A DNA stretch of 64,000 bases from Cloacibacillus sp. (lineage in GTDB: Bacteria; Synergistota; Synergistia; Synergistales; Synergistaceae). The translations under genes were made by a program, and so were the position numbers. The DNA is taken from assembly GCA_036655895.1 (NCBI GenBank), contig JAVVPF010000010.1, positions 1-64,000 on the forward strand. Direction: 5' to 3'. The notes beneath the pieces were generated by a model. It did no database searches. It saw only the letters and a program-made list of their open reading frames with translations, and had not been told where the DNA came from. Positions 1 to 64,000 of the stretch are shown piece after piece (position 1 is the stretch's first letter; every line of letters starts with the position of its first letter).

Positions 1-3000
1 GCCTCTGACTGGAACGGCGACGGCTATTCTGATTATATCCTGACCTATGTGAAGAGCAACAACGACAAGCCGCTCGTGAAGATGCTGCTTGTCGACGGCA
101 AGTCGCTTTACGACAATATGTTGACGCGCTCTGGCGATGTGACCATGACGTATATCAACGGCAGCGAAAGCAGCATCCTCGCCACCGGCAGCAGCGTAGC
201 CGGCGGCGCCTCCGGTGTTACGCCAGCAAACAGCATCCGTATGACGAAGGGCGACTTTGACGGCGACGGACGCGACGAGATCGCCCTCTATTACACGCTC
301 ATCCACGGCGCCGGCATCAACGAGAGCCGCGCCAACCAGCTTGAGATATACCGCGTGAATTATGATACAGAGAAGGGTTATCAGGGGAAGTGCGTCTACA
401 ACACCCAAAACATGGCGGACGGCAGCAGCCTCCTGCAGCACAACAGCGTCGGTCTTGCGGCGGGCGACATCAACGCCGACGGCAAGGACGAACTTGTCTA
501 TATCCATACCGATTCACCGAACGTTACTACCGACAAATACGCCAATGTATATATGAGCATCTGTTCGCTGAACGGCGACGTCCTGGTTCGGCACGTCGAC
601 CGCAGCTTTCAGGGTACGACGAATTTCCCCATTACAGACACGACTGCGTGGAGCTCTGTGCCCCCCATCGAGGCCAAGATAGCCGATTTTGACGGAGACG
701 GTTTCGGTGAGCTTGTCTGGTCTACTGGCACGGGCAGCGGTGGCGTCGAGCTCAAGCTCTGGGTGCACGACTGGGATATCACACAGGGCGGCGCTATTGC
801 AAACACGGGAAATAAGTATGAGTACAACGCAGCGGCAATAGGCTGGACGCTCAACGTGCTCTACAAGCACCACAGCCTCACGACGGGCCTCTTCAAATAC
901 CCAACAAATGGTTCCCTGGTGCGGCATCAAATCGCGCTCGCCCACATGGGCAACGGAGACAATGGTATGGCGAATATGGATGTTGCAATTCTTTCCTGGT
1001 CAAAGGACAAAGGCCTCACAGGGGAGGGATCTTTCAACTATAACAACGTCCAGATGGACGGCAACATGGGAGCCAGCGTCGCCGCCGTGGACTTATACGG
1101 CGAGAGCCTCGTGCTCGGCTCGCCGAGCGTGCTCACGGTGGAAGAGAACATCGAACTCTCCATGGTGACGCAGGCGCCGCCCAAGCATTGGGATAAGGTC
1201 TCGGCCGCGAGCAGCGACCTGTTCCCCCTAGCCGACGCAAGCGGCGACTTGACGATCGATGCTTTCGCGGTATTCGAAACTAAAGATTATTACACCGCCA
1301 TGGAGTTCGAGCAAACCTTCGGTTATTCCAGCTCAACGACAAATGTCTCCGAGGGCAGTATCGGTGTCGATGCTTCCTACGCTTTGGAACATAGAGAGAA
1401 TTTGATGGAAAAAGTGTTTGCGAACAATACCTCAGACGACGAGCCGCTACTGGACATTGGCATAAAGTACTCAAGAAACGAGGTCCATAAGCACACGGAT
1501 AACTATTCGTCGACTATGGGCTTCGAAGTTAATTTCAAGGCTGACAGGGACGATCAGCTCTATTACCATACCAACAACTACAATATCTGCCGCTACCCGA
1601 TCCTGCTGCCCAAATCGAAGCGTTATTCTACGACCTCGGACGACACGACGGGAACGGTAGTATCCCTCCAGAACTATGTACAGTATGTGGTACCTACTAC
1701 GGTCAATCCGACCTTCGCGCCGACGCCGGGGCGAAACATTTCGTGGTATGAGCCGCTGCACGACAACTATAACCTCTTCACCTACCCCAAGCGGCTGAGC
1801 GACATATCAGGCTACCCGCAGGGGAAGGAGGCGAAGCTAGAAGCAGATAAATACGATCCGTGGGCCGATATCAACGGCAAAGTATTTATCAGCGGCCAGA
1901 ATAATCTAATCGGCAACACAGACAATAACGACTGTCAATTCAAGTCGAGCGTATCTGGCAGCATGGAGGATTACAATTCGATTCGCCAAACACTTGGGGG
2001 ACATGTTTATTTCCACCCTACCTTTGGCTTCGCTAATCGGCAGCACCTTAATATCGACCTCACCGGGGACTACTCGTGGGGTACTGACTCGACTACGACC
2101 ACCGACGCTTCAAAAATGCTCAATGTGACAATGGCTTGGCCAGGCGCGGGGGCTTATACGAAGTACACGGAGGACTGGACCGCGAAGGATATGCAGTTCT
2201 ACGTTGATGTCGCCTATTTCACGCAGGATGACGGCGCGATTTGCGTCGGTTACGCGGTGCCGCACCTGAAGGATGCCGAGAGCAAGATATGGGGGCCGTC
2301 CAGCCCCTACGCCACGCACCCCGATCCTGGGCTGCTGCTGCCATTCCGATGGAGTAACGACATTAAGAACAAAGGTGTGTTCCTCGGGGAGATAGAGTCC
2401 ATGATCTATTACCTTATTGAGAACGAAGATAAATATTCGTCAAACCAGATGCGCGGCATAACCTTTACAAAATCTGACTCGACGGAGAACGCCGCAACCG
2501 GAACCACTGAAGACGGCCTTTCGCCAAAACTGTTGGAGAAGGAGAAGGCTTATAATGTTAAGCTGCGCGTGATCAATTACAGTTTTGTGCAAGCTGAGGA
2601 CGTAACGGTGAAATTCTACTTCCAGCCGTGGAGCAACGAGAGCGGGGCACGAAATTATCCCTCCACCGACCCTGCGCGCGACGGCTATACGCCATTCGAT
2701 TCAGCTAAGCTGCCGGTAATACGTGAGCGCACTACGGCCACGGACGGTTTTGACAACTGGACCAACGCCGAGGCCACCTTCAAGGCCCCCAAAACGGAGG
2801 GGCTAGGCTGGGTGCACGCCGTCCTCGAATACAACGATCAAGAGCTCAACACGAAGAACAACCATGGCTGGGTGCTTGTCGGCTCTTATGATCCGGAGCT
2901 CTTCCATGGGGCCGCGGCGAGCAATACCGTTTCCGCTTCCTCGGCTGCGGCGCAGGCTTCGCTGCCGGCCGCTGAGCGTCCAAATATCAAGGTCAAAGAG

Positions 3001-3489
3001 GTCAAGGTATATGAGATAAAGCGCGACGCCAGCGGCAACATCAGCTACGAGGAGACGAAGCTAGACGAAAAGGCGCGCTACAAGCAGCTGCGGGTTGACG
3101 CCACTGTGGGCTTCATCGGAGGAAAGATCATCAGGGGCGGCAAAGAGCGGCAGATATCCTGTGTGCCGGCGCTGCGCTGCGCCCTCTTTGCCGGTAAGGG
3201 TAAAGATGCTACCGCGATCCTCGGAGGCTCCCAGCGGCCGGTGATGAAACAGGGCCAAGACTACACCTTCAGTTTCGTATACGACCCGTCACAGTGTCCG
3301 CCGGATAGCGGCGTGTCGGTACGAGCTTTTTCGCCCTATCTCTCTCGCTCCGAGCAGGGCGATCTTACCAGCCAGTCGGAAGAGTTATGGAGGCCGCTTG
3401 ACTCCTCCAGCGGCTCCGGCTGCAACGCCGGGTTCGCGGTGCTGTCGCTTCTGGCTCTGCTGCCTCTGATGCTGAAGAAGAAAAGGTAA
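1..3489 (+). CDS. Large secreted FG-GAP repeat protein with Synergist-CTERM-type tail (5' partial)
   Basis: The frame is open from the first base, so the N-terminus lies outside the window; about 1162 residues are visible. At least four FG-GAP-like, calcium-binding-type repeats occur near residues 2-17 (DWNGDGYSDY), 83-98 (DFDGDGRDEI), 153-168 (DINADGKDEL) and 226-241 (DFDGDGFGEL). The middle (about 380-800) is rich in Ser, Thr, Tyr and Asn, beta-strand-like, and not a family I recognise. Residues about 850-965 resemble a CARDB-type beta-sandwich. The C-terminus is Ser/Gly-rich, then GCNAG, a hydrophobic stretch and KKKR, which fits the Synergist-CTERM sorting tail. I infer an exported, surface-processed protein of unknown activity. 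Confidence is high for the repeats and tail, low for function. Confidence 0.85.
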   Translation, partial: ASDWNGDGYSDYILTYVKSNNDKPLVKMLLVDGKSLYDNMLTRSGDVTMTYINGSESSILATGSSVAGGASGVTPANSIRMTKGDFDGDGRDEIALYYTLIHGAGINESRANQLEIYRVNYDTEKGYQGKCVYNTQNMADGSSLLQHNSVGLAAGDINADGKDELVYIHTDSPNVTTDKYANVYMSICSLNGDVLVRHVDRSFQGTTNFPITDTTAWSSVPPIEAKIADFDGDGFGELVWSTGTGSGGVELKLWVHDWDITQGGAIANTGNKYEYNAAAIGWTLNVLYKHHSLTTGLFKYPTNGSLVRHQIALAHMGNGDNGMANMDVAILSWSKDKGLTGEGSFNYNNVQMDGNMGASVAAVDLYGESLVLGSPSVLTVEENIELSMVTQAPPKHWDKVSAASSDLFPLADASGDLTIDAFAVFETKDYYTAMEFEQTFGYSSSTTNVSEGSIGVDASYALEHRENLMEKVFANNTSDDEPLLDIGIKYSRNEVHKHTDNYSSTMGFEVNFKADRDDQLYYHTNNYNICRYPILLPKSKRYSTTSDDTTGTVVSLQNYVQYVVPTTVNPTFAPTPGRNISWYEPLHDNYNLFTYPKRLSDISGYPQGKEAKLEADKYDPWADINGKVFISGQNNLIGNTDNNDCQFKSSVSGSMEDYNSIRQTLGGHVYFHPTFGFANRQHLNIDLTGDYSWGTDSTTTTDASKMLNVTMAWPGAGAYTKYTEDWTAKDMQFYVDVAYFTQDDGAICVGYAVPHLKDAESKIWGPSSPYATHPDPGLLLPFRWSNDIKNKGVFLGEIESMIYYLIENEDKYSSNQMRGITFTKSDSTENAATGTTEDGLSPKLLEKEKAYNVKLRVINYSFVQAEDVTVKFYFQPWSNESGARNYPSTDPARDGYTPFDSAKLPVIRERTTATDGFDNWTNAEATFKAPKTEGLGWVHAVLEYNDQELNTKNNHGWVLVGSYDPELFHGAAASNTVSASSAAAQASLPAAERPNIKVKEVKVYEIKRDASGNISYEETKLDEKARYKQLRVDATVGFIGGKIIRGGKERQISCVPALRCALFAGKGKDATAILGGSQRPVMKQGQDYTFSFVYDPSQCPPDSGVSVRAFSPYLSRSEQGDLTSQSEELWRPLDSSSGSGCNAGFAVLSLLALLPLMLKKKR

Positions 3490-3498
3490 TATAGCTAT

Positions 3499-3530
3499 AA
3501 AACGGGGAGGCGTTCGCGCCTCCCCGTTTT
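3499..3530. terminator. Bidirectional intrinsic terminator
   Basis: A perfect 14-bp stem (AAAACGGGGAGGCG and its complement) with a TTCG tetraloop. Terminal A and T runs make it work in both directions. It sits between the convergent FG-GAP protein gene and recN. Confidence 0.93.
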
Positions 3531-3546
3531 ATGAAGTATCTCTGCA

Positions 3547-5211
3547 CTATCGCGTTCGGAGGAAAAGTGTGCTGTTTTCCAAAAGCGCTTTCGCGTGTTC
3601 GAGCGCTTCGCGCGACGATTCGTCGCCGGAGAGCATTCTTGCTATCTCTTTTTCGCGCGCCTCTCCCGTTACCTCGTTTATCGTGGTGTTTTCCTCTTCG
3701 CGTTTTACTACGTAATGCTGGTCGGCCATTGCCGCTATCGTCGCCTGATGCGTTATCAGTATCGTGCGGCAGCGGCGTGACAAATGGCGCAGCTTGTATC
3801 CGGCAAAGAGCGCCGTTTTTCCGCCAAGGCCCGCCTCTACTTCGTCAAAGACTAATGTTCCGGGCAGTTTGTCGTTGCCTACAGAAAGCTGCAATGCAAT
3901 CAATATTCTTGAAAGCTCGCCGCCAGAGGCGTTTTTGCCGACGGGAAGCGGCCTCTGGTCGGGAAGGGCGAGCGTGAAGAGGGCGTTTTCCGCGCCTGTT
4001 GCGCGCATTTTGTCCAGCTCCTCTATTTCGATGTTGAAATGAGCGTATTCCATGCCAAGCCCGGCAAGCTCATCGTTCACCTTTGCAGAGAGTACGCGGG
4101 CCGCCTCTTTTCGGAGCGCGCGCACCTCGATGGCAAGCGAAGATATTTCGCGGCGCAGCCTGCGCGCCCTCTCTTCGAGTTCGTCAAGTTCCGCACGGCT
4201 TGCGCTCATCCACGCAAGCTCGCTCTCGGCCTCTTTTGCGAAATCAAGCAGCGCCTCGGTGGAGTTTATGTTCAGCGAACGCTTCATTTTTCTGAGAAGC
4301 CCTATTTTCTTTTCAAGCCGTTCCGTCGCCGCCTCCGAATCCTCTTCCGAGGCGCGCTCGCGGCAGGCCTGGGCTATGAGGTTTGAAAGCTCCTGCGCTC
4401 CGCTCAGCGTTTTTTCTATCGTTTCACGCCAGGGGCCTTCGTCGTCGGACGCAAAGGCGTACAGGCTTTTTGCGGCGGCCTCTAGCTGGTCCAACAGGCC
4501 GCCCTCGGAGTTGGTCATCCTCTCGGAAAGCAGTTTGAGCGCCCTGTAGTCGGACTCAGCCTTTTCTATCGCGGCCAGTTCTTTTTCCCATTCTTTGTCG
4601 CTCTCTGGCTTCAGTTCAAGCGCCTTTATCTGCCTTATTACGGCGGGCGCCTCTTCAAATCGGCTTTCGCTCTCTCTGCGTCTTTTTTTATGCGCCATTA
4701 TTTCTCGCTCCGTGGCAAGAGCTGTGGCGAAGGTGGTTTCTAGTTTGTTCAGGGCAGTCTTTAGGTTTGTCCCGCCGCATGAATCTACAAGTTCGAGCTG
4801 TTTTGTCGGTTCAAGCAGCCCGAGCTGCGCAAACTGGCTCTGTATAACTATGTTCGGCTCCATCGCGCAAATGAGCGTCGAAAGCGGCACCGTCTGTTCC
4901 TGGAGCGCACACCGGCCTTTGCCGCTGCGGGAGAAGCTCCTTTTTGCTATCAGCGCGCCCTCTTGAGGCTGGTATTTTTCAAAGAGGCCTGGTATATCTT
5001 CGGAGCTCATTACGGCCTGTACTTCGCAGCTGTCGTTTAGGGTGTGGATGTGGTTGAGCTGGGCGCGGCGTCCCGCAATAAATTCAAGCGCGCGGACGAG
5101 GCTGCTTTTGCCTGTCCCGCTTTCTCCTGTTATTACGATGAAATCTCCCGAAAAGGTGAGCCTGGCCTCAACGATGCCGCCGACTCCGCGAATGTCGAGC
5201 TCCTCTATCAA
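3547..5211 (-). CDS. recN: DNA repair protein RecN
   Basis: SMC-like ATPase of recombinational double-strand break repair. The N-terminal half carries Walker A GESGTGKSS near residue 35; the middle is charged coiled coil; the C-terminal half has the signature NASGGELSR and Walker B TLVFDEVEAGLGG. I start it at TTG 5211: its TTGA overlaps the nadK stop codon, GGAAGAGG lies just upstream, and the product is 554 residues, normal for RecN. The longer open frame to 5478 would add about 89 Arg/His-rich residues that are only the nadK complement frame. Last gene of the xseB-to-recN run, ending at the 3499-3530 terminator. Confidence 0.95.
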   Translation of the reverse strand: MIEELDIRGVGGIVEARLTFSGDFIVITGESGTGKSSLVRALEFIAGRRAQLNHIHTLNDSCEVQAVMSSEDIPGLFEKYQPQEGALIAKRSFSRSGKGRCALQEQTVPLSTLICAMEPNIVIQSQFAQLGLLEPTKQLELVDSCGGTNLKTALNKLETTFATALATEREIMAHKKRRRESESRFEEAPAVIRQIKALELKPESDKEWEKELAAIEKAESDYRALKLLSERMTNSEGGLLDQLEAAAKSLYAFASDDEGPWRETIEKTLSGAQELSNLIAQACRERASEEDSEAATERLEKKIGLLRKMKRSLNINSTEALLDFAKEAESELAWMSASRAELDELEERARRLRREISSLAIEVRALRKEAARVLSAKVNDELAGLGMEYAHFNIEIEELDKMRATGAENALFTLALPDQRPLPVGKNASGGELSRILIALQLSVGNDKLPGTLVFDEVEAGLGGKTALFAGYKLRHLSRRCRTILITHQATIAAMADQHYVVKREEENTTINEVTGEAREKEIARMLSGDESSREALEHAKALLENSTLFLRTR

Positions 5212-6122
5212 ACCTCTTCCCCTGCCTCTCTTATGCCGTTGAAGCCCCAGCGAAGCTTTTCCCTCAAAAGGTCGTAATAGCTGCGCCCGTTGAGCTGTAT
5301 CGTCTCTACGTATATCTCTTTGTCGAGCGTCACCTGCAGTTCGTCGCCCGGCAGCAGTTCGTAGCCGAGCTGGCCGTCCTGCGTGAGGATGAGGCTGCGC
5401 GTCTCTCCGCGCGGTATGACGAGCGCCGTGTCCGTGTCGCTGAGTATGACGGGCCTTGCGTAGAGGGTGTGCGCGCATATTGGCGCCATTATCATGCAGG
5501 GCACGTGAGGCGGCACGATGGGGCCTCCAGCGGAGAGCGCGTACGCCGTGGAGCCTGTCGGCGTCGATAAAATTAGGCCGTCCGCTAAAAAGAGCGACAT
5601 TGTCTCCGTGCCGACTTTGACCTCAAGATCTATCACGCGCGCAAGGCTGCCCTTTGAGACTACGAGGTCGTTGAGCGCGTGCAGCTCGTGCACGATTCGT
5701 CCCGCGCGCATCACCTGTCCTTTGAGCAGCCGGCGGAGCTGCAGCGTGTATTTGCCCTCCAGGATGCCTTCGATGTCGCTTTCCGCGGAATTGGGGCTGC
5801 CGATTGCAAGAAAGCCCAGCCTGCCCAGGTTTATGCCGTAGAGCGGAATGGAGCTGCCGAAGGTGTAGCGCGCGGCGCGCAGAAAGGTGCCGTCGCCGCC
5901 GAGTATCACAGCGAATGAGGCCTCTTTCCTCCACTCTTCGTCGGTGACGCCGGGAAGCGAGATGGCGGAGGCTTCATGCGGCGGCAGGAGAAACTTCACG
6001 CCATGCTTTCTGCCCCACTTCCAAAGACGCCAGGCCATCTCTATGGCCTCCGGTTTCTGCGTGTTGAAGAGAAGTCCGACCTTTTTTTCGTTTTTTATCT
6101 CCGTTGCGTGCGTGCCGTCCAT
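5208..6122 (-). CDS. nadK: NAD kinase
   Basis: Phosphorylates NAD to NADP in the cytoplasm. The 304-residue product has the GGDGT motif (LGGDGTFLRAAR), NLGRLGFL, and the conserved block DGLILSTPTGSTAYALSAGG. AAGGAG lies about 8 bases before the ATG. It overlaps recN by four bases, so the two are probably translationally coupled. The pairing of nadK with recN and tlyA is common in bacteria. Confidence 0.95.
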   Translation of the reverse strand: MDGTHATEIKNEKKVGLLFNTQKPEAIEMAWRLWKWGRKHGVKFLLPPHEASAISLPGVTDEEWRKEASFAVILGGDGTFLRAARYTFGSSIPLYGINLGRLGFLAIGSPNSAESDIEGILEGKYTLQLRRLLKGQVMRAGRIVHELHALNDLVVSKGSLARVIDLEVKVGTETMSLFLADGLILSTPTGSTAYALSAGGPIVPPHVPCMIMAPICAHTLYARPVILSDTDTALVIPRGETRSLILTQDGQLGYELLPGDELQVTLDKEIYVETIQLNGRSYYDLLREKLRWGFNGIREAGEEV

Positions 6123-6141
6123 TTTTTCAGCTCCTTGACTA

Positions 6142-6963
6142 TTATGGATGGGCCGAGGCGTTTTTATGCGCCTCTTCCACGATCATTTCAAAATCCGGCG
6201 GTAACGGCCGTTCGTTCCCGTTCAAATGTTTCAGCAGAAAGAGAAATTCTATGTTCCCCTCAGGCCCGCGAATTGGGGAATAATCGGCCGCCTCAAGCGA
6301 CAGGCTCGTCTCTTTTTCAATGAAATCGGCAGTCTCGCGAAGGATGGCCGCGTGCAGCGCCGGGTCTGTGATGACCCCGTGACCGACGCGTTCTCTTCCG
6401 GCCTCAAACTGCGGCTTGACGAGTATGACGATGAGGCCGTCGTCCGCAAGAAGGCTTTCCATTGTTGGAAGAAGCAGTTTTACTGAGATAAAAGAGGCGT
6501 CGGAGACGACTATATCCGCCTTTTGACCCTCTATCATATCCAGCGTGAGGTTTCTTGCGTTCGTGCGCTCCATCACGGCGACGCGGCTGTCGCTGCGCAG
6601 CTTCCAAGCAAGCTGTCCATAGCCTACGTCTACGGCATAGATTTTTGCTGCTCCGTTTGCTATAAGCACCTCGGTAAAGCCGCCGGTAGACGCTCCTATG
6701 TCGATGCAGCGTCTGCCTGAGACCGCAAGCGAAAAGGCCTCGACCGCCTTAAGGAGTTTGTATGCGCCGCGGCTCACCCATTCTTTTTCAGGGGCGTCTA
6801 TCTTTATATCCGCGTCGGGAGGCACCATTGAGGCGGCCTTTTGCGCGGACGCGCCGTTTACCATGACGCGCCCCTCTTCGATGTAATTCTGGGCCGCGGT
6901 GCGTGACGCGGCCAGTCCTTTGTCAAAAATCAATTTATCAAGCCTGATCAGTTTCGTCTTCAT
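6142..6963 (-). CDS. tlyA: TlyA family rRNA (cytidine-2'-O)-methyltransferase
   Basis: The N-terminal S4 RNA-binding domain (RLDKLIFDKGLAASRTAAQN) is followed by a Rossmann methyltransferase with the SAM motif DIGASTGGFTEVL near residue 85 and VDVGYGQLAWKL. Members of the family methylate cytidine 2'-O in 16S and/or 23S rRNA, and some are annotated as hemolysins. 273 residues is typical. Its ATG abuts the dxs stop codon, so it belongs to the same transcript. Confidence 0.92.
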   Translation of the reverse strand: MKTKLIRLDKLIFDKGLAASRTAAQNYIEEGRVMVNGASAQKAASMVPPDADIKIDAPEKEWVSRGAYKLLKAVEAFSLAVSGRRCIDIGASTGGFTEVLIANGAAKIYAVDVGYGQLAWKLRSDSRVAVMERTNARNLTLDMIEGQKADIVVSDASFISVKLLLPTMESLLADDGLIVILVKPQFEAGRERVGHGVITDPALHAAILRETADFIEKETSLSLEAADYSPIRGPEGNIEFLFLLKHLNGNERPLPPDFEMIVEEAHKNASAHP

Positions 6964-8862
6964 CTATCGCTCCAGGCGGCCATGATCGCCGCCGTTTTTT
7001 TCGGCGGCGCATATCTTTACAATATTGTCTGCGGTGAGGCCGCACTCTTCCCATTGCTGCGCGCGCGTGGCGTGGGAGATGAAATAGTCGGGGACGCCAA
7101 GCGTATGCACCGCGCCGCAGCAGCCGTTCTCCTTCATGAAGACGGCGATGGCCTCTCCCGCGCCGCCTTTTATCACGCCCTCTTCGGCGGTGACTACGAG
7201 CGAATGTGACGCAAGAATATCTTTTAGCCCTTCAAAGTCTATCGGCTTCAGGAATCTGAGGTCAACGACCGTGGCCGATACCGAAAGTTTCTCGCGGAGT
7301 TCGTCGGCCGCCCTAAGCATCAAAGCGACTGTGCTGCCGCAGCCGACAAGACAGATTTCCGCGCCGCGCCTTAGAACCTCTGCTCGGCCCCATGGAGCGG
7401 GCGCGCCGTTTTCTTCGCGCGCCGTGGAAAGCGGCGCGTTTCCGCGCGGATATCTCACCGCCATGGGTATGCCGCGGCGTTTCCATTCCTTTACGAAAAA
7501 GGCGAGATCCGCCGCGTCGCGCGGGGCGGCTATCGTCATTTCCGGGACGGAGCGCAGCCACGCGATGTCGAGCACGCCGTGATGCGTCTCTCCGTCCTCG
7601 CCGACCAAGCCGGCCCGGTCTATTCCAAGTAATACGGGCAGTTTTGGAAGGCATATATCATGAACTATCTGGTCTGCTGCGCGCTGGAGGAAGGTCGAGT
7701 AAATGCAGACGACCGGCTTCATGCCGGCTGCTGCAAGTCCCGCCGCGAATATCAAAAGGTGTTCCTCCGCGATGCCCGCGTCAAAAAAACGTTTAGGGTA
7801 TGTTTTGGCAAAGCCGCTTAATTTGGTGCCGTCCTTCATGGCGGCCGTGCAGGCGATGATGTGCGCGTCTTCGCGCGCCATTTCGCAGAGCAGATTTGAC
7901 ATTGCCGCGCTCCAGCTTATTGAGGAGCCGCAAGCTGTCTGCCCCGCCGCGTCAAGCGGCGTGTTCGGCCCGATGCCGTGAAAGAAGGAGGGGCTTGCCT
8001 CGGCCTGCGGACAGCCCTTTCCCTTTTTTGTGAGGACGTGGATGAGCAGCGGTTCGTCGTAATTTTTGGCGAGCCGGAATACCTCTTCCATCTCCTGAAT
8101 GTTGTGTCCGTCAAAGGGGCCCCAGTAGCTTATGTTGAGCTCTTCAAAGATGTTTGTCGGCAGAAGCAGCGATTTGAGCTTCATCTTGAATTTTTTCAGC
8201 GCGTGGCTTAGATTGTCGCCGTTTTTGACCGTTACGCACTGATTTTTTATATAGTCCTTGACCTTTTTGTAGGTCGGGTTGACGGCGAGCTTCGCAAGGT
8301 GCGAAGCCATGCCCCCGATGCGCGGGCTGATGGACATCGTGTTGTCGTTCAGTATTATGATGGTCTTTGCGCCTACGCTCGACATGGTGTTTAGCGCTTC
8401 GAAGGCGACGCCGTTCAGCAGCGCGCCGTCGCCTATGACGGCTACAACTTCGTGTTCCTCGTTTTTGAGGTCGCGCGCCTTTGCGTAGCCCATAGCGGCG
8501 GAGATGGAGGTGCTGCTGTGGCCGGTGGTAAAGAAATCATAGGGGCTTTCGTCAAGGCGCGGAAAGCCGGCTATGCCGCCCTTGGTGCGCAGCGTCGAAA
8601 AAGCCTCCCTGCGTTTGGTGAGCAGCTTGTAGGCGTAGCTCTGATGGCCTACGTCAAAGATTATTTTATCGGCGTCAGGGTTGAAGACGCGCAGCAACGC
8701 TACGGTCAGCTCCACCGTCCCGAGCGAGGAACTCAGATGGCCTCCGTTTTTCAGCGTGACGTCGATTATTTCTTTTCTAAGCTCCGCGGAAAGCTGGGTG
8801 AGCTCGTCAGAGTTCAGACCGTAAAGGCCTCTGAAATCATTCACAGATTCTAAAAGGCTCAT
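6964..8862 (-). CDS. dxs: 1-deoxy-D-xylulose-5-phosphate synthase
   Basis: Thiamine-diphosphate enzyme that condenses pyruvate and glyceraldehyde 3-phosphate, the first step of the DXP isoprenoid route. Seen: SSSLGTVELT, DVGHQSYAYK, the ThDP motif GDGALLNGVAFEALN, and a C-terminal transketolase pyrimidine-binding and C domain (CIYSTFLQRAADQI). The frame is open to a GTG at 8874, but AGGTGG sits eight bases before ATG 8862, giving a 632-residue protein starting MSLLESVNDF. It lies 29 bases downstream of ispA, which uses the pathway's product. Confidence 0.95.
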   Translation of the reverse strand: MSLLESVNDFRGLYGLNSDELTQLSAELRKEIIDVTLKNGGHLSSSLGTVELTVALLRVFNPDADKIIFDVGHQSYAYKLLTKRREAFSTLRTKGGIAGFPRLDESPYDFFTTGHSSTSISAAMGYAKARDLKNEEHEVVAVIGDGALLNGVAFEALNTMSSVGAKTIIILNDNTMSISPRIGGMASHLAKLAVNPTYKKVKDYIKNQCVTVKNGDNLSHALKKFKMKLKSLLLPTNIFEELNISYWGPFDGHNIQEMEEVFRLAKNYDEPLLIHVLTKKGKGCPQAEASPSFFHGIGPNTPLDAAGQTACGSSISWSAAMSNLLCEMAREDAHIIACTAAMKDGTKLSGFAKTYPKRFFDAGIAEEHLLIFAAGLAAAGMKPVVCIYSTFLQRAADQIVHDICLPKLPVLLGIDRAGLVGEDGETHHGVLDIAWLRSVPEMTIAAPRDAADLAFFVKEWKRRGIPMAVRYPRGNAPLSTAREENGAPAPWGRAEVLRRGAEICLVGCGSTVALMLRAADELREKLSVSATVVDLRFLKPIDFEGLKDILASHSLVVTAEEGVIKGGAGEAIAVFMKENGCCGAVHTLGVPDYFISHATRAQQWEECGLTADNIVKICAAEKNGGDHGRLER

Positions 8863-8891
8863 TTGAAATACCACCTGACATAGTTAAAATA

Positions 8892-9797
8892 TTAATGGCT
8901 CCTGTGCACTAGATAATCCGGCAGCTGCATCAGAAAATCGCCGCCGTCCAGCATCCCAGACAGAGCAGCTTTTGCCGCCTCCGACTCCGCGCGCGCCATT
9001 TCCCGGGCCTTTTCAAGTCCGTAGGCGGTCACATGAGTCAGCTTGTCCTGCTCGCTGTCCTTGCCCGGCGTCTTTCCCAACTCCTCCGCCGTGCTGGTGA
9101 CATCAAGTATATCATCCACTATCTGAAAGGCGGAGCCAAGATGCAGCGCGTAGAGGCTGTACTTGTCTATTATACTCTCTTTGGAGCATCCGAGCGCCGC
9201 GCCGCTTACTACGGCGGCCTCAATGAGCGCGCCGGTCTTCAGCGCGGCGATGCTCCGCACATATTCCCTGTCGGGAACGCTGTGGTCGTTGAACATGTCC
9301 AGCACCTGTCCGCCGCATACTCCGGCTGGGCCTATGGCGCGGGAGAAGAGCCGTATCGCGGTCATTACGTTGGCGGCCTCTATTTGTTTGAGGTTTTCCA
9401 GAGGGAATATAAAGGCCTGAGCAAGAAGCGCGTCTCCGGCGAGCACCGCGAGCGTCTCGCCGAATTTCGCGTGGTTTGACGGCTTGCCGCGCCTGAGGTC
9501 GTCGTCGTCCATGCAGGGAAGGTCGTCGTGGATGAGCGTCGCAGTATGCACCATTTCAAGGCCGAGCGCCATGGGCAGCGCAAGGCGTGGCTCTACTCCG
9601 CACTGCTTGGCCGCGGCGAGGCAGAGCACTGGGCGCAGCCGTTTTCCGCCCGCGTTCAGCGAATACTCCATAGATTCGTTGAGGCTTGGGGGTACGCCTT
9701 CCGCGCGCAGAGGCGCGGTCTCTTTCAGATAGTCTTCAAAGAGCCTCCTGTAGCCTTCAAATTGGCCTTTTACCGATTCAAGCTCGATGTTATTCAT
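8892..9797 (-). CDS. ispA: Polyprenyl (farnesyl/geranyl) diphosphate synthase
   Basis: Head-to-tail prenyltransferase that builds farnesyl-type diphosphates from IPP and DMAPP. The first Asp-rich motif is in HDDLPCMDDDDLRRGKP and the second is QIVDDILD; GGKRLRP binds the IPP phosphate. The 301-residue length fits short-chain IspA-type enzymes. The start codon lies inside the end of xseB (8-base overlap), the common xseB-ispA-dxs order. Chain length cannot be fixed from sequence alone. Confidence 0.93.
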   Translation of the reverse strand: MNNIELESVKGQFEGYRRLFEDYLKETAPLRAEGVPPSLNESMEYSLNAGGKRLRPVLCLAAAKQCGVEPRLALPMALGLEMVHTATLIHDDLPCMDDDDLRRGKPSNHAKFGETLAVLAGDALLAQAFIFPLENLKQIEAANVMTAIRLFSRAIGPAGVCGGQVLDMFNDHSVPDREYVRSIAALKTGALIEAAVVSGAALGCSKESIIDKYSLYALHLGSAFQIVDDILDVTSTAEELGKTPGKDSEQDKLTHVTAYGLEKAREMARAESEAAKAALSGMLDGGDFLMQLPDYLVHRSH

Positions 9798-10011
9798 GGT
9801 CTTTTTTCTCCTCCACGGGAACGTCCGTCTCCGCGCCGTCCTGCGAGAGCAGTGTTATTTTTTTCTGCGCCTCTTCTAGATATCCGCGGCATTCCCTTAC
9901 AAGCGCGATGCCGCGTTCGTAGTCTAAAAGCGCCGTGTCGAGAGAGAGGGTCTCCCCCTCCATATCCTTTAAAATTTTCTCTAGTTCCGTCATCTTCGCC
10001 GTGAAGTCCAT
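9790..10011 (-). CDS. xseB: Exodeoxyribonuclease VII small subunit
   Basis: Small subunit of ExoVII, which partners the large subunit XseA in degrading single-stranded DNA. 73 residues, helical, with the family pattern LEKILKDMEGETLSLDTALL followed by YERGI. ATG 10011 is chosen because AAGGGAG precedes it by eight bases; the frame extends 25 codons further without a ribosome site. xseA, the usual neighbour, is not in the window. First gene of the minus-strand run to recN. Confidence 0.9.
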   Translation of the reverse strand: MDFTAKMTELEKILKDMEGETLSLDTALLDYERGIALVRECRGYLEEAQKKITLLSQDGAETDVPVEEKKDHE

Positions 10012-10057
10012 AATAAAATCTCCCTTCAAAATTTGCCGCCGTGTGGTGCGTTTTATG

Positions 10058-10107
10058 TTGCTTTTTTTAGATATACTATGATACAATGTCTAGGTTGATT
10101 GTTTCAA
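10058..10107. promoter_or_regulatory. Overlapping divergent promoters for rpmB (+) and xseB operon (-)
   Basis: Plus strand: TTGCTT (10058-10063), 18-base spacer, extended -10 TG-A-TACAAT (TACAAT at 10082-10087). Minus strand: TTGAAA (complement of 10102-10107), 18-base spacer, TATCAT (complement of 10078-10083). The two -10 elements overlap, so the promoters may exclude each other. This is pattern matching only. Confidence 0.45.
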
Positions 10108-10128
10108 GGTAAACAAGGGGGGAAACAT

Positions 10129-10323
10129 ATGTCAAAATTCTGTGATTGCTGCGGCCGCGGGCCGGTAACAGGAAACGCCGTCAGCCACTCCAACCGTCAT
10201 ACGAGACGCCGCTGGCTCATAAATCTTCAGAGCGTAAGGGTAGACGTAGGCGGTGGAGAGACTCGTAAACTTCGTATCTGCACGAAGTGCCTCCGTTCCG
10301 GAAAAGTACAAAGGGCCGTTTAA
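10129..10323 (+). CDS. rpmB: 50S ribosomal protein L28
   Basis: Large-subunit ribosomal protein of 64 residues, basic, with the family pattern GRGPVTGNAVSHSNRHTRR. It has four cysteines in two pairs (CDCC near residue 5 and CTKC near the end), as in the zinc-binding C+ form of L28. ATG 10129 has AAGGGGGG upstream. It is monocistronic: divergent from xseB, and its stop codon is embedded in a terminator. Confidence 0.96.
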   Translation: MSKFCDCCGRGPVTGNAVSHSNRHTRRRWLINLQSVRVDVGGGETRKLRICTKCLRSGKVQRAV

Positions 10324-10338
10324 CGCGGCTCTTTTTTT
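10312..10338 (+). terminator. rpmB intrinsic terminator
   Basis: Seven-base-pair stem AGGGCCG/CGGCTCT with one G-U pair and a seven-base loop, followed by seven T. The rpmB stop codon lies within the loop region. Confidence 0.8.
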
Positions 10339-10345
10339 ATCATTC

Positions 10346-10374
10346 ACTGCCGTCTTTCGGACGGCAGTTTTTTT
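10346..10374 (+). terminator. Second rpmB terminator
   Basis: ACTGCCGTC/GACGGCAGT, 9 bp, loop TTTCG, followed by a T run. It stands in tandem with the first terminator. It also lies just beyond the ftsK stop on the other strand, but has no T run in that direction. Confidence 0.85.
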
Positions 10375-10402
10375 ATGCTTTTCCATTTTCGCCTTCGTCA
10401 TA

Positions 10403-12766
10403 TCAGCCGTTGCGCGCGTCGTCAAGCAGCTCCTGCGCGCCGTCCTCGTCCACAAGTATCTCGCGTGGGCGCGCGCCGTCCGCGGCTCCCACTATGCCTA
10501 TCTGCTCCATCATGTCGATGAGCCTTGAGGCGCGCGAAAACCCGACGCGCAGACGCCTCTGGAGGCCGCTCGCTGAGGCTATGCCGGTGGACATTACGGT
10601 CTGAACGGCCTCGTCCAGCAGATCGTCGTCGTAGACGCCGCCCGCTCCGCAGCCTGTGTTCTCTCCGCCCTGCGCCTCTATTTCAATAAACTCCGGCTCA
10701 CCGAACGTATTTGTCAAATATCTAAGCCAGTCGCCAAGAATGGCCTCGTCTATCCACGGTGACTGTATCCTCACCGGCTTTGGATGCTTCGTTGAAAGAA
10801 AGAGCATGTCTCCCTTGCCGAGCAGTTTTTCCGCGCCTGCGCAGTCGATGATAGTTCGCGAGTCTGCGTTGCTGGGCAGTGTGAAGGCGACTCTGGCGGG
10901 GATGTTTGCCTTTATCAGCCCCGTTATTATATTTACAGAGGGGCGCTGCGTTGCCAGCATCAGGTGGATGCCGGTGGCGCGCGCCATTTGCGCGAGGCGG
11001 CAGATGTACTCCTCCACCTCTTTGGCAGCGGTCATCATCAAGTCGGCAAGTTCGTCCACAACGATTACGATGTGAGGCAGTCTGTCTTTCGGCAGCACCT
11101 TTTCATTGTATCCTTCTAGGTTCCTCACTCGTATCTTTGCGAAGGTCGTGTATCTTTTTTCCATCTCCCGAATGAGCCACGCAAGAGCCTGAACAGCCTT
11201 CTTCGGGTCTGTTACGGGAGGCGTCAGAAGATGCGGCAGCTTGTCGTAGACGGCCATTTCAACGCGCTTTGGGTCTACAAGTATCATGCGCAGCTCTTCC
11301 GGGCTGCGCTTTGAGCAAAGCCCCACTATGCAGGAGTTTACGAAGACGCTCTTGCCGGAGCCGGTGGTTCCCGCAACGAGAAGATGCGGCAGCTCTTCGA
11401 GGCCTACGATTACGGAATCTCCGTTTACGGCTACGCCGAACGGAAGAGGCAGCGAGAGCTTCGTCTTTTTGAAGCAGTCGTCCTCTATTACCGTGCGAAG
11501 CGGTATCCCGCGTCTGCGCGGGTTCGGTATCTCAATGCCGACGTAGGGCTTGCCCGGGATGGGCGCCTCGATGCGCAGGCTCGGGACGGCCATAGCAAGC
11601 GCGATGTCGTTTGCGAGCGCCGCCACCTTGCTTACCTTTATTCCCGGCGCAAGCTGTATCCTAAACTGTATAACGGTAGGCCCGATAAGTATTTCGGCTA
11701 AGTGCGACTCTATGCTGAACTGTTCGAGCGTCTTTACTATTTTTTCGCCAAGCGGCGCCGCCTTTTCCTCGTCCATCTCGTCTACGTGGCTCTCCTCCGG
11801 CCCGAATATTTCTATGGGCGGCGGGAATATCCCCTGCTTCACCCTGCGTGCCGCACGTCCGTCGAGATTGAAGCTGGGGTCCTGTATGAGCGCCGGTGCG
11901 TCGTCGTCCGCAAGAGTTGACGGGTCGTTATAGTCGACCTCTTCCTCAAAAGCAAGGCCGTCCTGCGGCAGTTCTTCTTCCTGGGGGCGTCCGCCGCCGA
12001 AGCGTAGCTGCGCCGCATCCGCGTGCTCCTCTTCGTATTTGAAATAGTCTCCGCTTGCCTTGCAGGCCGCGATATTCGGCGCGTACTCCTCTTCCTCTTC
12101 GATTGCTTCTTCTTCGTATCCTTCATCGTCAGGGGCGTTTGCAAGCTCTGACGGCTCTGATTTTTTTGCCGCTCTCCTGCTTCTTTTTCCCATCTGGCTG
12201 AAAGACGGCAGAGAGATATTGGGCAGTTTTAAATATGAGAATATATGGATATTAAAGAAGAGCATGGCAAAGTAGAGAAAAAGCAGGCCTGTTATGAAGG
12301 TGCCGAGCACGCCCGTCGTCTTATAGGCGGCGGTGCTGATAGCGATGCCCGCGTCTCCCGCCGCAAGGTACGGAAAGCGCGTCAGTTCTTCGCCGCCCGT
12401 AAGCCTGTTCAGGCCAAGAAGCAGCGACGCGAGCATGAATATGAAAAATGTCCCGCACCCCTGTTTTACGAGGCCCGACATATCTTTGCGCAGTATCGTA
12501 AGCACGCTTACGTAAAGCAAAAACAGGATGGGGATTATCACGGCGCCGCCAGCCGACGAAAGCAGCGCGTGCGCGAGGAAGGCGCCGCCCTGTCCCGTCC
12601 ACGGGGTGTAGAGCGCCGCTATGAGAAAGAGCAGGAAGAAAATGGTCAGCAGATTGGCTATCCTTCCGGCCCTCTGGAGATGTTGGAGTGATTCGCTGAA
12701 CCGTTCTCTCATGGAGACGGAGGGTTCTTTTTGTTCCCTGCGTCTTCCCGCGCTTTTTTCTCTCAT
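10403..12766 (-). CDS. ftsK: DNA translocase FtsK/SpoIIIE
   Basis: Septal, membrane-anchored DNA pump that clears chromosomes during division. 787 residues: about four membrane segments within residues 35-170, an acidic linker (about 200-300, many Glu/Asp), then the RecA-like motor with Walker A VAGTTGSGKSVFVNS and Walker B IVIVVDELADLMM, and a C-terminal winged-helix gamma domain (from about 715) that reads KOPS-type sites. The linker is short next to E. coli FtsK. ATGA overlap with tldD at 12763-12766. Confidence 0.96.
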   Translation of the reverse strand: MREKSAGRRREQKEPSVSMRERFSESLQHLQRAGRIANLLTIFFLLFLIAALYTPWTGQGGAFLAHALLSSAGGAVIIPILFLLYVSVLTILRKDMSGLVKQGCGTFFIFMLASLLLGLNRLTGGEELTRFPYLAAGDAGIAISTAAYKTTGVLGTFITGLLFLYFAMLFFNIHIFSYLKLPNISLPSFSQMGKRSRRAAKKSEPSELANAPDDEGYEEEAIEEEEEYAPNIAACKASGDYFKYEEEHADAAQLRFGGGRPQEEELPQDGLAFEEEVDYNDPSTLADDDAPALIQDPSFNLDGRAARRVKQGIFPPPIEIFGPEESHVDEMDEEKAAPLGEKIVKTLEQFSIESHLAEILIGPTVIQFRIQLAPGIKVSKVAALANDIALAMAVPSLRIEAPIPGKPYVGIEIPNPRRRGIPLRTVIEDDCFKKTKLSLPLPFGVAVNGDSVIVGLEELPHLLVAGTTGSGKSVFVNSCIVGLCSKRSPEELRMILVDPKRVEMAVYDKLPHLLTPPVTDPKKAVQALAWLIREMEKRYTTFAKIRVRNLEGYNEKVLPKDRLPHIVIVVDELADLMMTAAKEVEEYICRLAQMARATGIHLMLATQRPSVNIITGLIKANIPARVAFTLPSNADSRTIIDCAGAEKLLGKGDMLFLSTKHPKPVRIQSPWIDEAILGDWLRYLTNTFGEPEFIEIEAQGGENTGCGAGGVYDDDLLDEAVQTVMSTGIASASGLQRRLRVGFSRASRLIDMMEQIGIVGAADGARPREILVDEDGAQELLDDARNG

Positions 12767-14121
12767 GCTTCGCTTCCCCCGACTGTGAGAGATTCAATTA
12801 GCATAGACGGCTGGCCGTCGGTCACAGGGACGCCCTGCCCTGATTTTCCGCAGACGCCCGGGTCCATGATGAGGTTGCCGCCAAGCGCCGCTATGTTCAT
12901 CAGCGCCTCGGGGCCGTTGCCAGTTAGTATCGCGCCGCGCACAGGAGAGGTGACGCGCCCTTTTTCTATCAAATAGCCCTCTGTGACGTAAAAGACGAAA
13001 TCGCCCGAGGTCGGGTCTACTTCGCCGCCGCCCATTTTTTTAACGTAGAGGCCGTTTTGCGCCATTGCAAGCATCTCCTCTAAACTTGCGGCCCCGGGAA
13101 GAAGGTAGGTGTTGCTCATGCGCGGCACTGGGATGTTGCGGTAAGATTCTCTGCGCCCGTTGCCCGTAAGAGGAAGGCCGTAGAGCTTATGCGAGAGCAC
13201 GTCCGTCAGATACCCCTTCAATATCCCGTTTTCTATAAGCACCGTGCGCTGCGCTGGCGTGCCTTCGTCGTCAAAGCGGTAGGCGCCGTAAAGCCCTGGC
13301 ATAGGCGCTTCGTCGAGCATCGTGACGCTTTCGTGCGCCACCTTTTCGCCTATGCGTCCGCGGTATACGGAATAATCTTTTTCAACGATGTCGGCCTCCA
13401 GCCCGTGTCCGCACGCTTCGTGCACGATGGTGCCCCCCGCCTCTCCCGCCATTATGACGTTCATGCGTCCGGCGGGACAAGGTTTTGCCTCAAGCATCAA
13501 AAGCGCGCGCCGCAGCGCGGTCATAGCTATTTCAAGCGGCGCGCTGCCGTGCCAGAAGCCCTCTTCGCCAAGCGACATGCACCGTCTTTCGGAGCCCGTC
13601 TGGAGCACGCCGTTTTTCTCCGCTATCACCTGCGCTGTGAACGAGGAATAGTATCTGGTGTCCTCGGCCGTCGTGCCGTCGGGTTTGATTACGACGACTC
13701 TTTTATGCGACACGGTGTATCGGTAGGAGCTTTGCCTTATAAAAGAGGATTCTTTTTTTAACCGGTCGTCCGTCTCGCGGAAAAAATCCGCCGCGGGCGG
13801 CGCTATCTGCTCCGCCGGCCCAAAAAGCGGCGCGGACGACGCCGTTATGCGAAACGGCGATCCGAAGGCAAATTCAGAGCATCTTGAAAACGAGCCAGCC
13901 ACCGCCTCTTCAAGCAGGCCCGGCGCGTGCGCGTAAAAGGTGCGCCCGTTTGATATTATCCGGCTTCCAGCGCCGTCCGTAGCGGACGACGATATCTCGT
14001 CTATCTTTCCGTCCTCAAAATGTACGGAGTGTCCCTCTCCCTGCTGAAGGAAGACGTCTGCGTAGTCCGCGCCCTTTTTTAACGCCTTTTCTATGTTGTC
14101 GTGCAAAAATTGATAGTTCAT
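12763..14121 (-). CDS. tldD: TldD/PmbA family metalloprotease (TldD-like)
   Basis: 452 residues with the TldD zinc motif HEACGHGLEAD and the following DYSVYRGRIGEKVA. Together with a PmbA/TldE partner, the family cleaves unfolded peptides and matures some modified peptides and antitoxins. No pmbA is adjacent. The gene overlaps ftsK and the small gene upstream by four bases each, so all are probably co-translated. Confidence 0.9.
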   Translation of the reverse strand: MNYQFLHDNIEKALKKGADYADVFLQQGEGHSVHFEDGKIDEISSSATDGAGSRIISNGRTFYAHAPGLLEEAVAGSFSRCSEFAFGSPFRITASSAPLFGPAEQIAPPAADFFRETDDRLKKESSFIRQSSYRYTVSHKRVVVIKPDGTTAEDTRYYSSFTAQVIAEKNGVLQTGSERRCMSLGEEGFWHGSAPLEIAMTALRRALLMLEAKPCPAGRMNVIMAGEAGGTIVHEACGHGLEADIVEKDYSVYRGRIGEKVAHESVTMLDEAPMPGLYGAYRFDDEGTPAQRTVLIENGILKGYLTDVLSHKLYGLPLTGNGRRESYRNIPVPRMSNTYLLPGAASLEEMLAMAQNGLYVKKMGGGEVDPTSGDFVFYVTEGYLIEKGRVTSPVRGAILTGNGPEALMNIAALGGNLIMDPGVCGKSGQGVPVTDGQPSMLIESLTVGGSEA

Positions 14122-14396
14122 TTTATCTCTCCCGTGTCAGTCGTTTCATTGCAAGAGGCAGGTTTGTCGTCCTCTTCTTCCGTTTTTTGTATTTCAAGGC
14201 CTTCGGCGCGCAGCGCGCCGACCAGCCCCATGAGGTCGCCGTAAAGTTCTTTTGGCGTGAAGATGGTGACTCGTCCCGCCTTCGCGTCGTCGGTGCGCAG
14301 AAAGCCCAGCCCCTCCGCCGCGTCTATTATCCAACTTATATAGTATATATCTTTTTGAGGCACAGTAAGGCGTACCTCGCATATTTCCGGTTTCAT
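14118..14396 (-). CDS. Small DUF4911-like protein
   Basis: 92 residues, no signal peptide or membrane segment, with an acidic tail. It reads as a compact alpha/beta domain: a strand beginning EICEVRLTVPQKDIYYISWI, then LGFLRTDD and VTIFTPKELYGDLMGLVGAL. From memory it resembles DUF4911, a domain of unknown function; this was not checked. It sits between mltG and tldD with four-base overlaps on both sides, so it is real and co-translated. Confidence 0.75.
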   Translation of the reverse strand: MKPEICEVRLTVPQKDIYYISWIIDAAEGLGFLRTDDAKAGRVTIFTPKELYGDLMGLVGALRAEGLEIQKTEEEDDKPASCNETTDTGEIK

Positions 14397-15418
14397 GATC
14401 CCGCCCGCCTCTTTTTTTCTATATTTTGCTTTGCAATATGTTCTTCGTAGGTCTTGCTGAAGAGATGATGTCCGTCGGCCGCCGCGAAGAAAAATAAATA
14501 GTCGCCCGACGTCGGATAGAGCGCGCCAAGCCAGGCGTCCTCACCGGGAACACATATAGGCGCCGGGGGAAAGCCGCTGTGTATGTATGTATTGTACGGC
14601 GATTTTATTTCAAGGTCTTTATAGGTAAGACGCCGTTTTTTTACGTTTTGCATCTCCCATGAATAGACTACGGTAGCGCAGGACTGCATCCTCATATTTT
14701 TTTCGAGGCGCTTTAAAAAAATTCCGGCAAGCACTGGGCGTTCCGCGGCTATGCGCGCCTCGCCCTCGACCATTGAGGCAAGTATCCCGCGCTCGAAGAG
14801 CCACGAACGCGACGCCTCCTTCGGCAGTTTTGTACCTACTTTTTTGTACCATTGTTCCGACGCTCTTTTTACAAACTCGGAGGCCGCCTCTTTGCCGGGC
14901 GAGATGAAATAGGTCTCGGGCAGCAGATATGCCGCGCGCAGCACTGTTTTTGCAGGGATCAGCTCAAGCACCGGAGGGTAGAAATTGGCGTCGTCCGCTA
15001 GCGCCTTTTCAAAGAGCGAGCCGCCCGCTTCGTCTGCGCCGAAAAGCTTTGCCGCTCGTTCAAAGGTCGAGCCTGGAATGAGCGTCACCTTGTTCACCAC
15101 CGGCTTTGCGCGCAGCAGCTGCCGCACTACTCCAGCGGGCGAGCTTTTGCGCAGAGTGTAAAGCCCCGGCATCAGCCTGCGGTCTATACCGGCTGAGGCC
15201 ATCTCGCGCGAAAGTCGCCGCGCGTCGTCCGTGACGCCCGCCTCAACTATCTGCCGCGCGGCCGCAGCCGCAGTAGCCCCGCTTGGAATGAGCACCTCAT
15301 GTTTCGTCGTCCACTCGTCGGGAAGCTTGGGGTATGTATATGGTACGTAGAGGCATAAATAACAGAATGCCGAAATTGCCGTGATAAAAATAAAAAGGTC
15401 CTTCTTCGTGCCAAGCAT
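14393..15418 (-). CDS. mltG: Endolytic peptidoglycan transglycosylase MltG
   Basis: YceG-family lytic transglycosylase that cuts nascent glycan strands and sets their length. 341 residues: an N-terminal membrane anchor (about 8-28), a LysM-like region, then the catalytic domain with ILASMVEGEARIAAERP, whose Glu after MV is the expected catalytic residue. NMRMQSCATVVYS aligns with the E. coli stretch that usually reads LQTDPTVIYG, so the usual DP is CA here. First gene of the mltG-to-ftsK run. Confidence 0.93.
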   Translation of the reverse strand: MLGTKKDLFIFITAISAFCYLCLYVPYTYPKLPDEWTTKHEVLIPSGATAAAAARQIVEAGVTDDARRLSREMASAGIDRRLMPGLYTLRKSSPAGVVRQLLRAKPVVNKVTLIPGSTFERAAKLFGADEAGGSLFEKALADDANFYPPVLELIPAKTVLRAAYLLPETYFISPGKEAASEFVKRASEQWYKKVGTKLPKEASRSWLFERGILASMVEGEARIAAERPVLAGIFLKRLEKNMRMQSCATVVYSWEMQNVKKRRLTYKDLEIKSPYNTYIHSGFPPAPICVPGEDAWLGALYPTSGDYLFFFAAADGHHLFSKTYEEHIAKQNIEKKRRAGS

Positions 15419-15450
15419 CGACGCATCTCCTCAAGCTTAAAATCCTTGTT

Positions 15451-15479
15451 ATTATATATTAAAAAGTGCTGACTGTGAG
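15451..15479 (-). promoter_or_regulatory. Candidate mltG promoter
   Basis: On the minus strand CTCACA (complement of 15474-15479), 17-base spacer, then consensus TATAAT (complement of 15451-15456). It lies 33 bases before the mltG start and back to back with the serine-operon promoter. Confidence 0.45.
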
Positions 15480-15516
15480 CGAATCAGAACAAAATCATGA
15501 AAATGAGCCGACTGTA

Positions 15517-15545
15517 TTGACATTAAAAAATCTTAGCTGTATAAA
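15517..15545 (+). promoter_or_regulatory. Serine-operon promoter
   Basis: Consensus TTGACA (15517-15522), exactly 17 bases, then TATAAA (15540-15545). Transcription should start near 15552, about 32 bases before the leader ORF. It is the clearest sigma-70-type promoter in the window. Confidence 0.8.
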
Positions 15546-15583
15546 TGTAAACTAATTTAAGCTGGAGAGGGAAGGAACGCCGC

Positions 15584-15700
15584 GTGAAACAGATTTTGAA
15601 CACATCAGCATCTTCGTCATCGTCGTCAGCCTGCGAAAGTTCATCTTTCGGCGGCTCGCAGCGCCGCTGTCCTTCTCAAAGCGAAAATCCGAATTGCTGA
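15584..15700 (+). CDS. Serine-rich leader peptide (candidate attenuation leader)
   Basis: A 38-codon ORF, GTG to TGA, with AAGGAA six bases upstream. The peptide begins MKQILNTSASSSSSSACESS and contains 13 Ser and 3 Cys; codons 10-15 are six consecutive Ser codons (TCT, TCG, TCA, TCG, TCG, TCA). It lies between a consensus promoter and an intrinsic terminator, ahead of an operon for serine synthesis. I infer a regulatory peptide whose translation rate senses charged tRNA-Ser, as in trp or his leaders. The TCN run could be chance low complexity, but position, ribosome site and pathway all agree. Confidence 0.72.
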   Translation: MKQILNTSASSSSSSACESSSFGGSQRRCPSQSENPNC

Positions 15701-15768
15701 ATCGGCAAGCCTGAGGTTATTTACGGAAGACGTTTTGAGATCGGAAGTATTCTTTCGGTCTCTTTTTT
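15634..15768 (+). promoter_or_regulatory. Attenuator: competing hairpins and intrinsic terminator
   Basis: Segment 1 CGAAAG (15634-15639) pairs with segment 2 CTTTCG (15645-15650). Segment 2 extended, CTTTCGG (15645-15651), can also pair with segment 3 TCGGAAG (15741-15747), seven pairs including two G-U. Segment 3 is part of the 5' arm (15737-15747) of the terminator, whose 3' arm (15752-15762) begins with the same CTTTCGG; the 11-bp stem has two G-U pairs, a TATT loop and six T. So 1:2, 2:3 and 3:4 pairings are mutually exclusive, as in classical attenuators. Segments 1 and 2 lie just after the Ser-codon run. Confidence 0.7.
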
Positions 15769-15804
15769 ATTATTCCATTGATTTATAAGAGGGAGGTTTT
15801 ATCT

Positions 15805-16935
15805 TTGAAAAAATATCTGCTCACTCCGGGGCCAGTCGAAGTTCCGCCAGAAGTTTTACAGGCCGCTGGCAGGCCGCTCATAAGCCACCGGTGTGAAGAG
15901 TTCTCCGAGCTTTTCAGGCGTATAGAAGAAAAGCTGCACCAGCTTTTTGAGAGCGCGTCGCCCGTGGTCATACTGCCCTCATCGGGTACAGGAGCGCTTG
16001 AATGCGCCGCCGTAAATTTTCTGAGCGAAAAAGACAAGTTCATCTCGCTCTCCTGCGGCGCCTTTGGCGACCGTTTTCGCGAGATAGCGGAACGCACCGG
16101 CGCGCGCGGCCTCTACGCTGATTTTGAGCCGGGCACCGCCCCCGACGCGGCAAGCGCGGCCCAGCTGGTTTACGACAACCCAGAGGCCGCTGCCATCCTC
16201 ATTACGCACAACGAGACCTCGACCGGCGTCACCGCACAGCTTGAAGAGATAATATCCGCGCTGCCGCGCACAGAATCTTCCCCTCTTGTCATAGTGGACG
16301 GCGTGAGTTCCGTGGGCGCTATAGAATGCCTGCCGGAAAAATGGGGCGTAGACGTGCTCTGCACCGCATCGCAAAAGGGACTGATGACGCCTCCCGGGCT
16401 TGGCTTCGTCTGGCTTTCAAAGAGGGCGCTGGAAAGACTATCTTTGAGGCGCTCGCCGAGCTATTATTTTGATTTGAAGCTGCACCTTAAAAACATGACG
16501 GCCAAATCATTCGCAAACCCCTACACGCCGCCGGTATCGCTCTATTTTGCGCTTGACGCCGCGCTTGATCTGATATTGAAGGACGGAAAAGAGGCGTGGT
16601 TCTCAAAACGTAAAAAATACGCGCGCGCCTTCGCGGCGGCGCTAGAGGCGGCGGGCTTTGAGCTTTTCGTAAAGGACCCCGCGCTTCGTTCTCCGGGCCT
16701 TACGGCCTTCTTTCTGAAAGACGGGCAAAACGAGGCTTTCCGAAGCCGGCTTTCCGCGCTTGGAGTGACCACCGCCGGAGGTCAGGGCGCGCTTTCCGCT
16801 AAACTGGTGCGAGCCGCCCATTACAGCGACTGGGGCGAGCGCGAGCTTTCAGAAATAATATTTGCCATGTGCGCCGCAAACGAAACCGACGCCGCCTGCC
16901 CGCTTAAAAAGGCGCTTGATCTGTTTGGCGCGTGA
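15805..16935 (+). CDS. Class V PLP aminotransferase (likely phosphoserine/serine-type)
   Basis: Fold-type I aminotransferase, 376 residues, of the serine-pyruvate/alanine-glyoxylate aminotransferase family. Seen: N-terminal LLTPGPVEVPPEV, DGVSSVGAIE, and the PLP-lysine motif TASQKGLMTPPGLGF. The start is TTG 15805, because GGGAGG sits nine bases upstream and the product then begins KKYLLTPGPVE as family members do; the frame is open back to 15778. It directly precedes serA, so I infer that it makes phosphoserine from 3-phosphohydroxypyruvate in place of a classical SerC. Glyoxylate or pyruvate transamination is the alternative. Confidence 0.88.
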   Translation: MKKYLLTPGPVEVPPEVLQAAGRPLISHRCEEFSELFRRIEEKLHQLFESASPVVILPSSGTGALECAAVNFLSEKDKFISLSCGAFGDRFREIAERTGARGLYADFEPGTAPDAASAAQLVYDNPEAAAILITHNETSTGVTAQLEEIISALPRTESSPLVIVDGVSSVGAIECLPEKWGVDVLCTASQKGLMTPPGLGFVWLSKRALERLSLRRSPSYYFDLKLHLKNMTAKSFANPYTPPVSLYFALDAALDLILKDGKEAWFSKRKKYARAFAAALEAAGFELFVKDPALRSPGLTAFFLKDGQNEAFRSRLSALGVTTAGGQGALSAKLVRAAHYSDWGERELSEIIFAMCAANETDAACPLKKALDLFGA

Positions 16936-16994
16936 TTTCGTGATAATATTTTATATTTATAAAAAGAACATGACAGAGGGGACGAATATATAAT

Positions 16995-18647
16995 ATGGAA
17001 CCTGATAAAAAATGGAAGATACTTGTCACGGAAAAGGTCGGCGACGCGGGCCTTGAAATATTAAAGGCGGCGCAGGACGTAGAGCTTGAGATCGAGCTGG
17101 GACTGTCCGAAGAAGAGCTGTTGGAAAAATTAAGCTGCGTTGACGCCGTTCTTACGCGCAGCGGCACCTCAATGGACGCAGCGAAAATAGCGGCCGCGCC
17201 GAACCTCAAAGTGATAGGCCGCGCGGGCGTAGGCGTCGACAACATAGACCTCCCCGCCGCCAGCCGAAGCGGCATCATCGTCATAAACGCACCGAGCGGA
17301 AACACTCTCGCCGCGACGGAGCTTACGATGGCCAATATGCTCGCAGTCGTGCGCCGCGTTCCTCAGGCCTGCACCTCCCTGCACAACGGAAAATGGGACA
17401 GAAGCCGTTTCACCGGACGTCAGTTGAGCGGAAAAAAACTGCTCATCATAGGGCTGGGCAGAATTGGCAGTGAAGTGGCAAAGCGCGCTCGCGCTTTTGG
17501 CATGGAGATAATAGCCTACGACCCGTACATCCCAAAGAAAAAGGCCGATTTGCTGCACGCTGAGCTTATGTCCGACCTTGAAGGCGCAGTCTCCCTCGCC
17601 GACGTTGTGACGATACACACGCCGCTCACAAAAGAAACGGCCAATATGATAGACGCCGACATGCTGCGCGCCTTCAAGCACGGCGCCTATTTTGTCAACT
17701 GCGCGCGCGGCGGCATAGTGGAAGAGGCGGCCGTAGCCGACGCGGTGCGCGAAGGTCGGCTTGCGGGCTTTGCCACCGACGTATATACCGCAGAACCGCT
17801 GCCGGCAAATCATCCGTTCCTTGCGGACGACATAGCCGATAAAATAGTGATAACGCCGCACATCGGCGCGAACACGGAGGAGGCGCAGGAGGAGGTCTCC
17901 CGCATCGCCGCGACAAATATGCTCCAGGTGCTTCGCGGCGAGCCGTATCTGCACGCCGTAAACCTTCCGTTCATGGAGCAGACGCTCAACGCCGACCAGC
18001 GCATGTATTTGAACCTTTCCCGCAAGATAGGAGTGCTCGCCTCAAAGCTTGCGCAGGTGCGCGGCTCCGCCGCGCATAAGTGCCGCGTCACGCTGCGCGG
18101 CTCGCTCTTCGACGACGAAGAAAAGCGCGTTGCAAACCAGCTTCGACCTTACACCATCGCGGTGCTGAAAGGAATGCTTGAAGTGAGCATCGGCTCCTCC
18201 GTCACCTACATGATAGCGCCGCTGCTTGCCAAAGACCGCCAGATATCCGTGGACGAGAGCTACGGCGAGGCCGTCACCTATAAAAATACGATAGAGGTCG
18301 AGCTTGAGACAGAAAAAGGCAGCGTCTCACTGCTTGCTACAATCACGGAAGAGGGCCGTCACCGCATCGTGCGTGTAAACGACTATTGGGTGGACTTCGT
18401 ACCGACGGGCAAACTGCTCATCTTCCAGAACCACGACCGCCCCGGCGTCATAGGCAAGATAGGAAGCGTTTTGGGCGCAGCCGGCGTCAACATCGCGAAC
18501 TTCGCGCTCGGCCGCAAAGAGGGCAGCGGACTTGCGCTTGGCGCGCTTGAAATAGACGGCGATACAGACGACAGGCTCATGGAAGACCTTATCAAAAACG
18601 GCGACATGGTCTGGGTGGCCGCCGTAGACTTTACAAAGGCGGGCTAA
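16995..18647 (+). CDS. serA: D-3-phosphoglycerate dehydrogenase
   Basis: Oxidises 3-phosphoglycerate with NAD, the first step of serine synthesis. 550 residues, the long form: catalytic and NAD domains with GLGRIGSEVAKRA near residue 152, CARGG and the catalytic-His motif PHIGANTEEAQEE; an intervening ASB-like domain (about 330-450); and a C-terminal ACT domain (DRPGVIGKIGSVLGAAGVNI) that usually binds serine for feedback inhibition. GAGGGGACGA precedes the ATG. Enzyme-level serine feedback would complement the putative leader attenuation. Confidence 0.95.
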   Translation: MEPDKKWKILVTEKVGDAGLEILKAAQDVELEIELGLSEEELLEKLSCVDAVLTRSGTSMDAAKIAAAPNLKVIGRAGVGVDNIDLPAASRSGIIVINAPSGNTLAATELTMANMLAVVRRVPQACTSLHNGKWDRSRFTGRQLSGKKLLIIGLGRIGSEVAKRARAFGMEIIAYDPYIPKKKADLLHAELMSDLEGAVSLADVVTIHTPLTKETANMIDADMLRAFKHGAYFVNCARGGIVEEAAVADAVREGRLAGFATDVYTAEPLPANHPFLADDIADKIVITPHIGANTEEAQEEVSRIAATNMLQVLRGEPYLHAVNLPFMEQTLNADQRMYLNLSRKIGVLASKLAQVRGSAAHKCRVTLRGSLFDDEEKRVANQLRPYTIAVLKGMLEVSIGSSVTYMIAPLLAKDRQISVDESYGEAVTYKNTIEVELETEKGSVSLLATITEEGRHRIVRVNDYWVDFVPTGKLLIFQNHDRPGVIGKIGSVLGAAGVNIANFALGRKEGSGLALGALEIDGDTDDRLMEDLIKNGDMVWVAAVDFTKAG

Positions 18648-18650
18648 GAG

Positions 18651-19295
18651 ATGCGGTTCTTTGTCATCAGGCACGGAGAAACGGCGTGGAATGTCGAAGG
18701 GCGCTTTCAGGGCCAGAAGGACATCCCTTTAAATGAAAAGGGACTTGCTCAGGCGAAACTTCTGGGCGAAAGGCTAGCTGGACACGCATTTTCGGCCGTC
18801 GTCACGAGCCCGCTAAAAAGAGCCTCTGTCACAGCTCTTGAAGCGAGCGCACACTGCCCAAAATGTGAATTTATCGAAGACGTCCGGCTCACGGAGATAA
18901 ACCACGGGAACTGGGAGGGCGCGCTTGCCGACGAGATAGCCGAAAAATGGCCGCAAGAGCTGCGCACGTGGCACAGCTTGCCGCACCTTGTCACGATGCC
19001 CGGCGCGGGCGGAGAGTCGCTTGCCGACGTGCAGAAAAGGGCGCTGCCAGCCGTGCTGGAGATGAGCGCGAAATATGACGGAGACGTGCTGCTTGCCTCG
19101 CACGACGCCGTCATCAAGGCGCTGCTCTGCTATTGGCTCGACGCGCCGCTTTCAAGCTTTTTCAGGATACAGGTGCCGAACTGCAGCGTCACGGTCGTTG
19201 AAGTAAAAGAGGGCGCCGCTCCCAGGCTTTTGCTTATGGGAGACGCTGCGCATCTTGGTGACGCCTTTGAGCGCCCCGAACAAAAGGGATTGTAG
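18651..19295 (+). CDS. Histidine phosphatase family protein, probable phosphoserine phosphatase
   Basis: Phosphoglycerate-mutase-like fold, 214 residues: RHGETAWN (phospho-acceptor His8), SPLKRA (Arg57), Glu82 and SHDAVIKALL (His151). Residue 85 is His, in TEINHGNWEG. As I recall, His85 is important for L-phosphoserine recognition in the metal-independent phosphoserine phosphatase of Hydrogenobacter thermophilus. It starts three bases after serA ends. I therefore infer phosphoserine phosphatase, the last step of serine synthesis, replacing a HAD-type SerB; cobalamin-pathway or generic phosphatase remain possible. Confidence 0.82.
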   Translation: MRFFVIRHGETAWNVEGRFQGQKDIPLNEKGLAQAKLLGERLAGHAFSAVVTSPLKRASVTALEASAHCPKCEFIEDVRLTEINHGNWEGALADEIAEKWPQELRTWHSLPHLVTMPGAGGESLADVQKRALPAVLEMSAKYDGDVLLASHDAVIKALLCYWLDAPLSSFFRIQVPNCSVTVVEVKEGAAPRLLLMGDAAHLGDAFERPEQKGL

Positions 19296-19334
19296 TATAA
19301 TAACGGCATAAATTAAGTTAATAAGCGAGTGATA

Positions 19335-20507
19335 ATGATGCTGGGAGCTCTTATTGGAGACATTATTGGTTCTGTATATGAATTTTTGCCGACGAAATCC
19401 AAAGATATAGAATTTATATCGGAGAAGAGCCGTTTCACCGATGATTCTATCCTTTCCGTCGCCGTTGCCGACGCGATACTCCACGGATATGACTACGCTC
19501 CCGTCTTAAAATACTGGGGGCGCTGCTATCCAAGGGCCGGATATGGGAAGAAGTTCTATCAGTGGTGCGTATCAGACAAAGACACGTTGGGCGAGAGCTT
19601 CGGAAACGGATCTGCCATGAGGGTCTCTCCGGTCGGCTGGTCCTGCGACTCGCTCGAAGAGGTCTTGAAAGAGGCAAAAAAAAGCGCCGCGCCGAGCCAC
19701 AGCCACCCCGAGGGGATAAAGGGGGCGCAGGCCGTAGCCTCTGCCGTCTATATTGCAAGAAACGGCGGCGGAAAAGCCGAGATCAAAAAATATGTGCAGG
19801 AACAGTTCGGATATGACCTGGGCCGCACAATGGACGAAATACGCCCGCACTATAAGTTTGACGCGACCTGCCCCGGAAGCGTGCCGGAGGCGCTGATAGC
19901 CTTCCTTGAGTCCGACTCGTTTGAAGACGCGGTCTGCGGCGCGGTCTCTTTAGGCGGCGACGCTGATACTCAGGCCTGCATAGCGGGAGCGGTCGCCGAA
20001 GCCTTTTACGGCACAGTCTCGAAGCGCTGGGTGGCGATGCTCAAGATACTGCTTCCTCAGGACGCCGTGCGCGTCACGGACCAGTTCAACAAAAAATTCA
20101 TGGATTCAAGATACAACTTCTTCTGCTGCGGCAAAGAATCACAAGAGGGGCGCCAAGCCGCGGGCGGACTTTCCTACGACCTGATGAAGCTTGAGCCGTC
20201 AAAATGCCGCTGGTGGGTCAAGGAGCCGGGCACCGAGGATGAAGTGTGGGCCTTCGCCGTACAGGACGAAAAAAGTTCCGGCGTCTGCGTCTACTTCTCC
20301 ACCGACGACCCGATAATCTTCGACAGGCTTTGCTACGCCTCTTTTGAAGACGCCTTCATCGCGCTGAACAGAAACGGCTTTGACCTGCACTTTGAAAATT
20401 ACGAAGAAGGCGACAACAGAAACGTGCTGTACGAAGTGGCCGCGCCGTTTCGGAGGTTCAACATCGAAGAACACCCGATCTTCTCAACGGGCAAACACTG
20501 GATATAA
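19335..20507 (+). CDS. ADP-ribosylglycohydrolase family protein with C-terminal extension
   Basis: About 390 residues. The first 240 or so are an ARH/DraG-type domain: LGALIGDIIGSVYEF, the metal-binding motif FTDDSILSVAVADAI, SHPEG, and the second metal motif GGDADTQACIAGAVAEAFYG. Such enzymes remove ADP-ribose from proteins or small molecules. The last 150 residues (Trp/Phe/Asp-rich, CRWWVKEPGTEDEVWAF) are an extra domain I do not recognise. The start is ambiguous between GTG 19329, ATG 19335 and ATG 19338; the ribosome site is weak. It lies 39 bases after the phosphatase gene with no terminator between, so it may be read through. Confidence 0.85.
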   Translation: MMLGALIGDIIGSVYEFLPTKSKDIEFISEKSRFTDDSILSVAVADAILHGYDYAPVLKYWGRCYPRAGYGKKFYQWCVSDKDTLGESFGNGSAMRVSPVGWSCDSLEEVLKEAKKSAAPSHSHPEGIKGAQAVASAVYIARNGGGKAEIKKYVQEQFGYDLGRTMDEIRPHYKFDATCPGSVPEALIAFLESDSFEDAVCGAVSLGGDADTQACIAGAVAEAFYGTVSKRWVAMLKILLPQDAVRVTDQFNKKFMDSRYNFFCCGKESQEGRQAAGGLSYDLMKLEPSKCRWWVKEPGTEDEVWAFAVQDEKSSGVCVYFSTDDPIIFDRLCYASFEDAFIALNRNGFDLHFENYEEGDNRNVLYEVAAPFRRFNIEEHPIFSTGKHWI

Positions 20508-20537
20508 ATAAAAAGATAAATATAAATAAAGACCATA

Positions 20538-20574
20538 CTCCGGCCGAAAGCGCAGCTTTCGGCCGGAGCTTTTT
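20538..20574 (+). terminator. Intrinsic terminator after the ADP-ribosylglycohydrolase
   Basis: Perfect 14-bp stem CTCCGGCCGAAAGC/GCTTTCGGCCGGAG, loop GCA, then C and five T. It closes the serine operon plus the ARH gene. The rest of the gap to 20806 holds only a -10-like TATAAA and the ribosome site of the next gene. Confidence 0.93.
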
Positions 20575-20806
20575 GCGGCGCGCCGTTCGTTTGCGATAAA
20601 ACGAAGACGGCTAACGATAAGGGCCGAATTTTTTTACGAAAAAGCGCGCGCCTCTATCAAAGGGGCCGCAAATTAACGCTCCCCGCCAATTAAAACAAAG
20701 TTTTTACTGACTCCGCTATTAGAGAAAACTACCTGTGTTCTTTATATCTCTTGCTGTATAAATATAACCAGGCAATAAAACATATAACTAAACGGAGGAA
20801 TCACAA

Positions 20807-21214
20807 ATGAAGAAATTTGGAGCGGCAATTGCAGTTGTAGTCCTGACGGCAGTAGTAATGGTGGGAACGGCCATGGCGGCTGATGCGGCCACCTATCCCC
20901 TTAAGAAGATATCACCGCAGGAAGTTGCGGTCCTTATTGAAACACAGCGCCCGATAGCGATCATCGACGTTCGCTCACTGCCCGAGTTCATGACGGGACA
21001 CATCCCGGCGGCAATATCCATTCCTATGGCTGTTTTGGCCGACGCTATGACCCACTCGATGATCCCCGACGAGAATAAGGTGATCATAGTCTACGGCGCA
21101 AGCGAGAAGATAAGCCAGCAGGCGGGACAGATGCTCTGCGACTTCGGCTATAAGAATGTCTATCGCCTCGTCAGCTTCGCCAACTGGAATGGCAAAGTTG
21201 AGAGCGTAAAGTAA
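20807..21214 (+). CDS. Exported rhodanese-fold protein lacking the catalytic cysteine
   Basis: 135 residues with a clear signal peptide (MKKFGAAIAVVVLTAVVMVG, cleavage likely after TAMA or ADA), then one rhodanese domain: IIDVRSLPEFMTGHIPAAISIP is typical. The active-site loop, which normally begins with Cys after a hydrophobic strand, reads VIIVYGASEKIS, with Gly where Cys is expected and no CxxGxR. The mature protein's only Cys lies elsewhere (MLCDFGY). I infer a non-catalytic binding or structural role in the periplasm. CGGAGGAA precedes the ATG. Transcribed alone. Confidence 0.88.
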   Translation: MKKFGAAIAVVVLTAVVMVGTAMAADAATYPLKKISPQEVAVLIETQRPIAIIDVRSLPEFMTGHIPAAISIPMAVLADAMTHSMIPDENKVIIVYGASEKISQQAGQMLCDFGYKNVYRLVSFANWNGKVESVK

Positions 21215-21261
21215 GACAAAATATCGCACTTAATATACTAAAGCGGAAAGAGCGTCTAAAA

Positions 21262-21297
21262 ATGGGCTTCGCCGATATGCGCGAAGCCTATTTTTTT
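21262..21297 (+). terminator. Intrinsic terminator after the rhodanese-fold gene
   Basis: Eleven-base-pair stem ATGGGCTTCGC/GCGAAGCCTAT with one G-U pair, eight-base loop, then a T run to 21297. Confidence 0.88.
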
Positions 21298-21356
21298 ACC
21301 GGGATATTTCCGGCAAAAAGCAGGCGGAAAGTCTCATGTGTTTTTAGGTAAAAATC

Positions 21357-21384
21357 TTGATTATTTATTATTAAGCTATACAAT
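21357..21384 (+). promoter_or_regulatory. Candidate rubrerythrin promoter
   Basis: TTGATT (21357-21362), 16-base spacer, TACAAT (21379-21384), in AT-rich DNA about 32 bases before the start codon. Confidence 0.5.
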
Positions 21385-21415
21385 TATCCCAGATTTTAAT
21401 TCTGGAGGTAATGTT

Positions 21416-21952
21416 ATGGAACTTAAAGGAAGCAAGACGGAAAAGAACCTGTGGGAAGCTTTCGCCGGCGAATCCATGGCGCGCAACAAGTACACCTATT
21501 TCGCGTCGGCCGCTAAAAAGGCCGGCTATGAACAGATATCGGCAATCTTCCATGAGACAGCCGAGAACGAAAAAGAGCACGCGAAGCTGCATTTCAAGGC
21601 GCTTTCCGGCATAAGCTCCGATACTATCACCAACCTTCTTGCGGCCGCCGCGGGAGAAAACGAAGAATGGTCTGATATGTACCCCCGCATGGCGAAAGAG
21701 GCCCGCGAAGAGGGCTTCAACGAGCTTGCCGTAATGTTTGAGAACATAGCGAAGGTAGAGGCCGAGCACGAGAAGCGTTACAGGGCGCTTGCAAAGAACA
21801 TAGAAGAGGGCACAGTATTTGCCAAAGGCGGCAAACTCTTCTGGAAGTGCCGCAACTGCGGAGCCATCTTCGAACTGGACAAGGCTCCTGAGAAGTGCCC
21901 CGTCTGCCAGCATCCGCAGTCATACTTCGAGGTTCAGTCAAAGAACTGGTAG
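21416..21952 (+). CDS. Rubrerythrin
   Basis: Non-haem di-iron peroxidase that protects anaerobes from hydrogen peroxide. 178 residues: a four-helix ferritin-like domain with [29 protein letters not shown] and [15 protein letters not shown] supplying the iron-binding Glu and His residues, then a C-terminal rubredoxin domain with CRNC and CPVC that binds one iron. The start is ATG 21416, preceded by GGAGGT; the open frame extends 26 codons upstream without support. Monocistronic with its own promoter. Confidence 0.95.
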
Positions 21953-21978
21953 GCAAAGACGGTCATATAAATAAAAGA

Positions 21979-22014
21979 GAGGCCCGGAGGCGGAAAGTTC
22001 GCCGTTCGGGCCTC
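21979..22014. terminator. Terminator between rubrerythrin and the MATE gene
   Basis: GAGGCCCG (21979-21986) pairs with CGGGCCTC (22007-22014), with a smaller internal pairing. The T-rich flank (TCTCTTTTATTT) appears on the minus-strand reading, so it mainly ends the MATE gene and may serve both convergent genes. Confidence 0.7.
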
Positions 22015-22039
22015 CATTTGCAGTTTTGCCGGTAAAAAA

Positions 22040-23428
22040 TCAGCCTCTGCGCGCCGCCGCGTTTTTCTCTCTCATCGTCTTTAGCAGGTTTCTGAACTCC
22101 ACCGCGAAAAGCGTCACAGTAGTTATCACGGCGAGAGTGTCGGCTATCGGTTCTGCGAGAAAGACCGCCATCACCTTGTCCTTAAAAAATAACGGCAGGA
22201 TGTAAATGAGCGGTATGAGCACGATCACCTTCCTGAACAGCGCAAGAAAGGTCGAAGTCTTTGCGTTGCCAAGCGCGATGAAGGTCTGCTGACAGGCGAA
22301 CTGCGCGCCGAGCAGCAGGCTGGTCGCCATGTATATGCGAAGCGCCCAGACAGAGATCTTTGTAAGCGCCGGGTCGTTTGTAAATATCGAGGTAAAAAGC
22401 AGCGGAAAGGCCATTATCAAAACCCAGAGCACAAACGAATAGATCATGCAGCACAAAAGCAGCAGATTGAAGGTCTTCTTAACGCGTTCCGGGTTGTTTG
22501 CGCCGTAATTGTAACTGACGATGGGCTGCGCTCCCTGTGTAAAGCCGATCTGCGGCAGCATCGCAAACTGCATGACGCCGGCCAGTATCGTCATGGCGCC
22601 CACGGCGAGGTCTCCCCCGTAGCGCAGCAGCGAGGAATAAAAACACAGCACGAGCACGCTCTCAGTGGCCTGCATGATGAACGGCGCCACCCCCAGCGCA
22701 ACGGCCGGCAGCAGCACGCTCAGGCTTATGCGAAAGTTCGAGAGCCTCAGCCTCAGCACCGTATGCTTTCCCATCAGGAAGGCAAGCACCCACAGCGCCG
22801 AGACACCCTGCGAAATGACCGTGGCTAGCGCGGCGCCGCGCACGCCCATGTCAAACAAAAAAATGAATATCGGGTCAAGTATGATGTTGCAGACCGCGCC
22901 GATGACCACCGTCATCATGCTCACTCTGGAAAAGCCCTGCGCCGCGATGAAGGCGTTCATCCCAAGCGTGAGCTGGACAAAGAGCGTTCCCGCGGCGTAT
23001 ATGGCTATATAGGACATAGCGTACGGAAGCGTGTTTTCGCTCGCTCCAAATAGCATCAAAAGAGGCCTTTGAAAAAACAAAACGGACGGAGTGAGTATCA
23101 TTGCTGTGACTGCAAGCGCGCAGCAGCAGTTTCCAAGTATTTTTTCCGCGTCCTTGTTGTTGCCGCTTCCCATCATGATGCTCGCGCGCGGAGCGCCTCC
23201 CATTCCGGCGAGCGCCGCGAACGCAGATACTATCATGATGACCGGAAAACAGATGCCGACGCCTGTCAGCGCCGCCGCTCCTACCTTCGGGATATGACCG
23301 ATGTACATGCGGTCTACCATATTATACAGAGCATTTACCACCTGTGACGTGATGGCCGGCAGCGCCAGCATGAAGAACAGTTTGCCTATCTTTTCTTTTC
23401 CTAGATCCACTTCTTTTGATACGTTCAT
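22040..23428 (-). CDS. MATE family efflux transporter
   Basis: About 462 residues with twelve predicted membrane segments in two similar halves. Seen: PAITSQVVNALYNMVDRMYIG near the start and the second-half counterpart QIGFTQGAQPIVSYNYGANN, both typical of the DinF/MepA-like branch. It exports drugs or metabolites against sodium or protons across the inner membrane. The start ATG 23428 (MNVSKEVDLG) follows GGGGGGA; the open frame reaches 23470. Substrate unknown. Not obviously in an operon. Confidence 0.92.
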   Translation of the reverse strand: MNVSKEVDLGKEKIGKLFFMLALPAITSQVVNALYNMVDRMYIGHIPKVGAAALTGVGICFPVIMIVSAFAALAGMGGAPRASIMMGSGNNKDAEKILGNCCCALAVTAMILTPSVLFFQRPLLMLFGASENTLPYAMSYIAIYAAGTLFVQLTLGMNAFIAAQGFSRVSMMTVVIGAVCNIILDPIFIFLFDMGVRGAALATVISQGVSALWVLAFLMGKHTVLRLRLSNFRISLSVLLPAVALGVAPFIMQATESVLVLCFYSSLLRYGGDLAVGAMTILAGVMQFAMLPQIGFTQGAQPIVSYNYGANNPERVKKTFNLLLLCCMIYSFVLWVLIMAFPLLFTSIFTNDPALTKISVWALRIYMATSLLLGAQFACQQTFIALGNAKTSTFLALFRKVIVLIPLIYILPLFFKDKVMAVFLAEPIADTLAVITTVTLFAVEFRNLLKTMREKNAAARRG

Positions 23429-23587
23429 CGCTTTGGTTCCCCCCATAACGCCCATGCAGGGGCGCGCCACCTCTATTATATATTGAATTTAGGCATAATA
23501 CCGCAGGTGACGGCAAAAAGGCTAAGATATGAAAGTATCATAGTTTGGTGAAGTTGCCAGAGAAAAATTGCCAGATTTATTCTCGTA

Positions 23588-24547
23588 TTATATAGAGGGG
23601 ACCCCTTTTTTCCACCTTTCCCAGTTGCCAACTATCTCACTGACAAGGGGAGCCGCTGCTCTGTAGTTATTTATCACCCCTATGGCGAATGCCCCACTGC
23701 TTTCTTTCGTGCCGCCCTGCGGCGCGCTGTCATAATTGGTGACTGCGCGGATGACGGCTAGTCTGTCTATGTGGCGGCTCTGTTTCAGCACATACGCAAT
23801 GGCGTTGTCTTCGCTCTGCAAAGCGCCGTAACGTCCGGCTTTCTCGTTGCGGCAGAGTTTTTCCGCCGTCTGTGAAAAAATTTCTCCCTGACCGCCCGAA
23901 AAGCTTGTAACTGTCGCTGCTCTGTATATAAACGGGTGAAGCTGCGCCGTCGGCGTCTTATATTGTTTTCTGTATTTTGCGGCTTTTGGGTGATCCGTAA
24001 ATTTAGTCTTCTCGTTGAGTCGTATGGACCAGCGCACAAGTTGGTCGTTCAGCTTAAAGATGCTTCCCGCTTTCACGGTCTTTATCGTCCGTTTTCCATT
24101 TTTAGACGTGACTGCACGGTAGTCGCTGTCCAGCGCCCAGTCTGCAACACAGACTGAGCCTGTGGAGGCCGTTTTTGGAGAAACTCTCGCCTCCCCCGTT
24201 ACTATGAAATAGGTTTCGCAAAAGTCAAAGCGCGCGTCTTTTAAAAGCGCCGAAAGCGAGCTCACCGTTTTGCTCTTGCCCGCCTCAACGCTCATGAAAG
24301 CGAGGCCGTCTTTTATGTAAACGTATGAGTTTGTTTTACGTATGCGGTAATATTCCGCGTCGGAAAAGTTTTTGTCATACCAGCGCTTGATTTCAAGAGA
24401 ATATTTGAGCGGGACGCGCGCCACGTCCTTCATGTCATAAAAGGTGAGCACCATGACCTTTACCGGAATAGCTCCTGCCTCCGCGGAGGCGCTAAACAAA
24501 CAAAAAATAAACAGAAGCAGCGTTATCGCCGCGGTTTTTATCCTCAT
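23588..24547 (-). CDS. Exported purine nucleoside permease (NUP)-like protein
   Basis: 319 residues starting MRIKTAAITLLLFIFC, a signal peptide with cleavage likely after AEA. The mature part resembles the NUP family of nucleoside-phosphorylase-like proteins: IPVKVMVLTFYDM, a FIVTGEARVSPKTASTGSV block, then VADWALDSDY and a C-terminal AVIRAVTNYDSAPQG. NUP was named for nucleoside transport in yeast, yet its fold is that of a nucleoside phosphorylase, so a periplasmic nucleoside-binding or -cleaving role is possible. GGAGTGG precedes ATG 24547. Its relation to the MATE gene 117 bases downstream is unknown. Confidence 0.78.
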   Translation of the reverse strand: MRIKTAAITLLLFIFCLFSASAEAGAIPVKVMVLTFYDMKDVARVPLKYSLEIKRWYDKNFSDAEYYRIRKTNSYVYIKDGLAFMSVEAGKSKTVSSLSALLKDARFDFCETYFIVTGEARVSPKTASTGSVCVADWALDSDYRAVTSKNGKRTIKTVKAGSIFKLNDQLVRWSIRLNEKTKFTDHPKAAKYRKQYKTPTAQLHPFIYRAATVTSFSGGQGEIFSQTAEKLCRNEKAGRYGALQSEDNAIAYVLKQSRHIDRLAVIRAVTNYDSAPQGGTKESSGAFAIGVINNYRAAAPLVSEIVGNWERWKKGVPSI

Positions 24548-24675
24548 CAAACCACTCCAAACCACCTGCCGGAAGCCGGCAAATTTAGATTTGGAGAGTA
24601 TATCATCAACTGCCGAATCAATTTTAGGTAGGATTACGTAAATGCTCTTTATTGCGTCAAATAGTTATTAAAATA

Positions 24676-24729
24676 AAAAAACAACGCCGGTCGTTTTAAA
24701 TCAGAAACCAAAACGGCCGACGTTGTTTA
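24676..24729 (-). terminator. Terminator of the fchA transcript
   Basis: A 19-base inverted repeat (arms 24680-24698 and 24711-24729) with one mismatch and one G-U pair. Read on the minus strand it is followed by seven T and further T-rich sequence. Confidence 0.88.
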
Positions 24730-24769
24730 TAAATTGCTTAATGGAGCGTTTGCTGCAGGAAGAGAGTGA

Positions 24770-25399
24770 CTAGCCCAGCGCCTCTTCCATTTTTGCCGCG
24801 GTCTTTACGGAGTAGTCGGCAATTTCGGCGAGCGCCTTTTTCATGCGCTCGCCGCACTGTGCGGCGAAGGCTTCGTCTTTTACTCCGGGGAGGTTGATGC
24901 GGACGTTGTATGAGGCGGCTTTGCCTGCGGCGTCGGCGAGCAGCGCAGCGCTTCCGGCGTCGCTTGCGGCGTTCGGGTTGCCGAAAGAGGCCGCTTCAAA
25001 AGCGAGCTTCGCGGCTTCTGCGCAGGTCTCAAGCGTAAGCAGGGGAACCTCCGTCGCCGTCTTTGTGGCCTCTGCCATCGCGGTCTTTCTTGCCGCCTTT
25101 TCTTCGTCTGTGTCTTTGGGCATCTTCATTGCCGCCATGAAGACGTTGAAGGACTCTGTGTCGTCGTTCATCAGTTTCACGAAGTCGGCGCGCAGCTTCT
25201 CGCTTGCGTCGAAGACCTGCTGCATCGTATCCCAGTTGTCCTTGTATTTTTCTTTGCCTATCGTGAGGTTCCCCACCATTGAAGTGAGGCCTGAGGCGAG
25301 TGAGCCGCAGAGCGCGGCTACGCTTCCGCCGCCGGGGGCCGGCGAGTTTGAGGCAAGTTCATCTATAAATGCTCCGACTGTCATTTCTTCAAATTTCAT
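24770..25399 (-). CDS. fchA: Formiminotetrahydrofolate cyclodeaminase
   Basis: Converts 5-formimino-THF to 5,10-methenyl-THF plus ammonia. 209 helical residues matching the FTCD C-terminal/FchA family: GAFIDELASNSPAPGGGSVAAL at the N-terminus, ASFGNPNAASDAGSAALLA, and YNVRINLPGVKD. The upstream ATG 25405 is one base from GGGAG; ATG 25399 has the better seven-base spacing, so I chose it. It sits downstream of hutU and completes the one-carbon step begun by FtcD across the divergent region. Confidence 0.94.
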   Translation of the reverse strand: MKFEEMTVGAFIDELASNSPAPGGGSVAALCGSLASGLTSMVGNLTIGKEKYKDNWDTMQQVFDASEKLRADFVKLMNDDTESFNVFMAAMKMPKDTDEEKAARKTAMAEATKTATEVPLLTLETCAEAAKLAFEAASFGNPNAASDAGSAALLADAAGKAASYNVRINLPGVKDEAFAAQCGERMKKALAEIADYSVKTAAKMEEALG

Positions 25400-25423
25400 T
25401 TTCATGCTCCCTTTCTTTTAAAA

Positions 25424-25470
25424 TGACGGACGGAAAAGTCCGCCGCTTTAGCAAATTTATCCGTCCGTCA
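25424..25470 (-). terminator. Intercistronic hairpin between hutU and fchA
   Basis: Perfect 10-bp arms TGACGGACGG/CCGTCCGTCA with a 27-base loop. On the minus strand only TTTT follows, so it may be a partial terminator or an mRNA processing or stabilising element that sets the hutU:fchA ratio. Confidence 0.5.
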
Positions 25471-25494
25471 ATTTGTCTTATAATGGTAATAATG

Positions 25495-27513
25495 TTACTT
25501 TGTCGTCTTTACGAGCTCCGTCAAGTATTCTTCGTCAGCAATATATGGGAGCGTGATGTGGCCGTCGCTGCGTTTTGCGTTGAAGGTCTCTACCGTTTCG
25601 ATGGCGTGGTCGTTACGCGCCCAGGCGCGGCGCGCGACTCCGCTCATGACGTCCCAGCTCATTGACTCAAGTATGGTGCGGTCTATTCTCTCGCTTCCGT
25701 CAAGGACGAGGCCGAAGCCGCCGTTGATTGATTTGCCGGTGCCTACTCCGCCGCCGTTGTGCAGCGCTACGAGGCTCATGCCGCGTGCGCAGTTTCCAGC
25801 GAAGCAGTGGATGGCCATTTCGCCCATGATGTTGCTTCCGTCTTTGATGTTTGATGTCTCACGGAAGGGCGAGTCTGTGCCGGATACGTCGTGGTGGTCG
25901 CGGCCGATCATTACGGGGCCGATCTCGCCATTTCTCACCATTTCGTTGAATTTGAGAGCTATCTTCATGCGGCCCTCTTCATCCTGATAGAGGATGCGGC
26001 ACTGTGTGCCTACTACGAGCTGGTTCTTCTCGGCGTCGCGGATCCAGACCCAGTTGTCGTGGTCCTGGAAACGGCGCTTCGGGTCGATGCAGTCCATAGC
26101 GGCCATGTCGGTCTTTTTGAGATCCTCGGGGTCGCGGGAGAGGCAGCACCAGCGGAAGGGGCCGTAGCCGTAGTCAAAGAGCAGCGGGCCCATTATATCT
26201 TCTACGTATGAGGGGAAGATGAAGCCTTCAAAGGTGTTTTCGCCGTTCAGCGCTATTTCTTTCACGCCAGCGTCGAAGACCGCGCGCATGAAGGCGTTGC
26301 CGTAGTCGAAGAAGTATGTGCCCCTCGCAGCGAGAGCCTTGACGAGTTCAAAATGCTTTTTCAGCGACTTGTCTACGAGACGTTTGAATTCTTCTTTGTC
26401 TTCGCCGAGGAGGCGCGTCCTCTCTTCAAATGAGACGCCCTGCGGGCAGTAGCCGCCGTCGTATACGGCGTGGCAGGAGGTCTGGTCGGAGAGAAGTTCG
26501 ACCTTCTTGTCGTGGTCAAGCGCGTACTGGAGCAGGTCCACGATGTTGCCTTCGTAGGCTATCGAGAGCGCTTCGCCCGCGGCCATCGCCTCTTCGGCCC
26601 ATTTGAAGGCCTCCGCGAGGTCCGTCGTTCTTTTGCTGACCCAGCCCTGGCTGTGGCGCGTATCAATGCGTGACGGGTCTACCTCGGCTATTATCGAGGC
26701 TGCTCCCGCGATGTCCGCGGCCTTGGGCTGCGCGCCGCTCATGCCGCCCAGTCCAGAGGAGATGAAGAGATGTCCCGCGAGGCCCTTGCCTTCTGGAAGA
26801 TGGAACATCTTGCGGCCGGCGTTGAGCAGCGTGTTGTATGTTCCGTGAACGATGCCCTGAGGCCCGATGTACATCCAGCCGCCGGCTGTCATCTGTCCGT
26901 AGTTCGCGACGCCAAGAGCGGTCGCGCGGCGGAAGTTTTCGGGGTCGTCAAAGAGGCCGACCATCAGTCCGTTTGTGAGGATGACGCGCGGAGCGGAGGG
27001 ATGCGAGCGGAAGAGTCCGAGCGGATGCCCCGACTGTACTACCAGCGTTTGGTCCGCTGTGAGCACTTCAAGATACTTTTTGATGAGGAGGTACTGCATC
27101 CAGTTCTGACATACCTGCCCCGTCTCGCCGTATGTGACCAGCTCGTAGGGATAGAGGGCCACGTCGAAGTCGAGGTTGTTTTCGATCATTACCTGGAAGG
27201 CCTTGCCTTCGGTGCATTTGCCCTTGTATTCGTCAATAGGCTTTCCGTAAAGTTTACCGGCGGGACGGAAGCGATAACCATAGATGCGTCCGTGTTCCTT
27301 GTATTCTTCGAGGAACTCGGGGGCGAGCTCTTTATGGTATTCTTCGGGGATATAGCGGAGGGCGTTCTTAAGAGCAAGCACCACCTCTTTGTCGTTAAGT
27401 ACCTGGCCGCGGTTCGGCGCTCTTCTTATTCCAGGCTCAAACTCCGGCTTCTTTGGAAGTCCGTTCGGAAATTCCAGTCTTAGTTCTAATGCCTTTCCTG
27501 ATGCATCATGCAT
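25495..27513 (-). CDS. hutU: Urocanate hydratase
   Basis: NAD-dependent enzyme that hydrates urocanate to imidazolonepropionate, step two of histidine breakdown. The hallmark YGQMTAGGWMYIGPQGIVHG is present, plus SGLGGMSGAQPKA and a long C-terminal part; the roughly 672-residue form is the long (eukaryote/Firmicute-type) class. The start is uncertain: ATG 27513 has GGAG nine bases upstream, while ATG 27528 and TTG 27546 are also in frame. Divergent from hutH. Confidence 0.95.
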   Translation of the reverse strand: MHDASGKALELRLEFPNGLPKKPEFEPGIRRAPNRGQVLNDKEVVLALKNALRYIPEEYHKELAPEFLEEYKEHGRIYGYRFRPAGKLYGKPIDEYKGKCTEGKAFQVMIENNLDFDVALYPYELVTYGETGQVCQNWMQYLLIKKYLEVLTADQTLVVQSGHPLGLFRSHPSAPRVILTNGLMVGLFDDPENFRRATALGVANYGQMTAGGWMYIGPQGIVHGTYNTLLNAGRKMFHLPEGKGLAGHLFISSGLGGMSGAQPKAADIAGAASIIAEVDPSRIDTRHSQGWVSKRTTDLAEAFKWAEEAMAAGEALSIAYEGNIVDLLQYALDHDKKVELLSDQTSCHAVYDGGYCPQGVSFEERTRLLGEDKEEFKRLVDKSLKKHFELVKALAARGTYFFDYGNAFMRAVFDAGVKEIALNGENTFEGFIFPSYVEDIMGPLLFDYGYGPFRWCCLSRDPEDLKKTDMAAMDCIDPKRRFQDHDNWVWIRDAEKNQLVVGTQCRILYQDEEGRMKIALKFNEMVRNGEIGPVMIGRDHHDVSGTDSPFRETSNIKDGSNIMGEMAIHCFAGNCARGMSLVALHNGGGVGTGKSINGGFGLVLDGSERIDRTILESMSWDVMSGVARRAWARNDHAIETVETFNAKRSDGHITLPYIADEEYLTELVKTTK

Positions 27514-27557
27514 TTCTGTCAGCTCCATTCTTTTTTGATATATCAAAAAATTATTTC

Positions 27558-27756
27558 TTGACGTAGACGATTTTCATACTATACTAATTGTAGCGCAAAG
27601 ATTTAGGATTGAAAAGTATTAAAGTGCGAAAGCATCAAATTTCCATAAAATTTCCAGAGGTTTCATTGACCAGAGGTTTTAAATTTCTTGAGTAATTATA
27701 ACATGCTTGAAAAAAAGATTCCACAATAAGTAAATAAATTTAAGGAGGAGTATTTT
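27558..27756. promoter_or_regulatory. hut divergent control region with repeats
   Basis: A plus-strand promoter candidate is TTGACG (27558-27563), 16 bases, TATACT (27580-27585), giving a hutH leader of about 165 bases. A weaker minus-strand candidate (TTTCAA, 16 bases, TACAAT) would serve hutU. Two pairs of direct repeats follow: AAATTTCCA at 27637-27645 and 27648-27656 (11 bases apart, one helical turn) and CCAGAGGTTT at 27654-27663 and 27670-27679 (16 bases apart). They may be operator sites. Confidence 0.45.
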
Positions 27757-29283
27757 ATGTCAACGGTAGTGCTCAACGGTAAATCACTGACCCTTCAGGA
27801 TGTAGTCAACGTAGCGCGCAAAGGTTATAAGATAGAGATAGCGCCGGAGGCCAAAGAACAGATCAAGGAATGCGCTCAGGCAGTCCTCAACTGGGTGCAG
27901 GAAGGCCGCGTCGTATACGGCATCACAACTGGCTTCGGCGACCTTGCCTCCGTCAGCATCCCTGAGGACAAGTGCCGCACGCTTCAGGAGAACCTGCTTC
28001 TTTCGCACGCCTGCGGCATGGGCGAACCATACGCCGAAGACGTCGTCCGCGCGATTATGCTTCTTCGCATCAACACCCTCTCACGCGGTTATTCCGGAAT
28101 CAGCCTCAACACGCTCCAGCAGATGGTGGACTATCTCAATAAAGGCATCATTCCAGTCGTTCCTACACAGGGTTCCGTCGGCGCAAGCGGCGACCTCTGC
28201 CCTCTTTCACATATCGCCATCACCCTGATAGGACACGGCGACGTCTTCTACAAGGGCGAGCGTATGCACGTCACGGAAGCTCTGAAAAAAGAGGGCATGA
28301 CGCCGGTACAGCTCCAGCCCAAAGAGGGCCTCGCGCTGAACAACGGCACAACTGTCATGAACGCGGTCGCCGCGCTTTGCGTGGCTGACGCGGAGATCAT
28401 GATGAAGAACGCCGACATCGCGGCCTCAATGTCCGCGGAAGCGCTCCACGCCGTGCCCTACGCATTCGACAAGAGAACGCACGAGCTTCGTCCGCACGTC
28501 GGACAGGGCGTCGTTGCGGAGAATATGCGCCGCCTCATCGAAGGCAGCGAGATAGTCGAACATTTCAAGAAAGACCGCGTACAGGACGCCTACTCGCTGC
28601 GCTGCCTGCCGCAGGTCAACGGCTCATGCCGCGACGCTCTGGGCTACGTAAAAGAGAAGGTCGAAATAGAGATAAACTCCGTTACGGACAACCCGATAGT
28701 CTTCTTTAAGGACGGCGACGTCATAAGCGGCGGCAACTTCCACGGCGAGCCTCTTGCCATGGTGATGGACTTCTTCGGCATTGCAGTCGCGGAATTTGCG
28801 AGCATAGCGGAACGCCGCGTGGCGCGCATGGTTGACCATAAGCTTTCCGACCTGCCCCCGTTCCTCGTCTCCGACAGCGGCGTCAACAGCGGCTTCATGA
28901 TCCCGCAGTACACGGCGGCGGCTCTCGTCTCTGAGAACAAAGTGCTCGCGCATCCCTCGGTCGTCGATTCCATCCCGACTTCCGCAAACCAGGAGGACCA
29001 CGTTTCCATGGGCGGCTACAGCGCGCGCAAGGCACGCCAGATATTGGACAACACAAACAAGGTCATAGCTATCGAGTACGTCAACGCGGCTCAGGGAATG
29101 GACTTCCGCGCCCCGCTGAAACCGGGCAAAGGCTCAGAGGCCGCCTTCAAAGAATTCCGCAAACATATCCCCTTCTACGAAAAGGACCAGTACATGCAGC
29201 CGCTTCTTCTGAAGTCGCTTGAACTTGTCGAGGCCGGGACCATCGTAGAGGCGGTCGAGGAAAAGATCGGCGCGCTTAAATAG
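27757..29283 (+). CDS. hutH: Histidine ammonia-lyase
   Basis: Deaminates histidine to urocanate. 508 residues with the motif QGSVGASGDLCPLSHIA, whose Ala-Ser-Gly forms the electrophilic MIO cofactor, and later conserved blocks (EGLALNNGT, SVTDNPIVF, SANQEDHVSMG). AAGGAGGAG precedes the ATG by a normal distance. First plus-strand gene of the hut locus; its product feeds HutU encoded on the other strand. Confidence 0.97.
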   Translation: MSTVVLNGKSLTLQDVVNVARKGYKIEIAPEAKEQIKECAQAVLNWVQEGRVVYGITTGFGDLASVSIPEDKCRTLQENLLLSHACGMGEPYAEDVVRAIMLLRINTLSRGYSGISLNTLQQMVDYLNKGIIPVVPTQGSVGASGDLCPLSHIAITLIGHGDVFYKGERMHVTEALKKEGMTPVQLQPKEGLALNNGTTVMNAVAALCVADAEIMMKNADIAASMSAEALHAVPYAFDKRTHELRPHVGQGVVAENMRRLIEGSEIVEHFKKDRVQDAYSLRCLPQVNGSCRDALGYVKEKVEIEINSVTDNPIVFFKDGDVISGGNFHGEPLAMVMDFFGIAVAEFASIAERRVARMVDHKLSDLPPFLVSDSGVNSGFMIPQYTAAALVSENKVLAHPSVVDSIPTSANQEDHVSMGGYSARKARQILDNTNKVIAIEYVNAAQGMDFRAPLKPGKGSEAAFKEFRKHIPFYEKDQYMQPLLLKSLELVEAGTIVEAVEEKIGALK

Positions 29284-29329
29284 ACGTTAGTTTTACGCGG
29301 ACGTGATAATATATCAATAGAAAAATCTA

Positions 29330-29371
29330 CCGCCGGTGAGGCGCGCCGGGAATGGCGTGTTTTGCCGGCGG
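29330..29371 (+). other. Hairpin in the hutH-ftcD gap
   Basis: CCGCCGG (29330-29336) and CCGGCGG (29365-29371) can pair around a GC-rich loop. No T run follows, so it is more likely an mRNA stability element than a terminator. Confidence 0.35.
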
Positions 29372-29398
29372 CATATTAAGAAAGGCAGGAGTTTTTAG

Positions 29399-30322
29399 AT
29401 GGCAATGCAGTTGATAGAATGTGTCCCCAATTTCAGTGAGGGCAGAAGACAGAACGTTATTGACGAAATAGTGAACTGCTTTAAGGGCAAACGCGGAGTG
29501 TACCTTCTTGATCACCGCGCGGACGAGGATCACAACCGTCTCGTGATCAGCCTTGTAGGAGCGCCGGGCCCCATTCAGGACGCCCTCATCGAAGCGGCTA
29601 AGATCGCGGAGAAAAATATAGATATGAACGCGCATCAGGGCGGACATCCGCGCATCGGCGCGGTGGACGTCGTTCCGTTCACTCCCATCAAAGGCATCTC
29701 AATGGAAGAGTGCATCAAGCTCGCGCATGATTTCGGCGAACGTTATTACAAAGAAACAGGCATCCCCGTCTATTTCTACGAGGACGCCGCGCGTATCCCT
29801 GAGAGAAAACGCCTTGAAGTGATCCGCAAGGGTCAGTACGAGGTGCTCAAAGACGAAGCGAAGACCAATCCCGACCGCAAGCCCGATGTAGGCGAAGCCA
29901 GCCTCCACGCGACAGCCGGCGCCACGGTCATCGGCGCGCGCAAGTTCCTCGTAGCCTACAACGTCAATCTCAACACGCCGGACGTCAACATCGCCAAGAA
30001 CATCGCAAAGGCCGTCCGCTCGTCGTCAGGCGGCTTTAGCTGCGTGAAGGGCATCGGGCTTGCGCTTGAAGAGCGCGGCATCACACAGGTGAGCATGAAC
30101 CTCGTCGACTATGAAAAGAACTCCCTCTACAGAGTGCTTGAAACGATACGCATGGAAGCAAAGCGCTACGGCGTCGAAGTGCTTGAGACAGAAGTCTACG
30201 GCATGATCCCCGTAAACGCGATACTTGAAAGCGCCGCCTACTATTTGCAGATCGCTGGCTTCGACCCGGAGCAGGTGCTTGAGCTCCGTCTTCTTGAGCT
30301 TATGGGAGAAAAGGCTGAATAG
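29399..30322 (+). CDS. ftcD: Glutamate formimidoyltransferase
   Basis: Moves the formimino group of N-formimino-glutamate to tetrahydrofolate, releasing glutamate. 307 residues matching the N-terminal half of mammalian FTCD: IECVPNFSEGR, DADxDHNR-like ADEDHNRLVIS, and the catalytic-His block NAHQGGHPRIGAVDVVPF. GGAG lies seven bases before the ATG. The cyclodeaminase half is a separate gene, fchA. The hutI start follows its stop by one base. Confidence 0.95.
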   Translation: MAMQLIECVPNFSEGRRQNVIDEIVNCFKGKRGVYLLDHRADEDHNRLVISLVGAPGPIQDALIEAAKIAEKNIDMNAHQGGHPRIGAVDVVPFTPIKGISMEECIKLAHDFGERYYKETGIPVYFYEDAARIPERKRLEVIRKGQYEVLKDEAKTNPDRKPDVGEASLHATAGATVIGARKFLVAYNVNLNTPDVNIAKNIAKAVRSSSGGFSCVKGIGLALEERGITQVSMNLVDYEKNSLYRVLETIRMEAKRYGVEVLETEVYGMIPVNAILESAAYYLQIAGFDPEQVLELRLLELMGEKAE

Positions 30323-30323
30323 C

Positions 30324-31568
30324 ATGAAAAAACTTTACAGGAACATGCGGCTGTTCACTCCTGTAGACAACGGCAAGCCCTTGGCCGGAGCGGAACAGTC
30401 GAAAGTAAAAGAGATAAAGAATGCCGCTATGCTGGTCTCAAACGGCCTCATCGAAAAGGTCGGCCCAGAGGAAGAGGTGCTTAAAGGCCTCGACCGCGCT
30501 GAGATATGCTTTGAAAAGGATTTCGGCGGAGCCTGCGTCATTCCCGGCTTCGTCGACCCGCACACCCACCTCTGCTTTGCGAAGCGCCGCGAAGATGAGT
30601 TCGGTATGCGCCTCGCCGGACGTCCCTACCTTGAGATACTCAAAGCTGGCGGCGGCATCCTGGCCTCCGTCAACGCGGTGAAGGCGGCGACAGAAGAGGA
30701 GCTTTTCAACGCTACTAAGCGTCTTGCCATGTCGGCTCTCAAAAAGGGAACTACGACCATTGAGATAAAGAGCGGCTACGGACTTTCGCTTGACCTTGAG
30801 CTTAAGATGCTTGAAGTCATCAAAAGAATCGGCGCAGAGACTCCGCTTGACGTCATTCCGACCTTCATGGGAGCGCACGCCGTGCCGCAGGCATACAAAG
30901 ACTGCCCAGATAAATTCCTGGACGAGGTGCTTGTAAACGAGATGCTGCCCAAAGTGAAGGCGCAGGGCATAGCGGAATTCTGCGACGTCTTCTGCGAAGA
31001 GGGTGTATTCTCCGTAGATCAGAGCCGCAGACTGCTTACGGCCGCGAAGGCTCTTGGCTTCGACACGAAGATACACGCGGACGAAGTGCACGACACCGGC
31101 GGCGCTGGCCTCGCGGCTGAACTTGCCACAAGATCCGCAGAACATCTTCTTGCGGCGAGCGAGGAAAATCTTCGCGCTATGGGCAAGGCCGGAACGATAG
31201 CGGTGCTCTTGCCAGCTACGGCCTACAGCCTCAAGAAGCCCTATGCCAAGGGCCGCGATATGGTGGACTGGGGAGTGCCTGTAGCTATGGCTACGGACTG
31301 CAACCCCGGCTCCTGCTTCTGCGAATCAGTGCCGTTCATCTTCGGCCTCGGCGTAATGAACATGGACCTCTCCGTTGAGGAGGCGCTTGTGGCCACCACG
31401 CTGAACGCGGCCTACGCGGTCAACCGCGCCTCAAAGGTCGGCAGCCTCGAAGCCGGAAAACAGGCGGACTTCCTCGTCCTTGACGGAGCCGCGCCCACGA
31501 CGCTCGCCTACCACGCAGGCAGCACCTCCGTCGAAGAGGTCTACAAGCTCGGAGAAAAAGTGGCGTAA
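30324..31568 (+). CDS. hutI: Imidazolonepropionase
   Basis: Metal-dependent amidohydrolase that opens imidazolonepropionate to formiminoglutamate. 414 residues: PGFVDPHTHLCF (metal His pair), MGAHAVP, KIHADEVHDTGGAGL and MATDCNPGS. ATG 30324 follows the ftcD stop by one base, and GGGAGAAAAGG upstream can serve it; the frame is open back to 30225 but only through ftcD. Last gene of the hut plus-strand run, ending in a terminator. Confidence 0.96.
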   Translation: MKKLYRNMRLFTPVDNGKPLAGAEQSKVKEIKNAAMLVSNGLIEKVGPEEEVLKGLDRAEICFEKDFGGACVIPGFVDPHTHLCFAKRREDEFGMRLAGRPYLEILKAGGGILASVNAVKAATEEELFNATKRLAMSALKKGTTTIEIKSGYGLSLDLELKMLEVIKRIGAETPLDVIPTFMGAHAVPQAYKDCPDKFLDEVLVNEMLPKVKAQGIAEFCDVFCEEGVFSVDQSRRLLTAAKALGFDTKIHADEVHDTGGAGLAAELATRSAEHLLAASEENLRAMGKAGTIAVLLPATAYSLKKPYAKGRDMVDWGVPVAMATDCNPGSCFCESVPFIFGLGVMNMDLSVEEALVATTLNAAYAVNRASKVGSLEAGKQADFLVLDGAAPTTLAYHAGSTSVEEVYKLGEKVA

Positions 31569-31610
31569 CGATTTTTTAATAATCGTTTGCAAAAAGTAAA
31601 CCAACATTGT

Positions 31611-31645
31611 CCCGTCGCGAGATAATTTTCGCGGCGGGCTTTTTG
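31611..31645 (+). terminator. hut operon terminator
   Basis: CCCGTCGCGA/TCGCGGCGGG, 10 bp with one G-U pair, then C and six T. A smaller AACGATT/AATCGTT hairpin (31567-31587) lies just upstream, overlapping the hutI stop. Confidence 0.88.
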
Positions 31646-31712
31646 TTGTGGTTCGGCGATGAAAAAGCTGTTACAATTACGTAAGAAATATATACTATAC
31701 GGAGGAATCGAG

Positions 31713-33812
31713 ATGAAAAAAAGCACCCTTTTTACGCTTATAGCCTCTCTTCTGTTCTTTATAGCCACGGAGGCGAGGGCTGACGCGGCGCGGCTTTTAT
31801 CTATGGAGCTTCTTGGAGGAGTCATCCAGAATGTCTCAACGGATTGTTACAGTTATGTTCCTAACCACAACATCCCGCTGAGCGAAGCAGTTATCTATAA
31901 GGTGAATCAAGCTGTACGCGAACGCGTCGGCTTTGTCGCAGACGGAAATACGCGGCTTGTCCTAAGGATTAAATCCTCTGCTCCAGGGACGGTGCGCCTT
32001 TCCCCCGAATCTTCGCTTCCAGCTGGCGTGGTGCTGGAAAATACGGATAGAAGCGCCGCGGGAGAGACTCTATCGCTGCCGCTTCAGGAGGCTGCGCCCG
32101 GGATATATCAGGCAAGCGCCGTCATAACCGCGCCGGAGGCGTGGCCGGGGAGCGCCTCTCAGGAATATTTCTCATTTACCGTAAAGGCGTCGCTTGATGA
32201 TGAGGCGCTAAGCAAAGAAATTCGCATATATCGCGCCCCCGTCGTTCTCATCCACGGTATATGGTCGGACGGCGAGACGTTTGGCGATGTTGTGGCGCCG
32301 GGTACTCTTGCCGGCGAACTCTACGCCGCGTGGAAGAAAGAGAGCATGGAGGGGCGCAGGGCGCAGGTGGGATATTTCGAGTATCCCGGCGACAAGGGGC
32401 CTTCAGAGGTGCTTCCCGTCAGTTCTGATGTTTTTTACCGTTCTATAGAGAACATGATACGCGACCTGCGTATGAAGAAGATAGAGGCGACTCGTGTCGA
32501 CCTTGTGGGACACAGCCTTGGCGGCTTGATGATAAGGAAGTTTTGTATCAACAGATATTACAGAAACAATCAGAACTACAATCAGGGCGCTGTGCGCAGA
32601 ATCGTAATGCTGGCCACTCCGAACACCGGCGCGGGCATAGCCTCCTTCGTCACCGCGGATACAGAATGGCTAAGCGACAAGACGCTTGATAGCTCCCCAG
32701 ATTACAAAGAGAAAATGACGAAGGTATATGACCTTCTTGGTGAATTAGGCCTGAACGTTAGAGGAAGCGCAATAAAGGACCTCGCAATAAACAGCCCTGA
32801 GCTCAGGCTCCTTAACGACAACCTGCCCGCGGGCCTTCCGCTGTATAGAATAGCCGGCAATACTGGCAGAGAACTCATTGCGCCTGGCGCCATAAGTAAA
32901 GCCATGAAGGCGATCATAGAGCCATATACGCACGAATCTATATTCAGCAAAATTCCGGAACTTTTCAGCAGCTTTGCAAGCGGTAAAACAAACTATATCT
33001 CCGAGGACTCAGACTGTCTGGTTGGCCTTTCCAGCGCGCTCTGGAGCGGCGTAATGGAGGAGGACAAGGCCTGCGAGGTGATGCAGGACGTCCAGCACAT
33101 GTGGATGGGAGAGAAGGAAGTTATTGCAAGCCGCGTCTCTCAGCTGCTTGGATCGGAACTTTCCCTTTTTGAGCCGATACCGGAGAAATCTTCGCTTGTA
33201 TTTCCGGCCTCCGCCTCTCCATTCTCAAGTAAAGCCGTGCTCTCCTTACGGGCGGCCTCTTTAGCGGAAGACCCGGCTTTTGAGAATAAGCTAAAAGCGT
33301 TGGAAAAGGCACTCAAAGACGAGCGCGGCAATACCGCAGCCAAACCTGAAAAAAACAAACTCACAGCTCTTTGGAGCTACCCGGAAGCGCCTCTGCTCAT
33401 AAGCGCCGGGACGGTTCGCAGGATAGTGATAAATGGAGACTATTCAAACGGAACGATGAAAAATATTTCGCATAAAGATGATGGGACAAGTTATTCCATT
33501 GAGGACGGTACAATAGCTCAGGTCACCGAAGATGGCATGCTCACAGCTCTTGCGCCCGGAAAGACTGTTTTAAAGGCGGTCAACAAAGAGCTGTCGACAG
33601 AGCTTAAAATTTACGTTATCCCCTTTGCCGTCATACCGTACGACGAGAAGGTAGACCCGGAAGACCCTCCTGTTGACCCGGCCGACGAAATAAGTGTGGA
33701 CGTTGAACCAATAGCGGCGCCCTCTTCTTCCGGTGGATGCAGCGCCGGATTTGCCTCCGCGTGCGCCTTCTTTGCCGTTGCCTGCGTCATTTGCGGAAGA
33801 CGCCGCAAATAG
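31713..33812 (+). CDS. Secreted lipase-like alpha/beta hydrolase with Synergist-CTERM-type tail
   Basis: 699 residues. A signal peptide (MKKSTLFTLIASLLFFIATE, cleavage near ARADA) and a beta-rich N-terminal domain are followed by an alpha/beta hydrolase core: VVLIHGIWSDGETF (oxyanion region) and the nucleophile elbow LVGHSLGGLMIRKF near residue 267. Residues about 555-640 resemble a bacterial Ig-like (BIG2) domain (VTEDGMLTALAPGKTVLKAV). The C-terminus has an Asp/Pro linker, SSSGGCSAGF, a hydrophobic segment and GRRRK. Likely a surface-processed lipase or esterase. GGAGG precedes ATG 31713. The tail matches that of the first gene in the window. Confidence 0.88.
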   Translation: MKKSTLFTLIASLLFFIATEARADAARLLSMELLGGVIQNVSTDCYSYVPNHNIPLSEAVIYKVNQAVRERVGFVADGNTRLVLRIKSSAPGTVRLSPESSLPAGVVLENTDRSAAGETLSLPLQEAAPGIYQASAVITAPEAWPGSASQEYFSFTVKASLDDEALSKEIRIYRAPVVLIHGIWSDGETFGDVVAPGTLAGELYAAWKKESMEGRRAQVGYFEYPGDKGPSEVLPVSSDVFYRSIENMIRDLRMKKIEATRVDLVGHSLGGLMIRKFCINRYYRNNQNYNQGAVRRIVMLATPNTGAGIASFVTADTEWLSDKTLDSSPDYKEKMTKVYDLLGELGLNVRGSAIKDLAINSPELRLLNDNLPAGLPLYRIAGNTGRELIAPGAISKAMKAIIEPYTHESIFSKIPELFSSFASGKTNYISEDSDCLVGLSSALWSGVMEEDKACEVMQDVQHMWMGEKEVIASRVSQLLGSELSLFEPIPEKSSLVFPASASPFSSKAVLSLRAASLAEDPAFENKLKALEKALKDERGNTAAKPEKNKLTALWSYPEAPLLISAGTVRRIVINGDYSNGTMKNISHKDDGTSYSIEDGTIAQVTEDGMLTALAPGKTVLKAVNKELSTELKIYVIPFAVIPYDEKVDPEDPPVDPADEISVDVEPIAAPSSSGGCSAGFASACAFFAVACVICGRRRK

Positions 33813-33889
33813 GCTCATAAAACCCGTACAGCGTAATGAGACAAGAATAGATATTTAAAAATACATGTTATTAAGGACGTGAGAGCAAA

Positions 33890-34726
33890 ATGGCGACTTG
33901 CTATATGGACGGAAGATACGCGCCGTTTTCGGAATGTATGATTCCGGTGACGGATATGGCGCTTCAGCGCGGCGTCGCGGTCTTTGAATCTATACGTATT
34001 TATGACCGCAAATTATTTGCTATGGAGATGCACTTGGGGCGCCTCGCGCAGAGCGCGGCCGGCGCGGGAATTGAGGCGACAGAGATACTGGCGGCGCTGC
34101 CCGACGTTATAAGAGGCGGTCTTTGCGCAAAGGACTGCCCCGTCGACGGCCTCGTCAAGCCCTACCTTACGGGCGGCGATATAAACGCCAGAGGACGTTT
34201 TCCCAAACCGCGTTTTTTTGTGATATTCGACGAGTTTAAGAAGACCTCCGAAGAAGAACGCCGCGCCGGAGCCGCGCTCGTTCCAAACCTCAGGGAACGT
34301 CCGTTTCCCCTCTTTAAAAGCACAAATTATCTCTTCGGGCTCATCCCTCTTGCGACATCCGCGGATGGAACGCATGAGTCGATATATATGCCAGACGGAG
34401 AGATAACCGAGTCAATGACAAATAACTTCTTCCTCTGCAAAGAAGGCCGGATAATCACAGCTCCCGTCGGCCGCGTGCTTGACGGAGTGACAAGGCGCGT
34501 CGTCATAGACCTTGCGTGTGAAGACGGCATTACGGTAGAAGAACGCTGCCCGCTCGTCTCCGAACTCAAGGAGGCGGACGAGGCCTTCATAACGGGAACG
34601 GTAAACGAGGTGCTCGCCGTTACGCGTATAGGCGAACAAAAGGTCGGCTCTGGAAAGCCGGGACGGATGACGGAGCGTCTTTACAGGCTGTTTTTGGATA
34701 ACGTTGAAAGGCGGCTCACAAACTGA
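33890..34726 (+). CDS. Class IV aminotransferase (BCAT/D-amino-acid/ADC-lyase-like)
   Basis: Fold-type IV PLP enzyme, 278 residues. Seen: MALQRGVAVFESIRIY, MHLGRLAQSA, the likely PLP lysine in PLFKSTNYLF, and DGEITESMTNNFFL. The family covers branched-chain aminotransferase, D-amino-acid transaminase and aminodeoxychorismate lyase; sequence alone does not decide among them. Its length and the lack of pab or ilv neighbours leave the substrate open. The ribosome site is weak. A strong terminator follows. Confidence 0.85.
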   Translation: MATCYMDGRYAPFSECMIPVTDMALQRGVAVFESIRIYDRKLFAMEMHLGRLAQSAAGAGIEATEILAALPDVIRGGLCAKDCPVDGLVKPYLTGGDINARGRFPKPRFFVIFDEFKKTSEEERRAGAALVPNLRERPFPLFKSTNYLFGLIPLATSADGTHESIYMPDGEITESMTNNFFLCKEGRIITAPVGRVLDGVTRRVVIDLACEDGITVEERCPLVSELKEADEAFITGTVNEVLAVTRIGEQKVGSGKPGRMTERLYRLFLDNVERRLTN

Positions 34727-34779
34727 CCGCGGCTATGGCCGTCTCATAATAATAAACACTAGCGCTGTATAACCGGTGC

Positions 34780-34816
34780 AAAACGGGAGAGACGAGGTCG
34801 TCTTCTCCCGTTTTTT
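34780..34816 (+). terminator. Terminator after the class IV aminotransferase
   Basis: AAAACGGGAGA pairs with TCTCCCGTTTT, with an inner GACG/CGTC pairing, followed by six T. Confidence 0.92.
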
Positions 34817-34883
34817 ATGGCTACATAACGCTAAAACTTATATTTTAGGTGAATAGATATCATATCAAACTAACAAAAAGCAT

Positions 34884-34929
34884 ATCTCGTACCCAAAAAA
34901 CACATTTGCGTGTATTTTGGGTACGAGAT
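34884..34929. repeat. Large unexplained palindrome in a 380-base gap
   Basis: Perfect 15-bp arms beginning ATCTCGTACCCAAAA at 34884-34898 and 34915-34929, one mismatch, then possible ACAC/GTGT pairing around a six-base loop. No T run follows on the plus strand; on the minus strand TTTTT comes four bases later. The rest of the 34727-35107 gap is AT-rich and holds the aminotransferase terminator; I see no gene in it. Confidence 0.8.
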
Positions 34930-35107
34930 TCTATGGAGATTTTCAAATAAGTATGATACCCTAGAATAACATATGGCAAAAATAAGTATAACTACATAGG
35001 ACATAGGGCATCGCAGGCAGCATGTGAATTTTATGAGCATTTAATAGTATGAAAAGGCATGAAACCCCCAAAGTAAAATATATATTAACGTATGGGATGT
35101 ATGAAGG

Positions 35108-37309
35108 GTGAATAGAGAAGGCGCTTTAGAAAAAATTATGAACAGTCTTGCGTGCGGCGTAATCATGGGCTTTTTTCTTTTGTCCATGGTGCTCTCCTAT
35201 CGTAGTTTTCTTAACCGGCTGCTTGAAGCAGATACCGAGGAAAAGCTGACGGAGATAACGATCCAGACGAGGCGCTCTTTTGAAAAGGAGATAAATGGTA
35301 AATTTGGCAACCTGCGCATCATAGCTAAAAATCTGGAAAATGGAGTCGGACTCAACAAGCATTTCGACTTCTTCTTGCCCGGCGACTCTAAAAATATCAA
35401 AATAGGAGCTATATCGCTCTCCGGCGAAAATATCACAGGCGGCATAGACGCGAGGAACGACCTGCCCGTATTTCTTGACAGTTTTCGCGGCGTAGAAAAG
35501 ATAGTCTACCTTGCGAAGTCGGATTTCAACGACGGCCCGGCGCTTTTGCTCAGCGTGCCCCTTTATAGGCATGGAAAGATACGTGGCGCCGTCTACGAGG
35601 TCGTCTCAGGCACGGAGATGGGGAGCATTTATTATTCCACGATATTCGCAGGCCGAGGCTTTACCTATTGCTCTGCGAGGCGCTTCTCCACTCCCCTGGT
35701 GCCTAAGGAGGAAAACAGCGAGAACGCAAATATTGCGATAGAACTGATGAACAGCCCGAAGAACATAAAGTCGCTTGAGAGGCTCAACCGGAAGATGTAT
35801 TATAACAAGGATGCCGCGGAGATATTCTATCACGGAGATGACAGCTATTACATATCAAGCACGGCCATCGACATAATGCCTGGCTGGTATGGCATGAGCG
35901 TCATACCGACGAAGGTTGTGCAGGAGAGGCTCAACTATCTTATGAAAATATCGGTAGGGTATCTGCTGCTCTTAAGCGCGATACTCCTTCTCTTCTATCA
36001 ATTTATGAATTACCTCCAAAGTCAAAACGCGAAAAAAATGCACCAGCTCGCCTACTACGATGGACTGACTGGCGTTATGAACTTTGCTGGACTTGCGCTA
36101 TACGCGGAGCCGAAGGACAACAGCCGTTACGCTCTTGCGCTACTCAACATCAACGGTTTTCATACGCTGAACATCGGTATGGGCGAACTTTACTGCGACC
36201 ACTTACTGAAGAACATGGCCGTTGTGCTTTCTAAAAAAGTCGACGCGAAGGAAGGTGAACTGTGCTGCCGCGTGCGCGACGATATTTTCGCGCTCTACCT
36301 CACCTGTTCCAAGACGCTCAACAAAAGGCTGGCGCGGCTCATAAAAGAATGCGAAGAACTGTCGGAGAAGAGTCCTATCACTATATCCTGCGGTGTCTCT
36401 ATCCTCCCGCCCAGCGGATGCGTCACGTTAAATACTGTGGATTGCTGCGGCTTCGCCATGAAACAGCTTGAACATACGAAATGGGGAGACCGTATGGCTT
36501 TTTACAACGATAAGGTGCATCGGGCCTTTCTTGACAGAACGAGGCTGGAGGGTGAGCTTGACCGAGCCCTTTCTGAGCATGAGCTGAAGCTCTACCTTCA
36601 GGCGAAAGTGGATATCAAGACTGGCAAATGGTACGGCGCGGAGGCTCTTGTGCGCTGGTTGCACCCGACGGAGGGGCTTCTTGGGCCTCAACGGTTCGTT
36701 CCGATATTTGAGGAGAATGGCAGGATAGATGAGTTGGATATCTATATGCTGAATGCGGTTTGCGCGAAGATACGTGAATGGCTTGACGACGGGAAAAAGG
36801 TGCTGCCCATATCGGTGAACCTTTCGCGCACCAGCTTAAGGACGCCCAAACTGGTGCGCATGTTGGAAGATATTGTGAACAGCCACCGCGTGCCGTTGGA
36901 ATACGTGGAGATAGAGCTGACAGAAAGCGCCTTTTTCGACGATAAGGATAAAATAATCAGCACGATGAAATTACTTAAGGAGCATGGCTTTCATCTTTCG
37001 ATCGACGACTTCGGCACTGGCTACTCGTCTCTTTCGTCTATCATGGAAATGCCGGTGGATACTATAAAGCTTGACAAGAGCTTCATCGACATGTGGCAGA
37101 AGAAAGAGGCGCGTTGCCTTATCGAAGGCATCATCGCGGTCTCGCGAACTCTCGGCATCGCAGTTCTTGCTGAAGGCATTGAAAATGCCGAACAACACCG
37201 GTTGCTGAAGGAGGTGGGCTGCCTGATAGGTCAGGGGTACTACTATTCAAAGCCGATAATAGCCTCGGCCTACGAGCAGCTCATCACAGAAAGGATAGAA
37301 TATCTGTGA
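35108..37309 (+). CDS. Membrane c-di-GMP phosphodiesterase (degenerate GGDEF + EAL)
   Basis: 733 residues: membrane segment about 13-32, an external sensor domain of about 250 residues, a second membrane segment about 285-303, a GGDEF-like domain and a C-terminal EAL domain. The GGDEF signature is lost (CRVRDDIFALYL), so cyclase activity is unlikely. The EAL residues are kept: GAEALVRW, NLS, EIELTES, DDFGTGYSSL, KLDKSFI, EGIE and QGYYYSKP, so it should hydrolyse c-di-GMP. The GTG 35108 start is uncertain; ATG 35141 is possible. It overlaps the next gene by four bases. Confidence 0.9.
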   Translation: MNREGALEKIMNSLACGVIMGFFLLSMVLSYRSFLNRLLEADTEEKLTEITIQTRRSFEKEINGKFGNLRIIAKNLENGVGLNKHFDFFLPGDSKNIKIGAISLSGENITGGIDARNDLPVFLDSFRGVEKIVYLAKSDFNDGPALLLSVPLYRHGKIRGAVYEVVSGTEMGSIYYSTIFAGRGFTYCSARRFSTPLVPKEENSENANIAIELMNSPKNIKSLERLNRKMYYNKDAAEIFYHGDDSYYISSTAIDIMPGWYGMSVIPTKVVQERLNYLMKISVGYLLLLSAILLLFYQFMNYLQSQNAKKMHQLAYYDGLTGVMNFAGLALYAEPKDNSRYALALLNINGFHTLNIGMGELYCDHLLKNMAVVLSKKVDAKEGELCCRVRDDIFALYLTCSKTLNKRLARLIKECEELSEKSPITISCGVSILPPSGCVTLNTVDCCGFAMKQLEHTKWGDRMAFYNDKVHRAFLDRTRLEGELDRALSEHELKLYLQAKVDIKTGKWYGAEALVRWLHPTEGLLGPQRFVPIFEENGRIDELDIYMLNAVCAKIREWLDDGKKVLPISVNLSRTSLRTPKLVRMLEDIVNSHRVPLEYVEIELTESAFFDDKDKIISTMKLLKEHGFHLSIDDFGTGYSSLSSIMEMPVDTIKLDKSFIDMWQKKEARCLIEGIIAVSRTLGIAVLAEGIENAEQHRLLKEVGCLIGQGYYYSKPIIASAYEQLITERIEYL

Positions 37310-38418
37310 GAAATATTGTGATAATGACGTTAGTTTTTCTCTTCTCAGCAGCAGCTTTTGTAGGATTCAAACAGATGGACGTCACAACTGACGACCGCGA
37401 CTATACGGAAAAACGCGTCAAAGTGGGAGTCCTTTTGGTCGGAGAGAAGCACGATGGCGGATGGACCGAGGCGCACTACAACGGCTTCCAAAACGCCGCC
37501 CGCGAGATACCCATAGACCTGATCTACAGAGAAAAGATAAACGACCGCGACCCAGGCGTCATTAGTTGTGTAGACGGGCTTGTTAAAGAGGGCGCGGAGA
37601 TAATTTTTGCTACGAGCTTCGGCTACGGGGATTATTTGCCACAGCTGACAAAACGGTATCCGCATGTCAAATTTTTCCATGCCTCAGGCATCGCCTACTC
37701 CGTAAATCTTGCCGTCTATTTCGGAAGAATCTATCAGGCACGCTATCTTACAGGAATTGCGGCCGGAATGACGACGAAGACGAATTCCATCGGCTATGTG
37801 GCGGCCTACCCTCTGCCGGAGGTGGTTCGCGGCATCAACGCCTTTGCGCTCGGGGTGCGAAGCGTCAACAAAAAGGCTGTTGTTCACGTGAAGTGGACCG
37901 ATGGATGGACGAATTACGCCGCTGCAAAGAAACAGTCATACTCGCTGGTGAAAGACTACAACGTGGATATCCTTGCGATGCACCATGACAGCACGGGGCC
38001 TATTGACGTGGCGCAGGAAAAGCATATATACGCGATAGGCTACAACCTTGATAGAAAAAAAGATTATCCACAGACCTTTCTTACCGCGCCTGTCTGGAAC
38101 TGGGGGCCGTTTTACAAAGCGCGGCTGCTGGAGTGTTTCGAGGGGCGCTTTAAAGGCAGAAGTTACATGAGTAGCCTTGACGAAGGGCTTGTGACGATCT
38201 CTCAGCTCAATACCTTGGTGCCGCTGAAGGCGGTAAACCGCATCAAGTACGCTCAGGAACGGCTTCGTTCGCGCACCTGGGACGTTTTTTACGGTCCGAT
38301 ATGGGACAATAAGGGGCAGATGCGCGTAGGTCCCGGCGAGAACCTCTCCGACCACCACCTTTTTAACGAAATGGATTGGTTTGTGGCAGGCGTAGAGGGC
38401 GAAATAGAACGGAAATGA
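37306..38418 (+). CDS. BMP family periplasmic binding protein
   Basis: 370 residues; an N-terminal hydrophobic segment (about 4-22) with no lipobox Cys suggests a signal peptide or membrane anchor. The rest matches the Bmp/Med family of basic-membrane-protein-like substrate-binding proteins: VGVLLVGEKHDGGWTEAHYNG, a DGLVKEGAEIIFATSFGYGD block, YLTGIAAGMTTKTNSIGYVA and HHDSTGP. Family members usually bind nucleosides or related ligands for ABC importers, but no permease or ATPase is nearby. The GTG start overlaps the EAL gene, so I infer that it is a ligand sensor for that enzyme. Confidence 0.86.
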   Translation: MRNIVIMTLVFLFSAAAFVGFKQMDVTTDDRDYTEKRVKVGVLLVGEKHDGGWTEAHYNGFQNAAREIPIDLIYREKINDRDPGVISCVDGLVKEGAEIIFATSFGYGDYLPQLTKRYPHVKFFHASGIAYSVNLAVYFGRIYQARYLTGIAAGMTTKTNSIGYVAAYPLPEVVRGINAFALGVRSVNKKAVVHVKWTDGWTNYAAAKKQSYSLVKDYNVDILAMHHDSTGPIDVAQEKHIYAIGYNLDRKKDYPQTFLTAPVWNWGPFYKARLLECFEGRFKGRSYMSSLDEGLVTISQLNTLVPLKAVNRIKYAQERLRSRTWDVFYGPIWDNKGQMRVGPGENLSDHHLFNEMDWFVAGVEGEIERK

Positions 38419-38420
38419 TA

Positions 38421-38448
38421 TAAGCGCCGCGGCCGGCCGCGGTGCTTA
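38421..38448. terminator. Hairpin between the BMP gene and queA
   Basis: TAAGCGCCGCGG/CCGCGGTGCTTA, 12 bp with one G-U pair and a CCGG loop. T runs are weak on both sides; it overlaps the queA stop and probably serves both convergent genes. Confidence 0.55.
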
Positions 38449-39501
38449 TTCTATGAACATGGAGTCTCCGAAGGAGAAGAATCTGTAACGCTTTTGTACC
38501 GCCTCTTTGTATACGCGCATCATCGTTTCGTAGCCGCCGAAGGCTGAAACGAGCATCAACAGCGTGCTCATTGGAAGGTGGAAATTAGTTATGAGGGCGT
38601 CGATTACCTTGTACTGATAGCCGGGGCTGATAAAGAGCCTCGTGTCTATGCCCCCAGGCTGCACGGAACCGAACTTCTGCGCGAACGACTCAAGCGTTCT
38701 TACGACGGTCGTGCCCACGGCTATTACCCTGCCGCCGCCGGCCTTCGCGCCGTTTATGGCGCGCGCCGCCTCTTCTGTGATCTCGCAGTATTCGCTGTGC
38801 ATGACGTGGTCCGCTATGTTGTCCGCCTTCACGGGACGGAAGGTGCCAAGTCCTACTTGGAGCGTTATGAAGATATGCCGCACGCCCATCGCGTCAAGTT
38901 TTTCAAGCAGCTCCTTCGTGAAGTGAAGGCCGGCGGTAGGCGCGGCCACTGAGTTCTCTTTTGCTGCGTCGGCGTAAATAGTCTGATAGCGTTCGTCCGC
39001 CGCGTGTGTGTGTGTTATGTAATGAGGAAGCGGCACATGTCCGTATTTGTGTATGACCTCAAACGCCTCTGTGCCGCGCTCGAAGATGATGGTGCGAAGG
39101 CCGTCTTCGAGCCTTGCGCCTATTGTTACGGAGACATTGCCGCCTATTGTTACTATTGTACCTTCGGGCAGTTTGCGTCCTGGGCGAACGAGCGCGTTCC
39201 ATTCGTTTTGCGCAGCACCAGGCTGCAAGAAAAATATTTCGACCTTTGCGCCGCAGCCCGCTCCGTTATCTTTGATGCCTTCGACGCGCGCCGGAAGCAC
39301 GCGCGTATCGTTGAGCACCAGAAGGTCCCCAGGCTTTAGGTATTCTGTGATGTCGCGGAATATTCTGTCTTCCGTGTGAGCGGTCTTTCTGTGGACGACG
39401 AGCAGGCGCGACGAATCGCGCGGCTCCGCCGGGTCCTGCGCTATCAGCTCCTTTGGCAGCTCATAGTCGTAGGCTGTTGTCTTTGTAAGGTCTATATCCA
39501 T
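38446..39501 (-). CDS. queA: S-adenosylmethionine:tRNA ribosyltransferase-isomerase
   Basis: Builds epoxyqueuosine on tRNA during queuosine synthesis. 351 residues with DYELPKELIAQDPAEPRDSSRLLV, LLVLNDTRVLPARV, PTAGLHFTKELLEKL and LITNFHLPMSTLLMLVSAF, all typical of QueA. It follows the SpoIID-like gene by only a few bases, at the end of the ruv cluster, a frequent arrangement. No tgt is in the window. Confidence 0.96.
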   Translation of the reverse strand: MDIDLTKTTAYDYELPKELIAQDPAEPRDSSRLLVVHRKTAHTEDRIFRDITEYLKPGDLLVLNDTRVLPARVEGIKDNGAGCGAKVEIFFLQPGAAQNEWNALVRPGRKLPEGTIVTIGGNVSVTIGARLEDGLRTIIFERGTEAFEVIHKYGHVPLPHYITHTHAADERYQTIYADAAKENSVAAPTAGLHFTKELLEKLDAMGVRHIFITLQVGLGTFRPVKADNIADHVMHSEYCEITEEAARAINGAKAGGGRVIAVGTTVVRTLESFAQKFGSVQPGGIDTRLFISPGYQYKVIDALITNFHLPMSTLLMLVSAFGGYETMMRVYKEAVQKRYRFFSFGDSMFIE

Positions 39502-40920
39502 TTATAACGTGCCTCTTTCCAATGTAGTTCCGGGAAAATAATATTCAAGTATGCGTCTGTAATCCCAGCCGGCCTCGGCAAGCGCCTTTGCGCCAAGCTG
39601 CGGCATGCCTACGCCGTGTCCTGAGCCTCTGCCCATTATGACTACCGTATCTCCAGTTGCCGCGTTCGTTCCCGAAAGTTGCGGCTGCACGGGGGGCTGC
39701 GGCTGATAGACGGGCGCTGGCTGCGCCGCCGTTTGCGGTTCAGGCATTTTCTTGCCGCTCATGCGCGCTTCGCCCTCCGCGATGAACTTTGGATAATCCT
39801 TTTCGCGTCCTATCATCGACATCAGCTCGGCTGTTGTGAATATTTTGTTTTTAGCCATCCAGACGAGCCTGTCCTCGGCCTTTTGCGGCATCGTGGTCCT
39901 GTCGGGGTTTGGATATACTTTCTGGCCTCTTGGAGGCTGTTGCGCCGTAGGCTGCGCGTATATTGGAGCGGGCTGTGCAAAAGCGGGCTGCGCGGAAAAG
40001 TCAAAGAGCGTGCTTTTTATTACTGAATATCCGATTGCCGCGCGGAATTTCGACGCGGCAATGAGCGTCTGCCCGGCGCTGCCGGAGGCCTCTATCTGCG
40101 TCGCGCGTCCGCTTTCGTCGCGCGCGCAGACACGAAGAGAGGTGAGCGTGCCGACCGGCACTCCAGCCGCGGTGAGGTTTGCCGCGATCCGGCTCATTGC
40201 AAGCGACGCCTGCCACGCGCCGGATGAGTTTGCCGCGCCCAGCGGTTCGGGCCTTGAAACGAGATACGGGATATCCTTTCCCCACACCGATTTTGCTGAG
40301 GCGGTCGCTCCCCCGCTGTCTCCGAAATAAAAGACCTGCGCCGCGGCTCCGCCGTATGTCAACACTTCGGAAGCGGTGGCCGCGACAGCTTCGGTAATGG
40401 CCGCGTCGTTCACAACGCCCGCGTAGCCCTGGCAGTGAGTTGTCGCGCATGCGTTATATTTGCCGTGCTTTGCGGATGAGATGACGTAGGTGCGCGCAAG
40501 CACAGCCTGCGCCTTCAGCGCTTCTGCGGGCCATTTGGGATTCATCTCCGTCTTCAGCACGCCTTTTAGGTATTCCTCTATCTCTATTTTATTTGCGATG
40601 TTGAAGAAGCCGCCTGCCTCGTCAAGTGTGAGCGCTCCGCAGTAAGTTCTGCCTTCAAAGCTGAACGGCGCCTGCGAAAAGACGGTGACGGGCAGAATGT
40701 AGCTTTCTCCAGCGCATGAGGCCGTTCCGCCGGAGTATGTGACGGCAAGCTGTCCCGTCTGCGGCTCCGAACTTTTGCCTGCGGCGTCTGCAAGCGTCAT
40801 TTCCGTGCCGGAGATGACGCACTGGCTGGCCTTTGCTTTCAGAAGAACGGCCACCTCCAACGCGGAGGCGGGAGATGCCGTTAAAACCAGGTATATGAGC
40901 AGGGCGCAAAGTATCCTCAT
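39502..40920 (-). CDS. SpoIID/LytB-like protein with interrupted domain
   Basis: 472 residues with a signal peptide (MRILCALLIYLVLTASPASA). The SpoIID core runs from about residue 110: EEYLKGVLKTEMNPKWPAEA, LKAQAVLARTYVI, CATTHCQGY and VFYFGDSGGATA. After IKSTLFDF (about 308) comes an insert of some 117 residues, Pro/Gln/Ala-rich at both ends with a short charged helix inside, before the closing motif GRGSGHGVGMPQLGAKALAE (about 430). SpoIID proteins cleave peptidoglycan glycan strands lacking stem peptides. The ATG overlaps the stop of the small gene upstream, with AAGGTGG before it. Confidence 0.88.
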   Translation of the reverse strand: MRILCALLIYLVLTASPASALEVAVLLKAKASQCVISGTEMTLADAAGKSSEPQTGQLAVTYSGGTASCAGESYILPVTVFSQAPFSFEGRTYCGALTLDEAGGFFNIANKIEIEEYLKGVLKTEMNPKWPAEALKAQAVLARTYVISSAKHGKYNACATTHCQGYAGVVNDAAITEAVAATASEVLTYGGAAAQVFYFGDSGGATASAKSVWGKDIPYLVSRPEPLGAANSSGAWQASLAMSRIAANLTAAGVPVGTLTSLRVCARDESGRATQIEASGSAGQTLIAASKFRAAIGYSVIKSTLFDFSAQPAFAQPAPIYAQPTAQQPPRGQKVYPNPDRTTMPQKAEDRLVWMAKNKIFTTAELMSMIGREKDYPKFIAEGEARMSGKKMPEPQTAAQPAPVYQPQPPVQPQLSGTNAATGDTVVIMGRGSGHGVGMPQLGAKALAEAGWDYRRILEYYFPGTTLERGTL

Positions 40921-41141
40921 TACTTCCACCTTGAAAATAGATTGAAGATAAGCGTCAGTACGACGCTTATTATTATCATCGTGGAAAATGGCGCGAAGAC
41001 CGTGAGTCCTTTTTTATGATAGGTGATGTCTCCGGGCAGTTTTCCGAGTGGAATATTGAACTTGCCCGCTATTATGATGATAAGCCCCACAGCCGTGAGC
41101 ACCAGCCCGAAAATCAAAAGCGTCCTGCCTATCTGGTTCAT
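40920..41141 (-). CDS. DUF2905-like small membrane protein
   Basis: 73 residues, two membrane segments (about 8-27 and 48-68) joined by FNIPLGKLPGDITYHKKG, the conserved centre of the DUF2905 family as I recall it. Function unknown. It lies between ruvB and the SpoIID-like gene and overlaps the latter's start by one base. Confidence 0.85.
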   Translation of the reverse strand: MNQIGRTLLIFGLVLTAVGLIIIIAGKFNIPLGKLPGDITYHKKGLTVFAPFSTMIIISVVLTLIFNLFSRWK

Positions 41142-41142
41142 T

Positions 41143-42207
41143 TCATTCGTCCTCCGCTAAAAAGAGGCTCTGCTGGTTCTGCTGATTTTGCAGATAGTGC
41201 TGCGAGATAGGGATGTCCAGGTAGTCCCAGGTATTGCGCGTGGCGCGGCGTCCGCGCGGCGTTCTCTCAAGCAGCCCCTTTTGTATCAGGTACGGTTCGT
41301 AAATGTCCTCTATCGTCTGCGCGTCTTCGTTGAGCGCCGCGGCAAGCGTCGAGAGGCCCACGGGGCCGCCGTCAAATAATTCTATGAGCGCGCGCAGGAA
41401 TTTTCTGTCGCCCTCGTCAAGCCCTTCAGGGTCTACCCCAAGCATGTCGAGCGCGTATCTTGCCAGGTCGCGCTCCACCTTCGGCGCGTGTTTTACCTCC
41501 GCCACGTCGCGGACGCGCCTTAAAAGACGCAGGGCGACGCGCGGCGTGCCTCTTGAGCGAAGCCCTATCTCCTGCGCGGCCTCCTCCTCTATCGCGACGC
41601 CCAGGACGCCGCTTCCGCGTTTTACGATGGAGGTCAGTTCGTCCGGCGAGTAGAGGTGGAGCTGCTCCACTATGCCGAAGCGCGCGCGCAGAGGCGAGGT
41701 GAGCAGCCCAAGCCTCGTCGTAGCCCCGATAAGCGTGAATTTGGGCAGCGCAAGGCGGATGCTGCGAGCAAGCGGCCCTTTGCCCACGATTATCGAGAGC
41801 GAAAAATCTTCCATCGCGGGGTAAAGTATCTCTTCTATGTTGGCCGACATGCGGTGTATCTCATCTATAAAAAGTACGTCGTTGGGCTGTATATTTGAGA
41901 GGATGGCGGCAAGGTCTCCGGCGCGTTCAAGCGCGGGGCCGGTCGTCACACGGAGCGCGCCCTTCATCTCTTTTGCGATTATGCCTGCGAGAGTCGTCTT
42001 CCCAAGGCCCGGAGGCCCGTAAAAGAGCGTATGGTCTAGCGGCTCTTCGCGCTGGAGCGACGCGGTCATGAATATGGTCAGTTTGTCTTTGAGCGAGCTT
42101 TGCCCGATGAAGTCGTTGAGCGCCTGCGGACGGAGCGTCGATATCTCGTCCTCTTTTTCACGCCTCATTGTCTCGATGAGTTTATTTGGCCTGTTTTCGT
42201 CTTCCAT
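41143..42207 (-). CDS. ruvB: Holliday junction helicase motor RuvB
   Basis: AAA+ ATPase driving branch migration with RuvA. 354 residues: LRPQALNDFIGQ, Walker A GPPGLGKTTLA, Walker B LFIDEIHR, sensor GATTRLGLLTSPLRARFG, and a C-terminal winged helix (RTPRGRRATRNTWDYL). Part of the ruvC-ruvA-ruvB run. Confidence 0.97.
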   Translation of the reverse strand: MEDENRPNKLIETMRREKEDEISTLRPQALNDFIGQSSLKDKLTIFMTASLQREEPLDHTLFYGPPGLGKTTLAGIIAKEMKGALRVTTGPALERAGDLAAILSNIQPNDVLFIDEIHRMSANIEEILYPAMEDFSLSIIVGKGPLARSIRLALPKFTLIGATTRLGLLTSPLRARFGIVEQLHLYSPDELTSIVKRGSGVLGVAIEEEAAQEIGLRSRGTPRVALRLLRRVRDVAEVKHAPKVERDLARYALDMLGVDPEGLDEGDRKFLRALIELFDGGPVGLSTLAAALNEDAQTIEDIYEPYLIQKGLLERTPRGRRATRNTWDYLDIPISQHYLQNQQNQQSLFLAEDE

Positions 42208-42218
42208 TGGTCAGCCTC

Positions 42219-42818
42219 CTATCTCTTTTGCAGGATGCTCAGGGAGGCCATGAGCAGGCTCTCTTCCGTCCACTGTACATCGTCTTCCGCCTGCGCTTTG
42301 GCCGTCGCTATGGCCTTTGCGCACTCGCCGTGCGAGAAGCCGAGGCCTGTGAGCGCGTCGCGTACAAACGAATCGAAAGAGCCGCGCACAGAGGTGCCGG
42401 CGTCGGCAATGTCCGCGAAATTCTTTTCTATTTTGGCTTTTAGCTCAAAGCAGATGCGTTCTGCGCGCTTTGCGCCAAAGCCGGGAACGGTCAGCATTGA
42501 AACGTTGTCGGCCTTTATGGCGCCTATTATCTGCGCGATGTCCAGATGGCGCATCAGGGTTATCGCAAGCTTTCCGCCGACGGTCTTCACCTGCAGCAGC
42601 TCAAGAAAGAAATCGCGCTCCGTCTTTGTGGCGAAGCCGAACATGGAAAGCCCCGCGTCGCTTATCTGGAGCCACGCGAAACATTTCGTCTCCTCCCCCA
42701 AAACGGCCGATTCCAGCAGCGCTTTGGTTGGGAATACCTCGATGCCGAAGCCTGAGACGTCAAGTATGATGCTCTCTTTAGCAATGTCCGTGAGTGTGCC
42801 GCGGAGGAAATTTATCAT
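42219..42818 (-). CDS. ruvA: Holliday junction-binding protein RuvA
   Basis: Tetrameric junction-binding subunit that loads RuvB. 199 residues: N-terminal OB fold starting MINFLRGTLTDIAKESIILDV, central helix-hairpin-helix region (VKTVGGKLAITLM, LTVPGFGAKRAERI) and C-terminal RuvB-binding helices (DALTGLGFSHGECAKAI). The start is ATG 42818, with GAGG upstream; the frame is open to 42866. It overlaps nothing but lies 11 bases before ruvB. Confidence 0.95.
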   Translation of the reverse strand: MINFLRGTLTDIAKESIILDVSGFGIEVFPTKALLESAVLGEETKCFAWLQISDAGLSMFGFATKTERDFFLELLQVKTVGGKLAITLMRHLDIAQIIGAIKADNVSMLTVPGFGAKRAERICFELKAKIEKNFADIADAGTSVRGSFDSFVRDALTGLGFSHGECAKAIATAKAQAEDDVQWTEESLLMASLSILQKR

Positions 42819-42822
42819 AATG

Positions 42823-43350
42823 TCAGTATCCTCTCCGTATATTTTGATCGTAGGAACGCATTGCAAGGCCAGCTATGGCTATTGCAAGAGCGTCCGCCGC
42901 GTCGTCCGGCGTCGGGTTTTTCGCAAGTCCCAGGATGTGGGCCACCATGCCCTGCACCTGTCCTTTTTCAGCGGATCCATAGCCGCAGACCGCAAGCTTC
43001 ACTTCGTTCGGCGTTATCTCGTACGGCTCAAAGCCGAGCTGCGCCGCAAAGAGCATGACCACTCCGCGAGCCTGCCAGACCATCTCCGCCGTCGTCACGT
43101 TCCTGCCGAAGAAAAGCTTTTCTACAGCTATCATGTCAGGCGGAAATTCTGCAGCCTTGACCTTAAGCTCATCGTACAGGAGGGCGAGCCTTTGCGCAAG
43201 CGAGAGGCTTGTCGGCGTCTTTATGACGCCGTAGCATTCGCAGACGAGGCTGCTGCCGTATTGTGAAACGACCCCGTAGCCCAGTGTGCCGAGCCCGGGG
43301 TCTATTCCCAGTGCGCGTATTGCCGCGCCGCCATTATTCAAATCAGTCAA
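42823..43350 (-). CDS. ruvC: Crossover junction endodeoxyribonuclease RuvC
   Basis: Resolves Holliday junctions. 175 residues with acidic catalytic residues in LGIDPGLGTLGYG, IAVEKLFFGRN and the TPDDAADALAIA motif. Start uncertain: TTG 43350, overlapping the yebC stop, or TTG 43341, which is better spaced from GGCGG. It ends five bases before the ruvA start. Confidence 0.95.
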   Translation of the reverse strand: MTDLNNGGAAIRALGIDPGLGTLGYGVVSQYGSSLVCECYGVIKTPTSLSLAQRLALLYDELKVKAAEFPPDMIAVEKLFFGRNVTTAEMVWQARGVVMLFAAQLGFEPYEITPNEVKLAVCGYGSAEKGQVQGMVAHILGLAKNPTPDDAADALAIAIAGLAMRSYDQNIRRGY

Positions 43351-44089
43351 GTTCCGCCATTATCTCGTCGGGGATGTCGAAGTTGGCGTAGACCGCTTCG
43401 ACGTCGTCGTTTTCTTCAAAGCGCTCCACCAGCGAGAGCATCTTTGCCGCGTCCGCCTTGTTGCCGATGGCTATCGTGTTTTTGGGGATCATCTGCATCT
43501 CCATCGACTCGATGTTGTAGCCTGAGTTCTTCACCGCGACGCCTACCTGTGAGAGCATCGACGGGTCGCAGGTTATCTCAAATCCGTCTTCGTTCGCCTC
43601 CAGGTTTTCCGCTCCGGCGTCGATCGCGGCCATCATAAGCTCGTCCTCGTCTATGCCCTCTCCGGTCACCTGTATTACGCCCTTGCGGTCGAAGTTCCAC
43701 GCGACGCAGCCAAGTTCTCCGATGGCGCCTCCGCACTTTGAAAAGAGCGAACGCATCTCAGGCGCCGTCCTGTTGCGGTTGTCGGTCATCACCTGCACCA
43801 TGACAGCTACTCCGTTTGGCCCGTAACCCTCGTAGATTATCTCTTCCATTGTGCCGCCAAGCTCGCCTGTGCCGCGCTTGATGCCGCGCTCGATGTTGTC
43901 GACCGGCACGTTGCCTGTGCGCGCTCTGTCTATAGCTACCTTGAGCCTGAAGTTGGCGTTGGGGTCTCCGCCGCCGTCTCTCGCCGCTACTATTATATCC
44001 TTTACAAGTTTCTGAAAGGCTACGCCTCTTTTTGCGTCCTGCGCCGCTTTGCGGCGTTTGATACCAGCCCAGTGTGAATGTCCTGACAA
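43343..44089 (-). CDS. yebC: YebC/PmpR family protein
   Basis: 248 residues of the YebC/PmpR/TACO1 family, annotated as transcription regulators and recently linked to helping ribosomes through proline stretches. Seen: SGHSHWAGIKRRKAAQDAKR, NVPVDNIERGIKRGTGE, EGYGPNGVAVMVQVMTDNRN. Families start MAGHSKW or MSGHSKW, so TTG 44089 is chosen; AGGTGAT is just upstream. First gene of the run into ruvC, a common pairing. Confidence 0.93.
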   Translation of the reverse strand: MSGHSHWAGIKRRKAAQDAKRGVAFQKLVKDIIVAARDGGGDPNANFRLKVAIDRARTGNVPVDNIERGIKRGTGELGGTMEEIIYEGYGPNGVAVMVQVMTDNRNRTAPEMRSLFSKCGGAIGELGCVAWNFDRKGVIQVTGEGIDEDELMMAAIDAGAENLEANEDGFEITCDPSMLSQVGVAVKNSGYNIESMEMQMIPKNTIAIGNKADAAKMLSLVERFEENDDVEAVYANFDIPDEIMAELD

Positions 44090-44147
44090 GATGATCACCT
44101 CATGAAAGATTTGTATTTAAAATTTGTCTAATATTATTAAAGTGTTG

Positions 44148-44897
44148 TTAAAAAGAGTCCGGCAGTTTTGCCATTGGCGCAAAAGTTCTTTTGTGCGCCG
44201 ACCTTTTTCGCGCCCGTTCTATCTTTTCCTTTACAGCGTCGCTTGCCTCTCCCGTCGCTATGTAACGGTCTAGCTCTTTATAGGTCAGCCCCATTTCGTC
44301 TTCGTCGGTCTGGCCTTCCCAGAGCGCCGCGGTGGGCGGTCTTTCTATTATCTCTTTGGGGACGCCCAAGTATTCGGAGGCGGCCCATACTTCACCCTTC
44401 AGGAGGTCCGCAAGCGGAAGAAGGTCCACCCCGGAGTCGCCGTATTTAGTGAAATAGCCCATCGTCAGCTCGTCTTTGTTGCCGCCGCCGCAGACGAGGC
44501 AGCCCTTCTGCTGCGCTATGGCGTATAAGGTCATCATGCGCAGACGCGGCTTGACGTTTGCCGCTGAAAGCCCCGACAGCTGGCAGCCCGCTTCGTCTAT
44601 CGCCGCGCAGAGCGTGTCGTAGGAGGCTGAGAGGTCTACCTTTACCGTATTTATATGAAGAGCTTCCGCAAGAAGCATAGCATATTCTTCGTCAATAGGC
44701 ATACTGTGGCACGGCATCATTACGCCCGTCACCTTTTCGGGGCCGAGAGCCTTTGCGAGAAGCGCCGCAAGCAGCGCCGAGTCTATTCCTCCGCTGATGC
44801 CCAACACGGCTCCTTTTGCATTTGCTTCGCCGAAACGATCTTTTATCCAGCTTTCAAGGAATGAAACTATCTTCTCCGTGTCCCGATATACAGACAT
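44148..44897 (-). CDS. nadE: NH3-dependent NAD+ synthetase
   Basis: Amidates deamido-NAD with ammonia and ATP. 249 residues: the PP-loop SGGIDSALLAALLAKA, MPCHSMP, GGGNKDELTMGYFTKYGD, and AALWEGQTDEDEMG. There is no glutaminase domain, so free ammonia is used, which suits an amino-acid fermenter. ATG 44897 has GAGG nine bases upstream; a GTG at 44912 is also in frame. Confidence 0.95.
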   Translation of the reverse strand: MSVYRDTEKIVSFLESWIKDRFGEANAKGAVLGISGGIDSALLAALLAKALGPEKVTGVMMPCHSMPIDEEYAMLLAEALHINTVKVDLSASYDTLCAAIDEAGCQLSGLSAANVKPRLRMMTLYAIAQQKGCLVCGGGNKDELTMGYFTKYGDSGVDLLPLADLLKGEVWAASEYLGVPKEIIERPPTAALWEGQTDEDEMGLTYKELDRYIATGEASDAVKEKIERARKRSAHKRTFAPMAKLPDSF

Positions 44898-45026
44898 CCT
44901 GCCGCGCCTCACTTTCTCTGGCTTCCAAAATTTTTTGCACAGTACATTTTATCATAATTTGACGCTATCCGTCATCTTCAGGACGCCGATTTGTTGATTT
45001 AGCGCGGGCCGCCAAGCGGCGGACAG

Positions 45027-45058
45027 AAAAAGCGGGCGTCCCGAAAACAGACGCCCGC
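45027..45058 (-). terminator. Terminator of the arcA-carbamoyltransferase transcript
   Basis: GCGGGCGTC/GACGCCCGC, 9 bp, loop of nine, followed on the minus strand by five T. A T-rich flank on the other side could also stop plus-strand transcription. Confidence 0.88.
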
Positions 45059-45083
45059 AGTTTTTGTTTTTGCGTGATTTGTA

Positions 45084-46037
45084 TTAGAAATTGCCTATGC
45101 TTGCTACCATTACAGCTTTGATGGTGTGCATACGGTTTTCGGCTTCGTCGAACTGTCTTGCGAAACGAGACTCAAATACCTCTTCCGTCACTTCGTTGCC
45201 CTTCACGGCGGGCAGGCAGTGCAGGAATATGACTGTGTCGTTGCCTACCGCGCGGATGAGGTCCATGTTTACCTGGTAGGGAGCGAGCATAGCCTTGCGT
45301 TCCGCGGCTTTCGCCTCTTCGCCCATTGAGGCCCAGACGTCGGTGTAGATGACGTCAGCGTCTTTTACGGCGGCCTTCGGGTCGTCGGTCACAGTGATCG
45401 TAGCGCCGGACTCGCAGTCTTTCGCTATCTGCTCGCACTCGGCAACGAGCGCGGGATCGGGGAAGAGTTCCTTGGGCGCGCCTATGACGAAGTGCATGCC
45501 CATTTTTGCGGCTCCGATCATCAGGGAGTTCGCTACGTTGTTGCGTCCGTCGCCCACGTAGACGAATTTGATGCCTTTGAGGCGTCCGAAGTTCTCACGC
45601 ACCGTGAGGAAGTCGGCGAGCACCTGCGTCGGGTGGTAATCGTCCGTTAGGCCGTTCCACACGGGAACGCCCGCGTACTTCGCGAGGTCTTCGACGACCT
45701 TCTGGCTGAAGCCGCGGAACTCAATGCCGTCGAACATGCGTCCAAGGACGCGCGCCGTGTCGGCTACATCTTCTTTGTGGCCGAGCTGTATGTCGTTTTT
45801 GCCGAGATATTCGGGGTGTCCGCCCTCATCGATGACGGCTACGGTAAAGGCGCAGCGGGTGCGCGTGGACGGCTTCTCAAAGATGAGAGCTACGTTCTTT
45901 CTTTCGAGTAGATCGCCCTTTATTCCGGCGCGCTTTTTGTTTTTAAGGTCTGTGGAAAGGTCAAGCAGATAGTTGATTTCCTCAGGCGTATGATGCTTAA
46001 GTGAAATAAGGTTGCGGTTGCGAAGATTTACAGGCAT
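45084..46037 (-). CDS. argF: Ornithine carbamoyltransferase
   Basis: Interconverts ornithine plus carbamoyl phosphate and citrulline. 317 residues: carbamoyl-phosphate motif [40 protein letters not shown] and the ornithine-binding [13 protein letters not shown]. It lies 78 bases downstream of arcA on the same strand, so the catabolic direction (arcB role) is likely. No carbamate kinase or arginine-ornithine antiporter is in the window. Confidence 0.95.
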
Positions 46038-46115
46038 TGTTGTTTCTCCCTTCAGTTTTTTATATTCGTTGGTGCAATATCTTACTCTTTTTTATCAAAA
46101 GTGCAATAAGGTATT

Positions 46116-47357
46116 TCAGTCTTTCACCGGGCCTCTGGAAAGCGGCATCGACATGCAGCGGGGGCCGCCGCGTCCTCTGCCAAGTTCCGGGCCTTCGAGC
46201 TGGAGCACCCTTATGCCGTTTTCTTCAAGTTTTTTCGTTGCGTTTACGTTGCGGTTGTAGGTGACTACGACGCCGGGCTTCACTGCGAATGTGTTTACGC
46301 CGTCGTGCCACTGTTCGCGCGCCGTCTCTTCCTTTGTTGCGGCCTCCATTTTTATGAGGCGTATATTCGGGACGCCCAGCTCTTTTGCGATAGCCGCCTC
46401 CCAGTCCTTCAGACGTTCGATGCTGAGCAGCTTGCCGTCGTCTCCGAAGTTTAGCTCCCAAACTTTGAGCGTTTTGAGTATCGGAGGATAGATGACGAAG
46501 GCGTCTTTATCGACCATCGTGAATACAGTGTCGAGATGCATACAGTAGCGTTCTTTTGGTATCTCAAAGGCGAATATGCGTCTGATGGGGGTCTTCTTCG
46601 CAAGCACGAAGCCTATTTTTTCTATTGTGGCTGGCGCGGTGCGCTGCGATATCCCAATGGCGAGCGCCGTGTCGGTGAGCACGAGGAAGTCTCCGCCCTC
46701 TATCTGATGCGGCCACGTTTCGTCGGGGTTTTCTCCGTAAAGTATCGGCGTATCTTTGAATGAGGGGTGGTTTTTAATGATGTATCTCCAGTAGAGCGGT
46801 TCGATACGGCGCGCGGGGAAGGTCATTTGTCCTAAGATTATCCCGTTTGCGACGGACATGGCAGGGTCTCTCTGGAAGTAAAGGTTGGGGATCGGGTGTA
46901 TCATAAAGTCGCTTCCGTTTTCCACGGCGGCAACGAGGCTTGCGCCTGTGTCGCAGAGTTTTTTTATCTCCGCCTTTGTGAAGCCCTCGATGAGGTGGTC
47001 AGCAAGTTTGAGCGCCGGCCATTTCATCAGCGGCGGCAGCAGTTTTTCTGAGAGGCAGTAATCCACGTTTTCAAATTTGAAGACGTCTTTCAGAAGTTCT
47101 TCGCGTGCGGTTGGATTTTCGAGCACCTTGGCAAGGCTTTCATTGAAATAAAGCACCTCGGCGCCCTCACTTCGCAGAATGTCAGCGAACTTGTCGTGTT
47201 CTTTCCGGGCCTGTTCCAGCCAAAGCAGGTCGTCGAAAAGGAGTTCGTCCATGTTCTCGATGGTCAGCCTGTCGATCTCTTTTCCAGGTTTGTGGAGCAT
47301 GACTCGTTTCAGTGGCCCTGTTTCGGAATGTACACTAACTTGGCTTTCCTGGTTCAT
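46116..47357 (-). CDS. arcA: Arginine deiminase
   Basis: Hydrolyses arginine to citrulline and ammonia. 413 residues: ETGPLKRVMLHKPGKE at the start, YFQRDPAMSV, QIEGGDFLVLTD, CMHLDTVFTMVD, and the catalytic Cys near the end in GGPRCMSMPLSR. AGGAGGTG lies before the ATG. It heads a two-gene transcript with the carbamoyltransferase under its own promoter. Confidence 0.96.
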   Translation of the reverse strand: MNQESQVSVHSETGPLKRVMLHKPGKEIDRLTIENMDELLFDDLLWLEQARKEHDKFADILRSEGAEVLYFNESLAKVLENPTAREELLKDVFKFENVDYCLSEKLLPPLMKWPALKLADHLIEGFTKAEIKKLCDTGASLVAAVENGSDFMIHPIPNLYFQRDPAMSVANGIILGQMTFPARRIEPLYWRYIIKNHPSFKDTPILYGENPDETWPHQIEGGDFLVLTDTALAIGISQRTAPATIEKIGFVLAKKTPIRRIFAFEIPKERYCMHLDTVFTMVDKDAFVIYPPILKTLKVWELNFGDDGKLLSIERLKDWEAAIAKELGVPNIRLIKMEAATKEETAREQWHDGVNTFAVKPGVVVTYNRNVNATKKLEENGIRVLQLEGPELGRGRGGPRCMSMPLSRGPVKD

Positions 47358-47424
47358 TTTTTACACCTCCTAAAATTTTGTTAAAAAACACTTCATAAAC
47401 AATAATCTTTGTAGAGAATGCAAA

Positions 47425-47481
47425 AACGTTGAAGTAGCAACGCTATATATGTATAATATATATAATTGCGCGATTAGTCAA
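47425..47481 (-). promoter_or_regulatory. arcA promoter with 5'-terminal hairpin
   Basis: Minus strand: TTGACT (complement of 47476-47481), 17-base spacer, TATTAT (complement of 47453-47458). Transcription should start near 47446, leaving a leader of about 89 bases. AGCGTTG/CAACGTT (47425-47444) would form a hairpin at the very 5' end of the RNA, too early to be a terminator and perhaps stabilising the mRNA. Confidence 0.55.
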
Positions 47482-47526
47482 CCAAATTTTCGTAGAACAA
47501 TGTATAAACTTTATGGAATTGGAAGT

Positions 47527-48573
47527 TTAATATAGAGGTATCTCTCTGCGTATGATCGCCTCGAAATCCTCTATTTTTCCGCGGCAGAGCGGGCTTCCCT
47601 TTTTGAAAACTATGAAACCCTCCGGGCTTCCAGCGATGCCGAAATCAGCGGATGCAGCCTCTTTCGGCCCATTGACCTCGCAGCCCATGACGGCTATTGT
47701 CATGCCGTTGTTTGAGCGTTCAGGGATCAGCGCGCGCAGCCTTTCAACCAATGAAGCGACCTCTATGCGGCGTCTGCCGCAGGTCGGACAGCTTACGAGC
47801 GTCCAGCCTATCGTACGTAGCGAAAGCGCGGCAAGGATGCTGTAGCCCGTCTTTACCTCTTCTTCGCCAGGCTCGGTGAGGCTCACGCGGATGGTGTCGC
47901 CTATGCCCTGCGCCAGCATCAGAGCGATGCCGGAGGAGCCTTTGACGACGCCAGCGTTGCCGCAGCCCGCCTCTGTTATGCCTATGTGAAGCGCAAACGG
48001 CCAGTGCTGCGAGAGGATGTAGTTGGCGCGCGTCGTCTCCGCCACAGAAGAAGATTTTGCGGAAATGATCACCTGTTCAAATTTATGGGCCGTAAGAATG
48101 GAAAGCTGCTCCTCTACCGCGAGCACCAGCGCAGCTCCGCGGTCTCCGCCGGTCTTTGCAAGCTGCGCGTTGTTAAGGGAGCCGCCGTTTGCGCCGATGC
48201 GGATGACGGACCCAGTATCTTTGGCCGCCGCCACCACCTCCGCCACTCCTGCGGCGGAGCTTATGTTGCCCGGGTTGATGCGGATCGCGCGGCAGCCGGC
48301 GGCAAGCGCGGCAAGCGCCAGCCGGTGGTCGAAATGGATGTCGGCCATCAGCGGCAGCCGGCTTGCGCTTACTAGGGCCGCGAAATTTTCGGCAAGCGAG
48401 GCGTCGGGCAGAGCGACGCGCGCCAGCTCGCAGCCGCACAGCAGAAGGCGCTCCGTCTCCTCCACGCAGGCCGCAACGTCGGTGAGTCTAGTTTTTAGCA
48501 TGCTCTCGACTCGTACCGGCGCGCCTCCGCCTATGGTCAGGCCGCCTATCGTTACGCTGTTTTTGCTTCCCAT
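47527..48573 (-). CDS. ispG: 4-hydroxy-3-methylbut-2-en-1-yl diphosphate synthase
   Basis: [4Fe-4S] enzyme of the DXP pathway that makes HMBPP. 348 residues: TIM barrel with MADIHFDHRLALAAL and IRINPGNI, and a C-terminal iron-sulfur domain with SCPTCGRRRIEV and MGCEVNGPKEA. The usual GPGEA reads GPKEA here. Last gene of the long minus-strand run from valS, just after rseP. Confidence 0.95.
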   Translation of the reverse strand: MGSKNSVTIGGLTIGGGAPVRVESMLKTRLTDVAACVEETERLLLCGCELARVALPDASLAENFAALVSASRLPLMADIHFDHRLALAALAAGCRAIRINPGNISSAAGVAEVVAAAKDTGSVIRIGANGGSLNNAQLAKTGGDRGAALVLAVEEQLSILTAHKFEQVIISAKSSSVAETTRANYILSQHWPFALHIGITEAGCGNAGVVKGSSGIALMLAQGIGDTIRVSLTEPGEEEVKTGYSILAALSLRTIGWTLVSCPTCGRRRIEVASLVERLRALIPERSNNGMTIAVMGCEVNGPKEAASADFGIAGSPEGFIVFKKGSPLCRGKIEDFEAIIRREIPLY

Positions 48574-48585
48574 TTTATCTTCACC

Positions 48586-49638
48586 TCACTGAATGAGCCG
48601 GTAAATATCTTTTCCTGTGACGAGGAATATGAGCGCGAGCAGAATGATGAAGCCCGCGTAGTGTATCATCGTCTCTATTTTTTCTGGCACTTTTCTGCCT
48701 GTTGCCATCTCTATCAATATGAAGATGATCCTTCCTCCGTCAAGCGCGGGGAACGGCAGCAGGTTCAGCAGACCAAGGTTGAGGTTGATGACGCCAAGAA
48801 AGGCTATGAAGGTCCAGAAGCCTTCTTTAAAGGCGTCTCCCGCCATTGTTGCGATGCCGACAGGCCCGGTCACGTCGGCCTTTATCTGCCCGGTCGCCGC
48901 CAGCCACAGCCCTCGCAGTATCTCCGTGCTCATCTTCCATGAATAATTGAAAGATTTGCCGAGAGCCTGCATCAGAGGATATTTTTCATGCGACGGCTGA
49001 ACGCCCAGGAGACGGCCGCCGCTTTCTTTGTTGACCGGTATCTTTATGCTGAATGTTTTTGTCTCGTCGCCGCGCTGCGCCGTTATCTCGTACAGGTCGC
49101 CGCTCTTTGCGGGATTTTGTATGTTGCTGCGGATGTCGCCCCAGTCCTTGAGCTGTTTGCCGTCGATGCTTTTTATCAGGTCGCCAGCCTTTAGCCCAGA
49201 ACTGTAGGCCGGAGTGTCGTCCATGATGGCGCCTATTTTGGGTATCTCCATGTTGTAGACGCCGTAACCGGCGAGGTAGGCCGCCGTCAGCAGCCACGCA
49301 AGCGCAATGTTGACCGATGCGCCGGCTCCGATTATGAACATTCTTTCCCATGCCTTTTTATTGGCAAGCGAACGTTCAGGCGTGTAGCCCTCCGGTTTTG
49401 GCTCGTCCTCTTCTCCGCCGGCGGCGTCTTCGCCCTCAAGCTTTACGAAGCCGCCTATTGGGAAGGCGCGCAGCGAGTACTGCGTCTCGCCCTTTTTGCG
49501 GCCCCAAAGAAGAGGCCCCATGCCGAATGAAAATTCATGTATCATCACGTCGCGAAGACGAGCCGCCCAGAAGTGGCCGCCCTCATGCGATATGACGCAG
49601 ATGCCTATTACTATCAGAAATGAGATTATGCTTATCAA
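48586..49638 (-). CDS. rseP: Site-2 protease RseP
   Basis: Intramembrane zinc metalloprotease that releases regulators or clears signal peptides. 350 residues: first membrane segment with VISHEGGHFWAARLRD (HExxH form), a PDZ domain (about 120-200; SSGLKAGDLIKSIDGKQLKDW), and a later segment with the third ligand in FPALDGGRIIFILIE. The start is TTG 49638, overlapping the dxr stop as TTGA, with GGAGGAAC upstream. Confidence 0.94.
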   Translation of the reverse strand: MISIISFLIVIGICVISHEGGHFWAARLRDVMIHEFSFGMGPLLWGRKKGETQYSLRAFPIGGFVKLEGEDAAGGEEDEPKPEGYTPERSLANKKAWERMFIIGAGASVNIALAWLLTAAYLAGYGVYNMEIPKIGAIMDDTPAYSSGLKAGDLIKSIDGKQLKDWGDIRSNIQNPAKSGDLYEITAQRGDETKTFSIKIPVNKESGGRLLGVQPSHEKYPLMQALGKSFNYSWKMSTEILRGLWLAATGQIKADVTGPVGIATMAGDAFKEGFWTFIAFLGVINLNLGLLNLLPFPALDGGRIIFILIEMATGRKVPEKIETMIHYAGFIILLALIFLVTGKDIYRLIQ

Positions 49639-50804
49639 AGATTTGTTCCTCCGCTTTTTATTAACTCTTCCGCGATTCTCTCGCCCTCCGACGCAAGCCA
49701 GACTGCCTCTTCGAGACTGCCCGGAGCTGCGCCGCCATATACTTCAAGCACCCGCGCTATAAGGCGCGGAATGTCCGTAAATTTTATCTCGCCGCTTAAA
49801 AAATGGCGCACCGCGCTTTCGTCGGCTCCCACAAGCAGCGCTGGCGCTGCGCCTCCCGCTTTGCCCGCCTCTTTTGCCAACGCGAAGCAGGGAAAACGCG
49901 CGTCGTCTATCTCTTTGAAGCTCAGATCCCAGTCGGCTGGCGCTATAGGCTCAAAGCCGTTATCTATGAGCGGCAGGCGCTTGGGCCACGCGATTGCCGC
50001 GGCTGACGGCAGGCGCATGTCCGCCCGCGAAAGCAGCAGCCGCACTGTACCGTCGATAAACTCAGCCATGCCGTGCACCTGCGAACGCGGATGAACGAGC
50101 GCGCTGACGCGCTCCGCTTCCAGCCCGAAGAGCTGCATCGCCTCTATACATTCGATGCCTTTGTTCATCAGGGTGGCGCTGTCTATCGTTATCTTTGCGC
50201 CCATCTTCCATACAGGGTGGTCCAGCGCAGCCTGCGGAGTCACCGTTTCAAGCTGTTCCGACGTGTAGTCGCGAAATGGGCCGCCGGACGCAGTAAGCCA
50301 TATCCGGGACAGTTCTTCGTGCGCGGTGTCGCGCATACACTGCCATACGGCGCTGTGTTCGCTGTCTATAGGCCGAAGCTGGTCACGCCGCTGAACGAGC
50401 GGCATCACCCACGGCCCTGCCACTACGATGCTCTCTTTGTTTGCAAGTGATACGTCTATGCCTCTTTTAAGCGCGTGCTGGAGCGCCTCAATAGCTGTTA
50501 CGCCGGACGAGGCGAAGACTATGTGGTCTACGAAGTCAGCCTCGGCCATCTGTCGCAGCCCCTCTTTGCCGAAAACGCAGATAAAGCCCGCCTCGCGCCA
50601 AGGCTGTTGCTTTGGCGCCGTAAGGCAGAGCATCTTCGCGCCGAACTTGCGGCCAAGCTCTGCAAGTTTTTTTTCATTGCTCTGCGCGCTAAGCGCGGTT
50701 ATTTCAAAAATGTCGGGAAAGCGCGCGCAAATATCCAAAACTGCGCCGCCAACGCTTCCCGTGGCCCCCGTTACCGCGAGGCGGATCTTTGGTTTCTCCG
50801 TCAT
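49635..50804 (-). CDS. dxr: 1-deoxy-D-xylulose-5-phosphate reductoisomerase
   Basis: NADPH-dependent second step of the DXP pathway. 389 residues: LAVTGATGSVGGAVLDIC (nucleotide binding), LANKESIVVAGPWV, PIDSEHSAVWQCM, LTASGGPFRDY and TIDSATLMNKGIECIEAM, all diagnostic. The dxr-rseP-ispG order with cdsA and uppS upstream is a familiar bacterial cluster. Confidence 0.96.
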   Translation of the reverse strand: MTEKPKIRLAVTGATGSVGGAVLDICARFPDIFEITALSAQSNEKKLAELGRKFGAKMLCLTAPKQQPWREAGFICVFGKEGLRQMAEADFVDHIVFASSGVTAIEALQHALKRGIDVSLANKESIVVAGPWVMPLVQRRDQLRPIDSEHSAVWQCMRDTAHEELSRIWLTASGGPFRDYTSEQLETVTPQAALDHPVWKMGAKITIDSATLMNKGIECIEAMQLFGLEAERVSALVHPRSQVHGMAEFIDGTVRLLLSRADMRLPSAAAIAWPKRLPLIDNGFEPIAPADWDLSFKEIDDARFPCFALAKEAGKAGGAAPALLVGADESAVRHFLSGEIKFTDIPRLIARVLEVYGGAAPGSLEEAVWLASEGERIAEELIKSGGTNL

Positions 50805-50809
50805 CTCCC

Positions 50810-51643
50810 TTATCCTATCAGTTCAAAGATGACGAAGGCAAGCGTACCGTTGACCAGTATGCTGTCAAATCTGTCAAGCAGCCCTCCGTGCCCCGGTATC
50901 AGCGAACCGCTGTCTTTGACGCCGGCTTCGCGCTTCAGCACAGATTCGCCAAGGTCGCCAAGCTGTCCCGCTATGCCGCAAAGAAGCCCCATCAGGACAA
51001 GGGGCAGCGGCGGGAATGAGAAAAGAAGCGCCATAAGACCGCCGCACATGAAGCTCGCGGCGGCTCCGCCAAGAAAGCCCTCCCACGTCTTGTGCGGGCT
51101 CACCTGGCTGCACAGAAGGTTTTTTCCAAGCCTGCTGCCGACGAAATAGGCTGCGACGTCGCAGCTCCAGGTGCAAAGGAAAAGCGTGATGAGGAACATC
51201 GCGCCGAGGTCGCGCCCGCGTATCAAAATAAGGAACGACCACGGGAGGATGACGTAGGCGATGCCCGCGACGGTGGCGCCCATTGTGACGAGCGCGGAGC
51301 TTTCGCCGGAGACCTGTCTTTTTAGCACCTCAAGGAAGAGCGCGATAAAGGCTATAGCCGATATCGAACAGAGGATCGTAGACAGCGTCATAAGCCCGAA
51401 GGCTGTGCCAAGCAGTATAAATAGCCCGGAGGCCAGCAGCAGCGCGGGCGACGTACTAAGTTTCGTAGACTGCATTTTGTAGAACTCCCAGAGCGAAAGC
51501 ATGGCGATGACGGAGGCTATCGCGTCCCAGACAAGTCCGCCAAGTAATATTCCTCCAAGCACCGCTATTACGATAAAGATGCCGCTGAATGCGCGAAGCT
51601 GCAGCTCCGGGCTCGATCTCAACATCTGTTTAAGCTTTTCCAT
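50810..51643 (-). CDS. cdsA: Phosphatidate cytidylyltransferase
   Basis: Makes CDP-diacylglycerol for phospholipid synthesis in the inner membrane. 277 residues with about eight membrane segments and the C-terminal signature SVLKREAGVKDSGSLIPGHGG then GLLDRFDS. Its ATG lies 14 bases inside the end of uppS, with AAGGGAGA as ribosome site. Confidence 0.94.
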   Translation of the reverse strand: MEKLKQMLRSSPELQLRAFSGIFIVIAVLGGILLGGLVWDAIASVIAMLSLWEFYKMQSTKLSTSPALLLASGLFILLGTAFGLMTLSTILCSISAIAFIALFLEVLKRQVSGESSALVTMGATVAGIAYVILPWSFLILIRGRDLGAMFLITLFLCTWSCDVAAYFVGSRLGKNLLCSQVSPHKTWEGFLGGAAASFMCGGLMALLFSFPPLPLVLMGLLCGIAGQLGDLGESVLKREAGVKDSGSLIPGHGGLLDRFDSILVNGTLAFVIFELIG

Positions 51644-52319
51644 ATCGTCTCTCCCTTTCGTAGTAATCCTTTACGGCCTCTTCGAGGTCGCCTTTATCAA
51701 AATCCGGCCAATATTTGTCGGTAAAATAATATTCACTGTAAGCGCTCTGCCAAAGCCAGAAATTGCTGAGCCGCAGCTCCCCGCTCGTTCTGATTATAAG
51801 GTCGGGATCCGGCAGATCAGGCAGGTAGAGATATTGACGGAGGCTCTCCTCGGTCACAGGAAGAGAGGGGCGCGCCGCCGCTATTTTGTTTACGGCCTCT
51901 AATATCTCTTTGCGGCCGCCGTAATTGAGACAGATGACGAGCTGTCTTTCCGTGTAGAGAGATGTTTCTTCCTCCGCCGCGCGAAGTATCTTTTGTATGT
52001 CCTCGGGAAGCGCCTCAAGGTCTCCCGCAAAGCGGATGCGCGTCTTTTCCCTGCAAAGCTCCGCGAGCTTTGACTGCATGTAATAGCGAAAGAGGCCCAT
52101 AAGCCCAAGCACTTCACCCTTCGGCCTCTTCCAATTCTCCGTGGAGAAGGCGTAGAGCGATACGAACGGTATGTCAAGGTCCTTTGCGGCGCGCACGGTG
52201 CGCTCGACGGCCCTGACTCCGGCATGATGGCCCATTACACGCGGAAGGTGCTTTGATTTGGCCCACCTTCCATTGCCGTCCATTATTATTGCAACGTGTT
52301 CTAATTTTTTCTTTTCCAT
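51630..52319 (-). CDS. uppS: Undecaprenyl diphosphate synthase (isoprenyl transferase)
   Basis: cis-Prenyltransferase making the lipid carrier for cell-wall sugars. 229 residues: HVAIIMDGNGRWAKSKHLPR, GHHAGVRAVERTVRAA, LYAFSTENWKRP, and the C-terminal DLIIRTSGELRLSNFWLWQS. AAAGGACGAC precedes the ATG. Its product supports WecA and peptidoglycan synthesis encoded in the same run. Confidence 0.96.
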   Translation of the reverse strand: MEKKKLEHVAIIMDGNGRWAKSKHLPRVMGHHAGVRAVERTVRAAKDLDIPFVSLYAFSTENWKRPKGEVLGLMGLFRYYMQSKLAELCREKTRIRFAGDLEALPEDIQKILRAAEEETSLYTERQLVICLNYGGRKEILEAVNKIAAARPSLPVTEESLRQYLYLPDLPDPDLIIRTSGELRLSNFWLWQSAYSEYYFTDKYWPDFDKGDLEEAVKDYYERERRYGKA

Positions 52320-52338
52320 GTCGTCCTTTGGGCAGTTT

Positions 52339-53004
52339 TTAACCGAATTTGATGGAGCTTATGTCGCTGCCGGCTTTAATAGCCTCCCACTGCCGCTTGA
52401 CTTCCTGAATGTCTAGCCACGTTAGGTGCTTTGGGCTGCCCTCTTTTGAGCTGGCGTTGCGAAGCAGATAGCTTGGGTGGAACATAGGCATTACGGCGGC
52501 TCCGCGCCATTCAAACCATCTTCCGCGAAGCTTAGTGATGCCCTCTGTCGTCTGAAGTATCCAGCGCGCCGGAGTGTTGCCCAGCAGAACTATGAGCGAA
52601 GGGTTCATCAGCATTATCTGCGTTTGCAGGTGCCTGTCGCATATTACGGTCTCAGCGGGAGTGGGGACTCTGTTTTCCGGCGGTCTGCATTTGACGATGT
52701 TGGTGATGAAGACCTCTTTGCGGTCAATGCCGGCGGCGGTCAATATCTGAGTAAGAAGCGCTCCAGCCCTTCCTACGAACGGTATCCCCTTCTCGTCCTC
52801 GTCGGCGCCAGGCCCCTCTCCGATGAAGAGCAGCCTGCTGTTTGGGTCGCCGTCGCCAAAGACGACTGTCTTTCTCGTCTCAGCAAGAGCGCAGGCCTTG
52901 CACGAGAGGGTGTATTTCTTTGCCTCTTCCCATAATACTTTTTTTGCGGCAGCCCTCTCTTCGGGGGTCAGTTTTAAAAGAGGAGCTTCGTTCTGTTCCG
53001 TCAT
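52339..53004 (-). CDS. Type 4-like uracil-DNA glycosylase
   Basis: Excises uracil from DNA. 221 residues of the iron-sulfur (family 4) class: CKAC near residue 35 and later KCRPP and ICDRH supply four Cys; motif A GEGPGADEDEKGIPFVG, NIVKCRPPENR, and motif B MFHPSYLLRN. The ATG overlaps the P-loop protein's stop by four bases. Confidence 0.93.
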   Translation of the reverse strand: MTEQNEAPLLKLTPEERAAAKKVLWEEAKKYTLSCKACALAETRKTVVFGDGDPNSRLLFIGEGPGADEDEKGIPFVGRAGALLTQILTAAGIDRKEVFITNIVKCRPPENRVPTPAETVICDRHLQTQIMLMNPSLIVLLGNTPARWILQTTEGITKLRGRWFEWRGAAVMPMFHPSYLLRNASSKEGSPKHLTWLDIQEVKRQWEAIKAGSDISSIKFG

Positions 53005-53837
53005 ATCTTTACCTCCGCGATTATTACGTCTACAGTTTTAACGTCAAGCCCTGTGAAATAGCGGAGGCTCACAGCGAGCCTCTCTTTTACCAGACGCGCT
53101 ATATCCGTGAATTTTTTATCTCCGAGCGTTACTGTGAGCTTTATCTCGACGCGAAGCGATTCTTCATACTCCGGCGTCGCCTTGATCTCGTTCACCTTAG
53201 CCACCTGCGCCGTCCTTCCCGCTATGAAGGAGGCGAGCTGTTCTATGGCCTCCGGTTCTATGTGGACCTCGCCGTAGAAGCTAAAAGGAGGACGCACTAT
53301 CGTCTTTTCTCCCTCGTGTTTGTCCTTGGACTTCCAGAAGACTCTAAGCTGTCCAACCAGCTTGCCTGCGAAATTTTTGCGCACGAGCACATGAGAGACG
53401 GGGATGACGTGCTGTCCTTTGCTGAAACGCTCGCGCCTTGCCTTTACTATCTCTTCCGGCGTGGCTACGTCCTCAATATGTACTATCTGCTCCGGCGGCG
53501 CAAGGGTCAGCTTACGCAGTATGCGCGAGGCCATGTTGTCTGAGGTGGCTATGACCATGACGGAACAGGGCGACATGGAACTGAAAAAATTTATTACCTC
53601 GTTTTTGTGATCCTCAAATTCAAAGAGAGCCCTGCGGATGGCGCTGATCTGGTTTCTCTCCGCCTTCGCGCTTCTGCCGCATACGATGCTGCCCTTGTGT
53701 ATGACAAGGCCGTCGTCGATTATATAATCCGCGTCGACTAAAGAGGCGACCAGCTGAGCCCTCTGGCTCTTGCCGGTGCCGGCCGCGCCCACGAACGCGG
53801 AGGTCGTTACTCCCGGAAGATATTTTGTGTCGGCCAT
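53001..53837 (-). CDS. P-loop NTPase with C-terminal Asp23/Gls24-like domain
   Basis: 278 residues. The N-terminus has a P-loop, FVGAAGTGKSQRAQLVA (about 15-31), then DADYIIDDGLVIHKG and a possible Walker B VMVIATSD near 96. From about residue 180 the sequence changes to an Asp23-like pattern: FYGEVHIEPEAIEQLASFIA, then LRVEIKLTVTLGDKKFTDIA and a final TGLDVKTVDVIIAEVKI. Asp23 proteins usually stand alone and act at the envelope or in stress. The fusion suggests an ATPase tethered to an Asp23-type scaffold. No signal peptide. Sits between murA and the glycosylase gene. Function unknown. Confidence 0.82.
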   Translation of the reverse strand: MADTKYLPGVTTSAFVGAAGTGKSQRAQLVASLVDADYIIDDGLVIHKGSIVCGRSAKAERNQISAIRRALFEFEDHKNEVINFFSSMSPCSVMVIATSDNMASRILRKLTLAPPEQIVHIEDVATPEEIVKARRERFSKGQHVIPVSHVLVRKNFAGKLVGQLRVFWKSKDKHEGEKTIVRPPFSFYGEVHIEPEAIEQLASFIAGRTAQVAKVNEIKATPEYEESLRVEIKLTVTLGDKKFTDIARLVKERLAVSLRYFTGLDVKTVDVIIAEVKI

Positions 53838-53858
53838 CAGAAGGCCCCCCTCTCAATG

Positions 53859-55139
53859 TCAGTCTATGAGGTTTATGTCGGCGCCGAGGCTCAGAAGTTT
53901 TTCCACAAGCCCCTCGTACCCGCGCCAAACGTGCTGCAGGTCGCAGATAGTCGTCTCTTCGGCCGCCGCGAGCCCAAGCAGTATGAGCGCCGCGCCCGCG
54001 CGCAGGTTGGAAGAATGCACCTCGGTTCCGGCAAGCCTGCCTACGCCCGTTACTATGGCGATGTTGTCCTGCACCTCGATTTTTGCGCCCATCTTCTTAA
54101 ATTCGTTGATGTGCAAAAGCCTTGAATCAAATACGCTCTCATGGATCACGCTTGTTCCGTTTGCGAGCGTCAGCACAGCCATCAGCTGCGGCTGTGTGTC
54201 GGTGGGAAATCCCGGGTACGGCATCGTTTTTATAGTTACGCCTTTGAGCGGCGCGGTATATTTCGCAGTGATCTCGTCATGGAAGATGTCTATGTCGACG
54301 CCCGCCTCGACGAGCTTGTTCAGTATGGCCTCCATGCAGCCGGACTGTATCCCGCGCACGGTGACGCTGCCTTTTGTGATGACGCCCGCCATCAGATAGG
54401 TGGCCGCCTCTATGCGGTCTGGTATTATCTCGCCGCTTGCGGAATGAAGCGATTCCACGCCCGTTATCCGTATAGTTTCAGTGCCGTCGCCCTTTACCGG
54501 CGCTCCCATGAGGCGCAGCACTTCGGCTAGGTTTGATATCTCCGGTTCCTTTGCGGCGTTTTCAATAAAGGTCACTCCGTCCGCGAGGGCGGCCGCCATC
54601 ATCAAGTTTTCCGTGGCCCCCACCGAGGGAAAGTCTAGCGTTATCGCGGCTCCCTTCAGCCTTCCGGCTGTGGCCGTTACGGCGCCCGCCTTTAGCTCTA
54701 TGTCGGCGCCCATCTTGGCAAGCCCCTTAAGGTGGAAATCAAGCGGCCTGCTTCCAAGCACGCATCCGCCGGGAAGCGGCAGCAGCGCGCGTCCGCAGCG
54801 CGCAACGAGCGGGCCCAGCACCAGCGAAGAGGCGCGCATCTTGCGCACCAGTTCTACCGGCGTCTCGCATTTTATCTCGTTCGGCACGCGTATCTCCATG
54901 CAGTGGTCTTCAAAATCTACCTCCGCGCCGAGGTGTCGGAGAAGCTGACACATCGTCTGTATATCATACAGGTCAGGCACGCCCTCCAGTTTAAGGCTCT
55001 GTCCCTTCAACAGGATAGAGGCCGCCATAACAGGCAGAGCGGCATTTTTGGCGCCCTGAACGGATATCGTTCCGTTGAGCTGCCGTCCGCCGCGTATTAC
55101 CATCTTGTCTGCCAAAATTTTCACTCCAGTCGTCTCCAT
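53859..55139 (-). CDS. murA: UDP-N-acetylglucosamine 1-carboxyvinyltransferase
   Basis: First committed step of peptidoglycan synthesis. 426 residues, enolpyruvyl-transferase fold: GGRQLNGTISVQGAKNAALPVMAAS at the N-terminus and the active-site loop with ALLPLPGGCVLGSRPLD, which contains the Cys attacked by fosfomycin. The start is uncertain: ATG 55139 lacks a ribosome site, whereas GTG 55124 has GGAG nine bases upstream. Confidence 0.95.
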   Translation of the reverse strand: METTGVKILADKMVIRGGRQLNGTISVQGAKNAALPVMAASILLKGQSLKLEGVPDLYDIQTMCQLLRHLGAEVDFEDHCMEIRVPNEIKCETPVELVRKMRASSLVLGPLVARCGRALLPLPGGCVLGSRPLDFHLKGLAKMGADIELKAGAVTATAGRLKGAAITLDFPSVGATENLMMAAALADGVTFIENAAKEPEISNLAEVLRLMGAPVKGDGTETIRITGVESLHSASGEIIPDRIEAATYLMAGVITKGSVTVRGIQSGCMEAILNKLVEAGVDIDIFHDEITAKYTAPLKGVTIKTMPYPGFPTDTQPQLMAVLTLANGTSVIHESVFDSRLLHINEFKKMGAKIEVQDNIAIVTGVGRLAGTEVHSSNLRAGAALILLGLAAAEETTICDLQHVWRGYEGLVEKLLSLGADINLID

Positions 55140-55156
55140 TTATTCTTTGATGCTTA

Positions 55157-56281
55157 TCAGTCAAGCAGGTCTTTTTGCAGAATTGCGGCTATCTTCTTGG
55201 AGGCGGTGCCGTCGCCGAAAGGCTGCGCCGCGCACTTTTCCTCGATTTTTTTAAGAGCTTCGGGGCTGCTGAGAAGAAGCAGCGCGTTTTCCCTGATTTT
55301 TTTTCGGTCAACGCCTACGAGCACGCCGCTTCCGTGTTCCACGGCCTCGGGGCGCTCCGTCACCTCGCGCAGTATCAGCACCGGCTTCTTTATAGCGGTA
55401 GCCTCCTCCTGCACTCCCCCGCTGTCGCTCAAAATGAACTTTGAGGCGTTCATCGCCCAGACGAAATCGGGATAGTCAAGCGGGTCGCAGAGGATGACTT
55501 TCTTTCGCCCGTCGAGGTATTTGTGGAATATTTCGCGCACGGCTGGATTCTTGTGCATCGGGATCACCATCCATAGTTCAGGATGGGCCTCTATAACGTC
55601 GACCAGCGCTTTGCATATCTCTTCAAGCGGCGCGCCCCATGATTCTCTGCGGTGGGCCGTCACCAGCACGAACGGTTCTCCATCGGGGAGCGCGTGCAGT
55701 TCTGCGCATTCGGGCTTCGTCTGTGCGGCTACTGTGTAAAAGAGCGCGTCTATGACGGTGTTTCCGGTTATGCTTACATCTGACGGCGAAGCGCCGTCTT
55801 TTAAGAGGTTTTCCGCGGCAAGCTGTGTGGGAGCGAATCCCCATCTTATCACCTTGTCTATGAGGACGCGGTTCATCTCCTCCGGGAAAGGCAGCCGCAT
55901 GTTGCCGCTGCGAAGCCCAGCCTCGACGTGTCCCACAGGAATGTTGCGATAGAAGGCGGCAAGGCCCGCCGCAAATGTGGTCGTCGTATCGCCGTGGACG
56001 AGCACCGCCGCTGGTTTGATATCGTCAAAGTATTCCCCCGCGCCCGTAAGCACCGAGGCCGTTATGTAATCCAGCGTCTGTCTGTCCTTCATAATGTGCA
56101 GATTTATGTCGGCCGTCAGTTTGAAGAAGTTGAGCACCTGGTCGAGCATCGCCGCGTGCTGGCCTGTAGCCAGTATGCGCACGTCGAAATTTTCATTTTC
56201 CTTTAACGCAATTATGACCGGCGCCATTTTTATGGCCTCCGGCCTGGTTCCCACGACACAGACGATTTTTTTCCTGTCCAT
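55157..56281 (-). CDS. wecB: UDP-N-acetylglucosamine 2-epimerase
   Basis: Makes UDP-ManNAc for surface polysaccharides. 374 residues: VVGTRPEAIKMAPVI, LATGQHAAMLDQVL, VLVHGDTTTTFAAGLAAFY, GHVEAGLRSG, TAHRRESWG, and DSGGVQEEATAIKKPVLILR, all typical. Lies between wecA and murA in the envelope part of the run. Confidence 0.96.
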   Translation of the reverse strand: MDRKKIVCVVGTRPEAIKMAPVIIALKENENFDVRILATGQHAAMLDQVLNFFKLTADINLHIMKDRQTLDYITASVLTGAGEYFDDIKPAAVLVHGDTTTTFAAGLAAFYRNIPVGHVEAGLRSGNMRLPFPEEMNRVLIDKVIRWGFAPTQLAAENLLKDGASPSDVSITGNTVIDALFYTVAAQTKPECAELHALPDGEPFVLVTAHRRESWGAPLEEICKALVDVIEAHPELWMVIPMHKNPAVREIFHKYLDGRKKVILCDPLDYPDFVWAMNASKFILSDSGGVQEEATAIKKPVLILREVTERPEAVEHGSGVLVGVDRKKIRENALLLLSSPEALKKIEEKCAAQPFGDGTASKKIAAILQKDLLD

Positions 56282-56309
56282 CTGAAAGCGCCTCCCCTGT
56301 TTATTTTGT

Positions 56310-57203
56310 TTATTGCAATATATTAAAGACCGGCACGCCGAGCAGCCTCATCCCAAAAAGCAGCACCCCTGCGTGTACGGAGGCCATGACGACGAGCACA
56401 GCCCATTTGGGCAGCCCGAAATCCTGCAGTTTGTGATGGGCGTGTCCTCTGTCCGGTTCAAAGGGCGATTTATGCGACAGCACCCTGCGCGTCATCGCCA
56501 CAAGAGTATCTATTACCGGCACTCCCCCGAGAAACAGCAGCACAAAGGCCAGGTGTATGAAATTGACCTTGAATATATTGGGAAATATCGCCCAGGCGAG
56601 CTGCGAAGAGCATATATATCCCATCAGCGTGCTTCCGCCGTCGCCAAGGAAGGTGCGAGGCTGCGGGAAGTTCCACAGAAGAACTCCGAAGACGAGTCCC
56701 GCGAAGGGCAGCCATACTCCCCTCGCTCCTATCAGAAGCGCGCAGAGCGCCGTGATGAGCGTGATGGTGAGGCATAGGCCGTCCATTCCGTCAATGAGGT
56801 TGTAGGCGTTCGTCGCGCCCGCTATCCACAATACAAAAAGCGCGCGCTGCCATATTGGTACAGGCAGCGGGTAGATGACCCATGCGGCGGCCAGCAGATG
56901 GAAGACGAGCCGCAGAAGCGGCGGCAGCGGATGCATGTCGTCCATATAGCCGACGATGAAGATGACGGTGGCTCCAGTCGCTATGAACGGCACCTCAACG
57001 CCGGGGTTGCCCGTAAAGAGCGCCCACATCAAATAACCGCTCCACAGCACAAGTCCTGCGCCGCGCGGCATGATGCTGTGGTGTTTCTTTCGGCCTCCGG
57101 GGATGTCCAGCAGTCGGAACTTCTGCGCAAGAGCAATCGCAATCGGCGTTCCGATCAGCCCCCAGAGAAACGTTAAAAGTGTGAAGAGATAGGTTGAAAG
57201 CAA
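56310..57203 (-). CDS. wecA: Undecaprenyl-phosphate glycosyl-1-phosphate transferase (WecA/TagO family)
   Basis: Transfers a sugar phosphate, probably GlcNAc-1-P, to undecaprenyl phosphate. 297 residues, about ten membrane segments, with family motifs VGYMDDMHPLPP, NAYNLIDGMDGL, RTFLGDGGSTLMG and HAHHKLQ. The start is TTG 57203 with GGAAAGGAAG six bases upstream. Next to wecB and in the same run as uppS. Confidence 0.93.
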   Translation of the reverse strand: MLSTYLFTLLTFLWGLIGTPIAIALAQKFRLLDIPGGRKKHHSIMPRGAGLVLWSGYLMWALFTGNPGVEVPFIATGATVIFIVGYMDDMHPLPPLLRLVFHLLAAAWVIYPLPVPIWQRALFVLWIAGATNAYNLIDGMDGLCLTITLITALCALLIGARGVWLPFAGLVFGVLLWNFPQPRTFLGDGGSTLMGYICSSQLAWAIFPNIFKVNFIHLAFVLLFLGGVPVIDTLVAMTRRVLSHKSPFEPDRGHAHHKLQDFGLPKWAVLVVMASVHAGVLLFGMRLLGVPVFNILQ

Positions 57204-57236
57204 ATTATCTTCCTTTCCCTGACATGTCTATCAAGC

Positions 57237-57280
57237 GGCGGCGGAGCGCGGCAGATTTATTTGTCCGCACCTCCGCCGCC
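57237..57280 (-). other. Strong hairpin between rpiB-upp and wecA
   Basis: GGCGGCGGAG (57237-57246) pairs with CTCCGCCGCC (57271-57280), with an inner GCGG/CCGC pairing. No T run follows, so it may slow, process or protect the mRNA rather than terminate it. Confidence 0.45.
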
Positions 57281-57286
57281 GTCGGA

Positions 57287-58387
57287 TTATTTTGTGCCAA
57301 ACAACCTGTCGCCCGCATCGCCCAGTCCGGGAACGATGTAGCCGTGGTCGTTGAGGTGGCTGTCGACGCCTGCGACGTAGATGTCGACGTCGGGGTGTTC
57401 CTCGTGGAATTTGGCGATGCCTTCCGGCGCCGCTATCAGGGAGACCAGCGAAACGCGCTTTCCGCCCTTTTCTTTTATGTGGCTCACGGCGGCTGCCGCA
57501 GAGCCGCCAGTTGCGAGCATCGGGTCGACTACGAAGATGTCGCGCTCTGAGATGTCGCTTGGCAGCTTGCAGTAGTAGTCGACGGGCTTCAGCGTCTCAG
57601 GGTCGCGGTAGAGGCCGATATGTCCCACCGTCGCATTGGGTACGAGCTTCAAGATGCCCTCAACCATGCCCAGTCCGGCGCGCAGCACAGGGACGATGGC
57701 AAGTTTTTTGCCGGAGAGGGTGAATACGCGCGTCGTCGTAATGGGAGTCTCCACCTCTATCTCTTCAAGGGGAAGATGGCGCGTCACTTCGTAGACCATG
57801 AGTCCGGCCACTTCCTGGACGAGGTCGCGGAAATCCTTAGACGAGGTCTCTTTGTCGCGCATGAGGCCAAGCTTGTGGCGCACGAGCGGGTGGTCTATGA
57901 CTACGGTGCGTCCGCCGCGCGGAGCTGCGTCTATCGCGGTTGAGTTTTCGTCTTCGTAAGCGCTTATTTTTTCAAGGCGGAAGGTGTGGCGGCCGCCTTC
58001 AAACGGCTCTGCAAGCCAGCTTTTCACCATGTCGTCCGCTACGTCCGTGCCAATGACGCGCGCGCCAAGGACGAGCACGTTCGCGTCGTTGTGGCGGCGG
58101 CTCATCACGGCTGTGAAATGGTCATGGCAGAGCGCCGCGCGGATGCCCTTGACCTTGTTCGCTACGATGCTCATGCCGATGCCTGTGCCGCATACCAGTA
58201 TGCCGCGCTCAGCCTTGTGGCTGGCCACTGCGTCGGCCGCTTTGAATCCCCAGTCGGGATAATCGACCTTCACGTCGCATGAGGCCGTTCCGCAGTCTAT
58301 TACTTCATGACCCGCGGAGAGCAGGCTCTCTTTTATTTCTTCTTTGAGTTTGAATCCAGCGTGATCCGCTCCAAGTGCTATTTTCAT
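57287..58387 (-). CDS. RpiB-Upp fusion: ribose-5-phosphate isomerase B and uracil phosphoribosyltransferase
   Basis: 366 residues in one frame. Residues 1 to about 148 are Rpi[60 protein letters not shown]. From about 158 on it is Upp: [48 protein letters not shown], the PRPP motif [14 protein letters not shown] and the C-terminal [15 protein letters not shown]. RpiB interconverts ribulose- and ribose-5-phosphate; Upp makes UMP from uracil and PRPP. The start is ATG 58387 with GGGGGAAA; the frame extends to 58513 only inside meaB. Confidence 0.94.
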
Positions 58388-58410
58388 TATATTTTCCCCC
58401 GTGCCTAGAT

Positions 58411-59346
58411 TTATCTTACGATTTTTTCTATTATTTCGCCCGCAAGCGTATACGGGTCGGCTTTTCTTGCGGAAAGCTCGGCCATTACGCCGTCGTCTTT
58501 GCGCCTGTTCCATGCCTTTTGGACCTTGGAGGAGATCTCGCCGCGCAGTATTGCTTCTACCTCCATCTCAAGCTGCGTAAAACGACGGCGCCTGCCCTCT
58601 TCGCTTGTGGTCAGGTATTCGCGGTGGCGGTTCAGCGTCTCTTTCGCCTCGTCTACGCCAGTATTTTTATTGGAAGAGACAAGTATCACGGGCGGCGTCC
58701 ATTCGCGTTCCAGAAGCATTTTGAGCATCACCTGGACGTCTGCTGCAACTTTGTCCGCGCCCTCCTTGTCGGCCTTGTTGACGATGAAGATGTCAGCTAT
58801 CTCCATTATGCCGGCCTTCATTATCTGTACGTCGTCGCCCATGCCTGGTGTCAATATCAGGCAGACTGAGTCCGCTATTTTTATTATGTCCACTTCGGAC
58901 TGGCCGACGCCTACCGTTTCTATGATGACGACGTCGAAGCCGCAGGCGTCCAATATGAGCGCGCCTTCGTGCGTGCCGCGGCTGACGCCGCCTAAGTTTC
59001 CACGGGAACCCATGCTTCTGATGAAGACGCCCTCTTCGACCGCGTGATCCTGCATACGCAGGCGGTCTCCGAGAATGGCTCCTCCTGTGAACGGGCTGGA
59101 CGGGTCTATCGCTATTACTCCGACCTTTTTGCCCTCTTCACGGAACTGTGCGATGAGACGATTGACAAAGGTGCTTTTTCCTGCGCCGGGGCTTCCCGTG
59201 ATGCCTATGACCTGAGCGTTGCCGGTCTTAGGGTATATCCTCTTCATTATCTCCTGTGAAGATGGAGCCTCCGCCTCAACAAGGCTGATGAGGCGTCCGA
59301 TGGATCTCGTGTCCCCCGCAAGCGCACGTTCGAGCAGCTTTTCCAT
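58411..59346 (-). CDS. meaB: MeaB/ArgK family GTPase
   Basis: G3E-type GTPase that loads and protects adenosylcobalamin mutases, usually methylmalonyl-CoA mutase. 311 residues: Walker [49 protein letters not shown], and NKAD. 311 residues fit the family. No mutase gene lies in the window, so its client is elsewhere. Just upstream of rpiB-upp. Confidence 0.93.
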
Positions 59347-59364
59347 AGTTAAACTCTCCCTGTA

Positions 59365-59601
59365 TTATTTATTGAATAAGACATCTATCCCGGCGAAGCT
59401 GTATATTCCCAGGCCTATCGAGGCGGCGAATGTAAATCCGAGCACCATTCTGAGATAGAGCACCCACGTCTGGCTTCCGGGCCATTTTCCAGATTGTATG
59501 TTGACTACTATGCGCGCAAGAAAGAGTGAAACACCGAAAAGTCCAAGCGCAACAAATGCCTGGTAGTTGACAGACGGCACCGTCTTTAAGAAATCAAACA
59601 A
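59365..59601 (-). CDS. Small two-helix membrane protein
   Basis: 78 residues with two membrane segments (about 15-34 and 49-70) and a short polar loop, NIQSGKWPGSQTWV. I do not recognise the family. The start is TTG 59601, with AAGGGTGAAG upstream. It lies between a terminator and meaB (18-base gap), so it may head the meaB-rpiB-upp transcript. Confidence 0.68.
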   Translation of the reverse strand: MFDFLKTVPSVNYQAFVALGLFGVSLFLARIVVNIQSGKWPGSQTWVLYLRMVLGFTFAASIGLGIYSFAGIDVLFNK

Positions 59602-59643
59602 ATATCTTCACCCTTTCATATCCTCCGCTTACTGCCATGCAAT

Positions 59644-59670
59644 AAAAAAGAGAGGAATACATTCCTCTCT
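59644..59670 (-). terminator. Terminator after the Gfo/Idh/MocA gene
   Basis: AGAGAGGAAT/ATTCCTCTCT nearly back to back, followed on the minus strand by six T. It splits the long run from valS into at least two transcripts. Confidence 0.82.
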
Positions 59671-59711
59671 AAATAATAACGCTTAATGACGCGAATGTCA
59701 TGACCAATTTC

Positions 59712-60683
59712 CTATATTGCCGAAAGAAGCGGGAAATTTTGCTGCTTTTCTTCGTGTATTTGGCGAAGCGCGGCTACGCAGACCTCAAGGGCGCGCTTTC
59801 CGTCTTTGATGCCGACCATTGGCTGACGGCCCTCGCGGATGCAGGAGATGAAATGCTGCAGTTCCATTTTGAGCGGCTCCGTCTTTGGAAAGACGGGGTG
59901 CTCCATGACTTCGACGATGTTTCCGCCGCTCTGGCGCACGCAGCGCTGTACCGTGATGTCCTGCGTCTCGTAATTTACCGTGACGAAACGTTCCGCCTCT
60001 GATATCTCCATCTGGCGCAGGCGTTTTTCCGCGACGCGGCTGACGAGTATCTGCGCCATCGCGCCGTTTGCGAAGCCGAGCTGCACTGAGGCTATGTCCT
60101 CGTGGTCGGTCCTGATGCACTTGCCTATCGCTGAAATTGAAACGAGGTCGGAATTTATCATTGAAAGAATGATGTCGACGTCGTGGATCATAAGGTCGAG
60201 CACCACTCCGACGTCGCTTATGCGCGGTGAAAAGGGGCCTATCCTGTGCGTCTGGATGAAGTAGGGATCTTTTACAAACTCCCTCGCGTGCTGGACGGCG
60301 CTGTTGAAGCGTTCTATGTGCCCAACCTGAAGCAGCACGTCCTTTTCCTTGGCGAGCCGCAGCAGCTTTTCTGCTTCGTCTACGCTTGTCGTCACAGGTT
60401 TCTCAACGAGGACGTGGACGCCGCTTTCCATCGCCACCTTCGCTATCTCGTAATGCATATATGTCGGGACGACGATGCTTACCGCGTCTGGGCGGGTCTC
60501 TTTCAGGAAAGTCTTAAAATCATCAAAGGCGCTGACGCCAAGAGGCTCCGCGATCGCATGCGCCCTTTCGTCGTTGATGTCTACGACGCCTACAAGCTGC
60601 GCGCCTAATATCTCCGTATATACCCTTGCATGGTGCATTCCAAGATGGCCTACACCTATAACTCCTACTCGTACCGTCTCCAT
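59712..60683 (-). CDS. Gfo/Idh/MocA family oxidoreductase
   Basis: 323 residues: Rossmann domain VRVGVIGVGHLGMHHARVY, then VPTYMHYEIAKVAMESGVHV, the conserved EKP (VLVEKPVTT), and an MHD-like IHDVDIILSMI in the C-terminal domain. It should oxidise a sugar or nucleotide sugar with NAD(P). The substrate is not evident. ATG 60683 has AGAGGTGA upstream. It lies downstream of yfiH and folC with a terminator after it. Confidence 0.88.
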   Translation of the reverse strand: METVRVGVIGVGHLGMHHARVYTEILGAQLVGVVDINDERAHAIAEPLGVSAFDDFKTFLKETRPDAVSIVVPTYMHYEIAKVAMESGVHVLVEKPVTTSVDEAEKLLRLAKEKDVLLQVGHIERFNSAVQHAREFVKDPYFIQTHRIGPFSPRISDVGVVLDLMIHDVDIILSMINSDLVSISAIGKCIRTDHEDIASVQLGFANGAMAQILVSRVAEKRLRQMEISEAERFVTVNYETQDITVQRCVRQSGGNIVEVMEHPVFPKTEPLKMELQHFISCIREGRQPMVGIKDGKRALEVCVAALRQIHEEKQQNFPLLSAI

Positions 60684-60728
60684 AATCAAAATCACCTCTC
60701 GGAGTGTGGGCAGCGCCGCTTAAAGCCC

Positions 60729-61523
60729 TTAATTACTATTTTCACGCGTTCTGCCGTTTTTTATCGCGCCGGCAAGCAGAAATAATCTTTTTTTGTCATC
60801 TCCGGCGCGGTAGGAGTAAAATAAATCCTTCGCGCAGAAGGTGCAGCGGTCATACGTGTATATATTATCATCTCTTATGCCTTTTGCGCAAAGTTGGCTG
60901 CGAATCTGCCCTTTGATGTCAAAATGTATGAAGTCTGAGTCGCCGTCGTCGATATTTTCCGCCGAGAACGCGGCAAGCGCCGCAGCCGTCGAAGGGTCGT
61001 CCGTTTTTCTGCCATAGCATTCCCTGCCGATAGCGGGGCCTATCCACGCCCAGATATTTTCCGCGCGCTGCGTCCGGTATTTTGCCTCTACCAAATCAAG
61101 CGCAGCGGCGCTTATGTTTTTCAGCGTGCCCTGAAATCCAGAATGCAGCATGACTAGCCACGGCCTTTCAGCCACGCCCGCAATGACGACGGGCGTGCAG
61201 TCGGCAAAGCGAAGACTGCCCAGAACGTCCGCGTCATACGGCAAAAAAATTCCGTCGGCCTTCGGCCGCTCAGAGAGCGCGCACCTTTCGTCAGCCTCTA
61301 TTATCCGCGTTCCATGCACCTGAACTGGGGCCGCTAAGTTTCTTGCGTCATATTCAGGGGCAAGCTTGCTCCAAACTGCCTCCGGTTCTCCGCAGGCCTC
61401 GTCGTTCAGCGGCCCGCGGCAAAAGAGCCGCGTAAAATAGCTCTCCGCCAAAATAGAGGGCATTGCAAATTCTACCGCAATGCCCCACTTGTCTTTTTTA
61501 GTGACGAATCCGTTAAAATCCAT
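60729..61523 (-). CDS. yfiH: YfiH/LACC1 family protein (polyphenol oxidase-like)
   Basis: 264 residues of the DUF152 family, purine nucleoside phosphorylases/adenosine deaminases with zinc, also reported to correct wrongly built peptidoglycan precursors. Expected zinc ligands are present in VQVHGTRI, RFADCTPVVIAG and VMLHSGFQGT; the last usually reads HAGWRG. GPAIGRECYG follows. The start is ATG 61523, inside the end of folC, with AAGGA eight bases upstream. Activity on nucleosides is a family inference. Confidence 0.88.
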   Translation of the reverse strand: MDFNGFVTKKDKWGIAVEFAMPSILAESYFTRLFCRGPLNDEACGEPEAVWSKLAPEYDARNLAAPVQVHGTRIIEADERCALSERPKADGIFLPYDADVLGSLRFADCTPVVIAGVAERPWLVMLHSGFQGTLKNISAAALDLVEAKYRTQRAENIWAWIGPAIGRECYGRKTDDPSTAAALAAFSAENIDDGDSDFIHFDIKGQIRSQLCAKGIRDDNIYTYDRCTFCAKDLFYSYRAGDDKKRLFLLAGAIKNGRTRENSN

Positions 61524-62808
61524 GAAAATGTTCCTTGATGTGGCCGACAAGAAAGAGGCTCCCGCAGCATAGGGTGGGAACTCCGCGCGCTGCGGCCGCT
61601 TTTATCGCGCACAGCGGCTCATCAAAAGCGCCGGCGCAGTGAAGCCCCGCCTCCTGCGCAAGCAACGCCATTTCGCTGGCCGCAAGCGACCGCTCGCTGC
61701 TTGGCACCTGAGTGCAGAACACCGACGCGTCCAGCCGTTTTAGGATGAGCAGGACGTCGCGGATGTCTTTATCCTTCATCATGGCGAGCACGATATTTAT
61801 TTTTTTGTCGGGGGCAAGCGCTTCTACCGTCTCGGCAAGCCTCAGCGCGGCGTGCGGGTTGTGTCCCCCGTCAATTATGACTAGAGGGTCGTGCGATATT
61901 ATCTCCATGCGCCCGGACCAGACCGTCTGCGAGATGCCGCGCGCGATCGCAGCCTCTGTGACATTTGGAAATTTCGGCGCAAGAAGACGTGCCGCAGCTA
62001 CAGCAAGCGCCGCGTTCTCCGCCTGAAAGGTTCCAGGCAGAGGCGTATGGTAGCGGCCGGCGCCGTTTTGGCCTGTCAGTGTGAACTGTGTGCCGGAAAA
62101 CGCAAATTCCATATCGGAAATTTTATATTCGTCGTTGAATATGTGAGCCATGGCTCCGTGGAGCGCGGCGGTGCTTTTGAAGAGCGCGTTGATTTCAGCA
62201 GCTCCTCCCATGAACAAGGCGGGCGTCTCTTTGCGCAGTATCGCGAATTTTTCCGCGGCTACCTTTAAAAGAGTGTCGCCAAGATATTCGGTATGGTCGA
62301 GGCCGATGGGTACGATGAGGCTAAGCGCTACGTCGCCCAAGATGTTTGAGGCGTCAAGCCTGCCGCCCATGCCGGCCTCAAAGACCGCTATATCTGGTGC
62401 TCTGTCCGCCAATATGATAATGGCGGCCGCAGTCACCAGCTCAAAGTATGTCGGAAGGTCGGAGGTGAGATATTCGTCTTCTTTGATGATGTCGTGAAGA
62501 ACGGCTATCGCGTCAAACCACGCCTCAGCCGTCGCCTCGCCTCCGTCTATGACGAGCCGCTCCGTGAAGTCCACAAGATGCGGGCTGGTGTAGAGCGCGG
62601 CGCTGTATCCCGCGCTGCGAAGGATGGAATAGAGTGAGGCCGCCGTGGAGCCTTTGCCGTTCGTCCCCACTATTTGGACCGCGGGGAATTTTTTCTGCGG
62701 CATCCCGGCTTTGAAGAGAAGTCTTGCCAGACGGGCAAGCCCCGGACGAATGCCCGGGCTTGCCATCTGCTGAAGCTTAGTTTCTATTGCTGCACAAAAA
62801 TCTTTCAT
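61513..62808 (-). CDS. folC: Folylpolyglutamate/dihydrofolate synthase
   Basis: Adds glutamate to folates. 431 residues: P-loop VQIVGTNGKGSTAASLYSIL, SPHLVDFTERLVIDG, FEAGMGGRLDASNI, LIVPIGLDHTEYLGDT and VIIDGGHNPHA. Needed for the folate cofactors used by FtcD and FchA. Lies 29 bases after valS, the common valS-folC pair. Confidence 0.95.
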   Translation of the reverse strand: MKDFCAAIETKLQQMASPGIRPGLARLARLLFKAGMPQKKFPAVQIVGTNGKGSTAASLYSILRSAGYSAALYTSPHLVDFTERLVIDGGEATAEAWFDAIAVLHDIIKEDEYLTSDLPTYFELVTAAAIIILADRAPDIAVFEAGMGGRLDASNILGDVALSLIVPIGLDHTEYLGDTLLKVAAEKFAILRKETPALFMGGAAEINALFKSTAALHGAMAHIFNDEYKISDMEFAFSGTQFTLTGQNGAGRYHTPLPGTFQAENAALAVAAARLLAPKFPNVTEAAIARGISQTVWSGRMEIISHDPLVIIDGGHNPHAALRLAETVEALAPDKKINIVLAMMKDKDIRDVLLILKRLDASVFCTQVPSSERSLAASEMALLAQEAGLHCAGAFDEPLCAIKAAAARGVPTLCCGSLFLVGHIKEHFHGF

Positions 62809-62837
62809 CGATCTGCTTTCTATGAAAGCCGCCCAAG

Positions 62838-64000
62838 TTACTCAGAGAGGCTGCTAAGGTTTTCCCTTATGCGGAGAGCCTTTGTCTCATTGTCTGTTAG
62901 GGCAGTTTTTTCTTTTTCTATTACTTCTTCTGGTGCTCTTTCAACGAACTGTTTGTTAGCCAGTTTCACGCGGCTCTTTTCGATGTCCTTTTCGAGCTTG
63001 GCGAGGTCGTTCTTCAGCCTCTGCATCTCTTTTTCGACGTCGAGCAGCTCGCCGACGGGCAGATAGACCTGAACGTCGTCAAGCACGGTGGCGAGGCTCT
63101 TTTCAGGCTTTGAGCCAGCCGCGCCGGTCAGCGTAAGTTTTTCCGTCTTTGTGAGCAGGCGTATCTGTTCGTCGCATGATTCAAAGAGCGCAAGCTTCGC
63201 CGTGTTGTGTACCTCAAGGAAAGCGCCAGGGATCATCTGCTGCGGCGGGATGTGAGCCTCGGCCCTCAGATTGCGGATGGCGCGGACGGTGTCCTGCACT
63301 GCGGCCATGTCAGCAAGCGCGCTTTCGTCGATGTTTTCGACGCGCGGTGCAGGCCAGCCAGAGTGTTCTACGAGGTCTGTGCCGAACGGGAAGGCGTGCC
63401 ACAGCTCCTCCGTTACAAACGGGATGATTGGGTGCAGCAGCTTGATGACGTCTTCAAATACGGCAAGAAGCACAGCCTGGGCCGCTTTGCGCCGCGGCGT
63501 TCCTTCGTCGCCGCGCAGCGCGGGCTTCGCAAGCTCGAGATACCAGTCGCATAGCTCTCCCCATGTGAAGTCGTACATGAGGCGCGCCGCTTCGCCGAAG
63601 AAGTAGCCGTCTAGCAGCCGCGTCATTTCGGAGCTCACCTGCGAGACGCGGTTCAGTATCCATCTGTCCTGTAGCCGCAGTTCTTTTTCGTCTATCGGCG
63701 CGCCTAATTCCGCGTCCTCAAGGTTCATAAGGGCGAAGCGCGAGGCGTTCCAGAGCTTGTTCATGAAGAGCCTGTAGGTGGATATCCTGTCGGTCGATAG
63801 GAATATGTCGCGTCCCTGCACCGTGAGCGCCGCCATCGTCAGACGAAGCGCGTCCGCGCCGTAGTCCTGTACGATCGTGAGCGGATCTATCACGTTGCCG
63901 CGGGACTTGCTCATCTTCTGTCCCTTTTCGTCGCGCACGAGCGCGTGGATATAGACGTCGTGGAACGGCACTTCACCCTTCATGCCTTCCAGGCCGAACA
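62838..64000 (-). CDS. valS: Valyl-tRNA synthetase, C-terminal part (partial)
   Basis: The gene starts beyond the right edge; about 387 residues are visible. Seen: FGLEGMKGEVPFHDVYIHAL, the class I signature KMSKSRGN, the anticodon-binding helical domain, and a C-terminal coiled coil (EKEMQRLKNDLAKLEKDIEK) typical of ValS. It charges tRNA-Val. Heads the visible part of the long minus-strand run. Confidence 0.95.
   Translation of the reverse strand, partial: FGLEGMKGEVPFHDVYIHALVRDEKGQKMSKSRGNVIDPLTIVQDYGADALRLTMAALTVQGRDIFLSTDRISTYRLFMNKLWNASRFALMNLEDAELGAPIDEKELRLQDRWILNRVSQVSSEMTRLLDGYFFGEAARLMYDFTWGELCDWYLELAKPALRGDEGTPRRKAAQAVLLAVFEDVIKLLHPIIPFVTEELWHAFPFGTDLVEHSGWPAPRVENIDESALADMAAVQDTVRAIRNLRAEAHIPPQQMIPGAFLEVHNTAKLALFESCDEQIRLLTKTEKLTLTGAAGSKPEKSLATVLDDVQVYLPVGELLDVEKEMQRLKNDLAKLEKDIEKSRVKLANKQFVERAPEEVIEKEKTALTDNETKALRIRENLSSLSE

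Follow-up and report, generated by a model that had tools for sequence, protein, structure and literature searches.

A probable serine leader-peptide attenuator before the serine operon of Synergistota

Leader-peptide attenuation is a textbook mechanism, and yet the amino acids it is known to read are few; serine is absent from the papers we searched. The attenuators of trp, his, leu, thr, ilv and phe genes (represented in Rfam by the Trp, His, Thr and Leu leaders) share three elements: a small ORF in which codons for the product amino acid abound, an antiterminator segment that can be withheld, and a terminator before the first gene. A 2013 survey gives leader peptides for His, Leu, Thr and Trp, plus Ile/Val and Phe only (PMC3766115). 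In 2010, leader peptides were known only in Proteobacteria and Actinobacteria, to which a survey of that year added His leader peptides in Firmicutes (PMC2965389); the latter also figure in PMC9413887, where the passages seen on Synergistetes deal with the HisR repressor. Codon runs for one amino acid before a biosynthetic operon are likewise found in Actinobacteria, where Mycobacterium and its relatives have candidate leader peptides for cysteine, with no terminator found (PMC1262725).

Systems of other kinds are also linked to serine. The Firmicutes serine T-box (PMC8002221) serves the same pathway with a premature terminator and a read-out of tRNA charging. The serC RNA element (RF00517) of alpha-proteobacteria also precedes serC-serA, but it consists of two short stems near the start codon, with proposed translational control and an unknown ligand (PMC1273637). 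Finally, SinR of Bacillus subtilis has serine shortage sensed via slow translation of TCN codons, but these codons lie inside the regulator gene, without leader or terminator (PMC3862929).

The leader considered here lies in a 64,000-nucleotide stretch of DNA (the whole stretch analysed, hereafter the window). Sequence features and their comparison across relatives indicate that it is very probably a classical transcription attenuator mediated by the ribosome, in which charged tRNA-Ser would be sensed and read-through into the operon changed. Its parts, their conservation and covariation, the exclusive pairings and the relation of pairing to ribosome position were obtained by computation. What sets this leader apart from the established amino-acid attenuators named above is its Ser codons, the position of segment 2 within the 3'-terminal part of the ORF, and the phylum. 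The mechanism is known; the amino acid (serine) and the phylum appear to be new within the searched literature. The first-pass annotation had likewise known of none for serine in this phylum, and the open-access literature that we searched gave no serine leader peptide; an earlier prediction in subscription papers is possible.

The leader and its operon

The leader, of about 250 bases, is flanked by an mltG-like gene on the minus strand (14393-15418) and by the serine operon on the plus strand; its features, with those of the operon, are as follows:

15517..15545, plus strand: sigma-70-type promoter, TTGACA-17-TATAAA, read in the sequence; a similar element is kept in relatives
15564..15576, plus strand: ribosome-binding region of the leader, GGAGAGGGAAGGA, and candidate segment 1, from the sequence and predicted pairing with segment 2
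15584..15700, plus strand: putative serine leader peptide ORF, GTG start, 38 codons, 13 Ser; a Ser-rich ORF is at the same place in most relatives
15611..15628, plus strand: six consecutive Ser codons, TCT TCG TCA TCG TCG TCA, read in the sequence; proposed stall site
15634..15650, plus strand: internal hairpin CGAAAG/CTTTCG inside the ORF, possible pause hairpin; sequence not conserved
15674..15683, plus strand: segment 2, TCTCAAAGCG, antiterminator 5' arm, within the S-Q-S-E codons; conserved, covaries with 15731-15740
15731..15740, plus strand: segment 3, CGTTTTGAGA, antiterminator 3' arm; conserved, covaries with 15674-15683
15737..15768, plus strand: intrinsic terminator, hairpin 15737-15762 (11 pairs, -14 to -15 kcal/mol) and T run to 15768
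15752..15762, plus strand: segment 4, terminator 3' arm, from the terminator prediction
15790..15796, plus strand: aminotransferase ribosome-binding site, AGGGAGG, read in the sequence
15805..16935, plus strand: class-V aminotransferase, first structural gene, TTG start (PF00266)
16995..18647, plus strand: serA, phosphoglycerate dehydrogenase (TIGR01327, 564 bits against a cut-off of 454)
18651..19295, plus strand: histidine-phosphatase-family protein (PF00300)

Direct reading bore out the parts listed by the first-pass annotation: a promoter with a 17-base spacer, a 38-codon GTG ORF that has a ribosome site and includes 13 Ser codons (with one block of six), the internal hairpin, an 11-bp terminator with a T run, and the order aminotransferase-serA-phosphatase downstream. 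The promoter elements (-35 TTGACA at 15517-15522, -10 TATAAA at 15540-15545, spacer 17 nt) match the consensus at 11 of 12 positions; our promoter scan missed TATAAA at 15540-15545 because it requires T at the final position. Among the upstream regions compared, TTGACATT and a TATAAA/TATAAG-like element are at the same place in relatives. AAGGA lies 7 nt upstream of the leader's GTG start.

The operon makes the leader's own amino acid, as indicated by serA, which scores above its cut-off and with which the leader stays; for the other two genes we infer the serine role. The aminotransferase falls under all NCBIfam equivalog cut-offs and neighbours serA in relatives, and is a probable phosphoserine/serine aminotransferase. 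The top NCBIfam match of the third protein is the PspA phosphoserine phosphatase, under the cut-off, and it is a possible phosphoserine phosphatase. Downstream of the operon, on the same strand, lies an ADP-ribosylglycohydrolase-family gene (PF03747, 19329-20507). Two known RNA classes were rejected as candidates: the T-box of serine type (no Rfam T-box match) and the serC RNA element RF00517 (no Rfam match at gathering score).

In the proposed mechanism, a ribosome would translate the 38-codon peptide while RNA polymerase transcribes the leader. With ample Ser-tRNA, it would pass the Ser codons, reach the end of the ORF and cover segment 2, leaving segment 3 free for segment 4, and the terminator at 15737-15768 would end transcription. 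When Ser-tRNA is short, the ribosome would stall on the Ser run and segment 2 would be exposed, to pair with segment 3 before segment 4 is made. This antiterminator would block the base of the terminator stem, and the serine operon would be transcribed.

Serine leaders across Synergistota

The aminotransferase was sought in 188 Synergistota genomes, and the upstream DNA of about 73 orthologues was screened for Ser-rich short ORFs, with 200 dinucleotide shuffles per upstream region. Upstream of the aminotransferase, a Ser-rich ORF beyond the shuffles (p<=0.05) was found in 47 of 68 Synergistota; among 74 orthologues from Chloroflexi, Bacillota, Poribacteria and other groups, 5 had one. In these other phyla, a Ser leader before the aminotransferase is thus at background level. 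The best ORF of the window has a Ser content above 40 of 40 dinucleotide shuffles of its own region. Ser-rich ORFs occur in most genera of families f1 (the window's family), f4-f6 and f8-f10, with examples such as MNCKTISKSVSSSSLSSGLSSCGWSSPRRRSQSE, MRRSAYLVYTGISSSSLCSGVSSSCGGSGCLCRSRNVYPMNREDH and MIQMSLFVGRASGSSSSSSSSGWSGRGGLPLPAGGGPL, and a ribosome site usually accompanies the relatives' leaders, as does a terminator 26-72 nt past the stop. Within the 2.9-Mb genome itself, none of 71 five-TCN runs lay in a second short ORF that had both a ribosome site and, before a gene, a convincing terminator.

In nearly all genomes that have the aminotransferase, serA is directly downstream of it. Where the aminotransferase is absent, a Ser leader stands directly before serA, as in G025, G029 and G038 (f6), G009 (f2) and G011, G015 and G016 (f3), and probably in G170 (f1), judging from its upstream sequence. 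Therefore, the leader tracks serine synthesis, whichever gene comes first. The aminotransferase is present without a Ser leader in four f11 genomes (G001-G004) and in G141, G142, G168 and G105. In the last 330 bases before the aminotransferase of G141 (L023), the terminator sequence (GAGATCGGAA...TTCCGGTCTC) is still of the same type and an antiterminator-like pair (ATCTCAAA/TTTGAGA) is kept, while the Ser-rich ORF is absent; this looks like loss of the ORF, possibly a decayed leader in a small genome. Neither a Ser leader before serS nor a branched-chain leader before ilvB was seen in nine genomes. G176 (L252) has an ORF 295-340 nt upstream of a trpE match, with a ribosome site, which likely encodes a trp leader peptide, MTVKAVRLNWWWRTQ; further down is a strong terminator-like hairpin, GGGGGAGGGTCATGAAGGCTCTCCCCC, with a T-rich tail. 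From this trpE leader, leader-peptide attenuation in Synergistota may extend beyond serine.

On average, Ser makes up 24% of the leaders, which is 3.3-3.9 times as much as in genes, against a codon background of window genes and aminotransferase genes. The ribosome site and the conservation of Ser argue for translation of the leader ORF. Differences between the leaders of close relatives fall at third positions in 246 cases versus 193 and 177 at the others, only a moderate excess, and switches from TCN to AGY at aligned Ser codons, sought as proof of translation, were not seen in close pairs. A translated ORF could also encode a functional small protein, the terminator just closing its transcript, and the promoter, start codon and ribosome site would suit such a gene. 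Between genera, however, the peptide is conserved only in its Ser and its C-terminal stretch, and the latter is lineage-specific (SQSE, RSRNV, LPVPAG, ASED). In f1, this stretch is the RNA segment able to pair with the 5' side of the genome's own terminator; moreover, the ORF precedes serine genes wherever it is found. We regard a small protein as very improbable.

Two predicted helices with a common strand

Returning to the attenuator, the last four bases of segment 3 form the base of the terminator 5' arm, so that antiterminator and terminator are mutually exclusive. The first-pass annotation had expected two alternative folds, and two were predicted. If the RNA of the window stops at 15747, short of segment 4, the core helix 15674-15683:15731-15740 forms with a probability of about 1.00 for every ribosome position as far as codon 26, the entire Ser run among them; from codon 28 onwards the ribosome covers it. 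Once segment 4 is included and the leader is free of ribosomes, the terminator reaches a probability of 0.98-0.99.

The annotation had drawn the switch differently, with the hairpin at 15634-15650 as the 1:2 structure and CTTTCGG at 15645-15651 pairing with 15741-15747 as the antiterminator. Both CTTTCGG copies exist (at 15645 and 15752), and seven pairs are possible, two of them G-U. This pairing, however, has a predicted probability of 0.00 as against about 1.00 for 15674-15683:15731-15740, and was rejected as the antiterminator; relatives have no matching internal hairpin (by eye), whereas the TCTCAAAGCG core is conserved. We give this arrangement hardly any credence. The alignment across Synergistota that the annotation had suggested gave a divided answer: the Ser run is kept in relatives, the CTTTCGG pair as competing segments is not. 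The order-wide comparison strongly supports its main idea of a poly-Ser attenuator, while its switch falls with the unconserved sequence at 15634-15650 and a CTTTCGG pairing near zero.

For the window genome by itself, the strength of generic pairing at the terminator arm does not exceed that of shuffled sequences, and the case for the attenuator therefore rests on comparison. In an alignment of 14 relatives in f1, 96.2% of pair cells in the antiterminator (13 pairs) and 98.7% in the terminator (11 pairs) are standard; slid by one to three columns, these values are 24-51% and 42-73%, respectively. Double changes occur at columns 13:84 (C-G/U-A) and 15:81 (G-C/A-U). In addition, columns 13, 84 and 108 change together, column 84 shifting with both its antiterminator partner (13) and its terminator partner (108). 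Such a three-way agreement would be expected of two exclusive helices with a common strand. The aligned genomes are related and fall mainly into two clusters, and the double changes may be just a few events.

Segment-2/segment-3 duplexes are stronger within their own genome, at -22.9 kcal/mol versus -19.9 kcal/mol across genera (p 7e-6). With the ribosome placed on the Ser run, the 5' arm of the terminator pairs at 0.69 with RNA upstream of it (57 genomes); moving the ribosome to the stop lowers this value to 0.36 (Wilcoxon p 1e-9), a drop that is partly built in by masking. Covariation and the cross-genus control weigh more than this drop because masking partly creates it. For f8 and f10, most of these pairings do not improve on those formed across genera. 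The exclusive antiterminator with compensatory changes is clear in f1 and weaker in other families.

The geometry is compatible with the mechanism, as the stall site is upstream of the switching segment and a ribosome near the stop covers segment 2, partially in the window genome. The gap between the end of segment 2 and the stop is 14 nt in the window genome and 2, 8 or 26 nt in relatives (2 nt in several f1 genomes). Because of the 14-nt distance, a stop-parked ribosome covers segment 2 only partly in the window genome.

T-boxes bind uncharged tRNA directly and have no translated ORF, and in this they differ from a Ser leader. A T-box or a metabolite-binding riboswitch might nonetheless drive the terminator, the ORF being incidental: there is a premature terminator with an alternative helix, and Firmicutes do have serine T-boxes (PMC8002221). 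Against this, a search of Rfam release 15 found no family at gathering and nothing credible at E<=1 (two sub-threshold chance matches), and the feature conserved across families is the Ser codons, with no RNA core. An RNA of this kind seems to us extremely unlikely.

A further pairing is predicted when the leader is untranslated: in the window, 15564-15576 (the ribosome-binding region) can pair with 15671-15677. Without a ribosome, segment 1:segment 2 pairing is 0.70 in the window genome, and pairing with segment 2 is 0.68-0.89 in G137, G127 and G128 and about 0-0.3 in other relatives (G134 was left out of this comparison, its automatic segment-2 pick being wrong). The 5' partner of segment 2 is the ribosome site GGAGAGG in the window and CTTTGAG in G137, G127 and G128. 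In three of these four genomes the terminator is free without a ribosome; in G137 it stands at 0.22. As a lead only, segment 1:segment 2 may serve as a fail-safe for an untranslated leader; an arrangement of this kind would resemble superattenuation in trp.

What the leader may read

Cys is as strongly enriched as Ser relative to genes in the leader peptides of the window and its relatives, and base composition explains part of this. The leader might thus sense serine-derived amino acids too (Ser with Cys, perhaps Gly and Trp), such that the operon follows the whole serine family. The enrichment is 3.3-3.6 times for Cys (1.57 times beyond the codon-position composition of non-Ser codons) and 1.35-1.6 times for Gly, and some leaders are Cys-rich, e.g. 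MMMNRNAVCGSCGGSCSRSWSSSQDREGCCFWPRDQV in G011. On the other hand, Cys is mostly scattered rather than in runs, Phe is enriched as much as Cys beyond composition (1.69), and some of the Cys and Gly falls within pairing segments or close to them. We consider such multiple sensing doubtful. Similarly, it is unlikely that the following hold jointly: a serine attenuator that is old within the order, reading of Ser with Cys and perhaps Gly, TCN tRNA-Ser isoacceptors as the main sensor, and the fail-safe.

The six serine codons fall into two unrelated groups, which makes a leader that senses serine a natural test of which codons are best at sensing starvation. The TCN share of Ser codons is 87% in the leaders versus 77% in the aminotransferase genes of the same genomes (p 3e-7), a bias that agrees with the TCN effect in B. 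subtilis (PMC3862929). If the leader works as proposed, translation-coupled attenuation is now placed in Synergistota, and the leader would offer a serine reporter for these anaerobes.
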